A DNA stretch of 64,000 nt, taken from Antarcticibacterium flavum (GTDB lineage: Bacteria; Bacteroidota; Bacteroidia; Flavobacteriales; Flavobacteriaceae). Of this stretch, positions 1-64,000 are shown piece after piece. The notes beneath the pieces were generated by a model, which had not been told where the DNA came from, did not search any database, and saw nothing but the letters and a program-made list of their open reading frames with translations. The number at the start of each line of letters is the position of its first letter. Positions within the stretch are counted from its first letter, which is position 1. The stretch covers positions 1,612,001-1,676,000 of the forward strand of contig NZ_CP040812.1 of NCBI RefSeq assembly GCF_006159205.1. Reading direction: 5' to 3'. The position numbers were made by a program, and so were the translations under genes.

Positions 1-1318
1 TCATTTCCCCAATGTTACCTGCACCCATCATCACCACAACCTTCGCCTGTGAATTGCGAATTTCTTTCTCAATATCACCCTCCGATATCAGCTTTTTATC
101 CTCATTTTCTATTTTGTCCAAAAGCCATTCAGAAGTCACTCCTTCTATGGGTTTTTCTCTTGCAGGATAAATATCCAGCAGCCTTACCTCATCAAACCTT
201 GAGAGACTTTCAGCAAAGTCATCGGCAAAATCCCTGGTCCTGGAAAACAGGTGGGGCTGGAAGATCGCCAGTACCTTTTTACGAGGGTGCATTTCCTTAA
301 CGGCCTGGTATACTGCAGCGATCTCTGTAGGGTGATGTGCGTAGTCATCTATAAGCACCAGCTCCTTTGTTTTGATCCTGTAGGAAAACCTCCGTTTTAC
401 TCCTTTAAAACTAAATAAAGCCCTGGCAAGCTCCGGGGATGGGGCCCCGTATTCCAATGCCATTGCCAGGGCCGTAACCGCATTCTGCAAATTGTGTTTG
501 CCGGGTAGATTGCACTGTAAATTATCTATAGTAATGGTGGGTGTACGCAAATCAAAATGATAGGTGCCATTGTCCACTTTTACGTTTATAGCTGAATATG
601 TTGCATCATCCTTCACTCCCACCGTTGTACCCGGCAGGTCCAGTCCATTTGCGATGAAAAGCTTTCCATTTTCAGGAACAAGGGCAGCAAAATCCCGGAA
701 GGATTCATTTAATTTTTCGGCATCACCATAGATGTCCAAATGATCTGCATCCATAGATGTTATCGCCGCGATGTTTGGCGAAAGCTTCAGGAAAGACCTG
801 TCAAACTCATCGGCCTCCACCACCATAACCTCATCTCCCTGCATAATGAGATTGGTGTTTATATCTTCACTTATTCCGCCTAGGAAAGCAGTTACCTTAG
901 CGCCAGACTTGCTCAACAAATGCCCCAGGATAGCTGTGGTAGTGGTCTTTCCATGGGTACCGGCCACTGCCAGGGTGAATTTATCTTTAGTGATCATCCC
1001 CAGCACCTCTGCGCGTTTCTTAATATTAAAACCTTTCTTTTTGAAATAATTATACTGCTTATGGTCGGCCGGCACTGCAGGAGTATATACCACCAGGGTA
1101 TTCTCCACATCCTTGAAAGCCTGCGGCACCTTTGCCACTTCATCCTCCAGGATAAGCTTTATACCTTCTTCCTCCAGGGAGGCTGTAAGATCTGTTGCTG
1201 TTTTATCATATCCTGCCACCTTCTTACCCTGCGCATTAAAATATCGTGCAAGGGCACTCATGCCTATCCCGCCAATGCCGAGAAAGTAAAAATTCTGTAT
1301 GTTATCTATCTTTTTCAA
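1..1318 (-). CDS. murC: UDP-N-acetylmuramate--L-alanine ligase MurC (3' end cut by window edge)
   Basis: Cytoplasmic Mur ligase that adds L-Ala to UDP-MurNAc. The reverse strand is open for 439 codons from 1318 to the window edge. Visible features are an N-terminal Rossmann start (FYFLGIGGIGMSALA), the P-loop AGTHGKTTTT near residue 115 and a C-terminal GAGNIGEM, close to the normal end of the protein, so only a few residues are missing. The start is an inferred TTG at 1318: no ATG lies in frame nearby, and AAGGAG sits 6 nt upstream, an unusually clear Shine-Dalgarno for this phylum. It is the last dcw gene visible, 60 bp after murG; ftsQ, ftsA and ftsZ would be expected beyond the edge. Confidence 0.93.
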   Translation of the reverse strand, partial: MKKIDNIQNFYFLGIGGIGMSALARYFNAQGKKVAGYDKTATDLTASLEEEGIKLILEDEVAKVPQAFKDVENTLVVYTPAVPADHKQYNYFKKKGFNIKKRAEVLGMITKDKFTLAVAGTHGKTTTTAILGHLLSKSGAKVTAFLGGISEDINTNLIMQGDEVMVVEADEFDRSFLKLSPNIAAITSMDADHLDIYGDAEKLNESFRDFAALVPENGKLFIANGLDLPGTTVGVKDDATYSAINVKVDNGTYHFDLRTPTITIDNLQCNLPGKHNLQNAVTALAMALEYGAPSPELARALFSFKGVKRRFSYRIKTKELVLIDDYAHHPTEIAAVYQAVKEMHPRKKVLAIFQPHLFSRTRDFADDFAESLSRFDEVRLLDIYPAREKPIEGVTSEWLLDKIENEDKKLISEGDIEKEIRNSQAKVVVMMGAGNIGEM

Positions 1319-1378
1319 AATTATCTCCTTCTTTTTATAAAGTAACCCCGGGTGTTGTGCCGAAATACCTCACGCTCA

Positions 1379-2470
1379 TCATACTTTGATGAATTTTTCT
1401 ATTTCATCTACAATAGCTGCGGTAGCCATAGGCCTCGCCAGCTTTTTAATATTTTCTGATAGTTCCTCCTGTACCTCCCTGTTCTCCAACATAAGTGTTA
1501 TGGTATCTTCAAATTCCCCCAGCAGGTCATCCTCCTTAATCATAAATGCCGCCTTTTTACTTACAATAGACATAGCATTTTTAAGCTGATGGTCCTCTGC
1601 CACATTGGGGGAGGGTATAAAAAGCACCGGCTTTCCTACTATACATAATTCTGAAACAGTACCCGCACCGGCACGCGAGATTATAACATCTGCCGCGGCA
1701 TACGCAAGGTCCATCCTGTTTAGAAAAGCATAGGTTTTGATAGTTTCTGTATCAAACTTTTTATAATCATCATAGTAAAGGGAACCTGTTTGCCATATTA
1801 CCTGCACTTCATTCCTTTCAAAATACGCAAGATTGGCTTCTATTAATTTATTGATCTTGCGGGCCCCCAGGCTTCCTCCAAGCACCAGCAATGTCTTTTT
1901 ACCCGATTTTGTTCCGTAAAACTCCCTGGCTTCTTCCCGCTTTTGATCAATATTCGTTATATCCTGTCGCACAGGATTACCGGTTACCCGAATCTTTTCA
2001 GCAGGGAAATACCTTTCCAGGTTTTCATAAGCCGTACAAATCACATTGGCTTCCTTACCCAGCATCCTGTTGGTAATACCTGGATAGGAATTTTGTTCCT
2101 GTATGAGCGTGGGGATCTTCTTATTATTTGCCATTTTAAGTAGGGGACCACTTGCGAACCCACCTGTTCCAATCACCACATGAGGTTTGAAATATCCCAG
2201 GATCTGGTTTGCCTTTACAAGGCTGCTCACCAGTTTCAAAGGGAAAGCCAGATTTCTAAGGGAGAATTTCCTGTCTATACCACTTATCCATAGGCCTTCG
2301 ATAGGGTAACCTGCTTCTGGCACTTTAGTCATTTCCATTCTATCCTTTGCACCCACAAAAAGAATATCTGCCAGGGGATATCTGCTCTTGATCTCATCGG
2401 CAATAGAAATTGCGGGATAAATATGACCCCCGGTGCCTCCTCCTGATATTATTACGTTTAGTTCCTTCAT
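1379..2470 (-). CDS. murG: MurG, lipid II synthase (GlcNAc transferase)
   Basis: Peripheral membrane glycosyltransferase (GT28) that transfers GlcNAc from UDP-GlcNAc to lipid I to make lipid II. The 363-residue length is normal. The N-terminal loop [11 protein letters not shown] (about residues 10-20) binds the lipid/diphosphate side, and [11 protein letters not shown] (about 260-270) is the donor-nucleotide signature. Its ATG overlaps the ftsW stop by 4 bp (ATGA at 2467-2470), indicating translational coupling with the lipid II polymerase. It precedes murC in the dcw operon. Confidence 0.96.
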
Positions 2471-3669
2471 ATGGCTTCACTTAAAATATCCAACGGATTC
2501 TCCTCCTCGTGTTCCCTGGCTTCCGATTCTTTAATTTCTTCTCTCTTTGCGCTTACACTAAGAACAATTCCCAGGGCCAGGCAGGTCATCCAGATGGATG
2601 TTCCCCCGCTGCTTATAAGCGGAAGGGTTTGGCCGGTCACGGGAAATAATTCCACCGCTACAGCCATATTCACCAGGGCCTGGAACACTATGGGCAATCC
2701 AACCCCCATCACTACCAGCTTTCCAAAAATAGTGTCGGCCTTTGTAGCTACAATAACTATTCTAAACAACAACATTAAATACGCCAACATCACACCAAAA
2801 CCTCCAATAAGTCCCATTTCCTCCACAATGATGGCATAAATAAAATCTGATGACGACTGTGGCAGGAAATTACGCTGCACACTTTTTCCAATTCCGGCGC
2901 CGGCTACCCCACCACGTGCGATGGCGATCTTTGCCTTCTCGATCTGGTAATCGGCCTCAGTATCTTCCCCGTTAGAGAAGTTTTCTATCCTGCTAGTCCA
3001 TGTATCTACCCTGTTGGGCATTAATCCCGGGAATGCCTTGGCTACAAGTATAAAAAAGGTTAGAGCAATCAATCCCGCTCCCATAACGATCCCAATGTAT
3101 CTTAGCGGATATCCTCCCAAAAACACCAGCACAATAACCATCGTAAAAATGATCGCGGTGGTAGAGAAGTTTGCGGGAAGGATGAGGGCAAGCACAACAA
3201 ATACCGGCATCCATAATGGCAAAATTGTTTCTTTAAAGGTCACTTCCTTATCGGCTATCCTGGTTAGGTATCGAGCTACATAAATGAGCAGCACTACAGC
3301 GGCCAGCGTGGAAGACTGGAAGGTCACTCCCACGACCGGGATCTGTATCCAGCGGCTTGCATACGAGCCGTCGATTGTGGTTCCCTGTGCGATTGTATAG
3401 ATTAACAATACCACCACAATGGGCAGCATTAAGATCGAAAGGCCTTTGAAATAGTGATAAGGGATCCTGTGAATAGCATATAACAAACAGAAGCCCAGCA
3501 ACAGGTGAAAGAAATGCACCACCAAATAATTAAAAGTACTACCATCCCCGTATAAATATGCGATATTACTACTGGAGCTGTACACCGGTAAAAATGAGAA
3601 CAGGGCCAGCAATCCGGCTGTCGCCCAGATCACTTTATCTCCCTTTAAATTTGAAAAAACGCTGCTCAT
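2467..3669 (-). CDS. ftsW: FtsW, SEDS-family division glycosyltransferase
   Basis: Polytopic membrane protein of the SEDS family (400 aa) that polymerises lipid II at the septum with its partner FtsI, encoded upstream in the same operon. The sequence is strongly hydrophobic with about ten membrane segments. Conserved SEDS stretches include [11 protein letters not shown], the loop around [15 protein letters not shown] and the near-C-terminal [11 protein letters not shown] 244-bp gap full of 7-bp repeats separates its ATG from the murD stop, whereas its stop overlaps murG. A charged cytoplasmic tail ([14 protein letters not shown]) ends the protein. Confidence 0.95.
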
Positions 3670-3676
3670 TCCTGGT

Positions 3677-3867
3677 TGGTGTTTGTTGTTTGGTGTTTGG
3701 TGTTTGGTGTTTGGTGTTATTTTGTCCTGTTTCTCTGTTCTTGGTTCTTGGTTCTTGGTTCTTGGTTCTTGGTTCTTGGTTCTTGGTTCTTGGTTCTTGG
3801 TTCTTGGTTCTTGGTTCTTGGTTCTTGGTTCTTGGTTCCGGAAGACGCAGCGTGCTGCGTCTCTACA
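3677..3867. repeat. Compound heptamer repeat element A (murD-ftsW gap)
   Basis: Three modules lie in order on the + strand: six TGGTGTT units (3677-3718, the second being TGTTGTT); a short linker starting ATTTTGT; fourteen perfect TTCTTGG units (3738-3835, 98 bp); and a module beginning GAAGACGCAGC (3841-3867) that contains a 20-bp palindrome with 9-bp arms at 3843-3862. In the murD-ftsW mRNA the arrays would form an A/C-rich, probably unstructured stretch just upstream of the ftsW start. Element B upstream of murD has the same layout. Function is unknown. Confidence 0.9.
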
Positions 3868-3883
3868 TTAAATTTATCAATTC

Positions 3884-3911
3884 ATAACTCATAACTCTTA
3901 ACTCTTAACTT
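3884..3911. repeat. Short heptamer array (ATAACTC/TTAACTC)
   Basis: Four consecutive 7-bp units, ATAACTC, ATAACTC, TTAACTC and TTAACTT, lie between element A and the murD stop codon. This is a fourth 7-bp unit sequence in the same gap family and ends 2 bp from murD. There is no sign that it is coding. Confidence 0.8.
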
Positions 3912-3913
3912 CT

Positions 3914-5257
3914 TTAGAGGTTCCTCACCGCATCCTTAAACTGCCTCCCCCTGTCCTCGTAATTCTCGAACAGGTCAAAACTTGCGCAGGCCGGGGATAG
4001 CAAAACGGCATTACCTTTATCGGCTATTTTATAGGCCATTTGCACAGCCTCTGCCATAGACTGGGTCTCACTCATCAATTCCACACAATTACCAAACGCC
4101 TCAAATATCTTTGAGTTGTCCACTCCAAGACAAATAATCGCCTTTACTTTTTCATTAACCAGCGGCAGCAATTCGGCATAATTATTTCCTTTATCCACCC
4201 CCCCAACTATCCACACAGTCTCTGTGTCCATGCTGTCCAGTGCGTAATAAGTGGCGTTGATATTCGTTGCCTTGGAATCATTGATATAAAGTACATTATT
4301 GATCTTAAGCACTTTCTCCAGGCGATGTTCAACTCCCTGGAAGCTCTCCATACTGGCACGTATGGTCTCTTTTCTTATTCTTAATAACTGGGCTATGGTT
4401 GAGGCAGCCATCGCATTTTTGGTGTTGTGTTGACCTTCAAGTGCTAGAGACGATTTAGGCATAATAAATTGGGTGTTTTGTGTAGTTATTTTAATGTTGT
4501 TATCTTCTAAATAGGCGCCATTTTCAAGTTTTTGGCTTACAGAGAATGGCAACTCCTTAGCCTTTACAGGATGATCTTTAAGCCAGGATTTGATAAGCTC
4601 ATCATCACTGTCATATATAAAGAAATCCTCTTCTGTTTGATTCTTTGTTATTCTGAATTTTGAGGCTACATATTCCTCAAGGTTATAGTTGTACCTGTCC
4701 AGATGGTCTGGAGTAATATTGACAATAGCTGAAATATGCGGCCTGAAACTCTCAATCCCGTCCAGCTGAAAACTGCTAAGTTCCAGAACATAATAATCAA
4801 CGTTTGTCTCTGCTACCTGCAGGGCAAAACTATCACCTACATTCCCCGCCATACCAACATTCAAACCTGCATTTTTAAGGATATGGTACGTCCATTTTGT
4901 GGTAGTGGTCTTGCCGTTGCTACCTGTAATACCAATGATGGTAGCATCTGTATATTTACCTGCAAATTCTATCTCTGAGATCACAGGAATATTCTTTTCT
5001 TTCAACTTCACCACCAATGGAGCAGTATCTGGTATACCGGGGCTTTTCATCACCACATCTGCGGAAAGTATCCTTTCTTCTGAATGTATCTCCTCTTCCC
5101 ACTCTACTCCTATTTCTCCGAGCTTATTCTTGTATTTCTCCTTAATCCTTCCACGATCTGAAACAAAAACCTCGAACCCCTGCTTCAACGCCAAAACAGC
5201 CGTCCCCACCCCGCTTTCGCCGGCTCCAAGAATTGCTATTTTTTGTTTTGTTGTCAT
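3914..5257 (-). CDS. murD: UDP-N-acetylmuramoyl-L-alanine--D-glutamate ligase MurD
   Basis: Cytoplasmic Mur ligase adding D-Glu to UDP-MurNAc-L-Ala. It has 447 residues, the normal length. The N-terminal Rossmann motif is IAILGAGESGVG, the ATP loop TGSNGKTTTT spans residues 111-120, and the conserved C-terminal LSPACASFDLFENYEDRG follows. It sits between mraY and ftsW, but unlike the tightly packed upstream genes it has heptamer repeat elements on both sides (elements B and A), so its translation is unlikely to be coupled to either neighbour. Confidence 0.96.
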   Translation of the reverse strand: MTTKQKIAILGAGESGVGTAVLALKQGFEVFVSDRGRIKEKYKNKLGEIGVEWEEEIHSEERILSADVVMKSPGIPDTAPLVVKLKEKNIPVISEIEFAGKYTDATIIGITGSNGKTTTTKWTYHILKNAGLNVGMAGNVGDSFALQVAETNVDYYVLELSSFQLDGIESFRPHISAIVNITPDHLDRYNYNLEEYVASKFRITKNQTEEDFFIYDSDDELIKSWLKDHPVKAKELPFSVSQKLENGAYLEDNNIKITTQNTQFIMPKSSLALEGQHNTKNAMAASTIAQLLRIRKETIRASMESFQGVEHRLEKVLKINNVLYINDSKATNINATYYALDSMDTETVWIVGGVDKGNNYAELLPLVNEKVKAIICLGVDNSKIFEAFGNCVELMSETQSMAEAVQMAYKIADKGNAVLLSPACASFDLFENYEDRGRQFKDAVRNL

Positions 5258-5261
5258 TGTG

Positions 5262-5439
5262 TTGTGTTTGGTGTTTGGTGTTTGGTGTTTGGTGTTATTT
5301 TGTTCTTTGTTCTTGTCTCTTGTCTCTTGTCTCTTGTCTCTTGTCTCTTGTCTCTTGTCTCTTGTCTCTTGTCTCTTGTCTCTTGTCTCTTGTCTCTTGT
5401 CTCTTGTCTCTTGAAGACGCAGCGTGCTGCGTCTCTACA
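5262..5439. repeat. Compound heptamer repeat element B (mraY-murD gap)
   Basis: Same architecture as element A: TGGTGTT-type units (5262-5296, the first degenerate), a linker starting ATTTTGT, fourteen perfect TCTTGTC units (5311-5408, 98 bp), then the GAAGACGCAGC module with the same 20-bp palindrome (5413-5439). The flanking modules match element A but the main heptamer differs, while the copy number (14) and total length are identical. The element ends 4 bp short of the mraY stop codon. Element B also begins 5 bp beyond the murD ATG. Confidence 0.9.
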
Positions 5440-5442
5440 GGA

Positions 5443-6684
5443 TTACCTAACCTTCAACGTTACTACTGTTACGATGGCCAGGAAAATTCCAACGATCCAG
5501 AATCTTACAACTATCTTGCTTTCGTGTAATCCTAATTTTTGATAATGATGATGCAGCGGGGACATTAAAAATATCCTTCTGCCTTCTCCGTATTTTCTTT
5601 TGGTGATCTTGAACCAGGTTACCTGCAGCACTACCGATAGATTTTCCACAAGGAAGATTCCGCAGAGAATAGGGATCAGCAATTCTTTTCTTGTTGCTAT
5701 GGCCAGCACCGCGATTATCCCTCCAATGGTAAGGCTTCCTGTGTCTCCCATAAAAACCTGGGCAGGAAAAGTGTTATACCATAGGAACCCCACTAATGCC
5801 CCTGCTAAGGCGGTGATATATATGGTCATTTCCCCCGAACTGGGGATGTACATAATGTTGAGATAATCTGAAAAGATGATGTTACCCGATACCCATGCAA
5901 AGATCCCCAGGGTGAGCACGATGATTGCCGAGGAACCTGCGGCGAGACCGTCAATTCCATCTGTAAGGTTTGCGCCATTCGATACGGCTGTCACAATAAA
6001 GATTACTATGGGAATGAAAATAAGCCAGGCGTAACTTACCAGGTTTGGATTTATCCAGGTGATAAGGCTGGCATAATCAAATTCATTATTTTTTACAAAA
6101 GGAATAGTCGTGGTGGTACTCTTGGTGCCGGGGCCTGCTGCACTGGAGGCCTCCTGGGCCTGTTCCACGAATTGGGTATTCCTTATTGCCGGCACATTTG
6201 TTTCTTCCTTCACAGTGATCCCGGGATGGAAATACATAGTAGCACCTACAATAAGCCCAAGGCCTACCTGGCCTATTACCTTAAATTTTCCGCTAAGGCC
6301 TTCTTTATCTTTCTTAAAGGTTTTTATGTAATCATCTATAAACCCAATAGTCCCCATCCATAGGGTGGTCACAATAAGCAGGATCACATAAATATTGTCC
6401 AGTCTTGCAAAAAGCAGCACCGGGATAAGGGTAGCGATGATAATTATCAACCCACCCATGGTAGGGGTTCCTGCCTTTTCACTCTGACCTTTCAAACCAA
6501 GGTCACGCACGCTTTCTCCTACTTGTTTCCTTAGCAGGTAATTAATGATCTTTTTACCGTAAATAGTAGAGATTCCCAAGGAGAAGATAATAGCCATGGC
6601 AGAGCGGAATGAAATAAATTCAAACAGCCCCGTGCCGGGGATATCATAGTTCTCATCCAGGAATTTGAATAAATAGTATAACAT
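5443..6684 (-). CDS. mraY: MraY, phospho-MurNAc-pentapeptide transferase
   Basis: Integral membrane enzyme that makes lipid I from UDP-MurNAc-pentapeptide and undecaprenyl phosphate. It is 413 aa, longer than the roughly 360 aa E. coli enzyme; the extra length includes a polar, Thr/Ser-rich insert at about residues 165-205 between membrane segments. Family motifs include GTPTMGG, the acidic [26 protein letters not shown] and the His-rich loop [12 protein letters not shown] near the C-terminus. It lies between murE and murD. murF is not present in this cluster. Confidence 0.96.
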
Positions 6685-6714
6685 ATCTTCTTTACGGCAC
6701 CCCTGCAGGGATGG

Positions 6715-8178
6715 TTATTTTTCCAACTGAGTTAAAAATTCACTTACGATCTTGAAATCATCAAAATCTGTTCGCTTACCATTTATTTCCTGGTAAGTCT
6801 CATGGCCTTTTCCGGCAATAAGGATTATATCATTGGGCTGTGCCATCTGGCAGGCGGTTTTGATCGCCTGTTTCCTGTTCACAACAGCCATTGTCTTTTT
6901 AAAATTTTGCGGCTCTACCCCCTGTTCCATCTCTTCCAGGATTTTCTCAGGATCCTCTGTCCTGGGATTATCACTGGTGAAGATCACTTTTGTACTTAAA
7001 GCTGAGGCTATATGACCCATAACCGGCCTTTTGGTCTTATCCCTGTCTCCCCCACAGCCTACAACTGTGATCAATTCCTCATTTTTGGTCCTTATGGAGT
7101 TAATGGTTTCCAGTACATTCTTTAAAGCATCTGGGGTGTGGGCATAATCCACTATAGCCGTCACCTTCTTTGGAGTGACCACATATTGGAACCGGCCGCT
7201 TACAGATTCCAATTCACTTATGATGCGCAAATTTTCCTGAACATCAAGCCCTAACAACTCTCCCGTTGCGTAGATCGCCAGGATATTATAGGCATTGAAA
7301 TTTCCAATAAGTTTAGACCAAACCTCATGTCCATTAAGCTTTAACAACAAGCCGCTAAACTGGTTTTCCAGGATTTGCGCGTTATAATCTGCATAGGATT
7401 TTAAAGCGTAGGTATATTTCTTTGCTTTGGTATTTTGCATCATCACCTGTCCGTTCTTATCATCAACATTTACAAGGGCAAAAGCCGATGATGGCAGCTC
7501 ATCAAAAAGCACCTTCTTGACATCCCGGTATTCAGCAAAGTCTTTATGGTAATCAAGATGGTCGTGAGAAAGGTTTGTAAAGATGGCGCCCGCAAATTGC
7601 AATGCAGCCGTACGTTTTTGAGCGATCCCGTGAGAGCTCACCTCCATAAAGCAGAACTCTACCCCTTCCAGGTTCATCTTATGCAAATAAGAATTGATGG
7701 TAAGAGAGTCTGGGGTGGTATGGGTTGCAGGGTATTCCTGCTCTGCTACCATAACTTTTACTGTTGACAAAAGCCCCACTTTGAAACCTGCTTTTGTAAA
7801 GAGGTTATACAACAGGGTGGCGATAGTGGTTTTACCATTGGTACCGGTAACCCCCACAAGTTTTAGATTTGCTGAAGGATTGTCATAAAAATTTGCAGCC
7901 ATGTAAGCCAGGGCAGTCTGGGAATTTGCAACCTGCACATAGGTTACCCCATTTACGATATTTGAAGGCAATTCTTCACATATCACAGCCAGGGCACCAT
8001 TTTTAACCGCAGTGGTGATATACTGGTGGCCATCGACCACGGTACCTCTCACCGCTACAAAAACATCATTCAACTGCACCCTGCGGGAATCAAAGTGAAT
8101 TTCATTAACTATCACTGCCGTGCTTCCCGCCACGGCTTCCATTGGTACTTTATATAATATGTCCTTTAAACTTTTCAA
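6715..8178 (-). CDS. murE: MurE, UDP-MurNAc-tripeptide synthetase (mDAP-adding)
   Basis: Cytoplasmic ligase adding the third stem-peptide residue. It has 487 aa with the ATP loop TGTNGKTT at residues 111-118, HTTPDS near 153, and DNPR at 403-406. The DNPR motif is known to mark meso-diaminopimelate rather than lysine specificity, so the cell wall is inferred to be of the mDAP type. Its start overlaps the ftsI stop by 4 bp, indicating coupling with the division transpeptidase. Confidence 0.96.
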   Translation of the reverse strand: MKSLKDILYKVPMEAVAGSTAVIVNEIHFDSRRVQLNDVFVAVRGTVVDGHQYITTAVKNGALAVICEELPSNIVNGVTYVQVANSQTALAYMAANFYDNPSANLKLVGVTGTNGKTTIATLLYNLFTKAGFKVGLLSTVKVMVAEQEYPATHTTPDSLTINSYLHKMNLEGVEFCFMEVSSHGIAQKRTAALQFAGAIFTNLSHDHLDYHKDFAEYRDVKKVLFDELPSSAFALVNVDDKNGQVMMQNTKAKKYTYALKSYADYNAQILENQFSGLLLKLNGHEVWSKLIGNFNAYNILAIYATGELLGLDVQENLRIISELESVSGRFQYVVTPKKVTAIVDYAHTPDALKNVLETINSIRTKNEELITVVGCGGDRDKTKRPVMGHIASALSTKVIFTSDNPRTEDPEKILEEMEQGVEPQNFKKTMAVVNRKQAIKTACQMAQPNDIILIAGKGHETYQEINGKRTDFDDFKIVSEFLTQLEK

Positions 8179-10181
8179 CTTAATATAAGTGCTACTTTTT
8201 GTTTGGTCTTAATTTTTTCTCCAGGTGCTATGGATTGATCTTTCACATAACCATTCCCATTTACCTTTACATCCAGCCCCAGGTTCTCAAGAATGGACAT
8301 AGCATCCATAACCGGCATCCCTTTTACATCTGGCATTAACCTCTTTTCATTTTGGGAGGTGGTGTAATATTTTTCAAAATCATTTAAGATGAGTTCGTTT
8401 TGGATGTCCAGGGACTCTATCTCATCTTCAACCGGGGTATCTGTATAGATCTTCTGGGCTATGCGTTTGAACACCGGCCCTGAAACATCGGCGCCGTAAT
8501 ATCCTGTGCTTACTTTTGGTTTGTGGATTATCACAATACTTGTGTACTTGGGATCTTCAGCAGGGAAATAACCTACGAAAGAGGAAATATACCTTCGGTT
8601 CGATTGCCAGTCTGGCATCCAGTATTCGGTTTGGGCTGTACCCGTTTTTCCGGCCATGGAGAAATTTGGGGAGTAAAGGCTTTTTCCCGTACCTTTTTCC
8701 ACCACATTCTTCAGCATTTCCTGCACCTTAGAAATCGTTTCAGCAGAGGCAATCGAAGGATTGATGACTGTAAGGTCATTTTTTACGATTGTCTTATCCC
8801 ACTCCTTAATTTCCTTGATAAATCGCGGCTTCACCATCACCCCTCCATTTGCAACTGCATTATAGAAAGTAAGGGTTTGCAATGGCGTAATTTGAATACT
8901 ACCATATCCATAGGCCATCCACGGGAGGGATAAGGCGCTCCAGGTTTTATCTCCCGGGGTTGGAATATATGGCGCTCCTTCTCCTTTAATGGATAGGCCC
9001 AACGGCTCATTCAAATTCATCCTGTTTAGCCCGTCGATAAACTTTTGAGGTTTATCCTTATAGTTATCATAGATAAGTTTCACGATCCCAACGTTCGAGG
9101 AAACCTCAAATGCACGTCCTGCAGAAATTTTACCATAGCCCCCTCTTTTGGAATCACGTACATAGTTGCGACGAATGGTCATAATCCCATTTTCGGTATC
9201 TACCACTGTACTGGTATCTATTACCTTATCTTCCAGGGCAACGATCATCGCCATTAGCTTGAAAGTAGACCCGGGCTCGTGGGTTTCCCCAACAGCATAG
9301 TTTAGTTTTTCATAGTAGGTACCCTTGGAGGTGCGCCCCAGATTGGAGATAGCTTTGATCTCTCCGGTTTTTGTTTCCATCACCACCACAGTACCATGAT
9401 CTGCCTCATATTTTTCCAGCTGGGCCAGTAAGGCGTGGTGAGCAATGTCCTGAATATTTACATCTATCGTGGAGATAACATCGTACCCATCCTTTGGCTC
9501 CACTTCATTATTATCACTTATTGGCTTCCATTGTCCCTTTGCTATCTTTTGTTTAAGCCGGTGACCATCTTTCCCTTCCAGGAAAGGCCCAAAAGCGCCT
9601 TCGAGACCCACCCGGGTATAGAAACCCTGATCATCCTTACGCTCATAACCAACCGTCCTGGCAGCCATAGCCCCAAGCGGATGCTCCCTTACCGTGCGCT
9701 GCTCTGTGATCATTCCTCCTTTATATGTACCAAGTTTGAACATAGGGAAGCTTTTCAACTTCATATAATCTGTATATCCCAGGTTCCTGGTGATAAGCAA
9801 ATACCTGTTCTTGTTCACCCGTGCTGTACGCAGCTTTTGAGACCAGTGAGCCGGAGTTTGACCCAGCATATTGGAAAGCTCCCTGGAGAGGGCTGTGATA
9901 TTCTCTTCGAAATTCTTATCTGTAACCGTTACTGCATCAAATCTTATGTCGTATTTAGAAATAGAAGTAGCAAGCAGATTGCCGTTGGTATCATATAAAT
10001 TTCCGCGGTTGGCGGGAATGGTGAAATTGCGATAGGTACGCTCCTCTGCAAGCTGGTTGTACCTCTCCCCCTCAACAATTTGAATATTAAGCAACTGCAC
10101 AGCTACCGCCACCGCAAAGATGAACATGCATCCTGCAATGATGTAGAGACGGTTAAGTATGTGCTTCTCTGTAGTTGCCAC
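8175..10181 (-). CDS. ftsI: FtsI/PBP3, division transpeptidase with C-terminal PASTA domain
   Basis: Class B penicillin-binding protein (668 aa) that crosslinks septal peptidoglycan in the periplasm. One N-terminal membrane anchor spans about residues 12-33, followed by the PBP dimerisation domain. The transpeptidase carries the nucleophile motif STFK (305-308), SSN (361-363) and KTGT (512-515). Residues from about 615 to the end form a PASTA-like domain (MPDVKGMPVMDAMSILENLG), common in Bacteroidota FtsI but absent from E. coli FtsI. It starts 7 bp after ftsL and overlaps murE. Confidence 0.96.
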   Translation of the reverse strand: MATTEKHILNRLYIIAGCMFIFAVAVAVQLLNIQIVEGERYNQLAEERTYRNFTIPANRGNLYDTNGNLLATSISKYDIRFDAVTVTDKNFEENITALSRELSNMLGQTPAHWSQKLRTARVNKNRYLLITRNLGYTDYMKLKSFPMFKLGTYKGGMITEQRTVREHPLGAMAARTVGYERKDDQGFYTRVGLEGAFGPFLEGKDGHRLKQKIAKGQWKPISDNNEVEPKDGYDVISTIDVNIQDIAHHALLAQLEKYEADHGTVVVMETKTGEIKAISNLGRTSKGTYYEKLNYAVGETHEPGSTFKLMAMIVALEDKVIDTSTVVDTENGIMTIRRNYVRDSKRGGYGKISAGRAFEVSSNVGIVKLIYDNYKDKPQKFIDGLNRMNLNEPLGLSIKGEGAPYIPTPGDKTWSALSLPWMAYGYGSIQITPLQTLTFYNAVANGGVMVKPRFIKEIKEWDKTIVKNDLTVINPSIASAETISKVQEMLKNVVEKGTGKSLYSPNFSMAGKTGTAQTEYWMPDWQSNRRYISSFVGYFPAEDPKYTSIVIIHKPKVSTGYYGADVSGPVFKRIAQKIYTDTPVEDEIESLDIQNELILNDFEKYYTTSQNEKRLMPDVKGMPVMDAMSILENLGLDVKVNGNGYVKDQSIAPGEKIKTKQKVALILS

Positions 10182-10188
10182 AGCAGAT

Positions 10189-10506
10189 CTATTTATTTAC
10201 TTTGATCTTAATTTTATAAGGAGGGGTCTCAGATGGGGCGATCCCCCTCCCTTTCATTTTTCCCGTGAGGGTAGATTCCATTTTTAATTTCATAAGGGCA
10301 GAGCGCACATCAACAAATTCATTCTTCAATTCCCTTACCTCATGATTGAGTCCTGCGATCCTGTGCACTTTTCTTTCAGCACTATGAGAGGATGCGATCA
10401 TCACTATTGCCAGCAGGGTACAAAAAACTATAAAGCGCCAGTTTTGTACAGCATCACTGCTTATAAGAAACTTTGCCTTTAAGATGTTATAAAACCCTTT
10501 TTTCAT
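10189..10506 (-). CDS. ftsL: FtsL-like cell division protein
   Basis: Small bitopic protein (105 aa): a short cytoplasmic N-terminus, one membrane segment (WRFIVFCTLLAIVMIASS, about residues 23-40), then a heptad-rich region (HRIAGLNHEVRELKNEFVDVRSALMKLKM) predicted to form a coiled coil. Sequence identity to proteobacterial FtsL is not evident; the call rests on topology and on the invariant position between rsmH and ftsI. It probably acts in the divisome scaffold that activates FtsW/FtsI. Confidence 0.85.
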   Translation of the reverse strand: MKKGFYNILKAKFLISSDAVQNWRFIVFCTLLAIVMIASSHSAERKVHRIAGLNHEVRELKNEFVDVRSALMKLKMESTLTGKMKGRGIAPSETPPYKIKIKVNK

Positions 10507-10544
10507 CTTTAGTTTTTACTGAACCTTGCGGCTCTAAAGATTTA

Positions 10545-11444
10545 CTATAATTTCTTCGCTATTCTTAATTTGGCACTTCGAGCCCTGCTGTTATCTGCGA
10601 TCTCTTCAGCTGAAGGAACTATGAGCCCCTTTACTTTTTTAAATGGTACCGAGATATTTCCGTAGAAATCCTTTTCCGGCTCCCCTTCAAAAAGTCCGCT
10701 GCGTATATACCGTTTTACCAGCCTGTCTTCAAGCGAGTGGTAAGAAATAAGGCTTAGTCTTCCATTTTTCTTCACCAACTCCTCGGTTTGCAACAAGAAT
10801 TCCTTTAATGCCTCTATCTCCTGGTTTACTTCAATCCTAATTGCCTGGTAGATCTGGGCGAGGATCTTGTGCTCTTTCTCCTTGAAAAGGAACGGCCTTA
10901 AAACCTCGTTAAGCCTCTCACTACTTTCTATAGGCGCGGCCTCCCTTGCTTTTACAATTTCTGATGCCAGTCGTGGCGCATTCTTAAGATCTGCATATTC
11001 ATAAAAGAGCTTTCTTAACTGCTCCTCACCATACTCATTAATAACCTCATAAGCACTAAGAGCGCTATTTTGGTTCATTCTCATATCCAGCTTTGCCTCA
11101 AACCGGGTTGAAAAACCTCTCTCTGCCACATTGAATTGATGAGAAGAAACCCCAAAATCCCCAAGAATCCCATCTACTTCCTTTACCCCATGGAACCGAA
11201 GAAATCTTTTAATGAATCTAAAGTTCTCATTGATGAGCGTAAACCTGGGGTCATCTATTTTATTTTCAAGAGCATCAAGGTCCTGGTCAAAAGCCAGAAG
11301 CCTGCCCTTCTCCCCCAATTGGGAAAGGATCTCCCGGGAGTGCCCTCCACCGCCAAATGTCACATCCACATAAACCCCATCTGGCTTAATATTTAAACCA
11401 TCTACAGATTCTCTTAATAAGACAGGTTTATGATAATCCATCAA
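10545..11444 (-). CDS. rsmH: RsmH, 16S rRNA m4C1402 methyltransferase
   Basis: SAM-dependent N4-methyltransferase acting on C1402 of 16S rRNA (formerly MraW). It has 299 aa. The SAM-binding motif VDVTFGGGGHSREIL is near residues 26-40, and LISYHSLEDRLVK and the C-terminal NSRARSAKLR are family signatures. The start overlaps the 3' end of mraZ by 17 bp, the usual mraZ-rsmH pairing at the head of dcw clusters. Confidence 0.96.
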   Translation of the reverse strand: MMDYHKPVLLRESVDGLNIKPDGVYVDVTFGGGGHSREILSQLGEKGRLLAFDQDLDALENKIDDPRFTLINENFRFIKRFLRFHGVKEVDGILGDFGVSSHQFNVAERGFSTRFEAKLDMRMNQNSALSAYEVINEYGEEQLRKLFYEYADLKNAPRLASEIVKAREAAPIESSERLNEVLRPFLFKEKEHKILAQIYQAIRIEVNQEIEALKEFLLQTEELVKKNGRLSLISYHSLEDRLVKRYIRSGLFEGEPEKDFYGNISVPFKKVKGLIVPSAEEIADNSRARSAKLRIAKKL

Positions 11445-11895
11445 AATCTATATTTCCCATTACATCCTCGGCCAACGACCCAAAATCCCCGGCAGTAGCA
11501 TCGAGCGTTGCTTCATATTTATCCTTATCCCATACCTCAATGATTCCCGCAGAAGATGATAGAACAATCTCCTTATCGATCCCGGCAAAAGCAATGAGAT
11601 CTTTAGGGATCAACAACCTGCCGTTGGTATCTACCTCCACAGTTTTTACCCCTGCAGTAAACACTCTTATAAAATCATTATTTTTCTTAACAAAAGGATT
11701 CAGGGCGTTTATCTTTGACATCATTTTATCCCACCGCTCCATTGGGTACAACTCCAAACACGGCTGAAAAACCGCGCGTTTTAAAACAAACCCATCCTGC
11801 AACATAGGTGATAACTGCTTTTTCAATGGAGCAGGGACCATTAACCGGCCCTTGGCATCTACTTTACATTCGTATGTCCCTATGAGATTTACCAC
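11428..11895 (-). CDS. mraZ: MraZ, transcriptional regulator of the dcw cluster
   Basis: AbrB-fold DNA-binding protein (155 aa from the chosen start) with two MraZ repeats: IGTYECKVDAKGRLMVP near the N-terminus and VEVDTNGRLLIPKDLIAFAG in the middle. Known MraZ proteins form rings and bind direct repeats upstream of their own gene. I chose the GTG at 11895, which gives MVNLIGTYECK. A GTG at 11946 is also open in frame, but it lies inside the upstream repeats and upstream of a TATATTTG promoter box, so it would not be in the mRNA. No Shine-Dalgarno is visible. Confidence 0.93.
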   Translation of the reverse strand: MVNLIGTYECKVDAKGRLMVPAPLKKQLSPMLQDGFVLKRAVFQPCLELYPMERWDKMMSKINALNPFVKKNNDFIRVFTAGVKTVEVDTNGRLLIPKDLIAFAGIDKEIVLSSSAGIIEVWDKDKYEATLDATAGDFGSLAEDVMGNIDFDGLS

Positions 11896-11912
11896 TGGTT
11901 TGTTTATAGTTT

Positions 11913-11920
11913 CAAATATA
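11913..11920 (-). promoter_or_regulatory. Predicted dcw/mraZ promoter -7 box (TATATTTG)
   Basis: A perfect match to the Bacteroidota -7 consensus TAnnTTTG lies 17 nt upstream of the chosen mraZ GTG. That would give a short leader of about ten nucleotides. The nearest TTG upstream is 15 bp away, shorter than the usual 19 or so, so the -33 element is weak; a regulator-dependent promoter would be consistent with that. Confidence 0.65.
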
Positions 11921-11930
11921 TTGAAATTAT

Positions 11931-11956
11931 TACCACAATTTACCACTTTTTACCAC
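11931..11956 (-). promoter_or_regulatory. Putative MraZ box array (three GTGGTA repeats, 10-bp spacing)
   Basis: GTGGTA occurs on the minus strand at 11936-11931, 11946-11941 and 11956-11951, exactly 10 bp apart (one helical turn), just upstream of the TATATTTG box. A fourth GTGGTA covers the mraZ start codon (11895-11890). MraZ is known to bind short direct repeats with about one-turn spacing in other bacteria (TGGGN type in E. coli, AAAGTG type in Mycoplasma). The assignment here is inferred from spacing, position and the AAAGTG-like core. Confidence 0.75.
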
Positions 11957-12150
11957 TTTGTTGATAAGTTTCTCCACCTATTCTGCTGAAAGACTAGTTA
12001 ATAGCGCTACTTCTGTGGAATTCAGGACCTTGGTAAATCAGCGAAATTTTCGTCACTTTTAAGGCTTTTTTTAGATGGTTTTATCCATAAAAGCTTTAAA
12101 CAAATGATTAGTGTATTTCCTAAAAATGCTTATACTTGTACTGAAATCGC

Positions 12151-12158
12151 TATATTTG
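12151..12158 (+). promoter_or_regulatory. Predicted promoter -7 box (TATATTTG) for the hydrolase-engB pair
   Basis: A perfect TAnnTTTG match 26 bp upstream of the hydrolase ATG at 12184. It faces away from the mraZ promoter, so the 11896-12183 gap is a divergent promoter region. No clear -33 TTTG is seen at the expected distance. Confidence 0.55.
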
Positions 12159-12183
12159 CGATTGCTAACTGCAAAGGCCATCA

Positions 12184-12948
12184 ATGAAGAATAAATTACA
12201 GCAAGACGGAGGATTTACCTATCTCGAAGAAGGTGAAGGCACTCCAATCGTTATTTTGCATGGGCTAATGGGCGGATTGAGCAATTTTGACGGCGTGGTG
12301 GATTTTTTTCCTCAAAAAGGCTATAAGATTGTAATACCGGAGCTACCCCTTTACACCATGTCCCTCTTAAAAACAAGTGTTCAAACATTTGCAAAATACC
12401 TAAAGGATTTTGTGGATTACAAGGGATATAAAGAGGTCATCTTGCTGGGAAATTCCCTGGGCGGGCATATTGCTCTTCTTGCGACCAAAATGTATCCTGA
12501 AATTTTAAAGGGATTGGTCATAACCGGAAGTTCCGGCCTTTATGAGAATGCAATGGGTGAAAGCTACCCTCGCAGGGGTGATTACGAATTCATCAAGAAA
12601 AAGGCCCAGAATGTTTTTTATGATCCTGCAGTGGCAACCAAGGAAATTGTAGATGAAGTTTATGTAACGGTAAGCGACCGTAACAAGTTGATCAAAACGC
12701 TCGCTATCGCGAAGAGTGCCATACGTCACAACATGGCCAAGGACCTTCCAAAAATGCATACTCCTACCTGCATCATCTGGGGGAAGAATGACAATGTGAC
12801 CCCACCGGAAGTAGCTGAAGATTTTGACAGGCTACTACCAGACTCAAACCTCTACTGGATTGACAAGTGCGGACATGCAGCCATGATGGAACACCCAGAG
12901 GAATTTAATGAGATCCTGTACAAATGGCTTCAAAAGAGGAACTTCTAG
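12184..12948 (+). CDS. Alpha/beta hydrolase
   Basis: 254-residue cytoplasmic alpha/beta-hydrolase fold protein. The oxyanion region HGLMGG is near residue 26, the nucleophile elbow GNSLGG spans 89-94 (Ser91), an acid lies in WGKNDNVTPP, and the likely catalytic His is in DKCGHAAMMEHP near residue 231. The substrate is not predictable; carboxylic ester or thioester hydrolases share this pattern. engB follows 9 bp downstream on the same strand, a pairing that suggests one transcript. Confidence 0.88.
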   Translation: MKNKLQQDGGFTYLEEGEGTPIVILHGLMGGLSNFDGVVDFFPQKGYKIVIPELPLYTMSLLKTSVQTFAKYLKDFVDYKGYKEVILLGNSLGGHIALLATKMYPEILKGLVITGSSGLYENAMGESYPRRGDYEFIKKKAQNVFYDPAVATKEIVDEVYVTVSDRNKLIKTLAIAKSAIRHNMAKDLPKMHTPTCIIWGKNDNVTPPEVAEDFDRLLPDSNLYWIDKCGHAAMMEHPEEFNEILYKWLQKRNF

Positions 12949-12957
12949 AAACTACAC

Positions 12958-13563
12958 ATGAAGATCAAATCTGCCGAATTTGTTATAAGCAACAGCGATG
13001 TTGAAAAGTGCCCGGACAGCAGCTTACCCGAATATGCTTTCATTGGCAGGAGTAACGTAGGCAAATCTTCCCTTATAAACATGCTCACAGGCCGTAAAAG
13101 CCTTGCAAAAACCTCGGGCCGTCCAGGAAAAACACAGCTTATCAATCATTTTTTGATCAATAAGGAATGGCACCTTGTAGATCTACCCGGCTATGGTTAT
13201 GCCAGGGTTTCAAAAAGCATCAAGAAAACATTCCAAAAATTCATAACCCAGTATTTCGAGAAACGAAGGCAAATGCTTTGCGCATTTGTACTTATAGACA
13301 GCAGGCATGAGCCACAAGCCATAGATCTGGAATTCATGGAATGGCTGGGAGAACACGAGATCCCTTTTTGTATCATCTTCACCAAGGCCGACAAACTTAA
13401 ACCGAAAGCGCTGGAGAGAAATGTAGAATATTACAAGTCAAAGATGCTCGAAACCTGGATGGAGATGCCGCAATACTTTATAACATCTGCAGAAAACGGC
13501 GTGGGACAGGAAGAAGTGCTGGAGTATATAGATGGGATTAATTCGCAGTTTAAAGGAGAGTAA
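12958..13563 (+). CDS. engB: EngB/YsxC GTP-binding protein (ribosome assembly)
   Basis: Essential-type GTPase of the TrmE-Era-EngA-EngB family that helps assemble the 50S subunit and is needed for normal division. The 201 aa include G1 GRSNVGKSS (30-38), the conserved TSGRPGKTQ switch (52-60), G3 DLPGYG (75-80) and G4 TKAD (142-145). It is cotranscribed with the upstream hydrolase. A CAAGAGA heptamer array begins 13 bp past its stop. Confidence 0.96.
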   Translation: MKIKSAEFVISNSDVEKCPDSSLPEYAFIGRSNVGKSSLINMLTGRKSLAKTSGRPGKTQLINHFLINKEWHLVDLPGYGYARVSKSIKKTFQKFITQYFEKRRQMLCAFVLIDSRHEPQAIDLEFMEWLGEHEIPFCIIFTKADKLKPKALERNVEYYKSKMLETWMEMPQYFITSAENGVGQEEVLEYIDGINSQFKGE

Positions 13564-13576
13564 TTCTTGTTAGAAT

Positions 13577-13604
13577 CAAGAGACAAGAGACAAGAGACAA
13601 GACT
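13577..13604. repeat. Heptamer array downstream of engB (CAAGAGA x3 plus a partial unit)
   Basis: Three perfect CAAGAGA units (13577-13597) are followed by CAAGACT. CAAGAGA is the reverse complement of TCTCTTG, a rotation of the TCTTGTC unit of element B, so this is the same heptamer in opposite orientation about 8 kb away. The following TCTAGAG GCTAGAG TCTGGAC is also 7-bp periodic but degenerate. Confidence 0.8.
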
Positions 13605-13659
13605 TTTTATAATGGAATCTAGAGGCTAGAGTCTGGACAAAAAAAAATGGCCTATCACC

Positions 13660-14515
13660 TTATCCGGTCCTCCTGAACGTAGTGAATACCGATCGATGGC
13701 TTCCGGGATTGCAATAGGTGCAGTAGGAAGGGTTTCTAGACAGCATAAGCTTCCTTTTCAGGACATCACAAAATACATATTCGCTTCTCCTTCCGCAATT
13801 ACTTTATAGGAAACTAACAAAATTTGGTGCCGCCAGAGCTACTTAGTTGCGCGATGAGTTAAATAAAGAAGGACAAAAAACAATAATTTGTCATTCTGAA
13901 CGAAGTGAAGAATCCCAACAGTCGGTGCAGCGGGAAGAGACAGTCCAAAGTACAAAGACCATTTCCCGGACATGCTGAAATCCAAACATTCGCTTTTCAT
14001 TCCGGAAAATCTTTCAGATAATCAAGAAAAATTTGATTCCGCCAGAGATCCTAAGTCGCGCGAAAAAGCGCTCCGCAAGATTACAAAAAATGGAGAAATC
14101 CTTAGTCACGCAAAAAAGCGCTCCGCAGGATGACAAGAAACCATATTTTGTCATTCTGAACGAAGTGAAGAATCCCAACAGTCGGTGCAGCGGGAAGTGA
14201 CAGCCCAAAGTACAAAGACCATTTACAGGACATCTTAAGATCCAAACATTCGCTTCTCCTTCCGCAATTATTTTATAGGAAACGAACAAAATTTACTATC
14301 GCCAGAGATCCTTAGTCGCGCGAAAAAGCGCTCCGCAGGATGACAAAAAATGAGGAGAGGCCAGTATTGGCGCAAAAAAGCGTTTCGCTGGATGATAAAA
14401 ATGAGGAGAGACCAGTATTGGCGTGAAATGGGCTCCGCAGAATGACTAAAAACAAGAATTTAAATGAGGAGAGATCCTAAGTTGCGCAAAAAACGCTCCG
14501 CAGGATGACAAAAAA
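13660..14515. repeat. Degenerate intergenic repeats (TCATTCTGAACGAAGTGAAG family)
   Basis: Gene-free region made of imperfect copies of one repeat family. The left half, with core TGTCATTCTGAACGAAGTGA, occurs at about 13889 and 14149, with a degenerate version near 13670. The right half, a diverged inverted counterpart ending CGCTCCGCAGGATGACA, occurs about six times (near 14044, 14096, 14304, 14354, 14407 and 14471). A 260-bp larger period (13887 against 14147) joins them to a second unit, CCAAACATTCGCTTCTCCTT. Open frames here, such as 14014-14289, follow the repeat pattern and are not credible genes. Confidence 0.85.
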
Positions 14516-14641
14516 TGAGGAAAATACTTTCCGTGTAATCCGCCAAAATCCGCGTAATCTTAATGTTATTGGCTTCCGGAAAAAATAATTAAATCCCTTA
14601 AGCTTTAGGGAAGAAACACATCAAATTTACCCCAACAAAAA

Positions 14642-14671
14642 AACTGTTGAAAGCAGAAGCCTTCAACAGTT
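14642..14671 (-). terminator. Rho-independent terminator of the tRNA-Glu/rpsT unit
   Basis: A 10-bp stem AACTGTTGAA/TTCAACAGTT with a 10-nt loop. On the minus strand it is followed by seven T residues. It lies 27 bp downstream of the rpsT stop. Confidence 0.9.
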
Positions 14672-14698
14672 CTCGATATAAATTGAACACTGTTTTTC

Positions 14699-14947
14699 TT
14701 AAAGTGCAGCTACGTGTTTAGCTAACTTTGACTTTAAGTTTGATGCCTTGTTGTCGTGAATAATATTATTCTTGGCCAATTTATCTATCATAGATACAAC
14801 AGATGGATATAAGGTCTCTGCCTCCTTCTTTTCAGCCTCACGTAACCTTTTAATAGCGTTTCTGGTAGTTTTATGCTGGTAGCGATTTCTAAGACGTTTG
14901 GTCTCATTGCTACGAATTCTCTTTAACGCCGACTTATGATTTGCCAT
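14699..14947 (-). CDS. rpsT: 30S ribosomal protein S20
   Basis: 82-residue basic ribosomal protein that binds 16S rRNA early in 30S assembly. The sequence [22 protein letters not shown] and the later repeated basic helices (KSKLAKHV) are typical, and the length is normal. It lies 30 bp downstream of the second of two tRNA-Glu genes on the same strand, with a strong terminator after it, so it may be transcribed together with the tRNAs. Confidence 0.97.
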
Positions 14948-14977
14948 TACAAATACTATTAAATTAATTTTTTATTG

Positions 14978-15049
14978 TAGTCCGTAGGGGAATCGAACCC
15001 CTGTTACCAGGATGAAAACCTGGCGTCCTAACCCCTAGACGAACGGACC
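14978..15049 (-). tRNA. tRNA-Glu (UUC), copy 2
   Basis: 72-nt cloverleaf on the minus strand. The acceptor GGTCCGT pairs with ACGGACT (one G-U), the anticodon stem CCAGG/CCTGG encloses the loop TTTTCAT with anticodon TTC, and the T arm is GGGG TTCGATT CCCC. CCA is not encoded. It is identical to the copy at 15131-15202 and 81 bp downstream of it. Confidence 0.97.
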
Positions 15050-15130
15050 ATTAATCATTTCAAAAAGGAGCCTGCTTTTGGGCAGACATTCCTGCTTTTA
15101 CACAGAACATTGCAACTTAGTTGCCTTTCG

Positions 15131-15202
15131 TAGTCCGTAGGGGAATCGAACCCCTGTTACCAGGATGAAAACCTGGCGTCCTAACCCCTAGACGAACGGA
15201 CC
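15131..15202 (-). tRNA. tRNA-Glu (UUC), copy 1
   Basis: Same 72-nt sequence and fold as the copy at 14978-15049, with anticodon TTC. It is the promoter-proximal copy: a complete Bacteroidota promoter lies just upstream at 15226-15256. Confidence 0.97.
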
Positions 15203-15225
15203 ATTTTTTGTTTTAAATGCGGATG

Positions 15226-15256
15226 CAAAAATACAACTATTTTTGAATGCCGCAAA
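15226..15256 (-). promoter_or_regulatory. Predicted promoter of the tRNA-Glu operon (TTTG-N19-TATTTTTG)
   Basis: On the minus strand a -33 TTTG (15256-15253) is separated by exactly 19 bp from a -7 TATTTTTG (15233-15226), the full consensus for the primary sigma factor of Bacteroidota. Transcription would begin a few bases before the first tRNA. A second TAnnTTTG box (TATCTTTG, 15360-15353) lies about 125 bp further upstream. Confidence 0.8.
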
Positions 15257-15395
15257 TGTTGAACAAAAATTTTCTAAAAATATTAGAATTAAACTTTCAG
15301 CCTTGCTCAACCCCGTTTCCGGGCCACAAAAATAAGAACTTTTTTGAGGTTGCAAAGATAATTTGCCCTCAAAAATTATCAAAATTATAAATTCC

Positions 15396-16874
15396 TTAGT
15401 ATGCCTTTGCAAATAACACCCTTTGCTGTGATGGTTTCCCACTAAACACGCACTGGCCGGCTTCCTTTTCTCCTTCTATAGGTATTAAACGAATAGTAGC
15501 CTTGGTCCTGTCCTTGATCGCTTTTTCTGTTTCAGAAGTACCATCCCAGTGAGCAGAGAGGAATCCTCCTTTAGTTTTAAGCACTTCCTTGAACTCATCA
15601 AAGCTGTCAACTTTTGAGATGTGTTCATCACGATAATTCTTTGCCCTTGAAAAAAGATTTTCCTGTATTGTGGTCATTAACCCTGTCACAATCCCAACAA
15701 CATCTTCCTGGGAAACCACTTCCTTGGTTAAGGTATCCCTTCGTGCCAGTTCTACATTCCCTTTCTCAAGATCTTTAGGGCCTATCGCAAGCCTTACAGG
15801 CACTCCCTGTAATTCATACTGGGCAAATTTCCACCCGGGCTTTTGAGTATCCCTGTCATCATATTTCACTGATACTCCTGCAGCACGTAATTTGGATGCT
15901 ATATCATTTGCCACTTCTGAAATTTGAGCCAGTTGGTCATCTCCCTTATATATAGGTACAATTACCACCTGGATTGGCGCAAGCGAAGGAGGCAATACCA
16001 GGCCGTTATCATCACTATGGGTCATTATAAGAGCTCCAACCAACCTGGTAGACACACCCCAGGATGTTGCCCATACATGTTCGAGGTTTCCTTCCTTTGA
16101 TGCAAACTTCACATCAAAAGCCTTGGCGAAATTCTGGCCAAGGAAATGAGATGTTCCCGCCTGCAGAGCTTTCCCGTCCTGCATTAATGCTTCTATACAA
16201 TAGGTTTCTACAGCTCCTGCAAAACGCTCGTTTTCACTCTTTGTCCCTTTAATAACAGGGATAGCCATGAAATTCTCGACAAATTCTGCATAGATATTAT
16301 TCATCAATTCAGCTTCGCCGATAGCCTCAGCCTTTGTAGCATGGGCCGTATGACCTTCCTGCCAAAGAAATTCAGCAGTCCTTAGAAATAGCCTTGTCCT
16401 CATTTCCCAGCGCACCACATTGGCCCACTGGTTTATTAAAATTGGTAAATCCCTGTACGACTGTATCCAGCCTTTATAAGTGTTCCAAATAATAGCCTCT
16501 GAAGTTGGTCTCACGATAAGCTCCTCCTCCAGTTTAGCTTCAGGGTCTACAATTAACTTTGAGTTGTCATTAGGATCTGTTTTAAGCCTGTAGTGAGTAA
16601 CCACGGCACATTCTTTAGCAAAACCCTCAGCATTCTTTTCTTCTGCTTCAAAAAGGCTTTTTGGAACGAAAAGAGGAAAATATGCATTTTGATGGCCAGA
16701 TTCCTTGAACATCCTATCCAGTTCTGCCTGCATTTTCTCCCAGATCGCATAGCCATATGGCTTTATTACCATACACCCTCTTACAGCTGAATTCTCAGCA
16801 AGGTCGGCATTGACAACCAATTCATTATACCATTTGGAATAGTCTTCTTTACGCGCGGTTAATTTTTTACCCAT
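15396..16874 (-). CDS. proS: Prolyl-tRNA synthetase (short, archaeal/eukaryotic-type)
   Basis: Class II aminoacyl-tRNA synthetase charging tRNA-Pro. At 492 aa and without the large editing insertion of E. coli ProRS, it belongs to the short type also found in archaea and eukaryotes. Visible motifs include the motif 2 region [26 protein letters not shown] and [17 protein letters not shown] chose the ATG at 16874 ([16 protein letters not shown]); a GTG five codons upstream is open but gives an atypical N-terminus. The gene is divergent from the lipoprotein at 16991. Confidence 0.95.
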
Positions 16875-16954
16875 ATCTTTTTTTGGCACAAATGTTGTGA
16901 ATTCTTAAACGTTGTGTCTTTGTTAAAGGTACAACTAGTTAGCGCAAAACTAAC

Positions 16955-16962
16955 TATTTTTG
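16955..16962 (+). promoter_or_regulatory. Predicted promoter -7 box (TATTTTTG)
   Basis: A TAnnTTTG match 28 bp upstream of the lipoprotein ATG at 16991, within a short inverted repeat AGTTAG/CTAACT (16937-16956). No consensus -33 is seen. Confidence 0.5.
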
Positions 16963-16990
16963 TAATGTTCAACAATAAAATACACAGCTA

Positions 16991-18085
16991 ATGGCACTTT
17001 TTAAAACTACCAGAAGAAAACTATTATTGTTTCTAGCTCCTGTGTCTTTTCTTTTGTTGGCATCTTGTAGTTCTTACCAGTATACCGGCAACCAGGACGG
17101 GATTTATGGTGAGTCAAATCGTACGAACCAGCGTGGATACGACCGACAGCAAAATGCAACCCAAGATAATAGCGGCAGCAGTTACTATAAAAACTTATTT
17201 GCTGAAGAAGCAGCCCTTTACGGGAACGTTCTTGCAGATGATATGATATTTACCGATGTTGAGTCTTACACTTCGCAGGGACAGTATGAAGAAGGAGCCC
17301 AGAGCCAGGGCTACCGTCCAAATGCACCATGGGGTGAAGATCCAGATTCTTATGCAGTAAACATATACAACACCGGTTTCTACGGAGGCTGGGGAATGGG
17401 TATGTGGGATCCCTTTTGGGGTGGCGCCATGTACGGATTTGACCCGTTTTGGGGACCCGGATTCTGGGGGCCCGGACATTGGGGACCCGGTTTTTGGGGA
17501 CCTCGCTGGGGAGGATTCTATGGTTCAGGATGGGGATTTGGAATGGGCAGAGGATTCTGGGGACCCGGCTGGAGCATGGGATTCGGAATGTGGGGTGCAC
17601 ACCCTTTCTTTCACGGTGGTGGCTGGTATAATCCATACAACTACTATGGTAACAGGTACAACAGCTTTAGACAAAACGTCGCTTATAATACAGGGCGCAG
17701 GGATGCAGCATCCTATTATCAAAACAGGAACCGAAGCGGATCTTCTATAAGGAATGCCGCTGCAATAGATTCACGAGGCAGGGCCACAAGCTACTCAAGA
17801 AGTATCAGAAACCTTAGAGGTAGTAACGATAATTACGGCCTTACAAGAAGAGCAGTATCCAGGGAATATACAAGGAGCAATCAAAACTATAACACTTCCA
17901 ATAGGTCACGTGTCTTTGATGCACGTAGTAACAGGAGCAATAATACGTACTCCAGGCCTGCACAAACACGTAGTAATACTGTAAGAAGTGCACCAACCTC
18001 GACCAGAAGTTCTGGTTCTGTAAGAAGTTCCGGCGGTGGAAGATCATCTTCAGGAGGAACCTCCAGTAGAGGAAGAGGAAACTAA
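16991..18085 (+). CDS. Trp/Gly/Pro-rich lipoprotein of unknown function
   Basis: 364-residue predicted lipoprotein: the N-terminal hydrophobic stretch ends in the lipobox LLASC (Cys about residue 26). The middle (about 125-215) is extraordinarily rich in Trp, Gly, Phe and Pro, with repeats such as WGPGFWGPGHWGPGFWGP. The C-terminal 150 residues are Arg/Ser/Asn/Gly-rich and end in RSSSGGTSSRGRGN. There are no catalytic motifs. Low complexity suggests a structural or surface-exposed protein. It is divergent from proS and followed by a FadL-like porin gene 107 bp downstream. I do not recognise a named family. Confidence 0.8.
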   Translation: MALFKTTRRKLLLFLAPVSFLLLASCSSYQYTGNQDGIYGESNRTNQRGYDRQQNATQDNSGSSYYKNLFAEEAALYGNVLADDMIFTDVESYTSQGQYEEGAQSQGYRPNAPWGEDPDSYAVNIYNTGFYGGWGMGMWDPFWGGAMYGFDPFWGPGFWGPGHWGPGFWGPRWGGFYGSGWGFGMGRGFWGPGWSMGFGMWGAHPFFHGGGWYNPYNYYGNRYNSFRQNVAYNTGRRDAASYYQNRNRSGSSIRNAAAIDSRGRATSYSRSIRNLRGSNDNYGLTRRAVSREYTRSNQNYNTSNRSRVFDARSNRSNNTYSRPAQTRSNTVRSAPTSTRSSGSVRSSGGGRSSSGGTSSRGRGN

Positions 18086-18192
18086 TGATCTCCTAACGAC
18101 GACACACTATAAGAACATAAATGCAATGCGTTATCATCACCTGTGAGGATATACGAATTGCATTTGTTCATTAAATAATTTAATATCCAAAT

Positions 18193-19704
18193 ATGAAAAA
18201 GATATTTATCACTGCCCTGGCGTTTTTAGGCATGGGCTTCTCTCAGGCACAGAACATAACCGATGCTTTAAGGTACTCCACAGAAAGTCTCTCTGGAACC
18301 GCACGTTACAGGGGGATGAGCGGCGCCTTTGGAGCTCTTGGCGGAGACATATCTGCAATGAGCATGAATCCAGCAGGATCTGCTGTGTTTCTCAACAGCT
18401 ACTCCACCGTTACACTTAATTATAATAATCGCAGGAATTCCACCAGCTATTTTAACGGATTCAATGCCAATAGAAATTCTGATGTAAATTTTGAACAGGC
18501 GGGAGCCGTACTGGTTTTCAACAGCACTAACCCAGATAACCGCTTTGGGAAGTTTACCATTGGTGTTAATTATGCTCAAACCAATAATTTTGATGATAAT
18601 TTCCTGGCAAGAGGAATTGGATCAACTTCCATTGACAGTTATTTCCTGAACTATGCCAATGGAATACCTTTGGAATTACTTGAAACAATAGAGAACGAAA
18701 CCATAACCGATCTTTATTTATTCCTTGGAGAGAATGAAGGCTTTGGAGCGCAGCAGGCTTTCCTGGGATACCAGGGTTATATCATAGATCCTGTTTCCAA
18801 TACCCTTGATAACACCAGTTATACGTCCACAATTGCACCGGGAAGTTTTGACCAGAGTTATTCCTACGCAGCAACCGGCTTAAACGGAAAATTCACTTTT
18901 AATTTTGCTTCAGAATTTGAAGATTTCCTCTACATGGGAGCCAACCTGAATGCACACTTTCTCAATTATGACAGGTCTACCAGGCTGCTGGAAAGAAATT
19001 CCAATGCAGGAAGTGAGACCAATGAAGTGATCTTTGGCAATAATCTAAGCACCACCGGGAGCGGGTTTTCCCTTCAGGTAGGAACAATTGCAAAACTTAG
19101 TGATAACTTCAGGCTGGGAGTTACTTATGATACCCCCACCTGGTATACAATAAATGAAAGAGCTACTCAAAGGCTTGAAACCTTCAGCAATGAATTTGAT
19201 GAGAGAGTAGTTGTGAATCCCAATGTTGTAAATTCATATCCCGATTATAATCTTAAAACCCCGGGGAAACTTACCGGTAGTTTGGCGGTTCTCTTCGGCC
19301 CCAGCGGACTCCTGAGTTTCGATTATTCCTATAAGGATTACAGCAGTATTGAATTGCGACCTGCCGGAGATCCTGAATTTATGTTCCAAAACAGTATAAT
19401 TGCCGATAATTTGAGAGCTGCCTCTACTTACAGGATAGGTGGCGAATACAGGATAAGCAACTGGAGCCTGCGAGGTGGATATAGATTTGAAGAGAGTCCC
19501 TATGTAGATGAAACCACTATAGGGGATCTTACGGGATACTCAGCCGGATTAGGATATAACTTTGGCAATATAAAAATTGACCTGGCTTATGATAATGCCA
19601 GCAGGACAGATAACCCGCAGCTTTACCAGGTTGGTTTAACCAATCGTGCAGGGATAGATCGTGATTTTACCAATGTGATCCTTTCCCTGAGCTTCGGACT
19701 GTAA
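18193..19704 (+). CDS. OmpP1/FadL/TodX-family outer membrane transport protein
   Basis: 503 aa with a signal peptide (MKKIFITALAFLGMGFSQAQ) and the conserved mature N-terminus ALRYSTESLSGTARYRGMSGAFGALGGDISAMSMNPAG, which resembles the plug-forming start of FadL-type channels. The rest alternates in beta-strand fashion and ends in a C-terminal aromatic-poor strand VILSLSFGL. Family members pass hydrophobic compounds across the outer membrane; the substrate here is unknown. It is convergent with the T9SS gene at 19786. Confidence 0.87.
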   Translation: MKKIFITALAFLGMGFSQAQNITDALRYSTESLSGTARYRGMSGAFGALGGDISAMSMNPAGSAVFLNSYSTVTLNYNNRRNSTSYFNGFNANRNSDVNFEQAGAVLVFNSTNPDNRFGKFTIGVNYAQTNNFDDNFLARGIGSTSIDSYFLNYANGIPLELLETIENETITDLYLFLGENEGFGAQQAFLGYQGYIIDPVSNTLDNTSYTSTIAPGSFDQSYSYAATGLNGKFTFNFASEFEDFLYMGANLNAHFLNYDRSTRLLERNSNAGSETNEVIFGNNLSTTGSGFSLQVGTIAKLSDNFRLGVTYDTPTWYTINERATQRLETFSNEFDERVVVNPNVVNSYPDYNLKTPGKLTGSLAVLFGPSGLLSFDYSYKDYSSIELRPAGDPEFMFQNSIIADNLRAASTYRIGGEYRISNWSLRGGYRFEESPYVDETTIGDLTGYSAGLGYNFGNIKIDLAYDNASRTDNPQLYQVGLTNRAGIDRDFTNVILSLSFGL

Positions 19705-19714
19705 CTTAAAAGTT

Positions 19715-19788
19715 TTCGGGCCTTCCTCCCCCCTTTTTTACTTGACCTTAGAGTCACTTATAAAATTGGAAGGTCCGGATTTTTTTTA
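19715..19788. terminator. Possible terminator between convergent genes
   Basis: TTCGGGCCTTCC (19715-19726) can pair imperfectly with GGAAGGTCCGGA (19768-19779) across a loop of about 40 nt, followed by eight T residues on the + strand. The long loop makes this weaker than the other terminators in the window. Confidence 0.4.
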
Positions 19789-21630
19789 GCGCACCAGGGA
19801 AAAATGCCCTCTAAAAACCTGCAGCTCGCCGCTGGCCTCATCCCGAAATTCCAGGGAAAACCAATAATCATCTGCCGGCATTGACCGGCCGTTATAATTA
19901 CCATCCCACCCGGCGGCCCTGGGATCAAGTTCCTTTAAGAGCTTTCCATACCGGTCAAAGATCAAAATTTTCCCAACCAGCCCTTCCCCATCATTCACCA
20001 CATTCCATGTATCGTGATACCCATCATTATTGGGGGTAAAAAACCGTGGATAACCAAATAACCGGAATGGCCTCGAGGTAGTCATGCCGCAACCATCCAC
20101 CTGCCTTGCCGTAACTGTATGTGTACCGCCAGACACCCCGGTAAAAACAGGATTTTCCTGCCAGGGACCATCATCAAGCCTGTATTCATAAGTAGTTGGA
20201 TTGCCAAAACCAGGAACTGCTGTGGCAGTTACCACATAGCCTCCATCAAAGTCATTTCCCTCCACTTCCACCGTAACTTCCCGCGGCGCAGCAAAAGCAC
20301 GCACCAAAGTGGAATAGGAGCTACTACACCCGGTAGCTGTATGAGTAACAGTTAATGTGATGGGGTTTTGAGATGGAAAGGCATCCAGTTCCAGCACGGC
20401 ATCCTCTAATCCATCTCCATTTTGATCATTTGGAATATTCCAGGCGTATGTGTACCCGGGGCCAAGATCTTCCCCCAGCAAAACGGTATTTACCACATTT
20501 GCATTTAGATCCAGACACAAAGCTGTAAATTCGGGAAATTCTACTGCAGGCATCAGGAAAGTATCTAAATTTAATGTCACAGGCAGGGATTCACATCCTG
20601 TGTCTTCATTGACAAGTGTGCCAAGCAAGGTAAAGGTGTCATTTACATTATAAACCACAGGTCCGGCCGGTAACGGGCTAGATTCTTCATAATCCTGCCG
20701 GCTCAAATAAAACCTGGTAGTGAAATTTCCTGTATTGGTCCCAATAAGTTCCGCAGCGGTATCCTGTAGATCAAAGGTTACTTCCTCCCCCTGCAAACAT
20801 CCTGTAACTACAGATGTGGAACCAGGCACGGGCAACTCAAAAAATTCCACCAGGACATCATCTGTAACCTCTGCATTCAGGACCTCGCTTCTTATAATAA
20901 CCTGGTAATTCCCGGTTTCAGAAACTGTTAGGGTTGCCCCGGTTTCATTAGGTATGACATCATAATTTCCGGTAGTTTCATTAAATATGGACCAGGTGTA
21001 GGAGGTAGCCTGTGCATTGGTTGCGTCGAGGGTGTATGAGGATTCCCCGCAAACAGCAATATCGGGTCCCAGGGTACTGCCCACAATCGAACAATCTGTT
21101 GAACCCCCTGAAGCAGAATTGGTTTGCTGCAGGCTTATAAAACCGGGTTGGTTTGAATAGTTGGTAATAAGGACTACATAGATCTCATCTGCCACGGCAT
21201 TGGGAATCCTCATCTCCTCAACAGCGGCCGGGTCAAAACTACAGTCAATAACATTCCCTGCTGAAAGTGACGCGTTGCTACAGTAATCATCCTCTGCATC
21301 AAAGGGGCCGTATACTATAAAGTCCACATCATAAAGCATCCCTGAACCATCAGGGTTTTGAGATTGCCTTATAAGAAATTCAAGATTACCGGAATCCCGG
21401 ATTTGCAAATAGAACCAGGCGGGATAAGGTTGATCGTCCAGGCATCCATAAAATGGCCCCGGCTCTGCCTGAACCTGAGCACTGTTAGTGAAATTTGAAT
21501 TTTCGAAAACCAATTGTTCATCTCCCGCGCAAAAAGGTTGAATAGAGGAACAGCGGTCACCCTGCGCAATACTTACCCCGTACCAGGAAAATATAAGAAT
21601 GAATATTAAATAATGGCGACGGGTTTTCAT
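19786..21630 (-). CDS. T9SS type B sorting domain protein (secreted, gliding-motility-associated C-terminus)
   Basis: 614-residue exported protein: signal peptide (to about residue 22), a Cys-rich N-terminal domain (CSSIQPFCAGDEQ, FYGCLDDQPYPAWFYLQI), Ig/PKD-like repeats in the middle, and a final 90 residues beginning YPRFFTPNNDGYHDTWNV and containing FDRYGKLLKELDP and PADDYWFSLEF. That end is the CHU_C/type B sorting signal that routes cargo through the type IX secretion system and usually leaves it at the cell surface. No enzymatic domain is recognised; an adhesin-like role is inferred. Confidence 0.9.
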   Translation of the reverse strand: MKTRRHYLIFILIFSWYGVSIAQGDRCSSIQPFCAGDEQLVFENSNFTNSAQVQAEPGPFYGCLDDQPYPAWFYLQIRDSGNLEFLIRQSQNPDGSGMLYDVDFIVYGPFDAEDDYCSNASLSAGNVIDCSFDPAAVEEMRIPNAVADEIYVVLITNYSNQPGFISLQQTNSASGGSTDCSIVGSTLGPDIAVCGESSYTLDATNAQATSYTWSIFNETTGNYDVIPNETGATLTVSETGNYQVIIRSEVLNAEVTDDVLVEFFELPVPGSTSVVTGCLQGEEVTFDLQDTAAELIGTNTGNFTTRFYLSRQDYEESSPLPAGPVVYNVNDTFTLLGTLVNEDTGCESLPVTLNLDTFLMPAVEFPEFTALCLDLNANVVNTVLLGEDLGPGYTYAWNIPNDQNGDGLEDAVLELDAFPSQNPITLTVTHTATGCSSSYSTLVRAFAAPREVTVEVEGNDFDGGYVVTATAVPGFGNPTTYEYRLDDGPWQENPVFTGVSGGTHTVTARQVDGCGMTTSRPFRLFGYPRFFTPNNDGYHDTWNVVNDGEGLVGKILIFDRYGKLLKELDPRAAGWDGNYNGRSMPADDYWFSLEFRDEASGELQVFRGHFSLVR

Positions 21631-21722
21631 ATTTCTACAGGAACTACCTGCAAATTAAGGAATTTCCTTTTACAGCACATATGCAGATTTATGAAACTTG
21701 CATGAAACAGCCTGAAAATATG

Positions 21723-21730
21723 TATCTTTG
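21723..21730 (+). promoter_or_regulatory. Predicted folE promoter -7 box (TATCTTTG)
   Basis: A perfect TAnnTTTG match 43 bp upstream of the folE ATG at 21774. It lies inside the longer open frame that begins at 21681, so the upstream start codons would not be transcribed. This decides the folE start. Confidence 0.65.
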
Positions 21731-21773
21731 CAAGCCAATTGAAAAGATTACGACTACAATAGAAAAAAGTGCT

Positions 21774-22451
21774 ATGAAGATAGACCAAATTGAGAATGAA
21801 ATAGACGAACTTGGTGATGCACATGCATCCAGCAGTGCAGTAAACCCTATGAAGGAAGATGCCTTCAATCTTAGTGATACCGAAAAGATCGCTATGATCA
21901 CCGAGGACGTGAAACATATTTTGGATACCCTTGGAATGGACTTGAATGATGACAGTCTTAGAGGTACCCCATTAAGGGTGGCAAAAATGTTTGTGAAAGA
22001 AATGTTCGCCGGCCTTGACCCTCAAAGAAAACCCAAAGCATCTACCTTTGAAAATAAATATAAATACGGGGAAATGCTTGTAGAAAAAAACATTACTGTT
22101 TACTCTACCTGTGAGCACCACCTTCTTCCTATAGTAGGTAAAGCTCATGTAGCATATATTTCGAAAGGGTCTGTTATTGGTCTATCCAAAATGAACAGGA
22201 TCGTGGATTACTTTGCCAAACGACCACAAGTGCAGGAGCGTATGACGATGCAAATAGTGCAGGAGCTTCAAAAAGCACTGGGGACAGAGGATGTTGCCTG
22301 TGTTATTGATGCCAAGCATCTTTGTGTTAACAGCAGGGGAATAAGGGATATAGAAAGCAGTACCGTTACAAGTGAATTTGGCGGCGCCTTTAAAGACCCT
22401 GGTGTGAAAAGGGAATTCCTGGATTATATTAAATTAGACACTACTTTTTAA
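21774..22451 (+). CDS. folE: GTP cyclohydrolase I
   Basis: Zinc enzyme converting GTP to dihydroneopterin triphosphate, the entry step to folate, tetrahydropterins and, through QueD, queuosine (queE is also in this window). It has 225 aa from the chosen ATG (MKIDQIENEIDEL). The zinc and active-site motif CEHHLLPIVGKAHVAYI, SKMNRIVDYFAKRPQVQE and the CVIDAKHLCVNSRGI region are all present. The open frame extends 31 codons upstream, but a promoter box lies within that extension. cysS follows 25 bp downstream. Confidence 0.96.
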   Translation: MKIDQIENEIDELGDAHASSSAVNPMKEDAFNLSDTEKIAMITEDVKHILDTLGMDLNDDSLRGTPLRVAKMFVKEMFAGLDPQRKPKASTFENKYKYGEMLVEKNITVYSTCEHHLLPIVGKAHVAYISKGSVIGLSKMNRIVDYFAKRPQVQERMTMQIVQELQKALGTEDVACVIDAKHLCVNSRGIRDIESSTVTSEFGGAFKDPGVKREFLDYIKLDTTF

Positions 22452-22476
22452 TTAAAAACTATATCAGCATACATTT

Positions 22477-23961
22477 ATGGCGGTTTATAAAGAGCAAAGC
22501 TTGAAGATCTACAATTCAATGACCGGGGAAAAAGAGATCTTCACCCCCCTCACAGAAGGAAATGTTGGAATGTACGTGTGCGGACCAACTGTTTATAGCA
22601 ATGTTCACTTAGGCAACTGCCGTACTTTTATCTCTTTTGACCTTGTCTTCAGGTACCTGAAGCACCTTGGGTATAAAGTGCGCTATGTACGTAACATTAC
22701 AGATGCCGGCCATCTTGAAAATGATGCTGAGACCGGCGAAGACAGGATCGCTAAAAAAGCCAGGCTGGAGCAAATTGAACCAATGGAAGTGGTGCAACGC
22801 TACACCGTGGACTTCCACAACATCCTGGAAAAATTCAACAATCTCCCGCCAAGTATTGAACCTACGGCTACAGGCCATATTGTAGAGCAAATTGAAACCA
22901 TAAAGACCATTATTGATAAAGGATTCGCTTACGCGGTAAATGGATCTGTATATTTTGATGTTCTTAAGTTCAATAAAGATCACAATTACGGCAGGTTAAG
23001 CGGCAGGGCTATTGAAGATATGATCGCTAACACCAGGGAACTTGCTGCCCAAAGCGATAAGAAGAATCCGCAGGACTTTGCTTTATGGAAAAAAGCCGAA
23101 CCGCAGCACATCATGCGCTGGCCATCTCCCTGGAGTGACGGGTTCCCGGGCTGGCACCTGGAATGTACAGTAATGAGCACCAAATATTTGGGAGAAGAGT
23201 TTGATATACATGGCGGTGGAATGGATCTTAAATTCCCACACCATGAATGTGAGATAGCCCAGGGCGAAGCAGCTACCGGTAAAAATCCTGTAAATTACTG
23301 GATGCACGCTAATATGCTTACCCTTAATGGGAAAAAAATGGCCAAAAGTACAGGAAATAACATTTTACCTACAGAGATCTTTACCGGCCAAAATGATGTC
23401 CTTAGCAAGGCCTATAACCCTTCTGTCGCGAGATTCTTTATGCTGCAGGCACATTACCGAAGCATCCTTGACTTTTCTGATGAGGCTTTGGCGGCCAGTG
23501 AAAGAGGCTTTAACAGGCTTATGGATGCATATCGTCATCTTGAGGATCTTCCTACATCTTCAACTACATCTTTCGATCTTCAAAAGTGGAAGCAACGTTG
23601 TTACGACGCGATGAATGATGATTTCAACAGCCCCATTCTCATAGCAACGCTGTTTGAAGCAGTGAAATTCATCAATGCTGTAAAAGAAGGCGATGAAAAA
23701 CTCAAGTCTGCCGACAGGGAACTCCTGCAGGAGATCATGAGAGCCTTTATCTTTGATGTCCTGGGATTGGTTGACACCGCCACCGTCAATGAGGACAGCA
23801 GCCAAAAACTTTCAGGTACTGTAGAGCTTTTAATAAAATTAAGAGCTGAGGCTCGTAATAATAAAGATTTTGCAACCAGCGACCAGATAAGGGACCAATT
23901 GCTTGAACTGGGAATACAGCTCAAGGACGGCAAGGAAGGCACCACCTTTTCTATTGACTAA
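22477..23961 (+). CDS. cysS: Cysteinyl-tRNA synthetase
   Basis: Class I synthetase charging tRNA-Cys, 494 aa. The zinc ligand Cys35 and the HIGH-type motif HLGN (44-47) are at the N-terminus, WHLECTVMS and the [14 protein letters not shown] region complete the metal site, and the KMSKS-type loop reads KMAKS (287-291). The C-terminal helical domain is complete. It lies between folE and yidD on the + strand. Confidence 0.97.
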
Positions 23962-23978
23962 CATTTAAACAAGTGGTT

Positions 23979-24203
23979 ATGCTAAAAACGTGGCTCGCAT
24001 ACCCATTCATACTTTTGGTAAAGTTCTATCAGAAAGTAATATCGCCATTGACTCCGGCCACCTGCAGGTATACCCCTACGTGTTCTCAATACACCCTGGA
24101 AGCCCTTAAGAAATACGGCTTCTTCAAAGGAGGATGGCTTGGACTAAAACGCATAGCCAGCTGCCATCCCTGGGGCGGGAAAGGCCACGACCCTGTACCA
24201 TAG
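23979..24203 (+). CDS. yidD: YidD, membrane protein insertion efficiency factor
   Basis: 74-residue protein with one hydrophobic/amphipathic N-terminal segment and the conserved Cys-rich core [19 protein letters not shown] followed by [15 protein letters not shown]. The family supports YidC-dependent membrane insertion. A GTG two codons upstream (23973) is an alternative start. It starts 17 bp after cysS. Confidence 0.93.
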
Positions 24204-24280
24204 TTCCCATTATTTGTGTTTGTGCTGTTTCAAAACAATGCAAATATGTATATTTACTACCACAATTTAAAAAATCATAC

Positions 24281-25102
24281 ATGCTATTCAATGCTATTGT
24301 CTGGAATCCTTCTGAAGGACTGGATCTGGGATTCTTCACCCTCCACTATTACAGTTTAATGTTTTTGATAGCCTTTGGATTGGGCTGGTATATCATGAAA
24401 AGTATCTATGTAAAAGAAGGGATCCCTGTAGAAAAACTGGATCCTCTTTTTATTTACACGGTACTGGCCACATTAATAGGTGCCCGGCTGGGACATGTAA
24501 TATTTTATGACTGGGATTATTTTCAGCATAATTTACTGGAGATATTCCTGCCCGTAAAATTTGAGCCTGAATTCCAGTTCACCGGCTTTCGCGGACTTGC
24601 AAGTCATGGTGCGGCAATAGGGATCATTATTGCTATGTATCTTTACAGAAAAAACGTACTTAACAAACCTACTTTATGGATCCTGGACAGGATTGTGATT
24701 CCTGTGGCAAGCGGGGGCGTTTTTATAAGGATAGGGAATTTCATAAATTCTGAAATTATAGGAAAACCCACTAACACAGACTTTGGGGTCATCTTTGTGC
24801 AACTGGGAGAGAATTTCCCAAGGCATCCCACCCAGATATATGAAGCCTTTTGTTACGCCCTGGTATTCCTGGCTCTTTGGTTTGTGTACTGGAAAACTGA
24901 TAAAAAGCAGAAGATAGGTTATCTCTTCGGCCTGTTTCTTGTGCTGCTTTGGACAGTAAGGTTCTTTATCGAATTCCTGAAGGAGCCACAAAGTGAGGGA
25001 GAGATCGTTCTGTCCCTTAATACAGGACAATGGCTTAGTATTCCGTTTATAATAGCCGGCTTTTACTTTATGTACAGGCCTGTCAAAAATACTGCAGTAT
25101 GA
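24281..25102 (+). CDS. lgt: Prolipoprotein diacylglyceryl transferase
   Basis: Integral membrane enzyme that attaches diacylglycerol to the lipobox Cys, the first step in maturing the many lipoproteins encoded here. It has 273 aa with about seven membrane segments; the essential region GLASHGAAIGI and the signature RIGNFINSEIIGKPT are present. The open frame extends upstream over the end of yidD, but MLFNAIVWNPSEG at 24281 is the family-like start, preceded by a TATATTTA promoter-like box near 24249. Its TGA overlaps the next ATG by 4 bp. Confidence 0.95.
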   Translation: MLFNAIVWNPSEGLDLGFFTLHYYSLMFLIAFGLGWYIMKSIYVKEGIPVEKLDPLFIYTVLATLIGARLGHVIFYDWDYFQHNLLEIFLPVKFEPEFQFTGFRGLASHGAAIGIIIAMYLYRKNVLNKPTLWILDRIVIPVASGGVFIRIGNFINSEIIGKPTNTDFGVIFVQLGENFPRHPTQIYEAFCYALVFLALWFVYWKTDKKQKIGYLFGLFLVLLWTVRFFIEFLKEPQSEGEIVLSLNTGQWLSIPFIIAGFYFMYRPVKNTAV

Positions 25103-25587
25103 TACTAATGAAAAAACATTGGCTTTATTTCCTGCTTATCCCAGGGCTATTAATTTCCTGTGCTGATGAGCCAAAGGAAAGTTCTATTGAAACTCCCGAG
25201 ATCACATTTGAACGGGAGGGTGAGATGGAACTTTTGAAAGAGGGAGAGGTTATCAAAACCCTGGAAATAGAAATAGCCGATACACCCTATGAATGGGAAA
25301 CCGGCCTAATGTACAGGGAATCTCTGGGAGAGGAGCAGGGAATGTTATTTGTATACTCCCAGGAGGGCCAGCGTAACTTCTACATGAAGAATACCTATAT
25401 CCCGCTGGACCTTATCTTTTATAACAAAGACAGCATTGTGGTGAGCTTTTATGAGAATGCAGAGCCACTGGATGAAACCTCAATCCCATCCAACGCCCCG
25501 GCACAGTTCATTCTCGAGGTAAATGCGGGCAAGGTTGAGGAATGGAACATAGAAACAGGGGATAAAATGAGGTTTTGGAAGGATTGA
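25099..25587 (+). CDS. DUF192-domain lipoprotein
   Basis: 162-residue predicted lipoprotein (lipobox LLISC, Cys about residue 21) with a DUF192 domain from about residue 50: the conserved TPYEWETGLMYRESLGEEQGMLFVY and RNFYMKNTYIPLDLIFY stretches. DUF192 proteins are small beta-barrel domains of unknown biochemical role. It overlaps lgt by 4 bp (ATGA), so it is coupled to lipoprotein processing; an ATG three codons in (25108) is an alternative start. Confidence 0.9.
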   Translation: MILMKKHWLYFLLIPGLLISCADEPKESSIETPEITFEREGEMELLKEGEVIKTLEIEIADTPYEWETGLMYRESLGEEQGMLFVYSQEGQRNFYMKNTYIPLDLIFYNKDSIVVSFYENAEPLDETSIPSNAPAQFILEVNAGKVEEWNIETGDKMRFWKD

Positions 25588-26660
25588 TCTAATCAGCTTT
25601 TCATTAATACAATGTTGGAATCAGGACTTATGAACTTGTTTCCGGAACTAACCTTGATTAGATATCCTGATCATACCATCCTCTGTGATACTATATGCCG
25701 TACCTAAAGGCACGGATTATTCTCTTGTCTTTTCTCTTCTACCCATATATGGTCCCTAACGGGACAAAGTGTTTACTTAGGTCATGCTGGTAATTTGTTT
25801 CATCATCTAACGTTCTTGGCAAAACCTACGGGCCCGATATCTTCCAAAGCCATCGCCTAACCCCTCCTTCTAACCCATTGGACCCTGAAATACATTCAGG
25901 GTGCTGGTGGCGAGGACGCTCATAGGATCTGAAAATCCTCTTCTCACATCATGCTGGACTTGTTTCAGCATCTAACGCTCTTGATAAAACCTACGAGCTT
26001 AATATCTTCCAAAGCCATCGCCTAGCCCCTCCTTCTAACCCATTAGACCCTGAAATAAATTACCATTGACGTATTCTATATTTCTTCTATTATCCAGGGG
26101 AGTTTATTCCCATTTCATAGGACCGCCTTTTCTTTTTTGCATCGCCCAAAAAAGAAACAAAAAAGTCTAGGCTTACGAAAGCTTATCTAAATTTATCATT
26201 CGGTGGCTAAATTTTAGGAACTCGCGAGCAAATCCATTCTAGCGAGTTTAATCCGTTCCGCTCAAACAGCCTAAAATTTTTAACGCCCCTCTCATATCAA
26301 ATTTTATGATAAGCTTTCGTAGGCCGGGAGAAATTCTGCAAAGAAGAATATTATACTTATTGATGATATTCATACGTCATCACCTCACGCTAATAAAAAA
26401 AATTTATCGGGGTCTCAGGGTGACGGTGGCGAGGATGCTCGTTGGATCTGAAAACCCTCTTCTCACGTCATGCTGAACTTGTTTCAGCATCTAACGGTCT
26501 TGGATTGGACCCACGGTCTCAAAAACTTTTGAAAGAAATCGCCAGACCCCTCCTACTAACTCAATAGACCATGCAATAAAATCTGGCTGACGGTGGCGGG
26601 GACTGGATGCACACCAACACAACCGAACTTCATTTATTATTTACTGCAAGAGAAACAAAT
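25588..26660. repeat. Gene-free repeat region with direct repeats and a nested inverted-repeat element
   Basis: No credible gene. A unit running GGTGGCGAGGACGCTC, GTCATGCTGGACTTGTTTCA and CATCGCCTAGCCCCTCC occurs at about 25781-25900 (partial), 25907-26061 and 26424-26580. Between copies two and three lies a different structured insert: outer 14-bp arms TACGAAAGCTTATC (26174-26187) and GATAAGCTTTCGTA (26308-26321) surround an inner hairpin AACTCGC/GCGAGTT (26219-26225, 26242-26248). The insert resembles a small non-autonomous mobile element or structured intergenic repeat. Confidence 0.75.
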
Positions 26661-26694
26661 AAAAAAAGGCTGCCCTTTCAAGGCAGCCTTTTTT
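26661..26694 (-). terminator. Terminator downstream of secDF (bidirectional)
   Basis: A stem AGGCTGCC/GGCAGCCT with a 7-nt loop, flanked by A and T runs on both sides so that it would work in either direction. It lies 21 bp past the secDF stop. Confidence 0.9.
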
Positions 26695-26714
26695 CTATGA
26701 TTATCTAAGTAACC

Positions 26715-29702
26715 TTAAGCGGCAACTTTTCTTCTTTTGTCCATCTTCTCCTTTTTCTTCACACTGTCAAACATAACAGGGGTTGCGATGAAAAGGGATG
26801 AGTAAGTACCCACAATGATACCAACGATCATAGCAAACATAAATCCTCGTAAGCTTTCTCCACCAAAGATGAAGATTGCAAGCAATACTATAATTGTGGT
26901 CAAAGAGGTGTTCACCGTCCTGCTCACTGTACTGTTAAGTGCACTGTTCACAGTCCTGCCAAGAGGCCAGCTGGTGTGTTCATTTACGAACTCCCTAATC
27001 CTGTCAAAGATCACCACGGTATCATTCAGCGAGTAACCCACGACCGTAAGTATAGCCGCGATAAATGCCTGGTTGATCTCCATACTAAATGGCATTATAT
27101 TGTAGAATAGAGAGAAGATTCCCAGAACAATGATCACATCGTGGAAAACAGCGGCCACAGCACCTAAACTGTACTGCCATTTCCTAAACCTAAGCAGGAT
27201 ATAAAGGAACACTACTACAAGCGATCCAATTACCGCCCAGAAAGAGTCATTCTTAATATCATCTGCAATAGTAGGACCTACTTTCATAGATTGCATAATT
27301 CCAATACCGCGTTCCCCGCTTCCTATAGTGAAGTCATCATAAGTTATATCCTGAGGAAGGTAAGATTGTAATCCTTCAAACATCATTTGCTGTATCTCGG
27401 TATCCACAGCTTCCCCTTCATCTTCCACTTTATATTTTGTAGTGATCTTTAATTGATTGTTGGCTCCAAAGGTCTTAGCCTCTGCACTTCCAAATACTGC
27501 AACCAGGTCATTTTGAACTTCAGTTGCATTAACATCCTGAGCAAATCTTACTGTATAAGTTCTACCTCCAATAAAATCAACCCCCTGGTTAAGACCGTTA
27601 ATGAAGAAGGACCCAATACTTATAAGAAGCATTACACCTGAAACCATATAAGCGATCTTTCTTTTTCCAAGGAAGTCGATACTTAAATTCTGGAAAAGGT
27701 TTTTGGTAGCAGCTGTACTGAACGGTAATGATTTACCATTTTTACCATATCCGTCTATGAACAACCTTGTAATAAAGATCGCAGTGAATAATGAAGTTGC
27801 GATACCAATTAACAAGGTAGTTGCAAAACCTTTTATAGGACCTGTTCCCAGTACCAGCAGGATCAAACCTGTAAGACCTGTTGTGATGTTGGCATCCAGA
27901 ATAGAAGATAAGGCATTATTAAAACCATCCTTAATTGCATCTTTCTGAGCCTTTCCTTTAGCCAGTTCCTCCTTAATACGTTCGAAGATAAGTACGTTTG
28001 CATCTACAGACATACCTATGGTAAGCACAATACCAGCAATACCTGGTAAGGTAAGCACAGCTCCAAGGCCTGCAAGGATCCCAAATATGAAGAGAATGTT
28101 CACCACAAGGGCAACATCTGCAAACAGTCCGGCTTTACCGTAATAAAAAACCATCCATATCAATACAAAAACAAGAGCAATAAGGAAGGAGGTAATACCG
28201 CTATCAATTGCTTCCTGTCCAAGCGAAGGACCAACGATCTCACTTTGAACAATAGCTGCTGAAGCCGGAAGTTTACCTGCTCTAAGGACATTCGCAAGAT
28301 CCTGTCCCTCAGCAATATCAAAATCACCGGAAATCTGGCTTCTTCCACCGCTAATAGGCCCCGTGGACACAGTAGGAGCCGAGTATACTACATTATCAAG
28401 AACAATGGCAATGTTCCCCTGCTCCTGGTATGCCTTGCCGGTCATTTCTTCCCATATCTTGGCACCTTTACCATTCATTTGCATAGTAACATCCACACGG
28501 CCTAATTGGTCAAAAGACTGTTGTGCATCTGTAATAACATCCCCGGTTAAAGGAGGTGTGTTTTCACGATTACCTCTAAGGGCGTACAATTCTACCACAT
28601 TGTTCTTTGGAACACCCCATGCAAATTCAGCATAGCGAAGATCTGAAGGTAATAAAGAACGCACCTGCGGCATCCTTAGATACTCCCCTACCTGGGCAGT
28701 ATCCTGTGTACGGAATGTTGCGAGTACCGGACTTCCCTGGAAACCTGGAGATACCACTTTATCGAGCAATGGGTTATTTCCACTTGTTGCAGCCTGTGCA
28801 GTATCTTCCTGGCTGGCAAGTAAGGCTTCTATTTCATCTTCTTCCTGCTCATCGGCAACCGTATCTGCAACAGGTTCAGCTTGTGTTGTTTCCTGTGACC
28901 TCCTTGATTCAGCGATCACATTGTTGGCATTCATAAGGAAGTTGCCAAATTCGTTATTCTTATGTACAAACCAGAATTCAAGCTGTGCTGTACTTTGAAG
29001 AAGGGATTTAACACGACTAATATCCTTGGCTCCCGGAAGCTCTACTAAGATCCTGCCGGAGTTTCCTAATCTTTGGATATTTGGCTGGGTAACCCCAAAT
29101 TTATCTATACGCTTACGCAATACTTCAAATGCAGAAGTAATGGATTCGTTTACTCTTTCTCTAATTATAGGCTCAACCTCACTGTTTGACATATCAAAGT
29201 TAACCTGCCCCTGTAAACCTTTATTAGCAAAAACTTCAGGAGAGGCCAGTTGTGCCCCCTCTATATTATTAAATGACTCAAAGAAGAGGTCTATATAATT
29301 ATCCTGGCTGTTTCTCTGGGCTACATCAGCTTCAGCAAGAGCCTGATTAAATGCAGGGTCCTGGCTGTTATTTGCCAGACCTCTTAATATCTCCTTAACA
29401 GAAATTTGAAGAATAACGTTGATCCCTCCTTTAAGATCCAGACCTTTATTAAGTTCTTTTTCTTTAGCTGAATTATAAGTAATCCCGGCAATGATCTCCT
29501 CATTCCCAATGGAGTCAAGATACCTGCTCGCCTCCTGTTCCCGTGCTACTGAATAATTTTCAACATCACCGCTAATTTTTCCCTGAGCGTAGGCTTCAGC
29601 ATCACTCTCTACACTACTTGCAATAAATGTAAACGATAACTGGTAGATACATACCAGTCCAAACAAAATAGCAAAAATCTTGATCAGTCCTTTATTCTGC
29701 AT
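26715..29702 (-). CDS. secDF: Fused protein-export membrane protein SecDF
   Basis: RND-type accessory subunit of the Sec translocon that uses the proton gradient to pull exported proteins to the periplasmic side. At 995 aa it is a natural SecD-SecF fusion. The SecD half carries an N-terminal membrane segment, a large periplasmic domain with an acidic Gln/Glu/Asp-rich insert (about 270-310) and GMSVDANVLIFERIKEEL. The SecF half starts near residue 680, with GVDFIGGRTYTV and SLNDTVVIFDRIREF. A TATATTTG box lies 36 bp upstream. Confidence 0.96.
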   Translation of the reverse strand: MQNKGLIKIFAILFGLVCIYQLSFTFIASSVESDAEAYAQGKISGDVENYSVAREQEASRYLDSIGNEEIIAGITYNSAKEKELNKGLDLKGGINVILQISVKEILRGLANNSQDPAFNQALAEADVAQRNSQDNYIDLFFESFNNIEGAQLASPEVFANKGLQGQVNFDMSNSEVEPIIRERVNESITSAFEVLRKRIDKFGVTQPNIQRLGNSGRILVELPGAKDISRVKSLLQSTAQLEFWFVHKNNEFGNFLMNANNVIAESRRSQETTQAEPVADTVADEQEEDEIEALLASQEDTAQAATSGNNPLLDKVVSPGFQGSPVLATFRTQDTAQVGEYLRMPQVRSLLPSDLRYAEFAWGVPKNNVVELYALRGNRENTPPLTGDVITDAQQSFDQLGRVDVTMQMNGKGAKIWEEMTGKAYQEQGNIAIVLDNVVYSAPTVSTGPISGGRSQISGDFDIAEGQDLANVLRAGKLPASAAIVQSEIVGPSLGQEAIDSGITSFLIALVFVLIWMVFYYGKAGLFADVALVVNILFIFGILAGLGAVLTLPGIAGIVLTIGMSVDANVLIFERIKEELAKGKAQKDAIKDGFNNALSSILDANITTGLTGLILLVLGTGPIKGFATTLLIGIATSLFTAIFITRLFIDGYGKNGKSLPFSTAATKNLFQNLSIDFLGKRKIAYMVSGVMLLISIGSFFINGLNQGVDFIGGRTYTVRFAQDVNATEVQNDLVAVFGSAEAKTFGANNQLKITTKYKVEDEGEAVDTEIQQMMFEGLQSYLPQDITYDDFTIGSGERGIGIMQSMKVGPTIADDIKNDSFWAVIGSLVVVFLYILLRFRKWQYSLGAVAAVFHDVIIVLGIFSLFYNIMPFSMEINQAFIAAILTVVGYSLNDTVVIFDRIREFVNEHTSWPLGRTVNSALNSTVSRTVNTSLTTIIVLLAIFIFGGESLRGFMFAMIVGIIVGTYSSLFIATPVMFDSVKKKEKMDKRRKVAA

Positions 29703-29737
29703 TATTCCTTAATATTTAGGTCATTTTATAAAACGGA

Positions 29738-29745
29738 CAAATATA
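29738..29745 (-). promoter_or_regulatory. Predicted secDF promoter -7 box (TATATTTG)
   Basis: A perfect TAnnTTTG match on the minus strand, 36 bp upstream of the secDF ATG. The -33 region is not consensus. Confidence 0.5.
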
Positions 29746-29802
29746 GGACTTCATGATTCAAATCCCAATTATTTTTTTTTAGAATAATTTAACTTTTAAA
29801 CT

Positions 29803-29831
29803 AAAAAAAGCCCCTTTAAAAGAGGCTTTTT
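29803..29831 (-). terminator. Terminator downstream of mdh
   Basis: An imperfect stem AAAAAGCCcCTTT/AAAGaGGCTTTTT, between mdh (stop at 29857) and secDF. Runs of A and T on both sides make it potentially bidirectional. Confidence 0.8.
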
Positions 29832-29856
29832 CAGCAGCTAAATAAATAGCATATTC

Positions 29857-30783
29857 TTAAAATTCAAGGAGGTCATTTGTTTTTTTAACTCCCTCTGCAC
29901 TTTCCTTCATTTTAGCTTTTTCAGCATCGTTGAGTTCTATTTCAACAATCTTTTCAATACCATTTTTTCCAAGGATTACAGGCACTCCAATACAAAGGTC
30001 ACTTAAGCCATATTCCCCGTCAAGCAAAGCAGAACATGGGAACATCTTTTTCTGGTCACAGGCAATGGCCTGCACAAGAGCAGATACTGCTGCTCCCGGA
30101 GCGTACCAGGCACTGGTACCCAATAATTTGGTAAGGGTTGCACCACCTACTTTAGTATCCTCACTAACCTGCTCCAGCCTGTCCTCTTTAAGGAACTCGC
30201 TCACAGGAACAGAATTTCTTGTGGCCAGCCTTGTCAATGGCACCATCCCGGTATCACTATGCCCTCCAATTACCATCCCGTCAACATCTGAGGGTGGACA
30301 TTCCAAAGCTTCACTTAATCTATATTTAAAACGCGCACTGTCCAAAGCACCACCCATACCTATAACTTTATTCTTTGAAAGGTTCGTGGCTTTATGAACC
30401 AGGTAAGTCATGGTATCCATAGGATTACTCACTACTATCATAACAGTTTCAGGGGAATGCTCGATAAGATTGGAAGCCACTTCCTTAACTATATTGGCAT
30501 TAATACCTATTAGCTCTTCCCTGGTCATTCCCGGTTTTCTTGGAATACCGCTGGTTATCACAACCACATCACTGCCGGCAGTTTTTGAATAATCATTGGT
30601 AGTTCCGGTAATTTTGGTATCAAATCCATTAAGGGTAGCAGTTTGCATTAAATCCATTGCCTTTCCTTCAGCAAACCCCTCCTTGATATCAAGAAGAACA
30701 ACTTCTGAGGCAAAATCCTTTATTGCAATATACTCTGCACAACTGGCACCTACGGCACCTGCTCCTACGATAGTAACTTTCAT
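29857..30783 (-). CDS. mdh: Malate dehydrogenase
   Basis: NAD-dependent malate/oxaloacetate interconversion in the TCA cycle, cytoplasmic. The 308-residue protein is of the LDH-like MDH type. The Rossmann motif VTIVGAGAVGASCAEYIA is at the N-terminus, the coenzyme-specifying Asp is in VVLLDIKEG, SGIPRKPGMTREEL is the mobile loop with the substrate arginine, and the catalytic His is in VIGGHSDTGMVPL. It is transcribed alone, between terminators. Confidence 0.96.
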   Translation of the reverse strand: MKVTIVGAGAVGASCAEYIAIKDFASEVVLLDIKEGFAEGKAMDLMQTATLNGFDTKITGTTNDYSKTAGSDVVVITSGIPRKPGMTREELIGINANIVKEVASNLIEHSPETVMIVVSNPMDTMTYLVHKATNLSKNKVIGMGGALDSARFKYRLSEALECPPSDVDGMVIGGHSDTGMVPLTRLATRNSVPVSEFLKEDRLEQVSEDTKVGGATLTKLLGTSAWYAPGAAVSALVQAIACDQKKMFPCSALLDGEYGLSDLCIGVPVILGKNGIEKIVEIELNDAEKAKMKESAEGVKKTNDLLEF

Positions 30784-30870
30784 TTTATATATTTTTTAAT
30801 GATTTATTGATGTTTCAGCGAAAATACGAAATATGGGCTTAATATGGAATAAGGAATGGTTAAACTCTGC

Positions 30871-31833
30871 TTATATCCTGTAATGTATTCCCAAATTCAC
30901 ATTAAAAAAGTTACTGGCCGTAAACATGCTGCTTATTTTAAAATTCCCCACGTAATAGTTGAATCCAAGATCACCTTTGAAATTTGTACCGCTGCCTTCC
31001 ACTCCCTGCAAGGCATTATTAAGCAAAGGCAGTGCCTCACCGGTACCTCCCATTTTGTAGTCAAAATTGGAGGCGGTAAGCCCTAATGCCCCAAACACCT
31101 CAAAAGTGTCATATAATTTGGATCCCAGCACCTGGAATAACCAAAGGTCTGCATTCACATCCACCCTGTTAAGCTGAAGGACCGGTAGCGAGATTTGCTC
31201 AAAAGCATAATCAACTTTGAAATTACTGTAAGCAATAGCCGCTGCAAACTGGAAATCCTCTGGGTTATATCTCCTTTCATAATATTGGGTGAAATTATGT
31301 TTTAAACCTATCCCATAGGTTTGAAAGCCCACATCGTTTACAATAATAGATGGAAGAAATCTTACAGATACCTCTGTACTGTATGGGAGACCCATTGTTA
31401 CCTGTGGATATGGGTGGATAATATTTTCCTTATTCAAACCATCTATCGCATCAAAGGAAAAATCCTGTCCAAAGATCCTGCCTTCAAAGACAGCATCGGT
31501 ATTACCTCCATATACTGTAGGAAGCACAGCGTTATTGGCATCCCTAAAAGAAAGAAGGGAAAAATCCCTGTTGGAAGATAATTTTCTTTGTTTCCCGTCT
31601 GGCACAAAAAGGGCATTCCCATGAACCGAAACCTCAAATTTCCATTTTTCAAGAGTAGTGGCAGATGTGAACCAGCCTGCACTGGACTGTATTGCAGCAC
31701 CTTCAGCCCCCGGATTGGCAAAATTCTCTGCCACCAAAAGCATGTCATTTATAAGGCGTTCCTGTTCGTTTTGTGCTGTAGCAGTAATACCCGCCAACAG
31801 AATGATCAACAATTGAAGGTTCTTTTTCAACAT
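30871..31833 (-). CDS. DUF6588-like putative outer membrane beta-barrel protein
   Basis: 320 aa with a signal peptide (MLKKNLQLLIILLAGITATAQ). The mature part has an N-terminal segment NEQERLINDMLLVAENFANPGAEGAAIQSSAGWF and then amphipathic strands typical of a small barrel, ending in NVNLGIHYRI. The family assignment is from memory of similar Bacteroidota proteins and is tentative; function is unknown. The open frame extends 39 codons upstream to 31950, but that stretch contains the gyrB terminator and reaches into gyrB, so the ATG at 31833 is preferred. Confidence 0.75.
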   Translation of the reverse strand: MLKKNLQLLIILLAGITATAQNEQERLINDMLLVAENFANPGAEGAAIQSSAGWFTSATTLEKWKFEVSVHGNALFVPDGKQRKLSSNRDFSLLSFRDANNAVLPTVYGGNTDAVFEGRIFGQDFSFDAIDGLNKENIIHPYPQVTMGLPYSTEVSVRFLPSIIVNDVGFQTYGIGLKHNFTQYYERRYNPEDFQFAAAIAYSNFKVDYAFEQISLPVLQLNRVDVNADLWLFQVLGSKLYDTFEVFGALGLTASNFDYKMGGTGEALPLLNNALQGVEGSGTNFKGDLGFNYYVGNFKISSMFTASNFFNVNLGIHYRI

Positions 31834-31914
31834 ATATAATGAATTGGTTTGGGCGCTAAAATAAGAAAAAATCTCACTTGGAGACTTTTCCTTTTTAAAG
31901 GCGGTTACAAAAGC

Positions 31915-31940
31915 AAAAGCCCACTTTTCGTGGGCTTTTT
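31915..31940 (-). terminator. Terminator downstream of gyrB
   Basis: A 9-bp stem AAAGCCCAC/GTGGGCTTT with a 5-nt loop, immediately past the gyrB stop codon. The T run is better on the + strand, so its strength for gyrB is uncertain. Confidence 0.75.
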
Positions 31941-31942
31941 TA

Positions 31943-33901
<1,959 letters not shown>

Positions 33902-33921
33902 TTATCAAATTTTGCAACAGA

Positions 33922-33929
33922 CAAATATA
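33922..33929 (-). promoter_or_regulatory. Predicted gyrB promoter -7 box (TATATTTG)
   Basis: A perfect TAnnTTTG match on the minus strand, 39 bp before the gyrB ATG. No consensus -33. Confidence 0.5.
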
Positions 33930-34007
33930 ACAAAACCCTTACTCCTATTAGCTTGATGCGCACCTCAATACCCTTAAGTTATTAACAATTTTTGTGAAAA
34001 AACAGCT

Positions 34008-35636
34008 CTAAATGGCTACAATTTTCATTTCTGCAGCTGCAGGTGTAAATTGCTTTTTTGCGATGTGGGTAGAACTGGCCCTTCCACTTGGATCAAGATC
34101 CTCCTGCCATTTTGGAACCCATCTTTTTACTGAACGCGCCGCACTCTCCTGCGGGTAAAATCCTGCAAATATTTCACGGTAGAAATACGCCTCTTTAGTG
34201 GCCGGGGTGTTAACCGGATATTTTACAGCCGCTGTTTGCATTTCTGCGTCACTTACCTGTGCTTTCGCATACTCGATAAGGCTATCTATCCAACTGTAAC
34301 CAACACCATCGCTAAATTGCTCCTTTTGCCTCCATAGAACCTCAGCCGGCAAAAATGGATCCTCTGGGGTATCAAAAGCTTTTCTAAGGATATATTTTTC
34401 TACCCCCCCGTGAGTAGAAGGCATTTTTTCTATAGCGGTTATTTCCATTGCAGTTTGCAAAAATTCCTTATCAAGAAATGGCACCCTTGCTTCCAGACCA
34501 TGGGCCATAGTAGATTTATCTGCCCTCAAACAATCTGCAGTTGATAACCTTTGTACGCGCCTGATGGTTTCCTTCTGAAATTCTACTGCTGAAGGTGCAT
34601 TCTTGAAATAAAGGTAGCCGCCAAAGATCTCATCTGCCCCTTCCCCTGAAAGTACAACTTTGATCCCTGCTTCTGAAATAGCTTTGGAAAGAAAATACAT
34701 AGGGGTACTGGCCCGAATAGATGTTACATCATACGTCTCCAGGTGCCAGATAAGTTTTTTAATGATCTCTATACCTTCCTCAATAGTGAAGTGGATCTCA
34801 TGATGGATGGTTCCAAGAAAATCGGCAACCTTTTTCGCCGCCTTGAGATCTGGCGCTTCGCTGTCCAACCCAATAGAAAACGAATGTAATTCCTTACCCT
34901 CTTCTTTTAAAAGACGGGATGCGATTGAGGATGTAAGGGAGGAATCCAGCCCCCCGCTTAGAAGCACCCCAAGAGGTACATCTGCCATAAGTCTTTTCCT
35001 GGTAGCATCAATCAATGATTCTCTAAGTTTAACAAGGCCTGCCTCTTTTGTACATTCGGCTTCACTGTACCAGGCTGGTTTGTAATACTGCACAAAACCG
35101 GTTACTGGCGTATAATAATATCCCGGAGGAAATGCCTGGAATTCCACGCATTGATCTGCAAGGACTTTCATTTCGCTGGCAAACCAAAGGGCTCCTTCCT
35201 CATCTTTTCCATAATACAGGGGTTTTACACCTATTGGATCCCGGGCAGCAATAAAATCATCACCGTCTACCACCACAAAGGCAAAATCACCATCCAGCTT
35301 ATCTACAAACTCATACCCATATTTTTCATACAAATGCACTATAACTTCCGAGTCTCCCGTGGTGCGAAAGCTATGCTCCTTAAGCTCGTTCTTCTTTAAG
35401 TCCCTGAAGTTATATATCTCCCCGTTATGTACCATCCAGGCACTGCGGCTTCCCTGTATGGGCTGTATGCCGGTATTAATATCCATTATTGCAAGTCTTT
35501 CATGGCTAAGGATAGCCCCGCTCTTTGTAACATGAAGATCACTCTCATCTGGCCCCCTATGGCTCATACGCTTAGATAAGGCATCAATCTTGCTTTCTGT
35601 TTGAGATGATCCAATAATTGCTAATATTCCACACAT
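34008..35636 (-). CDS. asnB: Asparagine synthetase B (glutamine-hydrolysing)
   Basis: Makes asparagine from aspartate, glutamine and ATP. It has 542 aa from the chosen start MCGILAIIG: Cys2 is the N-terminal nucleophile of the glutaminase domain and must be exposed after Met removal, which rules out the upstream start at 35663. The synthetase domain has the PP-loop LLSGGLDSSLTSSIA and VVLSGEGADEIFGGYLY. A near-consensus CATATTTG box lies at 35661-35668 on the minus strand. It is divergent from the DUF2911 gene. Confidence 0.95.
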   Translation of the reverse strand: MCGILAIIGSSQTESKIDALSKRMSHRGPDESDLHVTKSGAILSHERLAIMDINTGIQPIQGSRSAWMVHNGEIYNFRDLKKNELKEHSFRTTGDSEVIVHLYEKYGYEFVDKLDGDFAFVVVDGDDFIAARDPIGVKPLYYGKDEEGALWFASEMKVLADQCVEFQAFPPGYYYTPVTGFVQYYKPAWYSEAECTKEAGLVKLRESLIDATRKRLMADVPLGVLLSGGLDSSLTSSIASRLLKEEGKELHSFSIGLDSEAPDLKAAKKVADFLGTIHHEIHFTIEEGIEIIKKLIWHLETYDVTSIRASTPMYFLSKAISEAGIKVVLSGEGADEIFGGYLYFKNAPSAVEFQKETIRRVQRLSTADCLRADKSTMAHGLEARVPFLDKEFLQTAMEITAIEKMPSTHGGVEKYILRKAFDTPEDPFLPAEVLWRQKEQFSDGVGYSWIDSLIEYAKAQVSDAEMQTAAVKYPVNTPATKEAYFYREIFAGFYPQESAARSVKRWVPKWQEDLDPSGRASSTHIAKKQFTPAAAEMKIVAI

Positions 35637-35899
35637 AACTTTTGTTTTATATTTATGAAGCAAATATGGCCCTTAAGATAACCAACAAAAAGCAAAAATT
35701 ATATTTTGCTTACATATGAGAATTAAATTTCAAATATTTTAAATTTTAAAGAATAAAACATCTGGTGCAACAGGTGAAAAACTATTAGATTGAAAGATTC
35801 AACTAAGCATTTTGAAATTATAAGCATTTCTTAACAGTCGTACACTGCTATAAATCCTACATTTATAGCGGTTTGATAAAAAATCAAAAATAATTATTT

Positions 35900-36478
35900 A
35901 TGAAAAAATTAGTCTATTTAGCAACTATTGCATTTTTTACCCTGAATACCATTTCTATGGAAGCTCAGGACAAACAGGACACTCCAAGGGAAGGTCCCAA
36001 TTTCCCGAAAATTGATGCCAGTCCCATGGATATAGCTATTTACAGAAATACTGATGATGAGGCGGTAGCCCGGGTCATTTACAGCAGACCTCAAAAGAGA
36101 AATCGCCAGGTTTTTGGAAATCTTGTTCCCTATGGGGAAGTTTGGCGTACAGGTGCAAATGAAGCAACAGAGTTAAACCTGTATCAGGATGTAAAAGTAG
36201 CCGATGCCTTGGTTGAAGCGGGAACTTATACAGTGTACACCATCCCGGGCGAAAAGGAGTGGACAATTATCCTAAATAACAGGATACATACCTGGGGAGC
36301 TTATGAATATACAGATAAGGAGGATAAGGTGAGAATAAAAGTGCCTGTAAGAAATTCTCCAACTACAATTGAAAGCTTCTCTGTTGCCTTTGAGCCACAG
36401 GGGGAAGGTGCCAAATTATTGATGGGCTGGGATGACAAATATGTAGAAGTACCATTTATGCCTGCTAATAAAAAATAA
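35900..36478 (+). CDS. DUF2911 exported protein
   Basis: 192 aa with a signal peptide (MKKLVYLATIAFFTLNTISMEAQ) and a DUF2911 domain covering most of the mature protein: DIAIYRNTDDEAVARVIYSRPQKRNRQVFGNLVPYGEVWRTGANEATELNL and the WTIILNN segment. The family is common in Bacteroidota, and its function is unknown. The gene stands alone; its downstream terminator-like hairpin is formed by the left end of the adjoining IS element. Confidence 0.88.
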   Translation: MKKLVYLATIAFFTLNTISMEAQDKQDTPREGPNFPKIDASPMDIAIYRNTDDEAVARVIYSRPQKRNRQVFGNLVPYGEVWRTGANEATELNLYQDVKVADALVEAGTYTVYTIPGEKEWTIILNNRIHTWGAYEYTDKEDKVRIKVPVRNSPTTIESFSVAFEPQGEGAKLLMGWDDKYVEVPFMPANKK

Positions 36479-36502
36479 AACTCTTATTTCTTTAAAAAAA
36501 AG

Positions 36503-36529
36503 AGGCTGTCTGAAAAGGCAGCCTTTTTT
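36503..36529 (+). terminator. Hairpin with T run in the left end of the IS element
   Basis: An 8-bp stem AGGCTGTC/GGCAGCCT (one G-U) with a 6-nt loop and five following T residues. It would terminate DUF2911 transcripts and also shield the transposase from readthrough. Confidence 0.75.
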
Positions 36530-36565
36530 GTTGGAAATAATTATGGATAGTATTATTTTCATGCT

Positions 36566-38098
36566 ATGAACAAGAAAGTTGTATTTAAGACTTACTCACA
36601 GGACCAGTTAAGTCTTCTTCCGCCCAGCTATGATGATTTGGTTCCTAAGAATCATCCTGTCCGAATTGTAAATACGATTGTTGATCGCCTTGATATCTCC
36701 GCTTTAGAAAGGAGCTATAAAGGAGGTGGCACTTCCAGCTATCATCCCCGGATGTTATTAAAAGTGACCATTTATGCCTATTTGCGCAACATTTACTCCT
36801 CTCGTAAGATAGAGCAAGCCCTACAGGAGAACATACACTTTATGTGGCTTAGCGGGCAAAGCAAACCAGATCATAATACCATCAATGATTTTAGGGGAAA
36901 ACGCTTAAAAGGAACTTTTCAAAACATTTTTAATCAGGTTGTAATTTTATTGGCAGAACAAGGAGTGCTATCACTTAAAGAACTTTTTGTGGATGGCACC
37001 AAGATAGAAGCCAATGCTAACCGCTATACCTTTGTGTGGGGCAAGTCTAACAAGACCAGTAAAGAGCGAATCAAAAAACAACTTAAAGAACTATGGAAAT
37101 ATGTTGAGAGTGTCTATGACCAGGAGCAAATGTTGCCTAATGAACCTGATTTTGAAGCCATCGATCCTGAAAAAGTTGCTCAAACCATTGACACCATAAA
37201 CCAGGCCCTGAAGGACAAAGAGATTGACAAGAAGGTCAAACAAAAGCTCAATTATGCCAAAAAGAACTGGCCACAGAACCTACAAAAATATAATGAGCAG
37301 GAGAAGATCCTGGGAACAAGGAACAGCTACAGCAAAACAGATCCCGATGCCACCTTTATGCGGATGAAAGATGATTATATGCAAAATGGGCAATTAAAAC
37401 CCGGATATAACTTGCAGGCTTCAACCAATAATCAGTTTATCGTTAACTACTCCTTAGCACAAACTACAGCTGACACCACCACTTTAAAAGATCACCTGCA
37501 AAAACATATTGCCTCCTATGGAGAAGCTCCTCAAACTCTTACTGCCGACGCTGGTTACGGCAGTGAAGAAAATTATGTTGATCTAGAAGAGAAAGAAGTT
37601 ACTGCCTATGTGAAATACAACTACTTTCACAAAGAACAACGGGATAAAAAGCACAGAGAAAACCCTTTCCATCCCGATAACTTGTTTTACAACCAGGAAA
37701 CAGATACTTATTACTGTCCAATGGGGCAGGCGATGAATAAAATAGAAAGCTACGAAAGTGAAACTAAGAATGGTTTTAAACAAACGATCCACAAATACCA
37801 GGCTCAGAATTGCCTTGGCTGCCCGCTGCGAGGCAGCTGCCATAAAGCAAAAGGGAACAGGACCATCGAACGCAATCACAACCTAATTCGCCTAAAAGAA
37901 AAAGCAAGAGATTTGCTGCTAAGTGAAGAAGGAATAGCACATCGTAAGCGCCGGTGCTGGGATGTGGAAGCTGTCTTTGGAAATATCAAGCAGAACATGG
38001 GTTTCAAACGGTTTATGCTCCGGGGAATGGATAAAGCTACCACTGAGATAGGACTCATAGCAATGGCACACAACCTCAGGAAGTTCAGTGTAGCCTAA
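36566..38098 (+). CDS. IS1182-family DDE transposase
   Basis: 510-residue transposase that appears complete. The N-terminal domain (FKTYSQDQLSLLPPSYDDLVPKNHPVRIVNTIVD) and the DNA-binding SSYHPRMLLKVTIYAYLRNIYSSRKIEQ region are typical. The catalytic acids are in LFVDGTKIEANANRYTFVWGK (Asp143), LTADAGYGSEENY and WDVEAVFGNIKQNMGFKRF. A Cys cluster CLGCPLRGSCHKA lies in the insertion before the last acid. There is no frameshift or internal stop, so the element may be active. Confidence 0.93.
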   Translation: MNKKVVFKTYSQDQLSLLPPSYDDLVPKNHPVRIVNTIVDRLDISALERSYKGGGTSSYHPRMLLKVTIYAYLRNIYSSRKIEQALQENIHFMWLSGQSKPDHNTINDFRGKRLKGTFQNIFNQVVILLAEQGVLSLKELFVDGTKIEANANRYTFVWGKSNKTSKERIKKQLKELWKYVESVYDQEQMLPNEPDFEAIDPEKVAQTIDTINQALKDKEIDKKVKQKLNYAKKNWPQNLQKYNEQEKILGTRNSYSKTDPDATFMRMKDDYMQNGQLKPGYNLQASTNNQFIVNYSLAQTTADTTTLKDHLQKHIASYGEAPQTLTADAGYGSEENYVDLEEKEVTAYVKYNYFHKEQRDKKHRENPFHPDNLFYNQETDTYYCPMGQAMNKIESYESETKNGFKQTIHKYQAQNCLGCPLRGSCHKAKGNRTIERNHNLIRLKEKARDLLLSEEGIAHRKRRCWDVEAVFGNIKQNMGFKRFMLRGMDKATTEIGLIAMAHNLRKFSVA

Positions 38099-38179
38099 AA
38101 AGACTATATCCTTGACTTTCTATTAATTTTTTAAAAAGGAGAAGACCAAACAAATCATTAAATAACCTAAAAAGAGAAA

Positions 38180-38216
38180 CCGCCTAAAAATTACTTTTTA
38201 GACGGCCTCTTTTTTT
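38180..38216 (+). terminator. Hairpin with T run in the right end of the IS element
   Basis: Stem CCGCCTAAAAA/TTTTTAGACGG (one mismatch) with a 4-nt loop, then CC and a T-rich tract overlapping the queE stop codon region. It acts as the + strand terminator for the transposase gene. Confidence 0.75.
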
Positions 38217-38847
38217 ATGGAATATTAAGATATTTATGGGTTTGCAAGGAAACCTTCCATTTTGGATTTTTCATGACATAATCTACGATCAAGGGGATCA
38301 TTTTTTCCCGCTTGCTCCATTCCGGCTGGAGATAGAGTATACAATCATTATTCACTTTTGCAGCCTGTTCCTCTGCAAATTTTAGATCGTGTGCATTAAA
38401 GACAATTACCTTAAGTTCATTGGCGACAGCATATATCTCCTCTGTAGGTAATTTTATCTTTTTAGGAGAAAGACATATCCAGTCCCAGTGGCCTGTTAGC
38501 TCATAAGCTCCTGAGGTCTCTATATGGATAGCACAGCCTTTTTCTTTAAGGCTCGAAGTAAGTGGCCCCATATCCCAGGTTAGAGGCTCCCCTCCAGTGA
38601 TCACAATAGTTTTGCTGTATTTAACTGCCTCTTCCACCATAGTATCTACAGCAGTGGGTGGATGAAGATCTGCATTCCAGCTTTCCTTAACATCACACCA
38701 GTGGCAGCCTACATCACAACCACCTATTCTTATAAAATAGGCGGCAGTTCCTTTATGATAACCTTCTCCCTGTATGGTATAGAAAGCCTCCATTAAAGGC
38801 AACATTTTTCCCTGGTCTACCAGCTCCTGTGTTTCTTCTTTTATCAT
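38215..38847 (-). CDS. queE: 7-carboxy-7-deazaguanine synthase
   Basis: Radical SAM enzyme of the queuosine/7-deazaguanine pathway, converting 6-carboxytetrahydropterin to 7-carboxy-7-deazaguanine. It has 210 aa. The glycine-rich start reads MEAFYTIQGEGYHKGTAAYF, and the cluster-binding motif GGCDVGCHWCD has the CxxxCxxC spacing. TGGEPL is the SAM-binding GGE motif. I use the ATG at 38847 (MIKEETQ): the upstream TTG at 38856 lies inside a TATCTTTG promoter box. The protein ends in the usual LQTHKYLNIP, so the flanking IS did not truncate it. Confidence 0.94.
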   Translation of the reverse strand: MIKEETQELVDQGKMLPLMEAFYTIQGEGYHKGTAAYFIRIGGCDVGCHWCDVKESWNADLHPPTAVDTMVEEAVKYSKTIVITGGEPLTWDMGPLTSSLKEKGCAIHIETSGAYELTGHWDWICLSPKKIKLPTEEIYAVANELKVIVFNAHDLKFAEEQAAKVNNDCILYLQPEWSKREKMIPLIVDYVMKNPKWKVSLQTHKYLNIP

Positions 38848-38853
38848 AGCGTG

Positions 38854-38861
38854 CAAAGATA
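38854..38861 (-). promoter_or_regulatory. Predicted queE promoter -7 box (TATCTTTG)
   Basis: A perfect TAnnTTTG match directly upstream of the chosen queE ATG; the spacing leaves at most a very short leader. Confidence 0.55.
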
Positions 38862-38914
38862 CGGATTCTCATCTTTTTAGACGCTTATAACAATGAAGAT
38901 TACAACCTCTGTAA

Positions 38915-40372
38915 TTATTTTATTATAAGGGCATTTTCAATTTCCAGCTCGTCCCTGGACAGGTCCAGAAGAAAGCCGTTGACCACCGCATATTCAATGC
39001 GCCCGTCTTTTTCAAGAAAAAAAGTTGACTCCAGGTCATTTCCCACTTTATAGCCGGGACTAACCATATGTATGGGATAGGGTGAGGATTTTTTATCACT
39101 GCCAAGGTCTTTGACAGGAATATAAGCATAGCCCTTTTTGAGCAATGCAGCATGGTCCAGCTCCTCCACCTGTTCAATTGTCAATTCCTGCGGATACACT
39201 TGCGGCATTTTTATCCCGTAACCTTCAGCATTGAATTCTTCATAGCCATAACTGGTTGAAAGGTCTCCCCGGTCTACTATATGACTTTTGTAATGAAAAC
39301 TGCGATTCTCCTCATCATCTACTTCCTGCCGGTTTATTCCTAAATCGAGAAGGTATTCATTGCCCAAAAGTTCATAGGTCACTTCAGTTATTTTAAGGTC
39401 AAAGAGCATCCTGTCATTTTCCGGAATTTCCTCATAAAGCGCGATATCATTTTCCAGGAAATCACCTTCAGCAATAGCAAAAAGTGCTGTGAGGATCATA
39501 CTGTAGTTCAATTTTCTAATCTCCTGTTTTTCAGGATCGTTTTGATAACCACCAGATTCTATAAGAATGGTGCTCGTGCCCCATTTCTGGATATTATCCC
39601 CAAACGCCCGGGGCTCGAAATCATCATTATATCGTCCTACCTGCCCGGGGATATACTCCTGCAGGTGCCTGTTCATTTCAACGATTAACTTAAGAGCATT
39701 TCCCCTTACCTCGTTAATGGACTTTTCGTAATTATATGCCGGCGCCAAAAATGAAACAGTTGCAGGGTTCCCGGTGCGGCTGGCATTGTAATATTTGCTT
39801 TGATCGTGGAGGTTAAAACCATAATCGGCGTCCAGGCTATCCCTAATTCTTTTAAGAGTTTGCCCCTCTGGCGACTGCAGCCTTAAAGCATCACGGTTCA
39901 CATCTATTCCCAACGCGTTGCGTCGTGTGAACTTCTCTGCCCCATCTGGATTCAGCATTGGCAGGAAATGGATGGTAAGCTCAGCAAACAGCTTTTCTTT
40001 TTCAGCTTTAAATTCATCGCTTTGCAAAAAATTGAAGATATCAAAAAGAGCCCGTGTTGCTGTAGATTCATCCCCATGCATCTGGGACCAGAGAAACACC
40101 TGCGTATCTCCCTTTCCTGCACTTAAAAGGTAAAGCTCCCTGCCCTCGATAGAAGTCCCCACCTGTTGCAGGTTGAAAAGTTCATTAGACCCCAATTCTT
40201 TAAGATGATTTTTTACCGCTGTATGTTTTATCCTTCGCTGGTCAAAATCATCCACTTTATATGTTGAATAGGAATCATAAAGGTCCTTATATAGTTGTGG
40301 AGTTTGTGCGAAGCCTGTGAGGCCGCATAGCACAAAAAGCAATGTGATCTTTATTGTATTCATATTTTTCAT
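38915..40372 (-). CDS. M14-family zinc carboxypeptidase (exported)
   Basis: 485 aa with a signal peptide (MKNMNTIKITLLFVLCGLTGFAQ). The zinc site is HGDE (His99, Glu102) and His189 in YGFNLHDQ; RNALGIDVNRD supplies the substrate-binding Arg/Asn, and LIESGGYQND contains the likely catalytic Glu. M14 peptidases remove C-terminal residues; some members cleave gamma-D-Glu-mDAP bonds of peptidoglycan stem peptides. Its ATG is one base after the amidase stop codon, so the two are cotranscribed. A peptidoglycan-peptide substrate is inferred from context only. Confidence 0.88.
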   Translation of the reverse strand: MKNMNTIKITLLFVLCGLTGFAQTPQLYKDLYDSYSTYKVDDFDQRRIKHTAVKNHLKELGSNELFNLQQVGTSIEGRELYLLSAGKGDTQVFLWSQMHGDESTATRALFDIFNFLQSDEFKAEKEKLFAELTIHFLPMLNPDGAEKFTRRNALGIDVNRDALRLQSPEGQTLKRIRDSLDADYGFNLHDQSKYYNASRTGNPATVSFLAPAYNYEKSINEVRGNALKLIVEMNRHLQEYIPGQVGRYNDDFEPRAFGDNIQKWGTSTILIESGGYQNDPEKQEIRKLNYSMILTALFAIAEGDFLENDIALYEEIPENDRMLFDLKITEVTYELLGNEYLLDLGINRQEVDDEENRSFHYKSHIVDRGDLSTSYGYEEFNAEGYGIKMPQVYPQELTIEQVEELDHAALLKKGYAYIPVKDLGSDKKSSPYPIHMVSPGYKVGNDLESTFFLEKDGRIEYAVVNGFLLDLSRDELEIENALIIK

Positions 40373-40373
40373 T

Positions 40374-41039
40374 TTAGTTTTTAACCGGCAGAGGTTTAAA
40401 ATTATACTTTGTAAATCCTTTCCTTAGATCATTCATAAATTCCTTCCCCGGGTCCACTTTGGTGGTGCGATAGGCTTCATTCTTTTCCAACCAGAGAGGA
40501 TGGCCTTCAAAGAGGGTATATTCATGATGTCCAATTACATAATCTATGGAATATTTTGTAGCCAGGTAACTTACCAAAAAAAGATTGGACATTAACTGGG
40601 CTTTGGTAAGAGGGGTGACCGGGGTCCCTCCTACATTTTCAATTCCTATTGCTGAATGGTTTAAGCCAATGACGTGCCTGGCCATCCAGATTTCCGGCAT
40701 TAACCTGTATATCCTGCCATCCCTGTCTACAAGGAAATGAGCTGAAACATTCAGGGCACCTGCCCCCTGTATATCACTTCTTGAGCCGGGCAATCTTACA
40801 GGATCAAAAGCGGCAAACGAAGCTTCAAGAGTGGGTATGGCTGTCCAGTGAACCACAATCATTTTAGGTTGTATCACCGGCTGTTCCTTCGCAATTCCAT
40901 AGCGGTCTTGCAGATACTCCAGGGTAAGTTCCTTTCGCTCTTCATCAAATTTAACAGGTCGATCAATAATATCACCTGCATGCCGGGAAGGGCTACAGGA
41001 AATAATAAGTAAAAGTAACGAAACTCGAAAATAGCGCAT
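40374..41039 (-). CDS. N-acetylmuramoyl-L-alanine amidase, lipoprotein
   Basis: 221-residue lipoprotein (lipobox LLIISC, Cys about residue 16) with an Ami_2/PGRP-type amidase domain. The first zinc His is in MIVVHWTAIPT, then SAHFLVDRDGRIYRLMPEIWMARHVIG, HSAIGIENVGG and VIGHHEYT. The family cleaves the bond between MurNAc and L-Ala, releasing stem peptides. Its start codon follows directly on the T run of the terminator-like hairpin after susD, so expression may depend on readthrough from the SusCD transcript. Confidence 0.9.
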   Translation of the reverse strand: MRYFRVSLLLLIISCSPSRHAGDIIDRPVKFDEERKELTLEYLQDRYGIAKEQPVIQPKMIVVHWTAIPTLEASFAAFDPVRLPGSRSDIQGAGALNVSAHFLVDRDGRIYRLMPEIWMARHVIGLNHSAIGIENVGGTPVTPLTKAQLMSNLFLVSYLATKYSIDYVIGHHEYTLFEGHPLWLEKNEAYRTTKVDPGKEFMNDLRKGFTKYNFKPLPVKN

Positions 41040-41074
41040 AAAAAAAATCTCCCGACAATATCGGGAGATTTTTT
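41040..41074 (-). terminator. Terminator/attenuator hairpin between susD and the amidase gene
   Basis: A 10-bp stem AATCTCCCGA/TCGGGAGATT with a 5-nt loop, followed on the minus strand by a run of T residues that ends at the amidase ATG. It lies 16 bp past the susD stop. Confidence 0.88.
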
Positions 41075-41089
41075 CAGGTTTAAAAGTCT

Positions 41090-42505
41090 TTATTCATCCC
41101 AAAAGATCCTGTCGAGCAAAGTAACATTTGGAACATTACTTCCATTCCTGCTCCTTTCAGAATCTGGATATGCCAGGCGTCGTATAAGCTGGCCATTGAG
41201 ATCTGGATTAAGATTTGCGGGTAATTCGAAACCTTCATACTGGTAATCGAATCTCCTGGCATCTACCCAGGCTTCAGGATGAAGGAACATTGCTTTCCAC
41301 TTTTCCTCAAAAATATCGTCCATTGTAAAAGCAGCTTCCCCCATACTTACTTCCGGGCTGTTTATGTAGGCTTGTATCTCTCCTTCCGGCACCCCCACTT
41401 TTCTCATATGAGCTTCAATCCCTTCCAGATATGCCTGGTAGGACCTGGATTTATCAATACTGAAAGCGGCTTCAGCCTCAATGAATTTTTGCTCAAAATA
41501 AGTAGCGATTAGAACCGGCCCCTCTCTTTCAGTATAGAACTGGTCTTCGATCAAGGTAGATCTCGCACCAGATTCTGGAGCATCGCCCCTCCCGGCACCA
41601 CTTTTTACCCCAATGTATTCGCCTTCGTCTGTAGCACCAATGATTAAGGGCATTCGTGGATCTTCAACTCCGTGGATCGTACCATCAAAGGCTGCAATGA
41701 AGTGTTCAGATATCCAGCCACCAAGAAATAAATTGGCGTTATTAATGGCTACAGTTGCCCAGGGATTATATGCCTGTTCAAAATACTCTACCTGTGCATC
41801 ATCTGCACTGCTTTCGAAACCTCCCTCCAAAGCTGCCAATACCGCAGCAGGATCATATGCTCCTGTACCACTTAAATGGTTTAAATACCTTGCACGCAGC
41901 ATATTTCCAAATTTCACCCACTTATCTGCATCCCCGGAATAGATAAAATCATCATTCCCCAGGGGCAAAGTGGTTTCCTGCGACATATTGGAAGTACCTT
42001 CGTTGAGCAGTGCCAAAACCCTGTCATAAAGCTGGGCATCATCATCGTAGGACGGGGTCAGGGTTGCAAAATCGAAGGATTCACTAAACGGCACATCCCC
42101 AAAGGCATCCACGGTCATAGCCAAATGAAGTCCAAGCAGGATTTGGCCCGCACCTTCATAATGGTTTGCACCGGTTTCCTGTGCTGCAGTGATCATATCA
42201 TTAAGATCTGTCATCACACTGTAAAGCGTAGCCCAGGTATTATCGAAACTTGTAGGTTCCATAGTATCTGCAGCTCCACCCGGGTTAGGCGATGCCAAAT
42301 ATTGCACATAATTTGAAGTAGTACTTCCCAGCCTGTAGACATTCTGGGCCGTTTCGTAAGTGGAATTTGTCATTAACCCCGCCAGAGGAGCCTCTGTGGG
42401 ATTATTCGGGTTCTCGTTAATATCAAGGTAGTCATCACAGGAGCCAAGCGTGGCCAGTGCACCCATTGCCAACGAATACGTAAATATTTTCTTTATAATC
42501 TTCAT
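41090..42505 (-). CDS. SusD/RagB-family outer membrane lipoprotein (SusD-like 2)
   Basis: 471-residue surface lipoprotein (lipobox LGSC, Cys about residue 23, followed by DDYLDINENPNNPTEAPLAGLMTNS). The sequence fits the second SusD-like family of nutrient-binding proteins, whose helical TPR-like fold caps a TonB-dependent channel. The C-terminal region includes EEKWKAMFLHPEAWVDARRFDYQYEGFELPANLNPDLNGQLIRRLAYPDSE-type sequence seen in that family. It follows susC by 11 bp. The substrate is not coded by any visible motif; neighbouring cell-wall peptidases suggest peptides. Confidence 0.92.
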   Translation of the reverse strand: MKIIKKIFTYSLAMGALATLGSCDDYLDINENPNNPTEAPLAGLMTNSTYETAQNVYRLGSTTSNYVQYLASPNPGGAADTMEPTSFDNTWATLYSVMTDLNDMITAAQETGANHYEGAGQILLGLHLAMTVDAFGDVPFSESFDFATLTPSYDDDAQLYDRVLALLNEGTSNMSQETTLPLGNDDFIYSGDADKWVKFGNMLRARYLNHLSGTGAYDPAAVLAALEGGFESSADDAQVEYFEQAYNPWATVAINNANLFLGGWISEHFIAAFDGTIHGVEDPRMPLIIGATDEGEYIGVKSGAGRGDAPESGARSTLIEDQFYTEREGPVLIATYFEQKFIEAEAAFSIDKSRSYQAYLEGIEAHMRKVGVPEGEIQAYINSPEVSMGEAAFTMDDIFEEKWKAMFLHPEAWVDARRFDYQYEGFELPANLNPDLNGQLIRRLAYPDSERSRNGSNVPNVTLLDRIFWDE

Positions 42506-42516
42506 AATAAACTTTT

Positions 42517-45500
42517 TTAGAAACCTAGGTTAAGTGTAAAAAACAAACTTTGAACTCCAGGGTAGCCAAGACCGGTAAATCCAACGGCATTACCACCCGC
42601 ACCGGCACTAAATGATTCCGGGTCAAACCCATCCCAGGGCGTATAAAGGATAATATTGTTTGCTGCTACAGCAATCCTGGCAGAATTAATGAAACCAAGT
42701 GAGCTTAGGATATTATCGTTAAAATTATACCCAAGGGTGATATTCCTTAATTTGACGAAAGAGGCATCCTGCACAAAGTTTTCACTCACAGTACGCTCTG
42801 TATTACGATAAAAACCGGCACCGTAGTCACGGCCATCTGGCCCCACACCCTGTCCCAGCCATACTTCCTGGGTATTGGGAGTACCATCTGCCAGCACCCC
42901 ATCAAAAACCCTGAATGAATTTCTTTCAAGGGTTCTTTCTGCTATACCAAATGCAGAGAAGAACATGTCATACTGGTTATACTGCTCTACCCCGGTCCTG
43001 AAATCTATAAGGAAAGACAGGTCCCAACCTTTATAGGTCAAGTTATTCCTTAAGCCCCCTATCCATTTGGGGGTCGCATTACCTAAAATAAGTAACTCCC
43101 CATTCCTTACCGGGAAACCATTTTCACCTATAACTATAGGAAGGTCCCTGTCGAGATGAGTGGTATTTTCATCTGCTCCAAACCTACGGTAACTACTACC
43201 ATAAATGTTGCCATAAGCCTCTCCTTCTGTTAAGATAGAAGATACAGTACTTCCAGCATACCCAAACTGGCTTCCCAGCGCAATTTGCTCTATTCCCTCC
43301 CTAATGGAGACAACTTCATTCCTGTTATAAGCTGCATTAAGGGCAATTTCCCATCTAAAATCTTCTGTTCTTATAGGGGTACCTCTAAGAATAAACTCAA
43401 CCCCGCGGTTTTCTATTTCCCCTGCATTTGTAATAAAAGTGGAGAAACCGGTGGTATTGGAAACCGGAACAGGAATAATTTGGTCCTTACTATTGGATTT
43501 ATACCAGGTAAAGTCCAATCCTAAACGGTTCTCAAAGAATCTAAGATCTGTTCCAAATTCTATCGCTGTTGTTCTTTCCGGCCGTAGATTAAGGTCTCCA
43601 TACTGGCTAAACCTTGTAAAACCTACCTGCCCGCCTAATGGATAAACATTAGGAGCCGTATAGGTTTGTCCTATTAAATAAGGATCTGTATCCTTACCAA
43701 CCTCAGCATAGGATGCTCTTAGTTTACCAAAGGTGAGAAAATCTGGACTATCCATAGCCTCTGTGAACACAAAACCAAGGTTTACAGATGGGTAAAAGAA
43801 GGAATTATTACCCACCGGCAAGGTAGAGGTCCAGTCATTTCTCGCTGTAATATTTAAGAACAGCATATTGTCATACTCAATACTTAAGTCCCCATACACA
43901 CCTACAAGTCTTTTCCGGCGCTTGTCCTGGGAATTTGAAAGCTGGTTTGTGTAACTAAGGTCATAAAAACGCGGAATTACGAATTCTGTTCCCGTAGCAT
44001 CAACTCTCTCCAGGTCCCTTTCAAAAACATCATTACCAACACGCAGTACGGTACTAAATTTTTCACTCCAGTCCCTGGAAAGGGTAACAAAGAAGTTGGA
44101 GTTAAGGTCCCGGCTGTTTATTCTTGTTTCAGTAATAAAACCCTGGGAGCTTAATGGTAATTCCCCTTCAATTCCCAGTGGACCGGGAGTAATTGAGGTA
44201 CGGGCATCGTGGAAATAATCTGTTCCAATAATGTAGTTTAAATTCATCCAGTCAAAGGGAGTGTATGTAAACCTGAAATTTCCGGTTATACGGTTCACCT
44301 CATCTTCAAACGTACTAAACCGGGCATCATATATTGGATTTGTATTGCCACCTCTTTGATTCATAGTTCCATCTTCGTTTATATAATCCCTTATGTCTTT
44401 ATTTGGCGTGTTATATACCAAACGTTCCATAAACCTGTCATGGGGCACCCTGTTACCACCAGAAACCACATAGGACATATTACCTGCAACCGAGAATTTC
44501 TCACTGAATTTCAGCTCTCCGTTTAACCTTGCGGTAGTCCTGCCCCAGGTACTGAAAGGAAGGATCCCTTCCTGGTCAAGATTACTTACAGAGGCATAGA
44601 AATTTGCATTTTCTGTCCCGCCGGAAATATTAAAAGAGTTATCATACTGCACCCCCGTATTCATTGCATCTCTCCAAATATCGTAGAATTGCGCATCTGG
44701 ATCAATTTGTCTAATTTCCTCCATTGAGGGCCCCCAATTTGGCCAAAAGGAATTAGGATCATAAACTCCGGCAAATCCCTGCCCATAGGTTTCCTGGAAT
44801 TTAGGGTATTGATTCACCTCTTCAAAACCTACGCTGCTGCTCACATTAATTCTCACATCCCCTGCCTTTCCTTTCTTGGTGGTGATAATAACCGCACCAT
44901 TTGCTGCCCTCACTCCATAAAGAGCTGTTGCCGCAGCACCTTTTAGAACGTTCATGGATTCTATGTCATTAGGGTTTATATCTGCAGCCCTGTTTGAAAG
45001 ACCACGTGGGGTTCCACCAGATTCTGTAGTGGAGTTATCAATTGGCACCCCATCTATAACAAATAATGGCTGGTTATCTGCATTTGGATCAAGTGAGTTC
45101 ACACCCCTTATAATGATTCGTGCACTTTGCCCCGGAGCTCCACCTGAATTGGTAATTTGCACCCCGGCAGCCTGTCCTTGAAGGGCACTTACAATATTAG
45201 GTTGCTTCGTTCTCGTAATTTCTTCTGAAGTAACTTCCTGCACGGCATATCCCAGCGCCCTGGTTTGTCTTTCAATACCAAAGGAGGTAACAACAACTTC
45301 ATCGAGCCCCTCCAGGTCTTCAGATAACTCTACATTGATAACCTGCTGGTTGCCTACAGCTACTTCTCTTGTCCCAAAACCAAGAGATGAAAACACCAGG
45401 GTTGCATTTGTAGGTACGGTAAGTGAATAATTACCGTCAAAATCTGTCGTGGTACCCACTGTAGTACCTTTCACAATAACATTGACCCCCGGAAGGACCA

Positions 45501-45609
45501 TGCCGTCTCTTGCACTTGTTACCTGTCCTGTTACCGTCCTCTCCTGGCCTACCATAGCAGATACCTGAAAAAGAGCAAGTAACACAAGAAATGTAATTTT
45601 GCTTTTCAT
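42517..45609 (-). CDS. SusC/RagA-family TonB-linked outer membrane protein
   Basis: 1030-residue TonB-dependent channel that imports what the SusD partner binds. In order: a signal peptide (MKSKITFLVLLALFQVSAMVGQ), a carboxypeptidase-like regulatory domain (TVTGQVTSARDGMVLPGVNVIVKGT), the plug domain with EVVVTSFGIERQTRALGYAVQEV, the conserved NVLKGAAATALYGVRAANGAVIITTKKG, and a large beta-barrel ending in QSLFFTLNLGF. The ATG at 45609 is chosen over an upstream codon that lies before the promoter. No extracytoplasmic sigma or anti-sigma gene is adjacent. Confidence 0.95.
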   Translation of the reverse strand: MKSKITFLVLLALFQVSAMVGQERTVTGQVTSARDGMVLPGVNVIVKGTTVGTTTDFDGNYSLTVPTNATLVFSSLGFGTREVAVGNQQVINVELSEDLEGLDEVVVTSFGIERQTRALGYAVQEVTSEEITRTKQPNIVSALQGQAAGVQITNSGGAPGQSARIIIRGVNSLDPNADNQPLFVIDGVPIDNSTTESGGTPRGLSNRAADINPNDIESMNVLKGAAATALYGVRAANGAVIITTKKGKAGDVRINVSSSVGFEEVNQYPKFQETYGQGFAGVYDPNSFWPNWGPSMEEIRQIDPDAQFYDIWRDAMNTGVQYDNSFNISGGTENANFYASVSNLDQEGILPFSTWGRTTARLNGELKFSEKFSVAGNMSYVVSGGNRVPHDRFMERLVYNTPNKDIRDYINEDGTMNQRGGNTNPIYDARFSTFEDEVNRITGNFRFTYTPFDWMNLNYIIGTDYFHDARTSITPGPLGIEGELPLSSQGFITETRINSRDLNSNFFVTLSRDWSEKFSTVLRVGNDVFERDLERVDATGTEFVIPRFYDLSYTNQLSNSQDKRRKRLVGVYGDLSIEYDNMLFLNITARNDWTSTLPVGNNSFFYPSVNLGFVFTEAMDSPDFLTFGKLRASYAEVGKDTDPYLIGQTYTAPNVYPLGGQVGFTRFSQYGDLNLRPERTTAIEFGTDLRFFENRLGLDFTWYKSNSKDQIIPVPVSNTTGFSTFITNAGEIENRGVEFILRGTPIRTEDFRWEIALNAAYNRNEVVSIREGIEQIALGSQFGYAGSTVSSILTEGEAYGNIYGSSYRRFGADENTTHLDRDLPIVIGENGFPVRNGELLILGNATPKWIGGLRNNLTYKGWDLSFLIDFRTGVEQYNQYDMFFSAFGIAERTLERNSFRVFDGVLADGTPNTQEVWLGQGVGPDGRDYGAGFYRNTERTVSENFVQDASFVKLRNITLGYNFNDNILSSLGFINSARIAVAANNIILYTPWDGFDPESFSAGAGGNAVGFTGLGYPGVQSLFFTLNLGF

Positions 45610-45641
45610 TGGTTTGTTTGTTAAAAAATTAGGATTAGAAA

Positions 45642-45671
45642 CTAATATACCATAATTGTTCAAAACACAAA
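45642..45671 (-). promoter_or_regulatory. Predicted susCD promoter (TTTG-N18-TATATTAG)
   Basis: A -33 TTTG at 45671-45668 and a one-mismatch -7 box TATATTAG at 45649-45642 are separated by 18 bp. The box lies 32 bp upstream of the susC ATG. Confidence 0.55.
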
Positions 45672-45800
45672 GCAAAAAAAACCGATAAACTGCACCTGCC
45701 TGTTAAAAAATTTCACTTTTGGCCAAGCAGAGGAAATATTTATTAAGCACTGAAAATAACCAGATTAGCGGGTGTTTAAACCGAAACACAACCTACATCC

Positions 45801-46971
45801 TTATACTTTCTTCAAAAAATTTGTCTTGGGATTGGATTGAGAAAAATCCTTAATTAATTGATAGGTTTGAGGAATGGATTTCTCCAGTCGCTCAAGGGTT
45901 TCCTGAGGGATATTGTCACGGCTGAAGGGCACAACCTTCACGTATTCCTGTATCTCCCCTGCCTGTCTTCCATATTTATAATCATAGGGAAATCTGCCAT
46001 TCTCATCTACTTTCACACGGGGATTCCCGGAATTGGGAACACTTATATAGAACTCACTGTTCGCAATATTGCCTGCAGGATTAAAAAGTGCTTTTTGCTG
46101 TAAATATTCATACAGCTCCTCTGCAACATTCACAGCCGGATCTACAATTGCCACATCTTCCACCATATGATCCCTGTAGATATATTGTCCTTCCTTTTGA
46201 TAATTATACAATTCCTCCAGGATATCCCGGATTTGAAGGGTTAGATAGGTTAATTCTAAGGATGGTATTCTCATATCCTTTTGACTGGATGGTCCCTACG
46301 GTAGCCATTACCCCCACGCTTGCATCCTCTTCCAGTTCCATGCGTGATAATGTTCCTCTTGCTCCTGCATCAATAACCCCTATAATTTTTAACTCTATCC
46401 CCGTTTTAAGGAAAAACTCCTGCACAAGCTCACTACCATAGGCAGTAGCTGTATTACACGCAATAACTATGGATTTTACAGGAAGCTTGTCCTTTTGAAC
46501 GATACTGTCTTTACCATCCCGGTAGTATTTATTGGAAACCAGGAATTGCACATCCTTTATAATATGTTCTACAAGTAAATCGGTTTTCTCCTCGCTGGAA
46601 TAATTACCGTAAGGCATATTGGCCTGGTCTGCCAGGTAGATAAACTCCTCTTCCAGGAAATCGGCCTTACCATCGCTTTGCTTTTCTCGTGTTTGATTAT
46701 TATGAGCATCAAAATTCACAAGGGCATCCAGCACAGTTAAACCTCCTGTTCCCGAGTCAAACACCCCAATTGGCAGGGTGGGGTCCATGGCAGGGTACTC
46801 TTCAAAATTCACATAATAAAAGGACTCCCGGTCTTCGAGAATACTTGAAATAATTGGCCTTTCTTCCTCTGTATTCACCCGGGGATCCACCATTTCCTTC
46901 TGGTTGTTTTTACAGGCAATGCTCAGACTAAGTATTAGGATCGAAGGGAGATAAAGACGAAAGAAATGCAT
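45801..46971 (-). pseudogene. Broken exported glutamate/aspartate racemase-like lipoprotein
   Basis: Two overlapping frames encode the two ends of one protein. The N-terminal frame (46971 to 46204) starts MHFFRLYLPSILILSLSIACKN with a lipobox (SIAC) and has the racemase motifs IGVFDSGTGGLTVLDAL and the first catalytic Cys in SIVIACNTATAYGSELV. It stops soon after MATVGTIQSKGYENTI. The C-terminal frame (46274 to 45801) picks up at YLTLQIRDILEELYNY and continues to NSEFYISVPNSGNP and the end. The segment that should carry the second catalytic Cys (GCTHYP) is missing, so this looks like an internal deletion plus frameshift, and the product should be inactive. Confidence 0.78.
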
Positions 46972-47261
46972 ATAATGGAATTTTAAATTAAAAACAGAAG
47001 AATGGTGAACGTATACCCACAGACTTAAAATCCATAGCCCAAAAAAAACTTCCACTTACTGGAAAAGGTCCCGAAAAAAAACCAACAAACTTAAATGTAC
47101 TCCAAAAAGTTAGAAACACCAAGTACCTGGAAGAGGTCAAATCCTGTTAACCTGTGAAGGAGTAAAATCTATAAATCGAAATAAACCTAAGTTTGACTTT
47201 TCATATTATCTAAAAAAACTAAATTTAAGCCACTAATTGATTATCGCCTTAAACTGTCTAA

Positions 47262-48590
47262 ATGGTCTCCAAATTTCGAATATCACGGCACACTATTTTT
47301 CTCTTTTTCTTCCTCTCATTTTTATTCCTTTTGTTCTCGTCCTGTTCTTCAACTAAAATAATTGACAGGACGTTTAAGAAATCGCCTTCCTTTGAGCAGG
47401 GTTTTGCAGGTCTGGCAGTTTATGATCTTACAGCAGGAAAAATGATCTATGAACATAATGCCTCAAAATATTTCACCCCGGCTTCCAACATAAAACTCTT
47501 TAGCTTATATACAGGCTTAAAGATACTGGGAGACTCTGTTCCTGCTTTGAAATATGAAGTAAGGGGCGACTCTGTTATTTTCAAAGGAACAGGGGATCCT
47601 TCTTTCCTAAATCCTGACTTGCAGGAATCGAAGATTGCAGAGTTTTTAAGGAATCGCAGTGAAACACTTTATTATTTTCCTCCTTCTTTTACTGAAAAAT
47701 ATTTTGGGCCGGGATGGTCCTGGGACGACTATAATTCTTATTACAGCGTAGAAAGATCTTCTTTTCCCGTCTACGGAAATAGGATATCTGTAGAATTTCC
47801 TGCCGGTGCTAAAGTGCCGAGGGTAAGCCCGGGCATTTTTAAAGATTCCATTGGGCCTGTTACTACTTCAGAAAATTTTAGAGGTGTGCGAAGAGAGATG
47901 CTTTCCAATAAATTTAGTTTTGATCAAAATACCTCCCAACGTTCACAGCCCCAACAGGTTCCTGTGAAATACTCTCCCGAATTACTGGTAAATATATTAC
48001 GAGACACGCTGCAAAAAGAGGTCGTCCTCCTGCAGGACCCTAAATCCCAGTTCAGAAATCCCAAAACCCTTTACAGTTTACCGGTGGATAGTATTTATAG
48101 ACGTATGATGGAGGTGAGCGATAATTTCATTGCTGAGCAAATTCTGCTTTTGGCGGCAGGTAAGATTGCCGACACACTAAAAACAGAGATTGCAATAGCA
48201 CACATGCTGGAAAATCATTTACAGGACCTCCCCGACGAGCCGCAGTGGGTAGATGGCTCGGGTTTATCAAGGTATAACCTTGTAACACCTCGTACCATGG
48301 TGGCCCTGTTGAGAAAGATCAAGGCTGAAGCTCCGGTAGAAAGACTTTTCGGTTTAATGGCTACCGGAGGAGTATCGGGCACCCTTAAAAACAATTATGC
48401 AGCCGCCACCCCATATATTTTTGCAAAGACCGGCACTTTAAGGAACAACCATAGCCTTAGCGGATTCTTACGCGCAAAATCGGGGAAAATCCTTGCTTTC
48501 AGTTTTATGAACAGCAATTATGTGGTGCCTACTTCAGAATTAAAGGAAAACATGGAGGTGATCCTGAAGCAGTTATATGAAAGGAATTAA
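47262..48590 (+). CDS. PBP4/DacB-type D-Ala-D-Ala carboxypeptidase (S13), lipoprotein
   Basis: 442-residue exported serine peptidase that trims D-Ala or opens crosslinks in peptidoglycan. A long hydrophobic N-terminus ends in a lipobox (FSSC, Cys28). The penicillin-binding motifs are SNIK (75-78), SDN (286-288) and KTG (389-391), and VDGSGLSRYNLVTPR is characteristic of family S13. The family is normally periplasmic; lipid anchoring would place it on a membrane. It faces the SusCD/amidase genes across a 290-bp gap that contains no other gene. Confidence 0.92.
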   Translation: MVSKFRISRHTIFLFFFLSFLFLLFSSCSSTKIIDRTFKKSPSFEQGFAGLAVYDLTAGKMIYEHNASKYFTPASNIKLFSLYTGLKILGDSVPALKYEVRGDSVIFKGTGDPSFLNPDLQESKIAEFLRNRSETLYYFPPSFTEKYFGPGWSWDDYNSYYSVERSSFPVYGNRISVEFPAGAKVPRVSPGIFKDSIGPVTTSENFRGVRREMLSNKFSFDQNTSQRSQPQQVPVKYSPELLVNILRDTLQKEVVLLQDPKSQFRNPKTLYSLPVDSIYRRMMEVSDNFIAEQILLLAAGKIADTLKTEIAIAHMLENHLQDLPDEPQWVDGSGLSRYNLVTPRTMVALLRKIKAEAPVERLFGLMATGGVSGTLKNNYAAATPYIFAKTGTLRNNHSLSGFLRAKSGKILAFSFMNSNYVVPTSELKENMEVILKQLYERN

Positions 48591-48665
48591 GCAGCAATAA
48601 AAGTTAATAAAATTGGCTAATTCTTTTAAATTAGCACAAAATGGCTTCAGCGTAATACAGAATCA

Positions 48666-49721
48666 ATGGAGAGAAGAAACTTTTTAAGAAATCTTGGAAC
48701 AGGAGGACTCGCTGTTTCCCTTTCAGCTTTTACACTTCCGCAGGAAACATTCCTCACCTCATCAATAAATAAACCCGATCTCCCCCGGCGACTTAAAGAA
48801 GGTGATACTATAGGAATAGTAAGCCCTTCCAGTGCAATTTTTGAAACTGAACCTTATGAGATCGCGGTGGAGACCTTTGAGGCAATGGGCTTACGGGTGA
48901 AACTTGGACAATTTGTAAATAATCGATATGGGCATCTTGCGGGAACCGATGAGGAAAGGGCTGCAGAGCTTACTGAGATGTTTGGGGACCCTCAAATTGA
49001 CGCTATCATCGCCCTTAGAGGTGGCTCTGGAGCAGCAAGGATCCTTGAGAAACTTGATTACGAACTCATTGCTAAAAACCCCAAGATTTTTATAGGGTAT
49101 AGTGATATCACTGCCCTTCACCTGGCAATATATGCAAAGACAGGACTGGTTACCTTTCACGCACCTCTTGCTGTATCTACCTGGAATGACTTTAGCTATT
49201 CAAACTTTAGAAAAGTGCTTTTCGAGGCGGAAACGGTTACCTATAAAAATCCTGCTGAGAAAGGAAAGAACCTTGTGGTTACAAAAAACAGGATAAGAAC
49301 TATACAGCCGGGTAAGGCAAAGGGAGAATTGCTTGGCGGCAACCTCTCTGTTCTCACCGGTATAATGGGTTCGCCTTATTTTCCTAACAACTGGGACAAT
49401 AAGATCCTTTACCTCGAAGATGTGGGGGAACAGATCTATGCTGTGGACAGGATGATGTCCCAGTTGCAATTGGGTGGAGTACTTGACAAAATATCAGGAT
49501 TTGTATTTGGAAAATGCACAGATTGTAAGCCAGGAAGCGGCTATGGTTCCCTCACGATGGAAGAAGTTATAGACCATTATATAAAACCATTAAATATTCC
49601 CGCATATACAGGCGCTATGATTGGACATATTGATGATAATTCAACAATTCCCAACGGGCTTGGTGCCGAGATTGATGCAAGTGAAGGAACTATAAGATTG
49701 TTACAGCCGGCGGTAATTTAA
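48666..49721 (+). CDS. LD-carboxypeptidase (peptidase S66), with export signal
   Basis: 351 aa of the LdcA/MccF family, serine peptidases that cut the L,D bond before the terminal D-Ala of tetrapeptides in muropeptide recycling. The N-terminus MERRNFLRNLGTGGLAVSLSAFTLPQ resembles a twin-arginine signal. Catalytic-region motifs are GIVSPSSAIFETEPYE, DAIIALRGGSGAARILE with the nucleophile Ser in the GGSG loop, FIGYSDITALHLA, LLGGNLSVLTGIMGSPYFP and YTGAMIGHIDDN. Many S66 enzymes are cytoplasmic, so an exported form fits extracytoplasmic muropeptide breakdown. It lies 75 bp after the S13 gene. Confidence 0.9.
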   Translation: MERRNFLRNLGTGGLAVSLSAFTLPQETFLTSSINKPDLPRRLKEGDTIGIVSPSSAIFETEPYEIAVETFEAMGLRVKLGQFVNNRYGHLAGTDEERAAELTEMFGDPQIDAIIALRGGSGAARILEKLDYELIAKNPKIFIGYSDITALHLAIYAKTGLVTFHAPLAVSTWNDFSYSNFRKVLFEAETVTYKNPAEKGKNLVVTKNRIRTIQPGKAKGELLGGNLSVLTGIMGSPYFPNNWDNKILYLEDVGEQIYAVDRMMSQLQLGGVLDKISGFVFGKCTDCKPGSGYGSLTMEEVIDHYIKPLNIPAYTGAMIGHIDDNSTIPNGLGAEIDASEGTIRLLQPAVI

Positions 49722-49749
49722 AAGGGGTTATTAAATAAAATCATATAAT

Positions 49750-51270
49750 ATGGAAAACAGGGAGGAATTTATACAACATATTCAACAGGGTTATTCTTCC
49801 AAAGGAGACCATATCTTTATGGGAGCGGCGATGCTCGATGGACAACCGGTTGCAGAAGCCCGTGTAAAGATCCCGCTACGCACCCTTAACCGGCACGGTT
49901 TAATAGCCGGGGCAACAGGAACCGGAAAAACAAAAACCCTGCAAATACTTGCTGAAAATCTTTCAGATAAAGGGATCCCCTGCCTTTTAATGGATATTAA
50001 AGGTGATTTAAGCGGAATAGCCAAAGCTGCTGAAGATAATGAAAAATTAAGGAGCAGGCACAGGTTAATCGATTTCGAATTCACTCCCCAGCGCTCTCCT
50101 GTTGAGATCCTGAGCCTTTCAGATCAACCCGGGGTAAAGCTGAAAGCAACAGTAAGCGAGTTTGGACCCGTACTCTTAAGCCGTATCCTGAATCTTACCG
50201 ATACCCAAACCGGTATTTTGGGCATAATCTTTCAATATTGTGACAATAACCACCTACCACTTCTGGACCTGAAGGACCTTAAAAAGATCCTGCAGTATGC
50301 CACAGATGAAGGTAAAGAAGAATTTGAAAAAGACTACGGGAGAATTTCCAAAGCTTCTACGGGAGCCATCCTTAGAAATATTGTTTCCCTGGAACAACAG
50401 GGCGGGGACCGCCTGTTCGGTGAACCTTCTTTTGAAGTCCACGATCTTATAAGGAAAACCCCAGAGGGGAAAGGTTACATCAACATCCTAAGACTGGATG
50501 ACATACAGGATAAACCAAAGCTCTTTTCCACGTTTATGATAAGCCTGCTTGCAGAAGTATATTCTGAATTCCCTGAAAAAGGGGATGCTGAAAACCCGGA
50601 ACTAATTCTATTTATAGATGAAGCGCATCTCATATTCAAAGAAGCATCTGGCGCGTTGATGGATCAACTGGAAAGCATCATAAAACTTATAAGGTCCAAG
50701 GGGATAGGGATCTATTTCGTAACTCAAAACCCTACAGATGTACCTGCAGAGATCCTAAGCCAGCTGGGACTTAAGATCCAGCACTCCCTGCGCGCTTTTA
50801 CTGCAAAAGACAGGAAAGCCATAAAATTAACAGCAGAAAATTATCCTCTTTCTAAATATTACGATACCAAAGAAGTCCTTACGGCGTTAGGAATAGGGGA
50901 AGCATTGATCTCTGCTCTTGACGATAAAGGCAGGCCCACCCCGCTCGCTGCAACAATGCTGCGGGCACCAATGAGCAGAATGGATATACTTACAGAACAG
51001 GAATTAAGGGAGATCACCGGCTCCTCCACCCTGGCCAGAAAGTACAGCGGTGACATAGACAGGGAAAGCGCATATGAACTTCTAAACGCAAAGATATCAA
51101 AGGCAGAAAAGGAAGAAGCTCGCACTAAAGCAAAGAAGGAAAGAGAAACTATTTCCCGCACAACAACCCGAAAAAGAGGATCGCAAAGGCAAAACCCCGT
51201 TATCAAAGTCCTCACCAGTGCAACATTTATTAGAGGGGTGATGAGCATTTTAAATAAAAGTTTTAAATAA
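49750..51270 (+). CDS. HerA-like ATPase (DUF853 family)
   Basis: 506-residue P-loop ATPase of the HerA/FtsK superfamily. Walker A GATGTGKTKT is near residues 55-64, Walker B LILFIDEAHLIF near 288-299, and an arginine-containing KSIGIY-like sensor region with TQNP follows. The C-terminal 70 residues are Lys/Arg/Glu-rich and probably helical. DUF853 members are conserved and widespread, and their cellular role is not settled; DNA translocation is inferred by homology. It starts 28 bp after the S66 gene and is 9 bp from the next lipoprotein gene, so it probably belongs to one transcript. Confidence 0.9.
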   Translation: MENREEFIQHIQQGYSSKGDHIFMGAAMLDGQPVAEARVKIPLRTLNRHGLIAGATGTGKTKTLQILAENLSDKGIPCLLMDIKGDLSGIAKAAEDNEKLRSRHRLIDFEFTPQRSPVEILSLSDQPGVKLKATVSEFGPVLLSRILNLTDTQTGILGIIFQYCDNNHLPLLDLKDLKKILQYATDEGKEEFEKDYGRISKASTGAILRNIVSLEQQGGDRLFGEPSFEVHDLIRKTPEGKGYINILRLDDIQDKPKLFSTFMISLLAEVYSEFPEKGDAENPELILFIDEAHLIFKEASGALMDQLESIIKLIRSKGIGIYFVTQNPTDVPAEILSQLGLKIQHSLRAFTAKDRKAIKLTAENYPLSKYYDTKEVLTALGIGEALISALDDKGRPTPLAATMLRAPMSRMDILTEQELREITGSSTLARKYSGDIDRESAYELLNAKISKAEKEEARTKAKKERETISRTTTRKRGSQRQNPVIKVLTSATFIRGVMSILNKSFK

Positions 51271-51279
51271 GAAATTCAA

Positions 51280-51831
51280 ATGATAAAAAAAATATTTCTG
51301 TGTGCAAGTGTGGCGGCGATTATGGCAGCCTGCGGCAGAGACCAGGATCCTTTCTTAATAGATTCCAATAGGGTTGGGCCTCTTACAAAAGAGATAAGGA
51401 TCAACCAACTGGATTCTGTTTTTGCAAATGATTCCATAGTTAGGAATACCTCGGGAAATAGATTTCTAAACGCTACTAATGACATTGAGATCTATGACAG
51501 GGAAGGCTCTCCCCTTCTTATACTGGAGCCGGTGCAGCAGTTTGATTCAACTAGCACTGTTGGATACATACAGGTCCTTGATCCCAGATTTGAAACTGCC
51601 AAAGGCTTAAATACAAAAAGCACTTTTGGGGATGTGGTTAAGAATTACAGTATTTCCAGGATCGAGAACACATTAAACTCTGCAGTAGTATTCATAGACG
51701 AACTTAATATGTACTTAACTATAGATAAAAAGGAACTACCCTCCAGCCTTAGATTTGATACAGACAGCAGGATAAATGCTTCCCAGATCCCAGATGATGC
51801 TAAAATCAAGTATTTCATGATTAGCTGGTAG
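51280..51831 (+). CDS. Hypothetical lipoprotein
   Basis: 183 aa with a lipobox (MAAC, Cys18). The remainder, about 165 residues, reads as alternating short strands (EIRINQLDSVFANDSIV, TVGYIQVLDPRF) with no catalytic motif. I do not recognise a family. It follows the HerA-like gene by 9 bp. Confidence 0.8.
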   Translation: MIKKIFLCASVAAIMAACGRDQDPFLIDSNRVGPLTKEIRINQLDSVFANDSIVRNTSGNRFLNATNDIEIYDREGSPLLILEPVQQFDSTSTVGYIQVLDPRFETAKGLNTKSTFGDVVKNYSISRIENTLNSAVVFIDELNMYLTIDKKELPSSLRFDTDSRINASQIPDDAKIKYFMISW

Positions 51832-51943
51832 AAATAAAGCATTTTAATCGTCCTATTTGTAAGAATTATCTTTATAAAATGTTAATTCAAGACCTCTTTT
51901 TAATAGATTGTCTAACTTTATCCCTTAACCAATAAAGTATGTT

Positions 51944-52150
51944 ATGATCAAGATCTTAGCTATTATTATGTTAGTTGGTGGTGCTATTGCACTGGTAATG
52001 GGAGTTCTGGGAATTTTTGGAAGTATTGCCCTTATGCTGAGTCCCTGGGCGTTGGCAATTTTAGGGTTCATCTTCTTTATTGCCGGTATCTCAATGCTTA
52101 AATATCGAAAGGATACAGATGAAGTAGCTGCAGATCATCGCAAGCATTAA
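51944..52150 (+). CDS. Small two-helix membrane protein
   Basis: 68 residues with two hydrophobic segments (MIKILAIIMLVGGAIALVMGVLGIF and MLSPWALAILGFIFFIAGISML) and a short charged tail (KYRKDTDEVAADHRKH). A TAACTTTA box about 30 bp upstream is close to the promoter consensus, which supports its being a real gene. Function unknown. Confidence 0.75.
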   Translation: MIKILAIIMLVGGAIALVMGVLGIFGSIALMLSPWALAILGFIFFIAGISMLKYRKDTDEVAADHRKH

Positions 52151-52215
52151 TATCACCTTTAAATATAAGGCTGCAAGTTAAAGATGCATCCTGCTGGAAT
52201 GGCAGGCAAAATCTT

Positions 52216-52223
52216 TATCTTTG
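52216..52223 (+). promoter_or_regulatory. Predicted rluF promoter -7 box (TATCTTTG)
   Basis: A perfect TAnnTTTG match 23 bp upstream of the rluF ATG at 52247. It lies inside the longer open frame starting at 52184 and so rules out that upstream start. Confidence 0.6.
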
Positions 52224-52246
52224 CAGCCTTACTTTATTTTTGGACC

Positions 52247-53086
52247 ATGCAACTTACCCGAATCAATAAATATTTAAGTGAAGCAGGATATTGTTCCCGT
52301 CGCGAGGCAGATAAATTGATCGATAAAGGACGTGTCACCATTAATGGCAAAGTACCCGAAATGGGGACTAAGGTAGCCCCTGGAGATCTTGTAGAAGTAG
52401 ATGGGAAGCCTATTAGTAATAAAAAGGAAGAACAGGTCTATCTTGCCTTTAACAAACCGGTGGGAATAGTATGTACTACAGACACTGGCGTGGAAAAGGA
52501 TAATATCATAGATTTCATCAATTATCCAAAAAGGATCTTTCCCATAGGCCGGCTGGATAAGGCCAGTGAAGGATTGATATTTCTTACTAATGACGGCGAT
52601 ATTGTTAATAAGATCCTGCGGGCAAGAAATAATCACGAGAAAGAATATGTAGTGACTGTAGACAGGCCTATAACCTCGACTTTTATAAAGCGAATGGGCA
52701 GTGGAGTACCTATACTTGATACTGTTACCAAAAAATGTGAAGTGGAGCAACTGGGGAAATTTGATTTCAGGATCATCCTTACCCAGGGCCTTAACCGGCA
52801 AATTCGTAGAATGTGTGAGTACCTGGGTTATGAGGTAACCGCATTGAAAAGGATAAGGATCATGAACGTCCAGCTGGATATTCCATTAGGAGAATGGCGT
52901 GATCTTACTGCAGAGGAGTTGCAAACAATCCAGAAAATGGTTTCTTCATCTACAAAAACTCATGAGCCTGCTACTTCTTCAAAAAAATTAAAGACAGAAC
53001 CTGTTAAAAACCCTGCACATAATACTTCTCAAAAGGATAAACCAAAAAAATTTACGCCTGCTTCCCGCTCCAGGAGAAAATCTTAA
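52247..53086 (+). CDS. rluF: 23S rRNA pseudouridine(2604) synthase RluF-like
   Basis: 279-residue pseudouridine synthase. An S4 RNA-binding domain ([31 protein letters not shown]) leads into the RsuA/RluB-type catalytic domain, with the active-site Asp in [19 protein letters not shown] and the conserved [29 protein letters not shown] and [18 protein letters not shown] match RluF more closely than RluB. The last 45 residues form a Ser/Thr/Lys-rich basic tail ([18 protein letters not shown]) beyond the usual end. The start is set by the promoter box upstream. Confidence 0.9.
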
Positions 53087-53218
53087 CAGATTATTACCAC
53101 TTCCTCCTGCTGCCTTTCAGCTTATCTTTATATTTTTAGTACCCGGTGGTCCTTTCAAAAGATTTTCGTCTTTAGAAATTGATGGATTATCTTTAAATTA
53201 GACATATACTATTACATT

Positions 53219-53644
53219 ATGGGTAAAATACAACCATTTCACCTGGCTATACCTGTGCAGAACCTTGAAAAAAACAGGATCTTTTACAGAGACACCCTGG
53301 GGTGTGAAGAAGGGAGAAGCAGTGACCACTGGGTCGATTTTAATTTTTTTGGGCATCAACTCGTTATTCATGTCCAGGAATCAAGTGCTGAAAAGGCAGG
53401 AAAGGGAAATCCGGTAGACGGGAAAGACGTACCTATTCCTCATTTTGGAGTTGTATTGGAATGGAATGATTTCCAGGTATTTTCTGAAAAACTAAAAAAG
53501 CAGCATATAGATTTTGTTATCGAGCCATATATAAGATTTAAAGGTAAGACAGGCGAACAGGCTACAATGTTCTTTAAAGACCCTTCGGGCAATGCCCTTG
53601 AATTCAAGGCCTTTAAGGACATGAGCCAGTTGTTTGCAAAATAG
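53219..53644 (+). CDS. VOC-family (glyoxalase-like) protein
   Basis: 141-residue protein with two beta-alpha-beta-beta-beta modules of the vicinal-oxygen-chelate fold: [26 protein letters not shown] and [26 protein letters not shown]. Metal ligands are probably His8, a His in the second module (PIPHFG) and Glu in ALEFKAF. Substrate unknown. A TATCTTTA box at 53188-53195 lies 24 bp upstream. The broken transporter gene follows 8 bp downstream. Confidence 0.87.
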
Positions 53645-53652
53645 GGACCTCC

Positions 53653-54671
53653 ATGGATAAACTTAAACCCTCATTAGTACGGCAACTATTCGTACTGCTG
53701 GTAATAATTTTTTTGGGGTTTTTGATATTCAAGGAAATTGTACCCTTTCTTTCGGGCATACTGGGTGCTATAACCTTGTTTGTGATCCTGAAGAATGGAA
53801 TGAGAAAGCTGGAGAACCTGGGATGGAAAAAGCCATTGGCGGCAGCAGTATTAATGCTGGCTTCCTTTATTGGGATCCTTGTACCGGTTGTGCTTATCAT
53901 TATAATGCTTTACTCCAAAATAGGAAAGTTCATTGCCAATTCTGAAAAAGTTGTAGCTGCAGTAAAAGACCAGGCAGATAATTTGCAGGATTACCTTGGT
54001 TTTAATATAAGCAACAGCATAGACAGCACCGCCATAACCGGGTGGCTCTCCACCAATCTGCAAAGTTTGGCGGGGGTACCTTTACAGCTATTATAGCTAT
54101 TGGGATCATGTATTTCATGCTGTATTATATGCTCATTAACCGGGATAAAATGAACCTTATTTTAAGAACATATATTCCATTAAATGATGAGAATATTGAG
54201 CTAATAGAAAAAGAAAGTGATCTCTCTGTAAAATCGAATGCACTGGGAATTCCACTGGTAGCCATCTTTCAGGGAGTTATTGCACTTATTGGGTTTCTTA
54301 TATTTGGTGTGCCAGATCCATTTTTCTGGTTCGCCATAACCGCCATAGGTTCTATGGTACCCTTTATAGGTTCAGCCCTGGGAATAGTACCGGTAACCCT
54401 GCTTTTACTCTCAATGGGGCAAAACTGGCAGGCAATCGCTATCCTTGTGTATGGAATAGTGGTCGTTGGATCTACAGATAATATTGTAAGGCTTTATATA
54501 CTTGAAAAGCTGGCAAGCGTGCACCCTTTGATCACTCTGTTTGGAGTAATAGTAGGTGTGCCCTTATTCGGCTTTATTGGGCTAATATTCGGGCCTTTGC
54601 TTATATCGCTGTTTCTGCTTATTTTGAAGATTTACAAGAAGGAATATGGGAATGATTATGATAATTTATAA
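53653..54671 (+). pseudogene. AI-2E/PerM-family transporter with a frameshift at a G5 run
   Basis: The first frame (53653-54096) encodes the N-terminal membrane segments to TGWLSTNLQSLAG and then stops after a few out-of-frame residues; the second frame resumes at GGTFTAIIAIGIMYFMLYYMLINR and runs to 54671 with the family signature GVPDPFFWFAITAIGSMVPFIGSALG. Adding one G to the run at 54072-54076 joins the two into a protein of about 340 residues, normal for the family. It is either a real mutation, a phase-variable site or a sequencing error. Members are putative membrane transporters or export permeases of debated substrate. Confidence 0.85.
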
Positions 54672-54692
54672 AACCTAATTAAAACGAAAAAT

Positions 54693-55109
54693 ATGTTTGG
54701 GAAGAAAGAAAAGATCGTAGATGAAGAATACGTAAGTGGTGAGATCACTAAAGTTGACGAGGGAGATGTAGATGTTGTAATGGACAACCAGGAGGAGATA
54801 GCAAAAAAGATCTCGAGTTCCAGCGCCTTAAAGAAGTATACAGAGCTGGGTAAGGTTATGTTTGGGATGCTCCAGGATTATCGCAAGGGAATCTATACCA
54901 ATGTGCCCTGGTTCACCATCGCGGCTATCGCTTTTGGATTATTATATGTGCTTAATCCATTTGATATTATCCCAGATTTTATACCGGGGATAGGATATGT
55001 AGATGATTTTGCTGTGCTCACCTTTAGTTTAAGATTCATGGAAACAGATCTTCACAACTATCTCGACTGGAAACTGGAAGAAGGAGAAGACGAGGAAGAG
55101 GAGTCTTAA
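54693..55109 (+). CDS. YkvA/DUF1232-family membrane protein
   Basis: 138 residues. The C-terminal half holds the DUF1232 domain with a hydrophobic segment and the family motif YVLNPFDIIPDFIPGIGYVDDFAVL. The N-terminal half is acidic (EEYVSGEITKVDEGDVDVVMDNQEE), and the tail is Glu-rich. Function unknown. It follows the transporter by 21 bp. Confidence 0.9.
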   Translation: MFGKKEKIVDEEYVSGEITKVDEGDVDVVMDNQEEIAKKISSSSALKKYTELGKVMFGMLQDYRKGIYTNVPWFTIAAIAFGLLYVLNPFDIIPDFIPGIGYVDDFAVLTFSLRFMETDLHNYLDWKLEEGEDEEEES

Positions 55110-55127
55110 AAAGAAAAAGATTGTAAT

Positions 55128-55155
55128 AAAAAAGCCGCTTTGTAGCGGCTTTTTT
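55128..55155. terminator. Bidirectional terminator between the DUF1232 gene and folD
   Basis: Stem GCCGCT/AGCGGC extended by flanking A6/T6, with a 4-nt loop. It sits between convergent genes and is 4 bp from the folD stop codon. Confidence 0.92.
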
Positions 55156-55159
55156 ATTA

Positions 55160-56059
55160 TTAGTTGGAAAGAGCTTTAGCCTTTCTTCTATGATTTTCCC
55201 TCGCCAGCAGGGTATTCTTAAGCAACATTGAAACAGTCATAGGCCCCACCCCACCAGGTACCGGGGTTATAAAAGATGCCCGCTTGCTTACATTCTCAAA
55301 ATCCACATCTCCTTTGATCACATAACCTTTTTCAGCTTTTTCATCTGGGACGCGAGTAATTCCCACGTCAATGATCACAGCGTCATCCTTTATCATTTCT
55401 ACCTTCAGGAAATTTGGGATTCCCACGGCTATTATAACTATATCTGCCTGAGATATGATCTGGGTAATATTTTTTGTGAACTCATGAGTAAGGGTTACAG
55501 TTGAATTTCCAGGGAAACCACTCCTGCCCATCAAAATACTCATAGGGCGACCAACAATGTAACTTCTCCCAATTACTACTGTATGTTTCCCCTTTGTAGG
55601 TATGTCGTACCTCTCAAGTAGTTCCAGGATTCCAAACGGTGTGGCCGGGATAAAGGAAGTCATATCCAAAGCCATTTTTCCAAAATTTGTAGGGTGGAAA
55701 CCGTCTACATCTTTCTCTGGATCTACAGCATTCAGGACTTTTTGCGTATCTATTTGCGGGGGCAATGGAAGTTGCACAATGAAACCATCAATATCATCAT
55801 TCTCATTGAGCTCCTGTATTTTAGCCAGCAGTTCAAGTTCACTTACAGTGGAGGATAACCTGTACAAAGAAGATTCAAAGCCCACTTTTTTACATGCCTG
55901 CACCTTACTGTTAACATAGGTCATACTTGCACCATCACTCCCAACAATTATTGCAGCCAGATGCGGAACTTTCTCCCCGCGCTCCTTCATTTTGGAAACC
56001 TTTGCAGCAATCTCTTCTTTTATATCATTGCTTGTTTTCTTACCGTCAAGAATAGTCAT
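55160..56059 (-). CDS. folD: FolD, methylenetetrahydrofolate dehydrogenase/cyclohydrolase
   Basis: Bifunctional one-carbon enzyme interconverting 5,10-methylene-THF and 10-formyl-THF. It has 299 aa. The catalytic region TYVNSKVQACKKVGFES contains the family Tyr and Lys, DGFIVQLPLPPQID and DVDGFHPTNFG are signatures, and the Rossmann part reads VIGRSYIVGRPMSILM with the end motif TPVPGGVGPMTVSMLLKNT. It is downstream of ffh on the same strand, separated by 210 bp in which I see nothing beyond short palindromes. Confidence 0.96.
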   Translation of the reverse strand: MTILDGKKTSNDIKEEIAAKVSKMKERGEKVPHLAAIIVGSDGASMTYVNSKVQACKKVGFESSLYRLSSTVSELELLAKIQELNENDDIDGFIVQLPLPPQIDTQKVLNAVDPEKDVDGFHPTNFGKMALDMTSFIPATPFGILELLERYDIPTKGKHTVVIGRSYIVGRPMSILMGRSGFPGNSTVTLTHEFTKNITQIISQADIVIIAVGIPNFLKVEMIKDDAVIIDVGITRVPDEKAEKGYVIKGDVDFENVSKRASFITPVPGGVGPMTVSMLLKNTLLARENHRRKAKALSN

Positions 56060-56269
56060 TATAGTATCTATTTAAAAAGGTGCAGTTGGCAGTTTGAGAT
56101 ACCAATTATACCGGGATTATTTATGCTAAAAATTAAATGATCGTGTAACCTTTTGTATTCCCGGCCCTGGCCGGTACTTTACCATGAATACTTCCTTCAA
56201 CAATTTCAACCGTCATCATATCAGTTATTCAGGCCAAATCCAAAAAATAACTGCCAGGTTGAAGAAGGA

Positions 56270-57598
56270 TTACTTCATTCCCTTCATCATTTGCATCATT
56301 TTCTTTCCGCCGCCGCCCTGCATCATTTTCATCATTTTACCCATTTGATTGAACTGCTTGAGCAATTGATTCACCTGTTGAACAGATGTACCTGAACCCT
56401 TTGCAATTCTTTTCTTTCTACTGGCGTTGATAACTGTTGGGGTACTTCTTTCTTCTGGAGTCATGGAATAAATGATAGCCTCAACATGCTTAAAAGCATC
56501 ATCATCTATATCCACATCTTTAAGCATTTTACCTGCTCCAGGGATCATTCCCATAAGGTCTTTCATTGACCCCATTTTCTTAATTTGGTGCAGCTGATTA
56601 AGGAAATCATCAAAACCAAATTGGTTCTTAGCGATTTTCTTTTGAAGCTTCCTGGCTTCCTCCTCATCATATTGCTCCTGCGCACGCTCAACAAGAGATA
56701 TCACATCTCCCATCCCAAGGATCCTGTCGGCCATACGGTCCGGGTAGAAAACATCTATGGCATCCATTTTTTCACCTGTACCTATAAACTTTATAGGCTT
56801 ATTCACTACAGATTTAATGGAGATAGCTGCCCCACCACGGGTGTCACCATCTAATTTTGTAAGGATAACCCCATCAAAATTAAGACGCTCATTAAAAGTT
56901 TTTGCAGTATTTACAGCGTCCTGCCCTGTCATGGAATCCACTACGAAAAGAGTTTCATTAGGCTGGATAGCGCTGTGAATGTTCGCAATCTCTGTCATCA
57001 TCGCCTCATCCACGGCCAAACGACCGGCTGTATCTATAATGACCACATTATGACCATTTTGTTTTGCGTGGGCGACCGCTGCTTTTGCTATACTTACAGG
57101 ATCCTGGTTTCCCTCATCACTGTAAACCTCAACACCAACCTGGTCCCCAACTACGTGTAGCTGATTGATCGCTGCGGGACGGTATACGTCACAGGCAACC
57201 AACAAAGGCTTTTTAGTTTTTTTATTTTTGAGATAATTTGCGAGTTTCCCCGAGAAAGTAGTTTTACCACTACCCTGCAATCCAGACATTAATATCACTG
57301 AAGGATTTCCCGAAAGGTCAATACCTGCTGCTTCCCCTCCCATTAACTGGGTAAGTTCATCCTTTACCAGCTTAACCATTAATTGCCCCGGCTTTAAGGC
57401 CGTCAATACGTTTTGTCCAAGGGCTTTTTCCTTTACCGTACCGGTAAATTCCTTTGCAATTTTATAGTTGACATCGGCATCTACAAGTGCCCTTCTTACC
57501 TCCTTAAGAGTCTCGGCAACATTTACTTCAGTTATTTGTCCATGCCCCTTAAGAACATGTAAAGCATTATCTAACTTATCACTTAAATTATCGAACAT
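56270..57598 (-). CDS. ffh: Signal recognition particle protein Ffh
   Basis: SRP54-type GTPase that delivers nascent membrane proteins to the translocon. It has 442 aa. The N domain is helical, the G domain carries G1 GLQGSGKTT (about 108-116), DTAGRLAVDE and TKLDGDTRGG, and the Met-rich M domain (KKMGSMKDLMGMIPGAG, GKMMKMMQGGGGKKMMQMM) binds signal peptides and SRP RNA. A TAAATTTG box lies 47 bp upstream. The SRP RNA gene was not found in the window. Confidence 0.97.
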   Translation of the reverse strand: MFDNLSDKLDNALHVLKGHGQITEVNVAETLKEVRRALVDADVNYKIAKEFTGTVKEKALGQNVLTALKPGQLMVKLVKDELTQLMGGEAAGIDLSGNPSVILMSGLQGSGKTTFSGKLANYLKNKKTKKPLLVACDVYRPAAINQLHVVGDQVGVEVYSDEGNQDPVSIAKAAVAHAKQNGHNVVIIDTAGRLAVDEAMMTEIANIHSAIQPNETLFVVDSMTGQDAVNTAKTFNERLNFDGVILTKLDGDTRGGAAISIKSVVNKPIKFIGTGEKMDAIDVFYPDRMADRILGMGDVISLVERAQEQYDEEEARKLQKKIAKNQFGFDDFLNQLHQIKKMGSMKDLMGMIPGAGKMLKDVDIDDDAFKHVEAIIYSMTPEERSTPTVINASRKKRIAKGSGTSVQQVNQLLKQFNQMGKMMKMMQGGGGKKMMQMMKGMK

Positions 57599-57644
57599 AA
57601 TTATCTCTGTAATTTTAAATTCTCACCCTATACGGGAAGGAGAA

Positions 57645-57652
57645 CAAATTTA
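57645..57652 (-). promoter_or_regulatory. Predicted ffh promoter -7 box (TAAATTTG)
   Basis: A perfect TAnnTTTG match on the minus strand, 47 bp upstream of the ffh ATG. Confidence 0.5.
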
Positions 57653-57709
57653 ATGATTTTCACCCCAGAAGAAAAAAGTTTCTGCAGGGGAAATTTGATT
57701 CACAGGATC

Positions 57710-58150
57710 CTAGAAAAGGATCCTAACCACCCCGGCCACGCCTCCCTGGTCATATTCGTAACCCGGTACTTCAAATTCACTAATATAATAAGACCTGCAA
57801 CTGTCTTCCAGGACAGCAATCGTTAATTCAAGATCCAGACTCACGTCTTCTTTTATTGCCAGGGTTATCAACTTTTCCCCAACTTCTCTTTCAAAGGTCA
57901 ACTTGAGAAAAGTACGGTTAAGATCCTGTACGAACTCAAAGGGAACCAGAACCCCGTCCTCATCTGTAACCTCAAGTGTTGCAGTCTGGAAGGTATCATT
58001 AGCATAAAGATTCTCACCGGTCTGTTTTTCTACAAATTCCAGGTAAAGCTGCACAGGCCCTGTAATACAAGGTACCTCATCATCACTAACATCACAGGAA
58101 GCCAATCCAAAAAAGGAAAGGAACAATCCAACATACATCAATCTATTCAT
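57710..58150 (-). CDS. Hypothetical lipoprotein
   Basis: 146 residues from the ATG at 58150 (MNRLMYVGLFLSFFGLASC); the lipobox GLASC gives Cys at about residue 19. The open frame extends 8 codons further up. The mature part looks like a single beta-sandwich domain (QLYLEFVEKQTGENLYANDTF, TATLEVTDEDGVLVPFEF) and has a pair of Cys residues. The family is not recognised, though the LYLEFV-D pattern resembles short DUF-type lipoproteins of Flavobacteriaceae. It lies 44 bp downstream of argS, probably on the same transcript. Confidence 0.8.
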   Translation of the reverse strand: MNRLMYVGLFLSFFGLASCDVSDDEVPCITGPVQLYLEFVEKQTGENLYANDTFQTATLEVTDEDGVLVPFEFVQDLNRTFLKLTFEREVGEKLITLAIKEDVSLDLELTIAVLEDSCRSYYISEFEVPGYEYDQGGVAGVVRILF

Positions 58151-58194
58151 ATCCAAAGTTTTATATAGAGACAAAAATAAGCAACCCGGGCGAA

Positions 58195-59982
58195 TTACAT
58201 TCTCTCCGGCACATTAATTCCAAGCAATTTAAAAGCAGATTTTATTACCTCTCCCACTGTCCTGGCAAGCTGCACACGGAATATTTTTTCTGTTTGCTCT
58301 GTGGTACCAAGAATAGTTACATTTTGATAAAATGAATTGAATTCCTTCACAAGGTCATAGGTGTAATTGGCAATGAGAGCCGGGCTATGATTCTCTGCCG
58401 CCAGCTGCACAGTTTCAGGATAAAGCAAAAGCTGCTTGATAAGTTCTTTCTCCTTTTCATGAAGATTATAACCTATGGGTATTTCAGCCTTTTGCGAGGA
58501 AGTGTCAAAATCGGCTTTACGCAGGATCGATTGAATACGGGCGTAAGTATACTGAATAAAAGGACCAGTATTCCCCTGGAAATCTACAGATTCTTCAGGA
58601 TTAAAAAGTATCCTCTTTTTGGGATCCACCTTCAGAATATAATATTTCAGTGCTCCAAGGCCAATGATCCTGTAAAGTTCTTCTTTTTCAGTTTCTGAAT
58701 AATCATCCAGTTTGCCTAATTCCTCAGATATATTTTTGGCCGTGAGAGTCATTTGTTCCATAAGGTCATCTGCATCTACCACTGTACCTTCCCTGCTTTT
58801 CATCTTTCCTGAAGGAAGGTCTACCATACCATAGCTCAAATGATAGAGATAATTGGCCCATTCATATCCAAGCTTTTTCAAGATAAGGAACAGGACTTTA
58901 AAATGATAATCCTGTTCATTCCCCACGGTGTAGACCATCCCGTCAATATCAAAATCCTTAACTCGTTGAATTGCCGTACCAATATCCTGGGTCATATAAA
59001 CAGCCGTACCATCGCTGCGCAGGACTATTTTTTCATCCAGGCCTTCATCTGTAAGATCTATCCATACACTGCCATCCTCTTTCCTGTAGAAAACACCTTT
59101 CTCCAGCCCTTGATTAACCACATCTTTTCCTAATAGATATGTTTGACTTTCATAATAATTCTTATCAAAATCTACCCCCAGGGCATCATAGGTCTTTTCA
59201 AAACCATCGTATACCCATTGGTTCATCATTCCCCATAAGTCTACCACCTTCTCATCACCGGCTTCCCACTTACGTAACATCTCCTTAGCCTCCAGGAGTA
59301 CAGGGGCAGTGTCCTTAGCTTCCTCTTCTGTCTTGCCCTGCTCCTTTAATGCATTGACCTCCTTTTTATACTCCTGGTCAAATTTTACATAATATTTCCC
59401 TACCAGCTTATCACCTTTAAGACCACTGGAAGCAGGGGTCTCTCCGTTTCCATAACGTTCCCAGGCCAACATTGATTTACATATATGAATTCCCCGGTCA
59501 TTGATGATCTGTGTCTTGTACACGGTATTCCCCGCTGCTTTTAGGATCTCTGAAACAGAATAACCCAGTAAATTATTTCGAATATGCCCCAAATGCAGGG
59601 GCTTATTGGTATTTGGAGAGGAATATTCTACCATGATGGATTGGGAGGCAGGGCCGGGTGTTGCCTTACCAAAATCCTCCTGCCGGTTTATTTCCAGGAA
59701 CTTCTCCAGGTAAAGACTATCTTTAAGTACTATGTTCAGGAATCCCTGCACTACATTAAACCTGTCTACCTGTGGAACATTCTCTAAGAGATAAGCACCT
59801 ATGGACTGGCCTAGTTGAACAGGGTTGGTTTTAATTTGACGCAACATAGGAAAGGTTACCAACGTCACATCTCCCTCGAAATCTTTTCTGGTAGGCTGGA
59901 ATTCTACAGTCTCCAATGTTACGTCATATATACTTTTTACCGCCTTTTTAACCTGCTGTTCAATGGCTTGCTGAATACTCAT
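58195..59982 (-). CDS. argS: Arginyl-tRNA synthetase
   Basis: Class I synthetase charging tRNA-Arg, 595 aa. An N-terminal additional domain contacts the tRNA elbow; the HIGH-type motif lies in SPNTNKPLHLGHIRNN (near residue 125-140), the KMSKS-type loop is KMKSREGTVV, and the C-terminal DALR domain includes YTYARIQSILRKA and the end GINVPERM. A TATCTTTG promoter box is 32 bp upstream. Confidence 0.97.
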   Translation of the reverse strand: MSIQQAIEQQVKKAVKSIYDVTLETVEFQPTRKDFEGDVTLVTFPMLRQIKTNPVQLGQSIGAYLLENVPQVDRFNVVQGFLNIVLKDSLYLEKFLEINRQEDFGKATPGPASQSIMVEYSSPNTNKPLHLGHIRNNLLGYSVSEILKAAGNTVYKTQIINDRGIHICKSMLAWERYGNGETPASSGLKGDKLVGKYYVKFDQEYKKEVNALKEQGKTEEEAKDTAPVLLEAKEMLRKWEAGDEKVVDLWGMMNQWVYDGFEKTYDALGVDFDKNYYESQTYLLGKDVVNQGLEKGVFYRKEDGSVWIDLTDEGLDEKIVLRSDGTAVYMTQDIGTAIQRVKDFDIDGMVYTVGNEQDYHFKVLFLILKKLGYEWANYLYHLSYGMVDLPSGKMKSREGTVVDADDLMEQMTLTAKNISEELGKLDDYSETEKEELYRIIGLGALKYYILKVDPKKRILFNPEESVDFQGNTGPFIQYTYARIQSILRKADFDTSSQKAEIPIGYNLHEKEKELIKQLLLYPETVQLAAENHSPALIANYTYDLVKEFNSFYQNVTILGTTEQTEKIFRVQLARTVGEVIKSAFKLLGINVPERM

Positions 59983-60013
59983 TTGCGTTTAGATCTTATT
60001 ATTTCTGAAAGCC

Positions 60014-60021
60014 CAAAGATA
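60014..60021 (-). promoter_or_regulatory. Predicted argS promoter -7 box (TATCTTTG)
   Basis: A perfect TAnnTTTG match on the minus strand, 32 bp upstream of the argS ATG. A near-match TATCTTTA (60065-60072, + strand) faces the opposite way toward the gene at 60085. Confidence 0.55.
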
Positions 60022-60084
60022 AGAGAATTTAGCAGCAAGCTCTAGTGCTTTAATGGCAAATCCTTATCTTTAGAAAAAAAGTAT

Positions 60085-60513
60085 ATGCTGGTTAATATAA
60101 GTTACAATCAACCCAAAATACGAGACAAGATCAATACCGAAGTTGGGAAAACCTTTACCCTGCTTGAAAGGTTTCGGCTTAACGGAACCGGTTCTCCAAA
60201 ACTACACATCACCTCCTCCAGTATCGATATTCATAACCTACTCGTTCTTGACAACAATGCCAACATTTGCAATATAGAAATGAGGCCAAATGGTATTATT
60301 GTGATGTTTCGTTCCCTGCTGGAAACCTATGCACTGGTCATTCCCTATTACAAACTAAAGATCTATAAAGGCCGGGCCGAAGAATATTCTATTTACCGGG
60401 ACCATTATTTCATCAAGGTAAAAGCAGGAAGTCCTGCCGTACATAAATACATGATGAAGATCATTGACTACAAAACGGGGATTGCCCCCACTCAAATAGA
60501 GGACATGCAATAA
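60085..60513 (+). CDS. Conserved hypothetical protein (142 aa)
   Basis: Small cytoplasmic protein without signal or membrane segment. It reads as a beta-rich domain (GSPKLHITSSSIDIHNLLVLDNNANICNIEMRPNGIIVMFRSLLETYALVIPYYKLKIYKG) ending in a charged helix (SPAVHKYMMKIIDYKT). The pattern suggests a PH-like or OB-like fold, which is speculation. It has its own promoter-like box (TATCTTTA, 60065) and is divergent from argS. No family name is recalled. Confidence 0.8.
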   Translation: MLVNISYNQPKIRDKINTEVGKTFTLLERFRLNGTGSPKLHITSSSIDIHNLLVLDNNANICNIEMRPNGIIVMFRSLLETYALVIPYYKLKIYKGRAEEYSIYRDHYFIKVKAGSPAVHKYMMKIIDYKTGIAPTQIEDMQ

Positions 60514-60618
60514 CATTGGCTTTACATAGGCCCCCGGGGTAATCATATATTTTAATTATTGGTTAATTGTTGAATAACCCGCAATTGGGGGTGCCGGTGC
60601 ATCTTTGTGCAAAAACAA

Positions 60619-61254
60619 ATGGAATTATTTATTTATGTTTTTGCTGCTTTATTCTCTGTCATTAATCCTTTGGGAACAGTTCCAATTTTTATTGGTTTGA
60701 CCCACGATGACTCTGCCGCAAATAAAAACAGGATTTCCCTTCTAACCTCAGTCAATATCTTTGTGATTTTGACAATCTCCTTCTTTACAGGAAAATACCT
60801 CTTACAGTTCTTTGGAATAAGTATGGAATCCTTGCGAATAGCAGGGGGGTTAATTATCACCTCTTCGGGGTTTGCCTTGCTAACCGGGAGGTTCTCCAAA
60901 CATAAGGGAATGGACAAACCCCGGGTGAAAGATGATGCCTTCCAGAGGGAAGGGATCTCCCTTACCCTCCTTGCAATCCCGATGCTCGCGGGGCCGGGCT
61001 CCATCTCCCTGCTTATAGGCCTTTACCAGGAATATCCTTTATATATTGACCGATTTATAACGGTGAGCGCAATTCTGCTGGTTTGCGTTGCTACTTTTAT
61101 GGTTTTAAGAAGTTCCCATTACATAGTAAAAATGTTAGGAGCATCAGGCATAAACGCTGTTTCCAGGATTATTGGATTTATTGTAATAGCTATTGGAATA
61201 GAATATATAAGCTCATCCATTATTAAATTACTGGGAGTTTCTTTTGGGCTTTAA
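60619..61254 (+). CDS. MarC-family integral membrane protein
   Basis: 211 residues with about six membrane segments. Family signatures are VINPLGTVPIFIGLT at the N-terminus, GGLIITSSGFALLTG and the repeated LAIPMLAGPGSIS. MarC proteins were once linked to multiple antibiotic resistance, but that role is not supported; the function is unknown. A GTG at 60607 is also open; I prefer the ATG at 60619 (MELFIYVFAALFSV). Its stop codon overlaps the convergent DUF3185 stop. Confidence 0.9.
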   Translation: MELFIYVFAALFSVINPLGTVPIFIGLTHDDSAANKNRISLLTSVNIFVILTISFFTGKYLLQFFGISMESLRIAGGLIITSSGFALLTGRFSKHKGMDKPRVKDDAFQREGISLTLLAIPMLAGPGSISLLIGLYQEYPLYIDRFITVSAILLVCVATFMVLRSSHYIVKMLGASGINAVSRIIGFIVIAIGIEYISSSIIKLLGVSFGL

Positions 61255-61460
61255 CGCTTATTAAAAGCAACCCCTCCAATAAGAGCAAGTATCCCCAGGC
61301 CAATCATAGCGTAAGACTGGGTTTTATCACCCTGGGCTTCCACTTTGAGCGGTCCCGCCTGCATAGCAACTTCAGGAGTAACAAGGGTATAAATGCCATA
61401 GCCTATAAGCAACAATCCAACAATTAATAAAACTATCTTAAGAGTATTCTTCATTTCCAT
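61251..61460 (-). CDS. DUF3185-family small membrane protein
   Basis: 69 residues with two membrane segments (TLKIVLLIVGLLLIGYGIYTLVTPEV and YAMIGLGILALIGGVAF) joined by a polar loop (KVEAQGDKTQS). Function unknown. Its TAA overlaps the MarC TAA on the other strand at 61251-61254, with no room for a conventional terminator between. Confidence 0.85.
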   Translation of the reverse strand: MEMKNTLKIVLLIVGLLLIGYGIYTLVTPEVAMQAGPLKVEAQGDKTQSYAMIGLGILALIGGVAFNKR

Positions 61461-61526
61461 ATTGATTGGTATTTAATGTGAAAGTACGTAAATAATGGTT
61501 AAATTAATCGGACTTAATATCCCCAA

Positions 61527-62951
61527 ATGAAAATATTACTTACCGGTGCAAACGGTTATATAGGCTTACGACTATTACCCCAATTGCTTGAAATGGGTCA
61601 CCAGGTAGTATGTGCCGTGAGGAACAGGAACAGGCTATCTGTAAATAAGGAATTATTAAAAAGGATCCAGGTGGTGGAACTCGATTTTCTGGAGGATCAA
61701 ACTGCCCCACCAGAACTACATGACATAGATATCGCTTACTACCTCATACATTCAATGAGCGCCTCTACCAGCGACTTTGAAAAAAAGGAAGCAAAGGCGG
61801 CAAATAATTTTAATACGATCATGCAGGAGACAGCTGTTCAACAGGTAATTTACCTTAGCGGGATCGTTAATGAGGAAAAACTTTCCAAACATTTACAATC
61901 AAGAAAACAGGTTGAGGATATACTTTATAAAAGCAATTATAAACTTACGGTATTAAGAGCAGCAATTATTGTTGGTTCCGGCAGTTCCTCCTTTGAGATC
62001 ATAAGGGATCTGTGTGAAAAATTGCCTGTTATGGTCACCCCAAAATGGGTGAAAACCAAATGCCAGCCACTTGCTATAAGAGATGTATTAAATTTTTTAA
62101 CAGGGGTAATTGGTAAAGAGGAATGCTACAATAAATCATTTGATGTGGGCGGGCCAGACGTACTATCGTATAAAGAAATGATGTTACAGTATGCCGAGGT
62201 GAGGGGATTAAAACTATACATCCTGGATGTGCCTTTTATGTCTCCAAAGCTTTCTTCTTATTGGCTGTATTTTGTAACCTCAACTTCCTATAAACTGGCA
62301 ATGAACCTGGTAGATAGCATGAAAATTGAGGTGATCACAAATGACACACGTCTACAGGATATTCTTGGAATTAAACCCATTCCATATAAAGAAGCCATTA
62401 AACTGGCATTTTACAAGATTGAACAGCACCAGGTAGTATCCAGCTGGAAAGATTCTATGAGTAGTGGAAGATTCACCACAGACCCCAATAAATATATACA
62501 GGTACCCAGCTTTGGTTGCCTTAAAGATGAGCAAAAGGTGAAAGTGGAAAACCCGGAGGAGGTACTTGAGAGAATATGGGCAATTGGAGGACTTACAGGC
62601 TGGTACTACGGCAACTGGTTATGGAAAATACGCGGATTCCTTGATAAATTCTTCGGAGGAGTAGGTCTTCGTCGCGGAAGAACCCATCCAACCGACATCT
62701 CTGCCGGGGATTCGCTGGACTTCTGGCGGGTCCTCCTGGCCGATAAGGAGCAAAAACGCTTACTGTTGTTTGCTGAAATGAAAGTTCCCGGCGAAGCCTG
62801 GCTGGAATTTGAGATCGACGAACATAATGTGCTACACCAAACTGCCACCTTCAGGCCAAAAGGAATTTGGGGCAGGTTGTACTGGTATACGATGCTCCCA
62901 TTTCATTATTTTATATTTGAAGGGATGCTTAAAAAGATTGCGAAAGGTTAA
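61527..62951 (+). CDS. NAD-dependent SDR-family protein fused to DUF2867
   Basis: 474-residue two-domain protein. The N-terminal part (1 to about 290) is an extended/atypical SDR with the Rossmann motif ILLTGANGYIGLRLLPQL, VVCAVRNRNRL and YLSGIVNEEKLSKHLQSRKQVE in place of a classical YxxxK site. The C-terminal part (about 330-474) is a DUF2867 domain (TGWYYGNWLWKIRGFLDKFFGGVGLRRGRTHP, SLDFWRVLLADKEQKRLLLFAEMKVPGEAWLEFEI). The fusion is common in Bacteroidota. Substrate unknown; an NAD(P)-binding role is inferred. Confidence 0.9.
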   Translation: MKILLTGANGYIGLRLLPQLLEMGHQVVCAVRNRNRLSVNKELLKRIQVVELDFLEDQTAPPELHDIDIAYYLIHSMSASTSDFEKKEAKAANNFNTIMQETAVQQVIYLSGIVNEEKLSKHLQSRKQVEDILYKSNYKLTVLRAAIIVGSGSSSFEIIRDLCEKLPVMVTPKWVKTKCQPLAIRDVLNFLTGVIGKEECYNKSFDVGGPDVLSYKEMMLQYAEVRGLKLYILDVPFMSPKLSSYWLYFVTSTSYKLAMNLVDSMKIEVITNDTRLQDILGIKPIPYKEAIKLAFYKIEQHQVVSSWKDSMSSGRFTTDPNKYIQVPSFGCLKDEQKVKVENPEEVLERIWAIGGLTGWYYGNWLWKIRGFLDKFFGGVGLRRGRTHPTDISAGDSLDFWRVLLADKEQKRLLLFAEMKVPGEAWLEFEIDEHNVLHQTATFRPKGIWGRLYWYTMLPFHYFIFEGMLKKIAKG

Positions 62952-63315
62952 TTTTCTTCATCTCACTTTTTCTACCACTTTTTTATACTTTCTTATTTCT
63001 GTAGTTATAGCCTCTATTGGGGCAGCAACGCGGGCGTTTGTTAAAACGCCGATAAAAATTTTAACAAAACTTTTAAACTTTAACAGTGTTGTTTGTCGAT
63101 TTAATTTGCATTTTATCGGTTAGTGCCGTTAATTTGACCCGTTCAAGATGCTCAAAAACAGAAGCTTATATTTACTAGTGCTAAAAAATTGAATTATTAG
63201 GATTAAAAGTTGATAAAACCACAAAATTTTCAATTTTTTTAATAAAGTTCAATTACCAATTAGTTATGAAATTGTATGAATTTTCTGCCTTTTGAGAAGT
63301 TAAAGAAAATGCGCG
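62952..63315. other. Gene-free A/T-rich gap with inverted repeats
   Basis: No credible gene. A perfect 7-bp hairpin GGCGTTT/AAACGCC with loop GTTA occurs at 63033-63050, and CCGATAAAA (63049-63057) is repeated inverted as TTTTATCGG (63112-63120), 54 bp away. The hairpin lacks a T run, so a terminator is not clear. The rest is A/T-rich leader sequence before the lipoprotein gene. Confidence 0.6.
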
Positions 63316-64000
63316 ATGCCGAAAAAAATTACCCCAAAGATTTTATTGCAATTCCTTAAAATTACCTTTTGCTTCTCTTTATTCTTATCCTGTTCTACAG
63401 ATGAAACCCTGGAGACTATAGCTGAAAACACACCCCAAAAAACAAATAATACAGGTAAAGCCCTCTATTATAAAGGTGTTTTTGCTACTGCAAACTCCCA
63501 GTTTAGAGGTGTATTCGATTTAAATCTTCCGGAAGGAATGCAGGACCTGAATAAATTAAATTCCTCAGCTACCGGAAAAATCAAGCTTCATACCGGAGAA
63601 GTCTTTGAAGCTATGGCAACGGAAATGAGGTCAAAAGCATCAGAATCAGATTTTAAAGTATTTTTTGACAGTGAGGATCTACAGTTTACTTTTATGTTGG
63701 ATGAAAATGACCAGCCTTTAATTCAGGATGTAGTATATAAAAATCAGCAGGGAGCAATTGTAGCGGCAGAAGAAACTGAAGAAAATCCCGTGACCCCTGT
63801 AACAGGGACGTACAAATGTACCAATTGTGAAAATCAAAATACAGATGTGAATGGTATAGCATTGAATAATAATGAAAGGACATTCAATATGCTCCTCACA
63901 ACAAGGGACGGTGGCACCAGTCTCACTATACAGACTATAGTGGGAATGCTGGTAAATACCGAGCTGCTGGTAAACGAAACCTGTAATACTGTAGATGGAA
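63316..64000 (+). CDS. Hypothetical lipoprotein (3' end cut by window edge)
   Basis: Open to the end of the window for 228 codons from the ATG at 63316. The N-terminus MPKKITPKILLQFLKITFCF is followed by a lipobox (FLSC, Cys26). The visible mature part starts with a polar linker (TDETLETIAENTPQKTNN), then beta-rich sequence (GKALYYKGVFATANSQFRGVFDLNLPEG) and a paired-Cys segment (TGTYKCTNCENQNTD). No family is recognised from this portion. Confidence 0.8.
   Translation, partial: MPKKITPKILLQFLKITFCFSLFLSCSTDETLETIAENTPQKTNNTGKALYYKGVFATANSQFRGVFDLNLPEGMQDLNKLNSSATGKIKLHTGEVFEAMATEMRSKASESDFKVFFDSEDLQFTFMLDENDQPLIQDVVYKNQQGAIVAAEETEENPVTPVTGTYKCTNCENQNTDVNGIALNNNERTFNMLLTTRDGGTSLTIQTIVGMLVNTELLVNETCNTVDG

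What the first reader, a model, noticed from the sequence alone, without database searches (positions are those of the whole stretch)
38915..49721. Candidate peptidoglycan-peptide utilisation locus built around a SusCD pair
Within 11 kb lie a lipoprotein MurNAc-L-Ala amidase, an M14 carboxypeptidase coupled to it, SusC/SusD, an exported glutamate-racemase-like lipoprotein (now broken), an S13 DD-peptidase lipoprotein and an S66 LD-carboxypeptidase with an export signal. Each acts on a different bond or residue of muropeptides, and most are predicted to be outside the cytoplasm. SusCD systems are usually glycan or protein loci; one dedicated to cell-wall stem peptides, perhaps for scavenging other bacteria, would be unusual.
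Basis: inference. Interest (0 to 1): 0.7.

Follow-up and report, generated by a model that had tools for sequence, protein, structure and literature searches.

The report
Probable SusCD locus for peptidoglycan peptides
A Bacteroidota genome carries an outer-membrane nutrient importer whose close relatives sit beside enzymes that take apart the peptide part of bacterial cell walls, so it probably feeds on cell-wall peptides rather than sugars; no experiment has shown this yet.

Summary
The genes are real. A broken racemase, SusC, SusD, Amidase_2 and M14 lie on the minus strand; S13-S66 diverge from them. S13 and S66 belong to a conserved backbone: all 13 same-genus loci read have them, only 4 have SusCD. 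The racemase lipoprotein is a pseudogene. The core is SusC-SusD-Ami-M14.

Comparison supports the central idea. The window's SusD lies in a 29-row clade (SH-aLRT 100); 29 of 29 rows have S13, S66, amidase, M14 or dipeptide epimerase within 9 kb, 17 of them S13 alone. Of 39 control PF12771 loci 1 does, in this same slot. Some relatives carry fuller sets: Fulvivirga has SusC-SusD-S66-amidase-M14-DgcN-like-epimerase.

Best reading: TonB-driven uptake and periplasmic trimming of peptidoglycan stem peptides or muropeptides. The substrate is inferred, never measured. Against it: S9 peptidases beside many relatives, and a generic M14 fold. My literature searches showed no such SusCD locus. New variant of a known kind.

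The parts
42517..45609 (-). SusC/RagA TonB-dependent outer-membrane barrel (1030 aa from the ATG at 45609; ORF listed to 45675)
   Evidence: TIGR04056 695 bits, Plug, TonB_dep_Rec, CarbopepD_reg_2
41090..42505 (-). SusD-like_2 lipoprotein (PF12771), lid of the importer; 11 nt from SusC
   Evidence: 190 bits to PF12771; member of a 29-row SusD clade, 29 of 29 rows with a stem-peptide enzyme nearby
40374..41039 (-). Amidase_2 lipoprotein (AmpD/T7-lysozyme-like N-acetylmuramoyl-L-alanine amidase); 50 nt after SusD
   Evidence: 70.5 bits to PF01510; PDB matches to amidases and T7 lysozyme; motifs complete
38915..40372 (-). M14 metallopeptidase with N-terminal signal peptide and a C-terminal beta-rich region; starts 1 nt after the amidase ORF ends
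46204..46971 (-). N-terminal piece of an exported glutamate-racemase-like lipoprotein (ORF listed to 47055), upstream of SusC; pseudogene
   Evidence: TIGR00067 69 bits, below its cut-off of 147; lacks the second Cys segment of its relatives
45801..46274 (-). C-terminal piece of the same broken racemase, in another frame
   Evidence: aligns with the C-terminal part of six intact 511-515 aa relatives
47262..48590 (+). S13 (PBP4-type) DD-carboxypeptidase lipoprotein; divergent neighbour, chromosomal backbone gene of the genus
   Evidence: 156 bits to PF02113; present beside S66 in 13 of 13 genus loci read, 9 of them without SusCD
48666..49721 (+). S66 LD-carboxypeptidase with Tat-like signal; backbone gene
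   Evidence: PF02016/PF17676; 14 of 16 genus genomes
38215..38856 (-). QueE, backbone gene that marks the other edge of the variable slot
   Evidence: QueE next to S13 in the 8 empty-slot genus loci

Best explanation
The locus is an outer-membrane import system for peptidoglycan-derived peptides (free stem peptides or muropeptides), assembled in a variable chromosomal slot beside housekeeping S13/S66 genes. Steps: (1) SusD captures and SusC imports the fragment with TonB energy [inferred from family]. (2) In the periplasm the lipoprotein amidase cuts MurNAc-L-Ala where sugar is still attached; S13 and Tat-type S66 trim D-Ala; M14 cuts a further stem-peptide bond [families shown, bonds inferred; M14 bond unknown]. 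(3) The resulting L-Ala-D-Glu-type dipeptide enters the cytoplasm, perhaps by the SSF symporter encoded elsewhere in this genome next to an L-Ala-D/L-Glu-type epimerase and an NlpC/P60 peptidase, and is epimerised for use [gene cluster shown, flux inferred]. The racemase lipoprotein upstream of SusC may once have belonged [inference] but is dead.
For: SusD clade of 29 rows, 29 with S13/S66/Ami/M14/epimerase within 9 kb, versus 1 of 39 control PF12771 loci. With a wider reference set, 31 of 31 (the 29 plus Fulvivirga and Gelidibacter) versus 0 of 38 once that slot-mate is left out (Fisher p ~1e-20, inflated by kinship). The theme recurs in different gene orders. In the clade: Salegentibacter/Christiangramia/Gramella S66-S13|SusC-SusD-(Ami)-M14; Cesiribacter with S13, NlpC/P60, Amidase_2 and epimerase; Pareuzebyella/Euzebyella/Flagellimonas epimerase-PLP|SusD-SusC. 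Outside the 29 rows: Fulvivirga SusC-SusD-lp-S66-Ami-M14-DgcN-like-epimerase; Gelidibacter epimerase-PLP-SusC-SusD-S13|M14-Ami. Two genomes of another class (f24) have SusC-SusD-NlpC/P60-Bla2-Ami-S13, but they were found through the amidase and so are no independent test. M14-Ami adjacency 20 of 20. Amidase presence tracks the epimerase: 19 of 20 amidase genomes versus 17 of 100 others (epimerase at 46% identity or more). The window genome has its own cluster GHL10-SSF-epimerase-NlpC/P60-Amidase_2-ROK-NagB, whose epimerase and NlpC/P60 are nearest in PDB to 3iji and 3pvq.
Against: No substrate data. S13/S66 here are backbone. 17 of the 29 clade rows (Algoriphagus and kin) are linked only through S13, and 14 of those 17 also have an S9 peptidase. 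More distant SusDs (41-53%) mostly lack the core enzymes (4 of 51) while 15 of 51 have S9, so the wider family may take ordinary peptides. The amidase is seen beside SusD in only 3 of 20 family genomes and 5 of 20 in the phylum sample (two listings partly cut). The M14 model matches carboxypeptidases of the A/B/M/T type, with no wall-specific one recognised among the rows shown. The epimerase scores below the curated NCBIfam cut-offs.
Confidence: 0.6

Rival explanations
1. A general oligopeptide SusCD (RagAB/BT2263-2264-like) with peptidases; the cell-wall enzymes are neighbours because this SusCD lineage settles in chromosomal slots next to housekeeping wall genes.
For: S13/S66 are backbone genes in this genus; 17 of 29 clade rows have only S13, 14 of them with S9, and S9 is beside 15 of 51 more distant SusDs; M14 fold is a generic carboxypeptidase; a profile of 12 SusDs (5 in the clade, 7 outside) matches BT_2263, sixth among 27 solved SusD-type sequences, a peptide-linked pair (passage in PMC11817032).
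Against: Amidase, epimerase, NlpC/P60 and S66 are not general peptidases and recur with this SusCD in different orders and slots, in 0 of 38 control loci; the Fulvivirga run contains little else.
Confidence: 0.25
2. A salvage system for the cell's own shed wall fragments (recycling across the outer membrane), not a foraging locus.
For: The enzymes are also recycling enzymes; the genome has a recycling-type cluster elsewhere.
Against: Patchy distribution: SusCD in 4 of 13 genus loci read and amidase in 2 of 16 genus genomes, unlike a housekeeping function.
Confidence: 0.1
3. SusCD is an unrelated nutrient importer that happens to sit in an insertion hot spot.
For: Slot is empty in 8 of 13 genus loci read and holds type A or type B SusCD in others; a transposase lies within 1 kb of M14, between DUF2911 and QueE.
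Against: 29 of 29 clade rows in several slots and orders against 1 of 39 controls.
Confidence: 0.05

Closest known systems
Polysaccharide utilisation loci (SusCD PULs) of Bacteroidota
   Same: SusC/SusD pair with substrate-processing enzymes in one gene run
   Different: No glycoside-acting family among the ten proteins scanned at 38215-51270; the enzymes belong to stem-peptide families
RagAB and BT2263-2264 peptide SusCD pairs
   Same: SusCD with peptide-type cargo; a profile of the SusD relatives matches BT_2263
   Different: Neighbours here are wall-peptide enzymes; RagAB takes up peptides (passages, PMC11817032)
Tannerella forsythia peptidoglycan scavenging (AmpG, MurT-MurK-MurQ)
   Same: A Bacteroidota member living on external wall fragments (PMC7670621, passages)
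   Different: Described for MurNAc-containing fragments through an inner-membrane permease; the passages I saw named no SusCD importer
Muropeptide dipeptide catabolism by NlpC/P60 + L-Ala-D/L-Glu epimerase (BT_1314/BT_1313-type, names recalled)
   Same: Same enzyme types, in this genome's second cluster and, in Cesiribacter, beside SusCD
   Different: Known to me (recalled) as recycling enzymes without an outer-membrane importer
DgcN-DgcA D-glutamate pathway of marine bacteria
   Same: A DgcN-like DUF1611 protein plus an enolase-family epimerase end the Fulvivirga run; pathway mentioned in passages of PMC12363236
   Different: No DgcN match in the window genome; Fulvivirga proteins score below the curated cut-offs

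Membership tests
SusC/RagA-SusD/RagB outer-membrane importer | SusC/RagA subfamily TonB-dependent barrel | tested here: met
   TIGR04056 694.7 bits over cut-off 368; TIGR04057 60.6 over 46.2
SusC/RagA-SusD/RagB outer-membrane importer | Adjacent SusD-family lipoprotein | tested here: met
   PF12771 190 bits; lipobox-like Cys23; 11 nt from SusC
Polysaccharide utilisation locus | Degradative CAZymes beside susCD | tested here: not met
   No glycoside-acting family among the ten proteins scanned at 38215-51270
Peptidoglycan stem-peptide utilisation locus (proposed) | Enzymes of stem-peptide families beside SusCD in relatives more often than in control SusCD loci | tested here: met
   29 of 29 clade rows versus 1 of 39 controls; 17 of the 29 by S13 alone
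Peptidoglycan stem-peptide utilisation locus (proposed) | Importer binds or transports stem peptides or muropeptides | not testable with these tools
   needs binding or uptake assays
N-acetylmuramoyl-L-alanine amidase (Amidase_2/AmpD-like) | Amidase_2 domain with complete catalytic residues | tested here: met
   PF01510 70.5 bits over 26; H64, E134, H171/172, K194-x-D196 (residue roles recalled)
Wall-specific M14 peptidase (MpaA-like) | Closer to gamma-D-Glu-DAP M14 peptidases than to other carboxypeptidases | tested here: inconclusive
   model pLDDT 76.9 matches carboxypeptidases A/B/M/T/U; no wall-specific M14 recognised in the rows shown
Glutamate racemase | Two catalytic cysteines | tested here: not met
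   window copy has ACNTATA but lacks the GCTHYP segment; six intact relatives have both
L-Ala-D/L-Glu epimerase (window genome, L218:9152-10189) | Enolase-superfamily dipeptide epimerase | tested here: inconclusive
   MR_MLE domains; best PDB match 3iji, third 1jpd L-Ala-D/L-Glu epimerase; homologues score below NCBIfam equivalog cut-offs

The most novel reading that the evidence does not exclude
A phylum-wide class of modular SusCD loci is dedicated to peptidoglycan stem peptides: one SusD clade (type A), and perhaps a second (type B), have been combined again and again with amidase, LD/DD-carboxypeptidase, M14, NlpC/P60, amidohydrolase, DgcN-like and dipeptide-epimerase genes, and a parallel set of SusCD loci carries exported glutamate racemases. 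Together they would form an outer-membrane route by which Bacteroidota harvest D-amino-acid-rich wall peptides.
Probability: 0.45. Interest if true: 0.75.

Novelty: new variant of a known kind. Interest (0 to 1): 0.6.

Why it matters
Peptidoglycan is a D-amino-acid-rich part of dissolved organic matter (general knowledge; D-amino acids as a component of deep-sea organic matter also in the abstract start of PMC12363236). How Bacteroidota bring its peptide half across the outer membrane was not described in the listings and passages my searches returned. If right, the SusD clade gives a marker for wall-peptide foraging in genomes and metagenomes, a new cargo class for SusCD importers, and named, cultured genera (Christiangramia, Salegentibacter, Algoriphagus, Fulvivirga) in which to test it.

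Tried and rejected
Rejected: S13 and S66 as locus-specific genes (backbone in 13 of 13 genus loci read). Rejected: a working exported racemase here. Rejected: a classical PUL (no CAZyme among ten proteins). Tried without decision: M14 bond specificity by fold (no wall-specific M14 recognised among the rows shown, which excludes nothing). DgcN in the window genome: 0 matches. Type B SusD (the alternative pair in the same slot): 9 of 24 loci with core enzymes; three of the nine (L030, L099, L102) have S13 and S66 from the backbone, of which L030 also has Ami and M14, and L282 was found through the amidase; so type B is only a weak case. The window's genus was not named by any tool.

Literature: searches (SusD, peptidoglycan, muropeptide, Bacteroidetes; 3 papers; dipeptide epimerase, SusD; 0; 536 papers, 15 listed; 177, 25 listed; SusCD, peptidoglycan; 26, 25 listed; 2; 2407, 10 listed; 1247, 25 listed; 0), 77 (0). 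No listed title, and no passage that I saw (PMC10811738, PMC11658791, PMC10877868, PMC12363236, PMC11817032, PMC7670621, PMC11382707; passages only), describes a SusCD locus for wall peptides. Long lists were seen only in part, and subscription papers are not in the library.

Control limits: the 39 control SusD loci were hand-picked, roughly every fourth row of the about 150 best rows that one search listed (more matches exist unlisted); all come from the window's own family, whereas the clade spans two classes. Clade rows are related, so p-values overstate the evidence. Neighbour calls rest on simple ORF calling and blastp to reference proteins (bits >= 120 and identity >= 30%; bits >= 100). 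Rows dropped: L184 (no usable SusD ORF); identical SusDs (L082/L142, L084/L151 and L043/L168 are the same loci) and L223 (same locus as L030) before the tree; one search leaves L223 out of the controls. The tree is a quick one and its program warned of long branches, mostly controls. The listing of L039 and L040 was partly cut. In one search I translated the racemase piece off frame; its line there is ignored.

Full report
What is there. On the minus strand, in order of transcription: a broken glutamate-racemase-like lipoprotein, SusC, SusD (PF12771), an Amidase_2 lipoprotein and an M14 metallopeptidase, with gaps of 11, 50 and 1 nt from SusC on; then QueE. Divergently on the plus strand: S13, S66, HerA. 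Active-site motifs of the four hydrolases are complete by inspection.

Which genes form a unit. In 13 same-genus loci read (window, L097-L107, L049; 13 of 16 genus genomes) QueE lies on one side and S13-S66 with HerA beyond on the other; DUF2911, AsnB and GyrB follow QueE where the locus reaches that far, except that AsnB was not called in L049. The space between QueE and S13 is empty in 8, holds SusCD of the window's type in 2 (window; G120 with M14 and no amidase), a different SusCD (type B, 34-35% SusC and 27-28% SusD identity) in 2, and amidase + a split M14 + a second S13 without SusCD in 1. S13 and S66 are therefore housekeeping neighbours and SusCD-Ami-M14 is the variable part. The amidase occurs in 2 of 16 genus genomes and 20 of 120 family genomes, and M14 is directly beside it in 20 of 20. 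Elsewhere the pair is looser: M14 is beside the amidase in 3 of 16 further loci, all three of the window's own family.

The racemase. Six intact relatives of 511-515 aa carry a lipoprotein-like start and both cysteine motifs. The window copy lacks about 110 residues with the second motif and changes frame: a pseudogene. In 4 of the 6 intact loci (L092-L095) a different SusCD pair is nearby. M14-type genes are near in L091, L092, L093 and L095; an amidohydrolase next to the racemase was scanned and found in L091 and L092 (its NCBIfam match PRK09061, which I recall as D-glutamate deacylase); L091 also has a glutamate-symporter-like gene. L096 has no SusCD but a penicillin-amidase and two beta-lactamase-family genes. 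The family is widespread: 4213 proteins at E <= 1e-40 among the 8000 candidates scored.

Relatives of the importer. A SusD alignment found 508 relatives, of which the best 80 were kept as named loci. A tree of 129 SusDs places the window in a clade of 29 rows (SH-aLRT 100). All 29 have at least one of S13, S66, amidase, M14 or epimerase within 9 kb: 6 in the window's slot (M14 in 6 of 6, amidase in 4 of 6, S13/S66 as backbone), 1 Cesiribacter, 5 with epimerase and PLP enzyme, 17 with S13 alone. Label changes on the tree are 7 against a shuffled mean of 33. In 39 control PF12771 loci of the family, 1 is positive, and it is the same chromosomal slot in G031 holding a type B SusCD. With a wider reference set the controls without that locus are 0 of 38 and the SusD loci outside the clade (41-53% identity) are 4 of 51.

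Different arrangements, same theme. In the clade: Salegentibacter, Christiangramia and Gramella, S66-S13 | SusC-SusD-(Ami)-M14-QueE; Cesiribacter, S13, NlpC/P60, SusC-SusD, beta-lactamase2-type protein, Amidase_2, two amidohydrolases, epimerase; Pareuzebyella, Euzebyella and Flagellimonas, epimerase and a BioF-like PLP enzyme; Algoriphagus, Cyclobacterium, Aquiflexum and Arenibacter, SusC-SusD with S13, 14 of 17 also with an S9 peptidase. Just outside the clade: Fulvivirga imtechensis, SusC-SusD-lipoprotein-S66-Ami-(beta-lactamase2+M14 fusion)-DgcN-like-epimerase on one strand; further out, Gelidibacter, epimerase-PLP-SusC-SusD-S13 with M14-Ami opposite. Two genomes of another class (f24: G488, G452) have SusC-SusD (57-58% SusD identity)-NlpC/P60-Bla2-Ami with S13; G564 has the same set with a type B SusD. 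These three were found through the amidase search, so they show that the set exists but are no independent test. In the slot beside the epimerase, SusD of 61-64% (L082-L084) or 32-35% identity (L086, L087) occurs, again different SusCDs in one place.

Link to D-Glu metabolism. SusD relatives at E <= 1e-60 occur in 11 of 199 family genomes; an epimerase lies within about 6 kb in 8 of the 11 (some of these genomes are also among the named loci above). Amidase genomes nearly all have an epimerase of at least 46% identity: 19 of 20, against 17 of 100 other genomes (counted by hand for handles G000-G119; G106 is not shown and was counted as lacking it; weaker epimerase matches at 29-37% were not counted; Fisher). 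The window genome has its epimerase 650 kb away, in a cluster with GHL10, SSF symporter, NlpC/P60, a second Amidase_2, ROK kinase, a NagB+PIG-L gene (and an unscanned look-alike) and GH3-beta-lactamase. Nearest solved structures are 3iji (labelled muconate cycloisomerase; third is L-Ala-D/L-Glu epimerase 1jpd) for the epimerase and 3pvq for the NlpC/P60. Their identification with Bacteroides BT_1313/BT_1314 is recalled.

Verdict. Ordinary-peptide uptake remains the main rival, because more than half of the clade is tied in by S13 alone, often with S9, and because M14 is generic. I rate it a new variant of SusCD utilisation locus, moderately to highly interesting, unproven in substrate.

Noticed in passing
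window 36566-38098 (+): DDE transposase (DDE_Tnp_1_6, DUF772) inserted between DUF2911 and QueE, which are direct neighbours in the other 12 genus loci read.
   Followed up: partly
L091-L096 (intact relatives of the window's racemase): An exported glutamate-racemase-like lipoprotein family of about 510 aa with both Cys motifs, in 4 of 6 loci near another SusCD pair and in 4 of 6 near an M14-type gene: possibly a second kind of D-Glu utilisation locus.
   Followed up: partly
L218 (G000:C1:2296001-2316000): Compact peptidoglycan-recycling-like cluster in the window's genome: GHL10, SSF symporter, epimerase, NlpC/P60, Amidase_2, ROK, NagB+PIG-L, GH3-beta-lactamase.
   Followed up: partly
L082-L084, L086-L088, L043: A BioF/Kbl-like PLP enzyme beside the dipeptide epimerase in these loci (not in L089, L141 or L165); its role with wall peptides is unexplained.
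   Followed up: no
L030, L099, L102, L282: A second SusCD clade (type B) uses the same chromosomal slot as the window's SusCD in related genomes and accompanies NlpC/P60, amidase and S13 in G564.
   Followed up: partly
L165:13836-16502: Fusion of a beta-lactamase2-type domain with an M14 peptidase (888 aa) in Fulvivirga.
   Followed up: no
L033:8041-9372: A beta-lactamase-family (PF00144) protein near the M14-amidase pair in a genome without SusCD there; ORFs with a similar start stand near the pair in several other loci but were not scanned.
   Followed up: no
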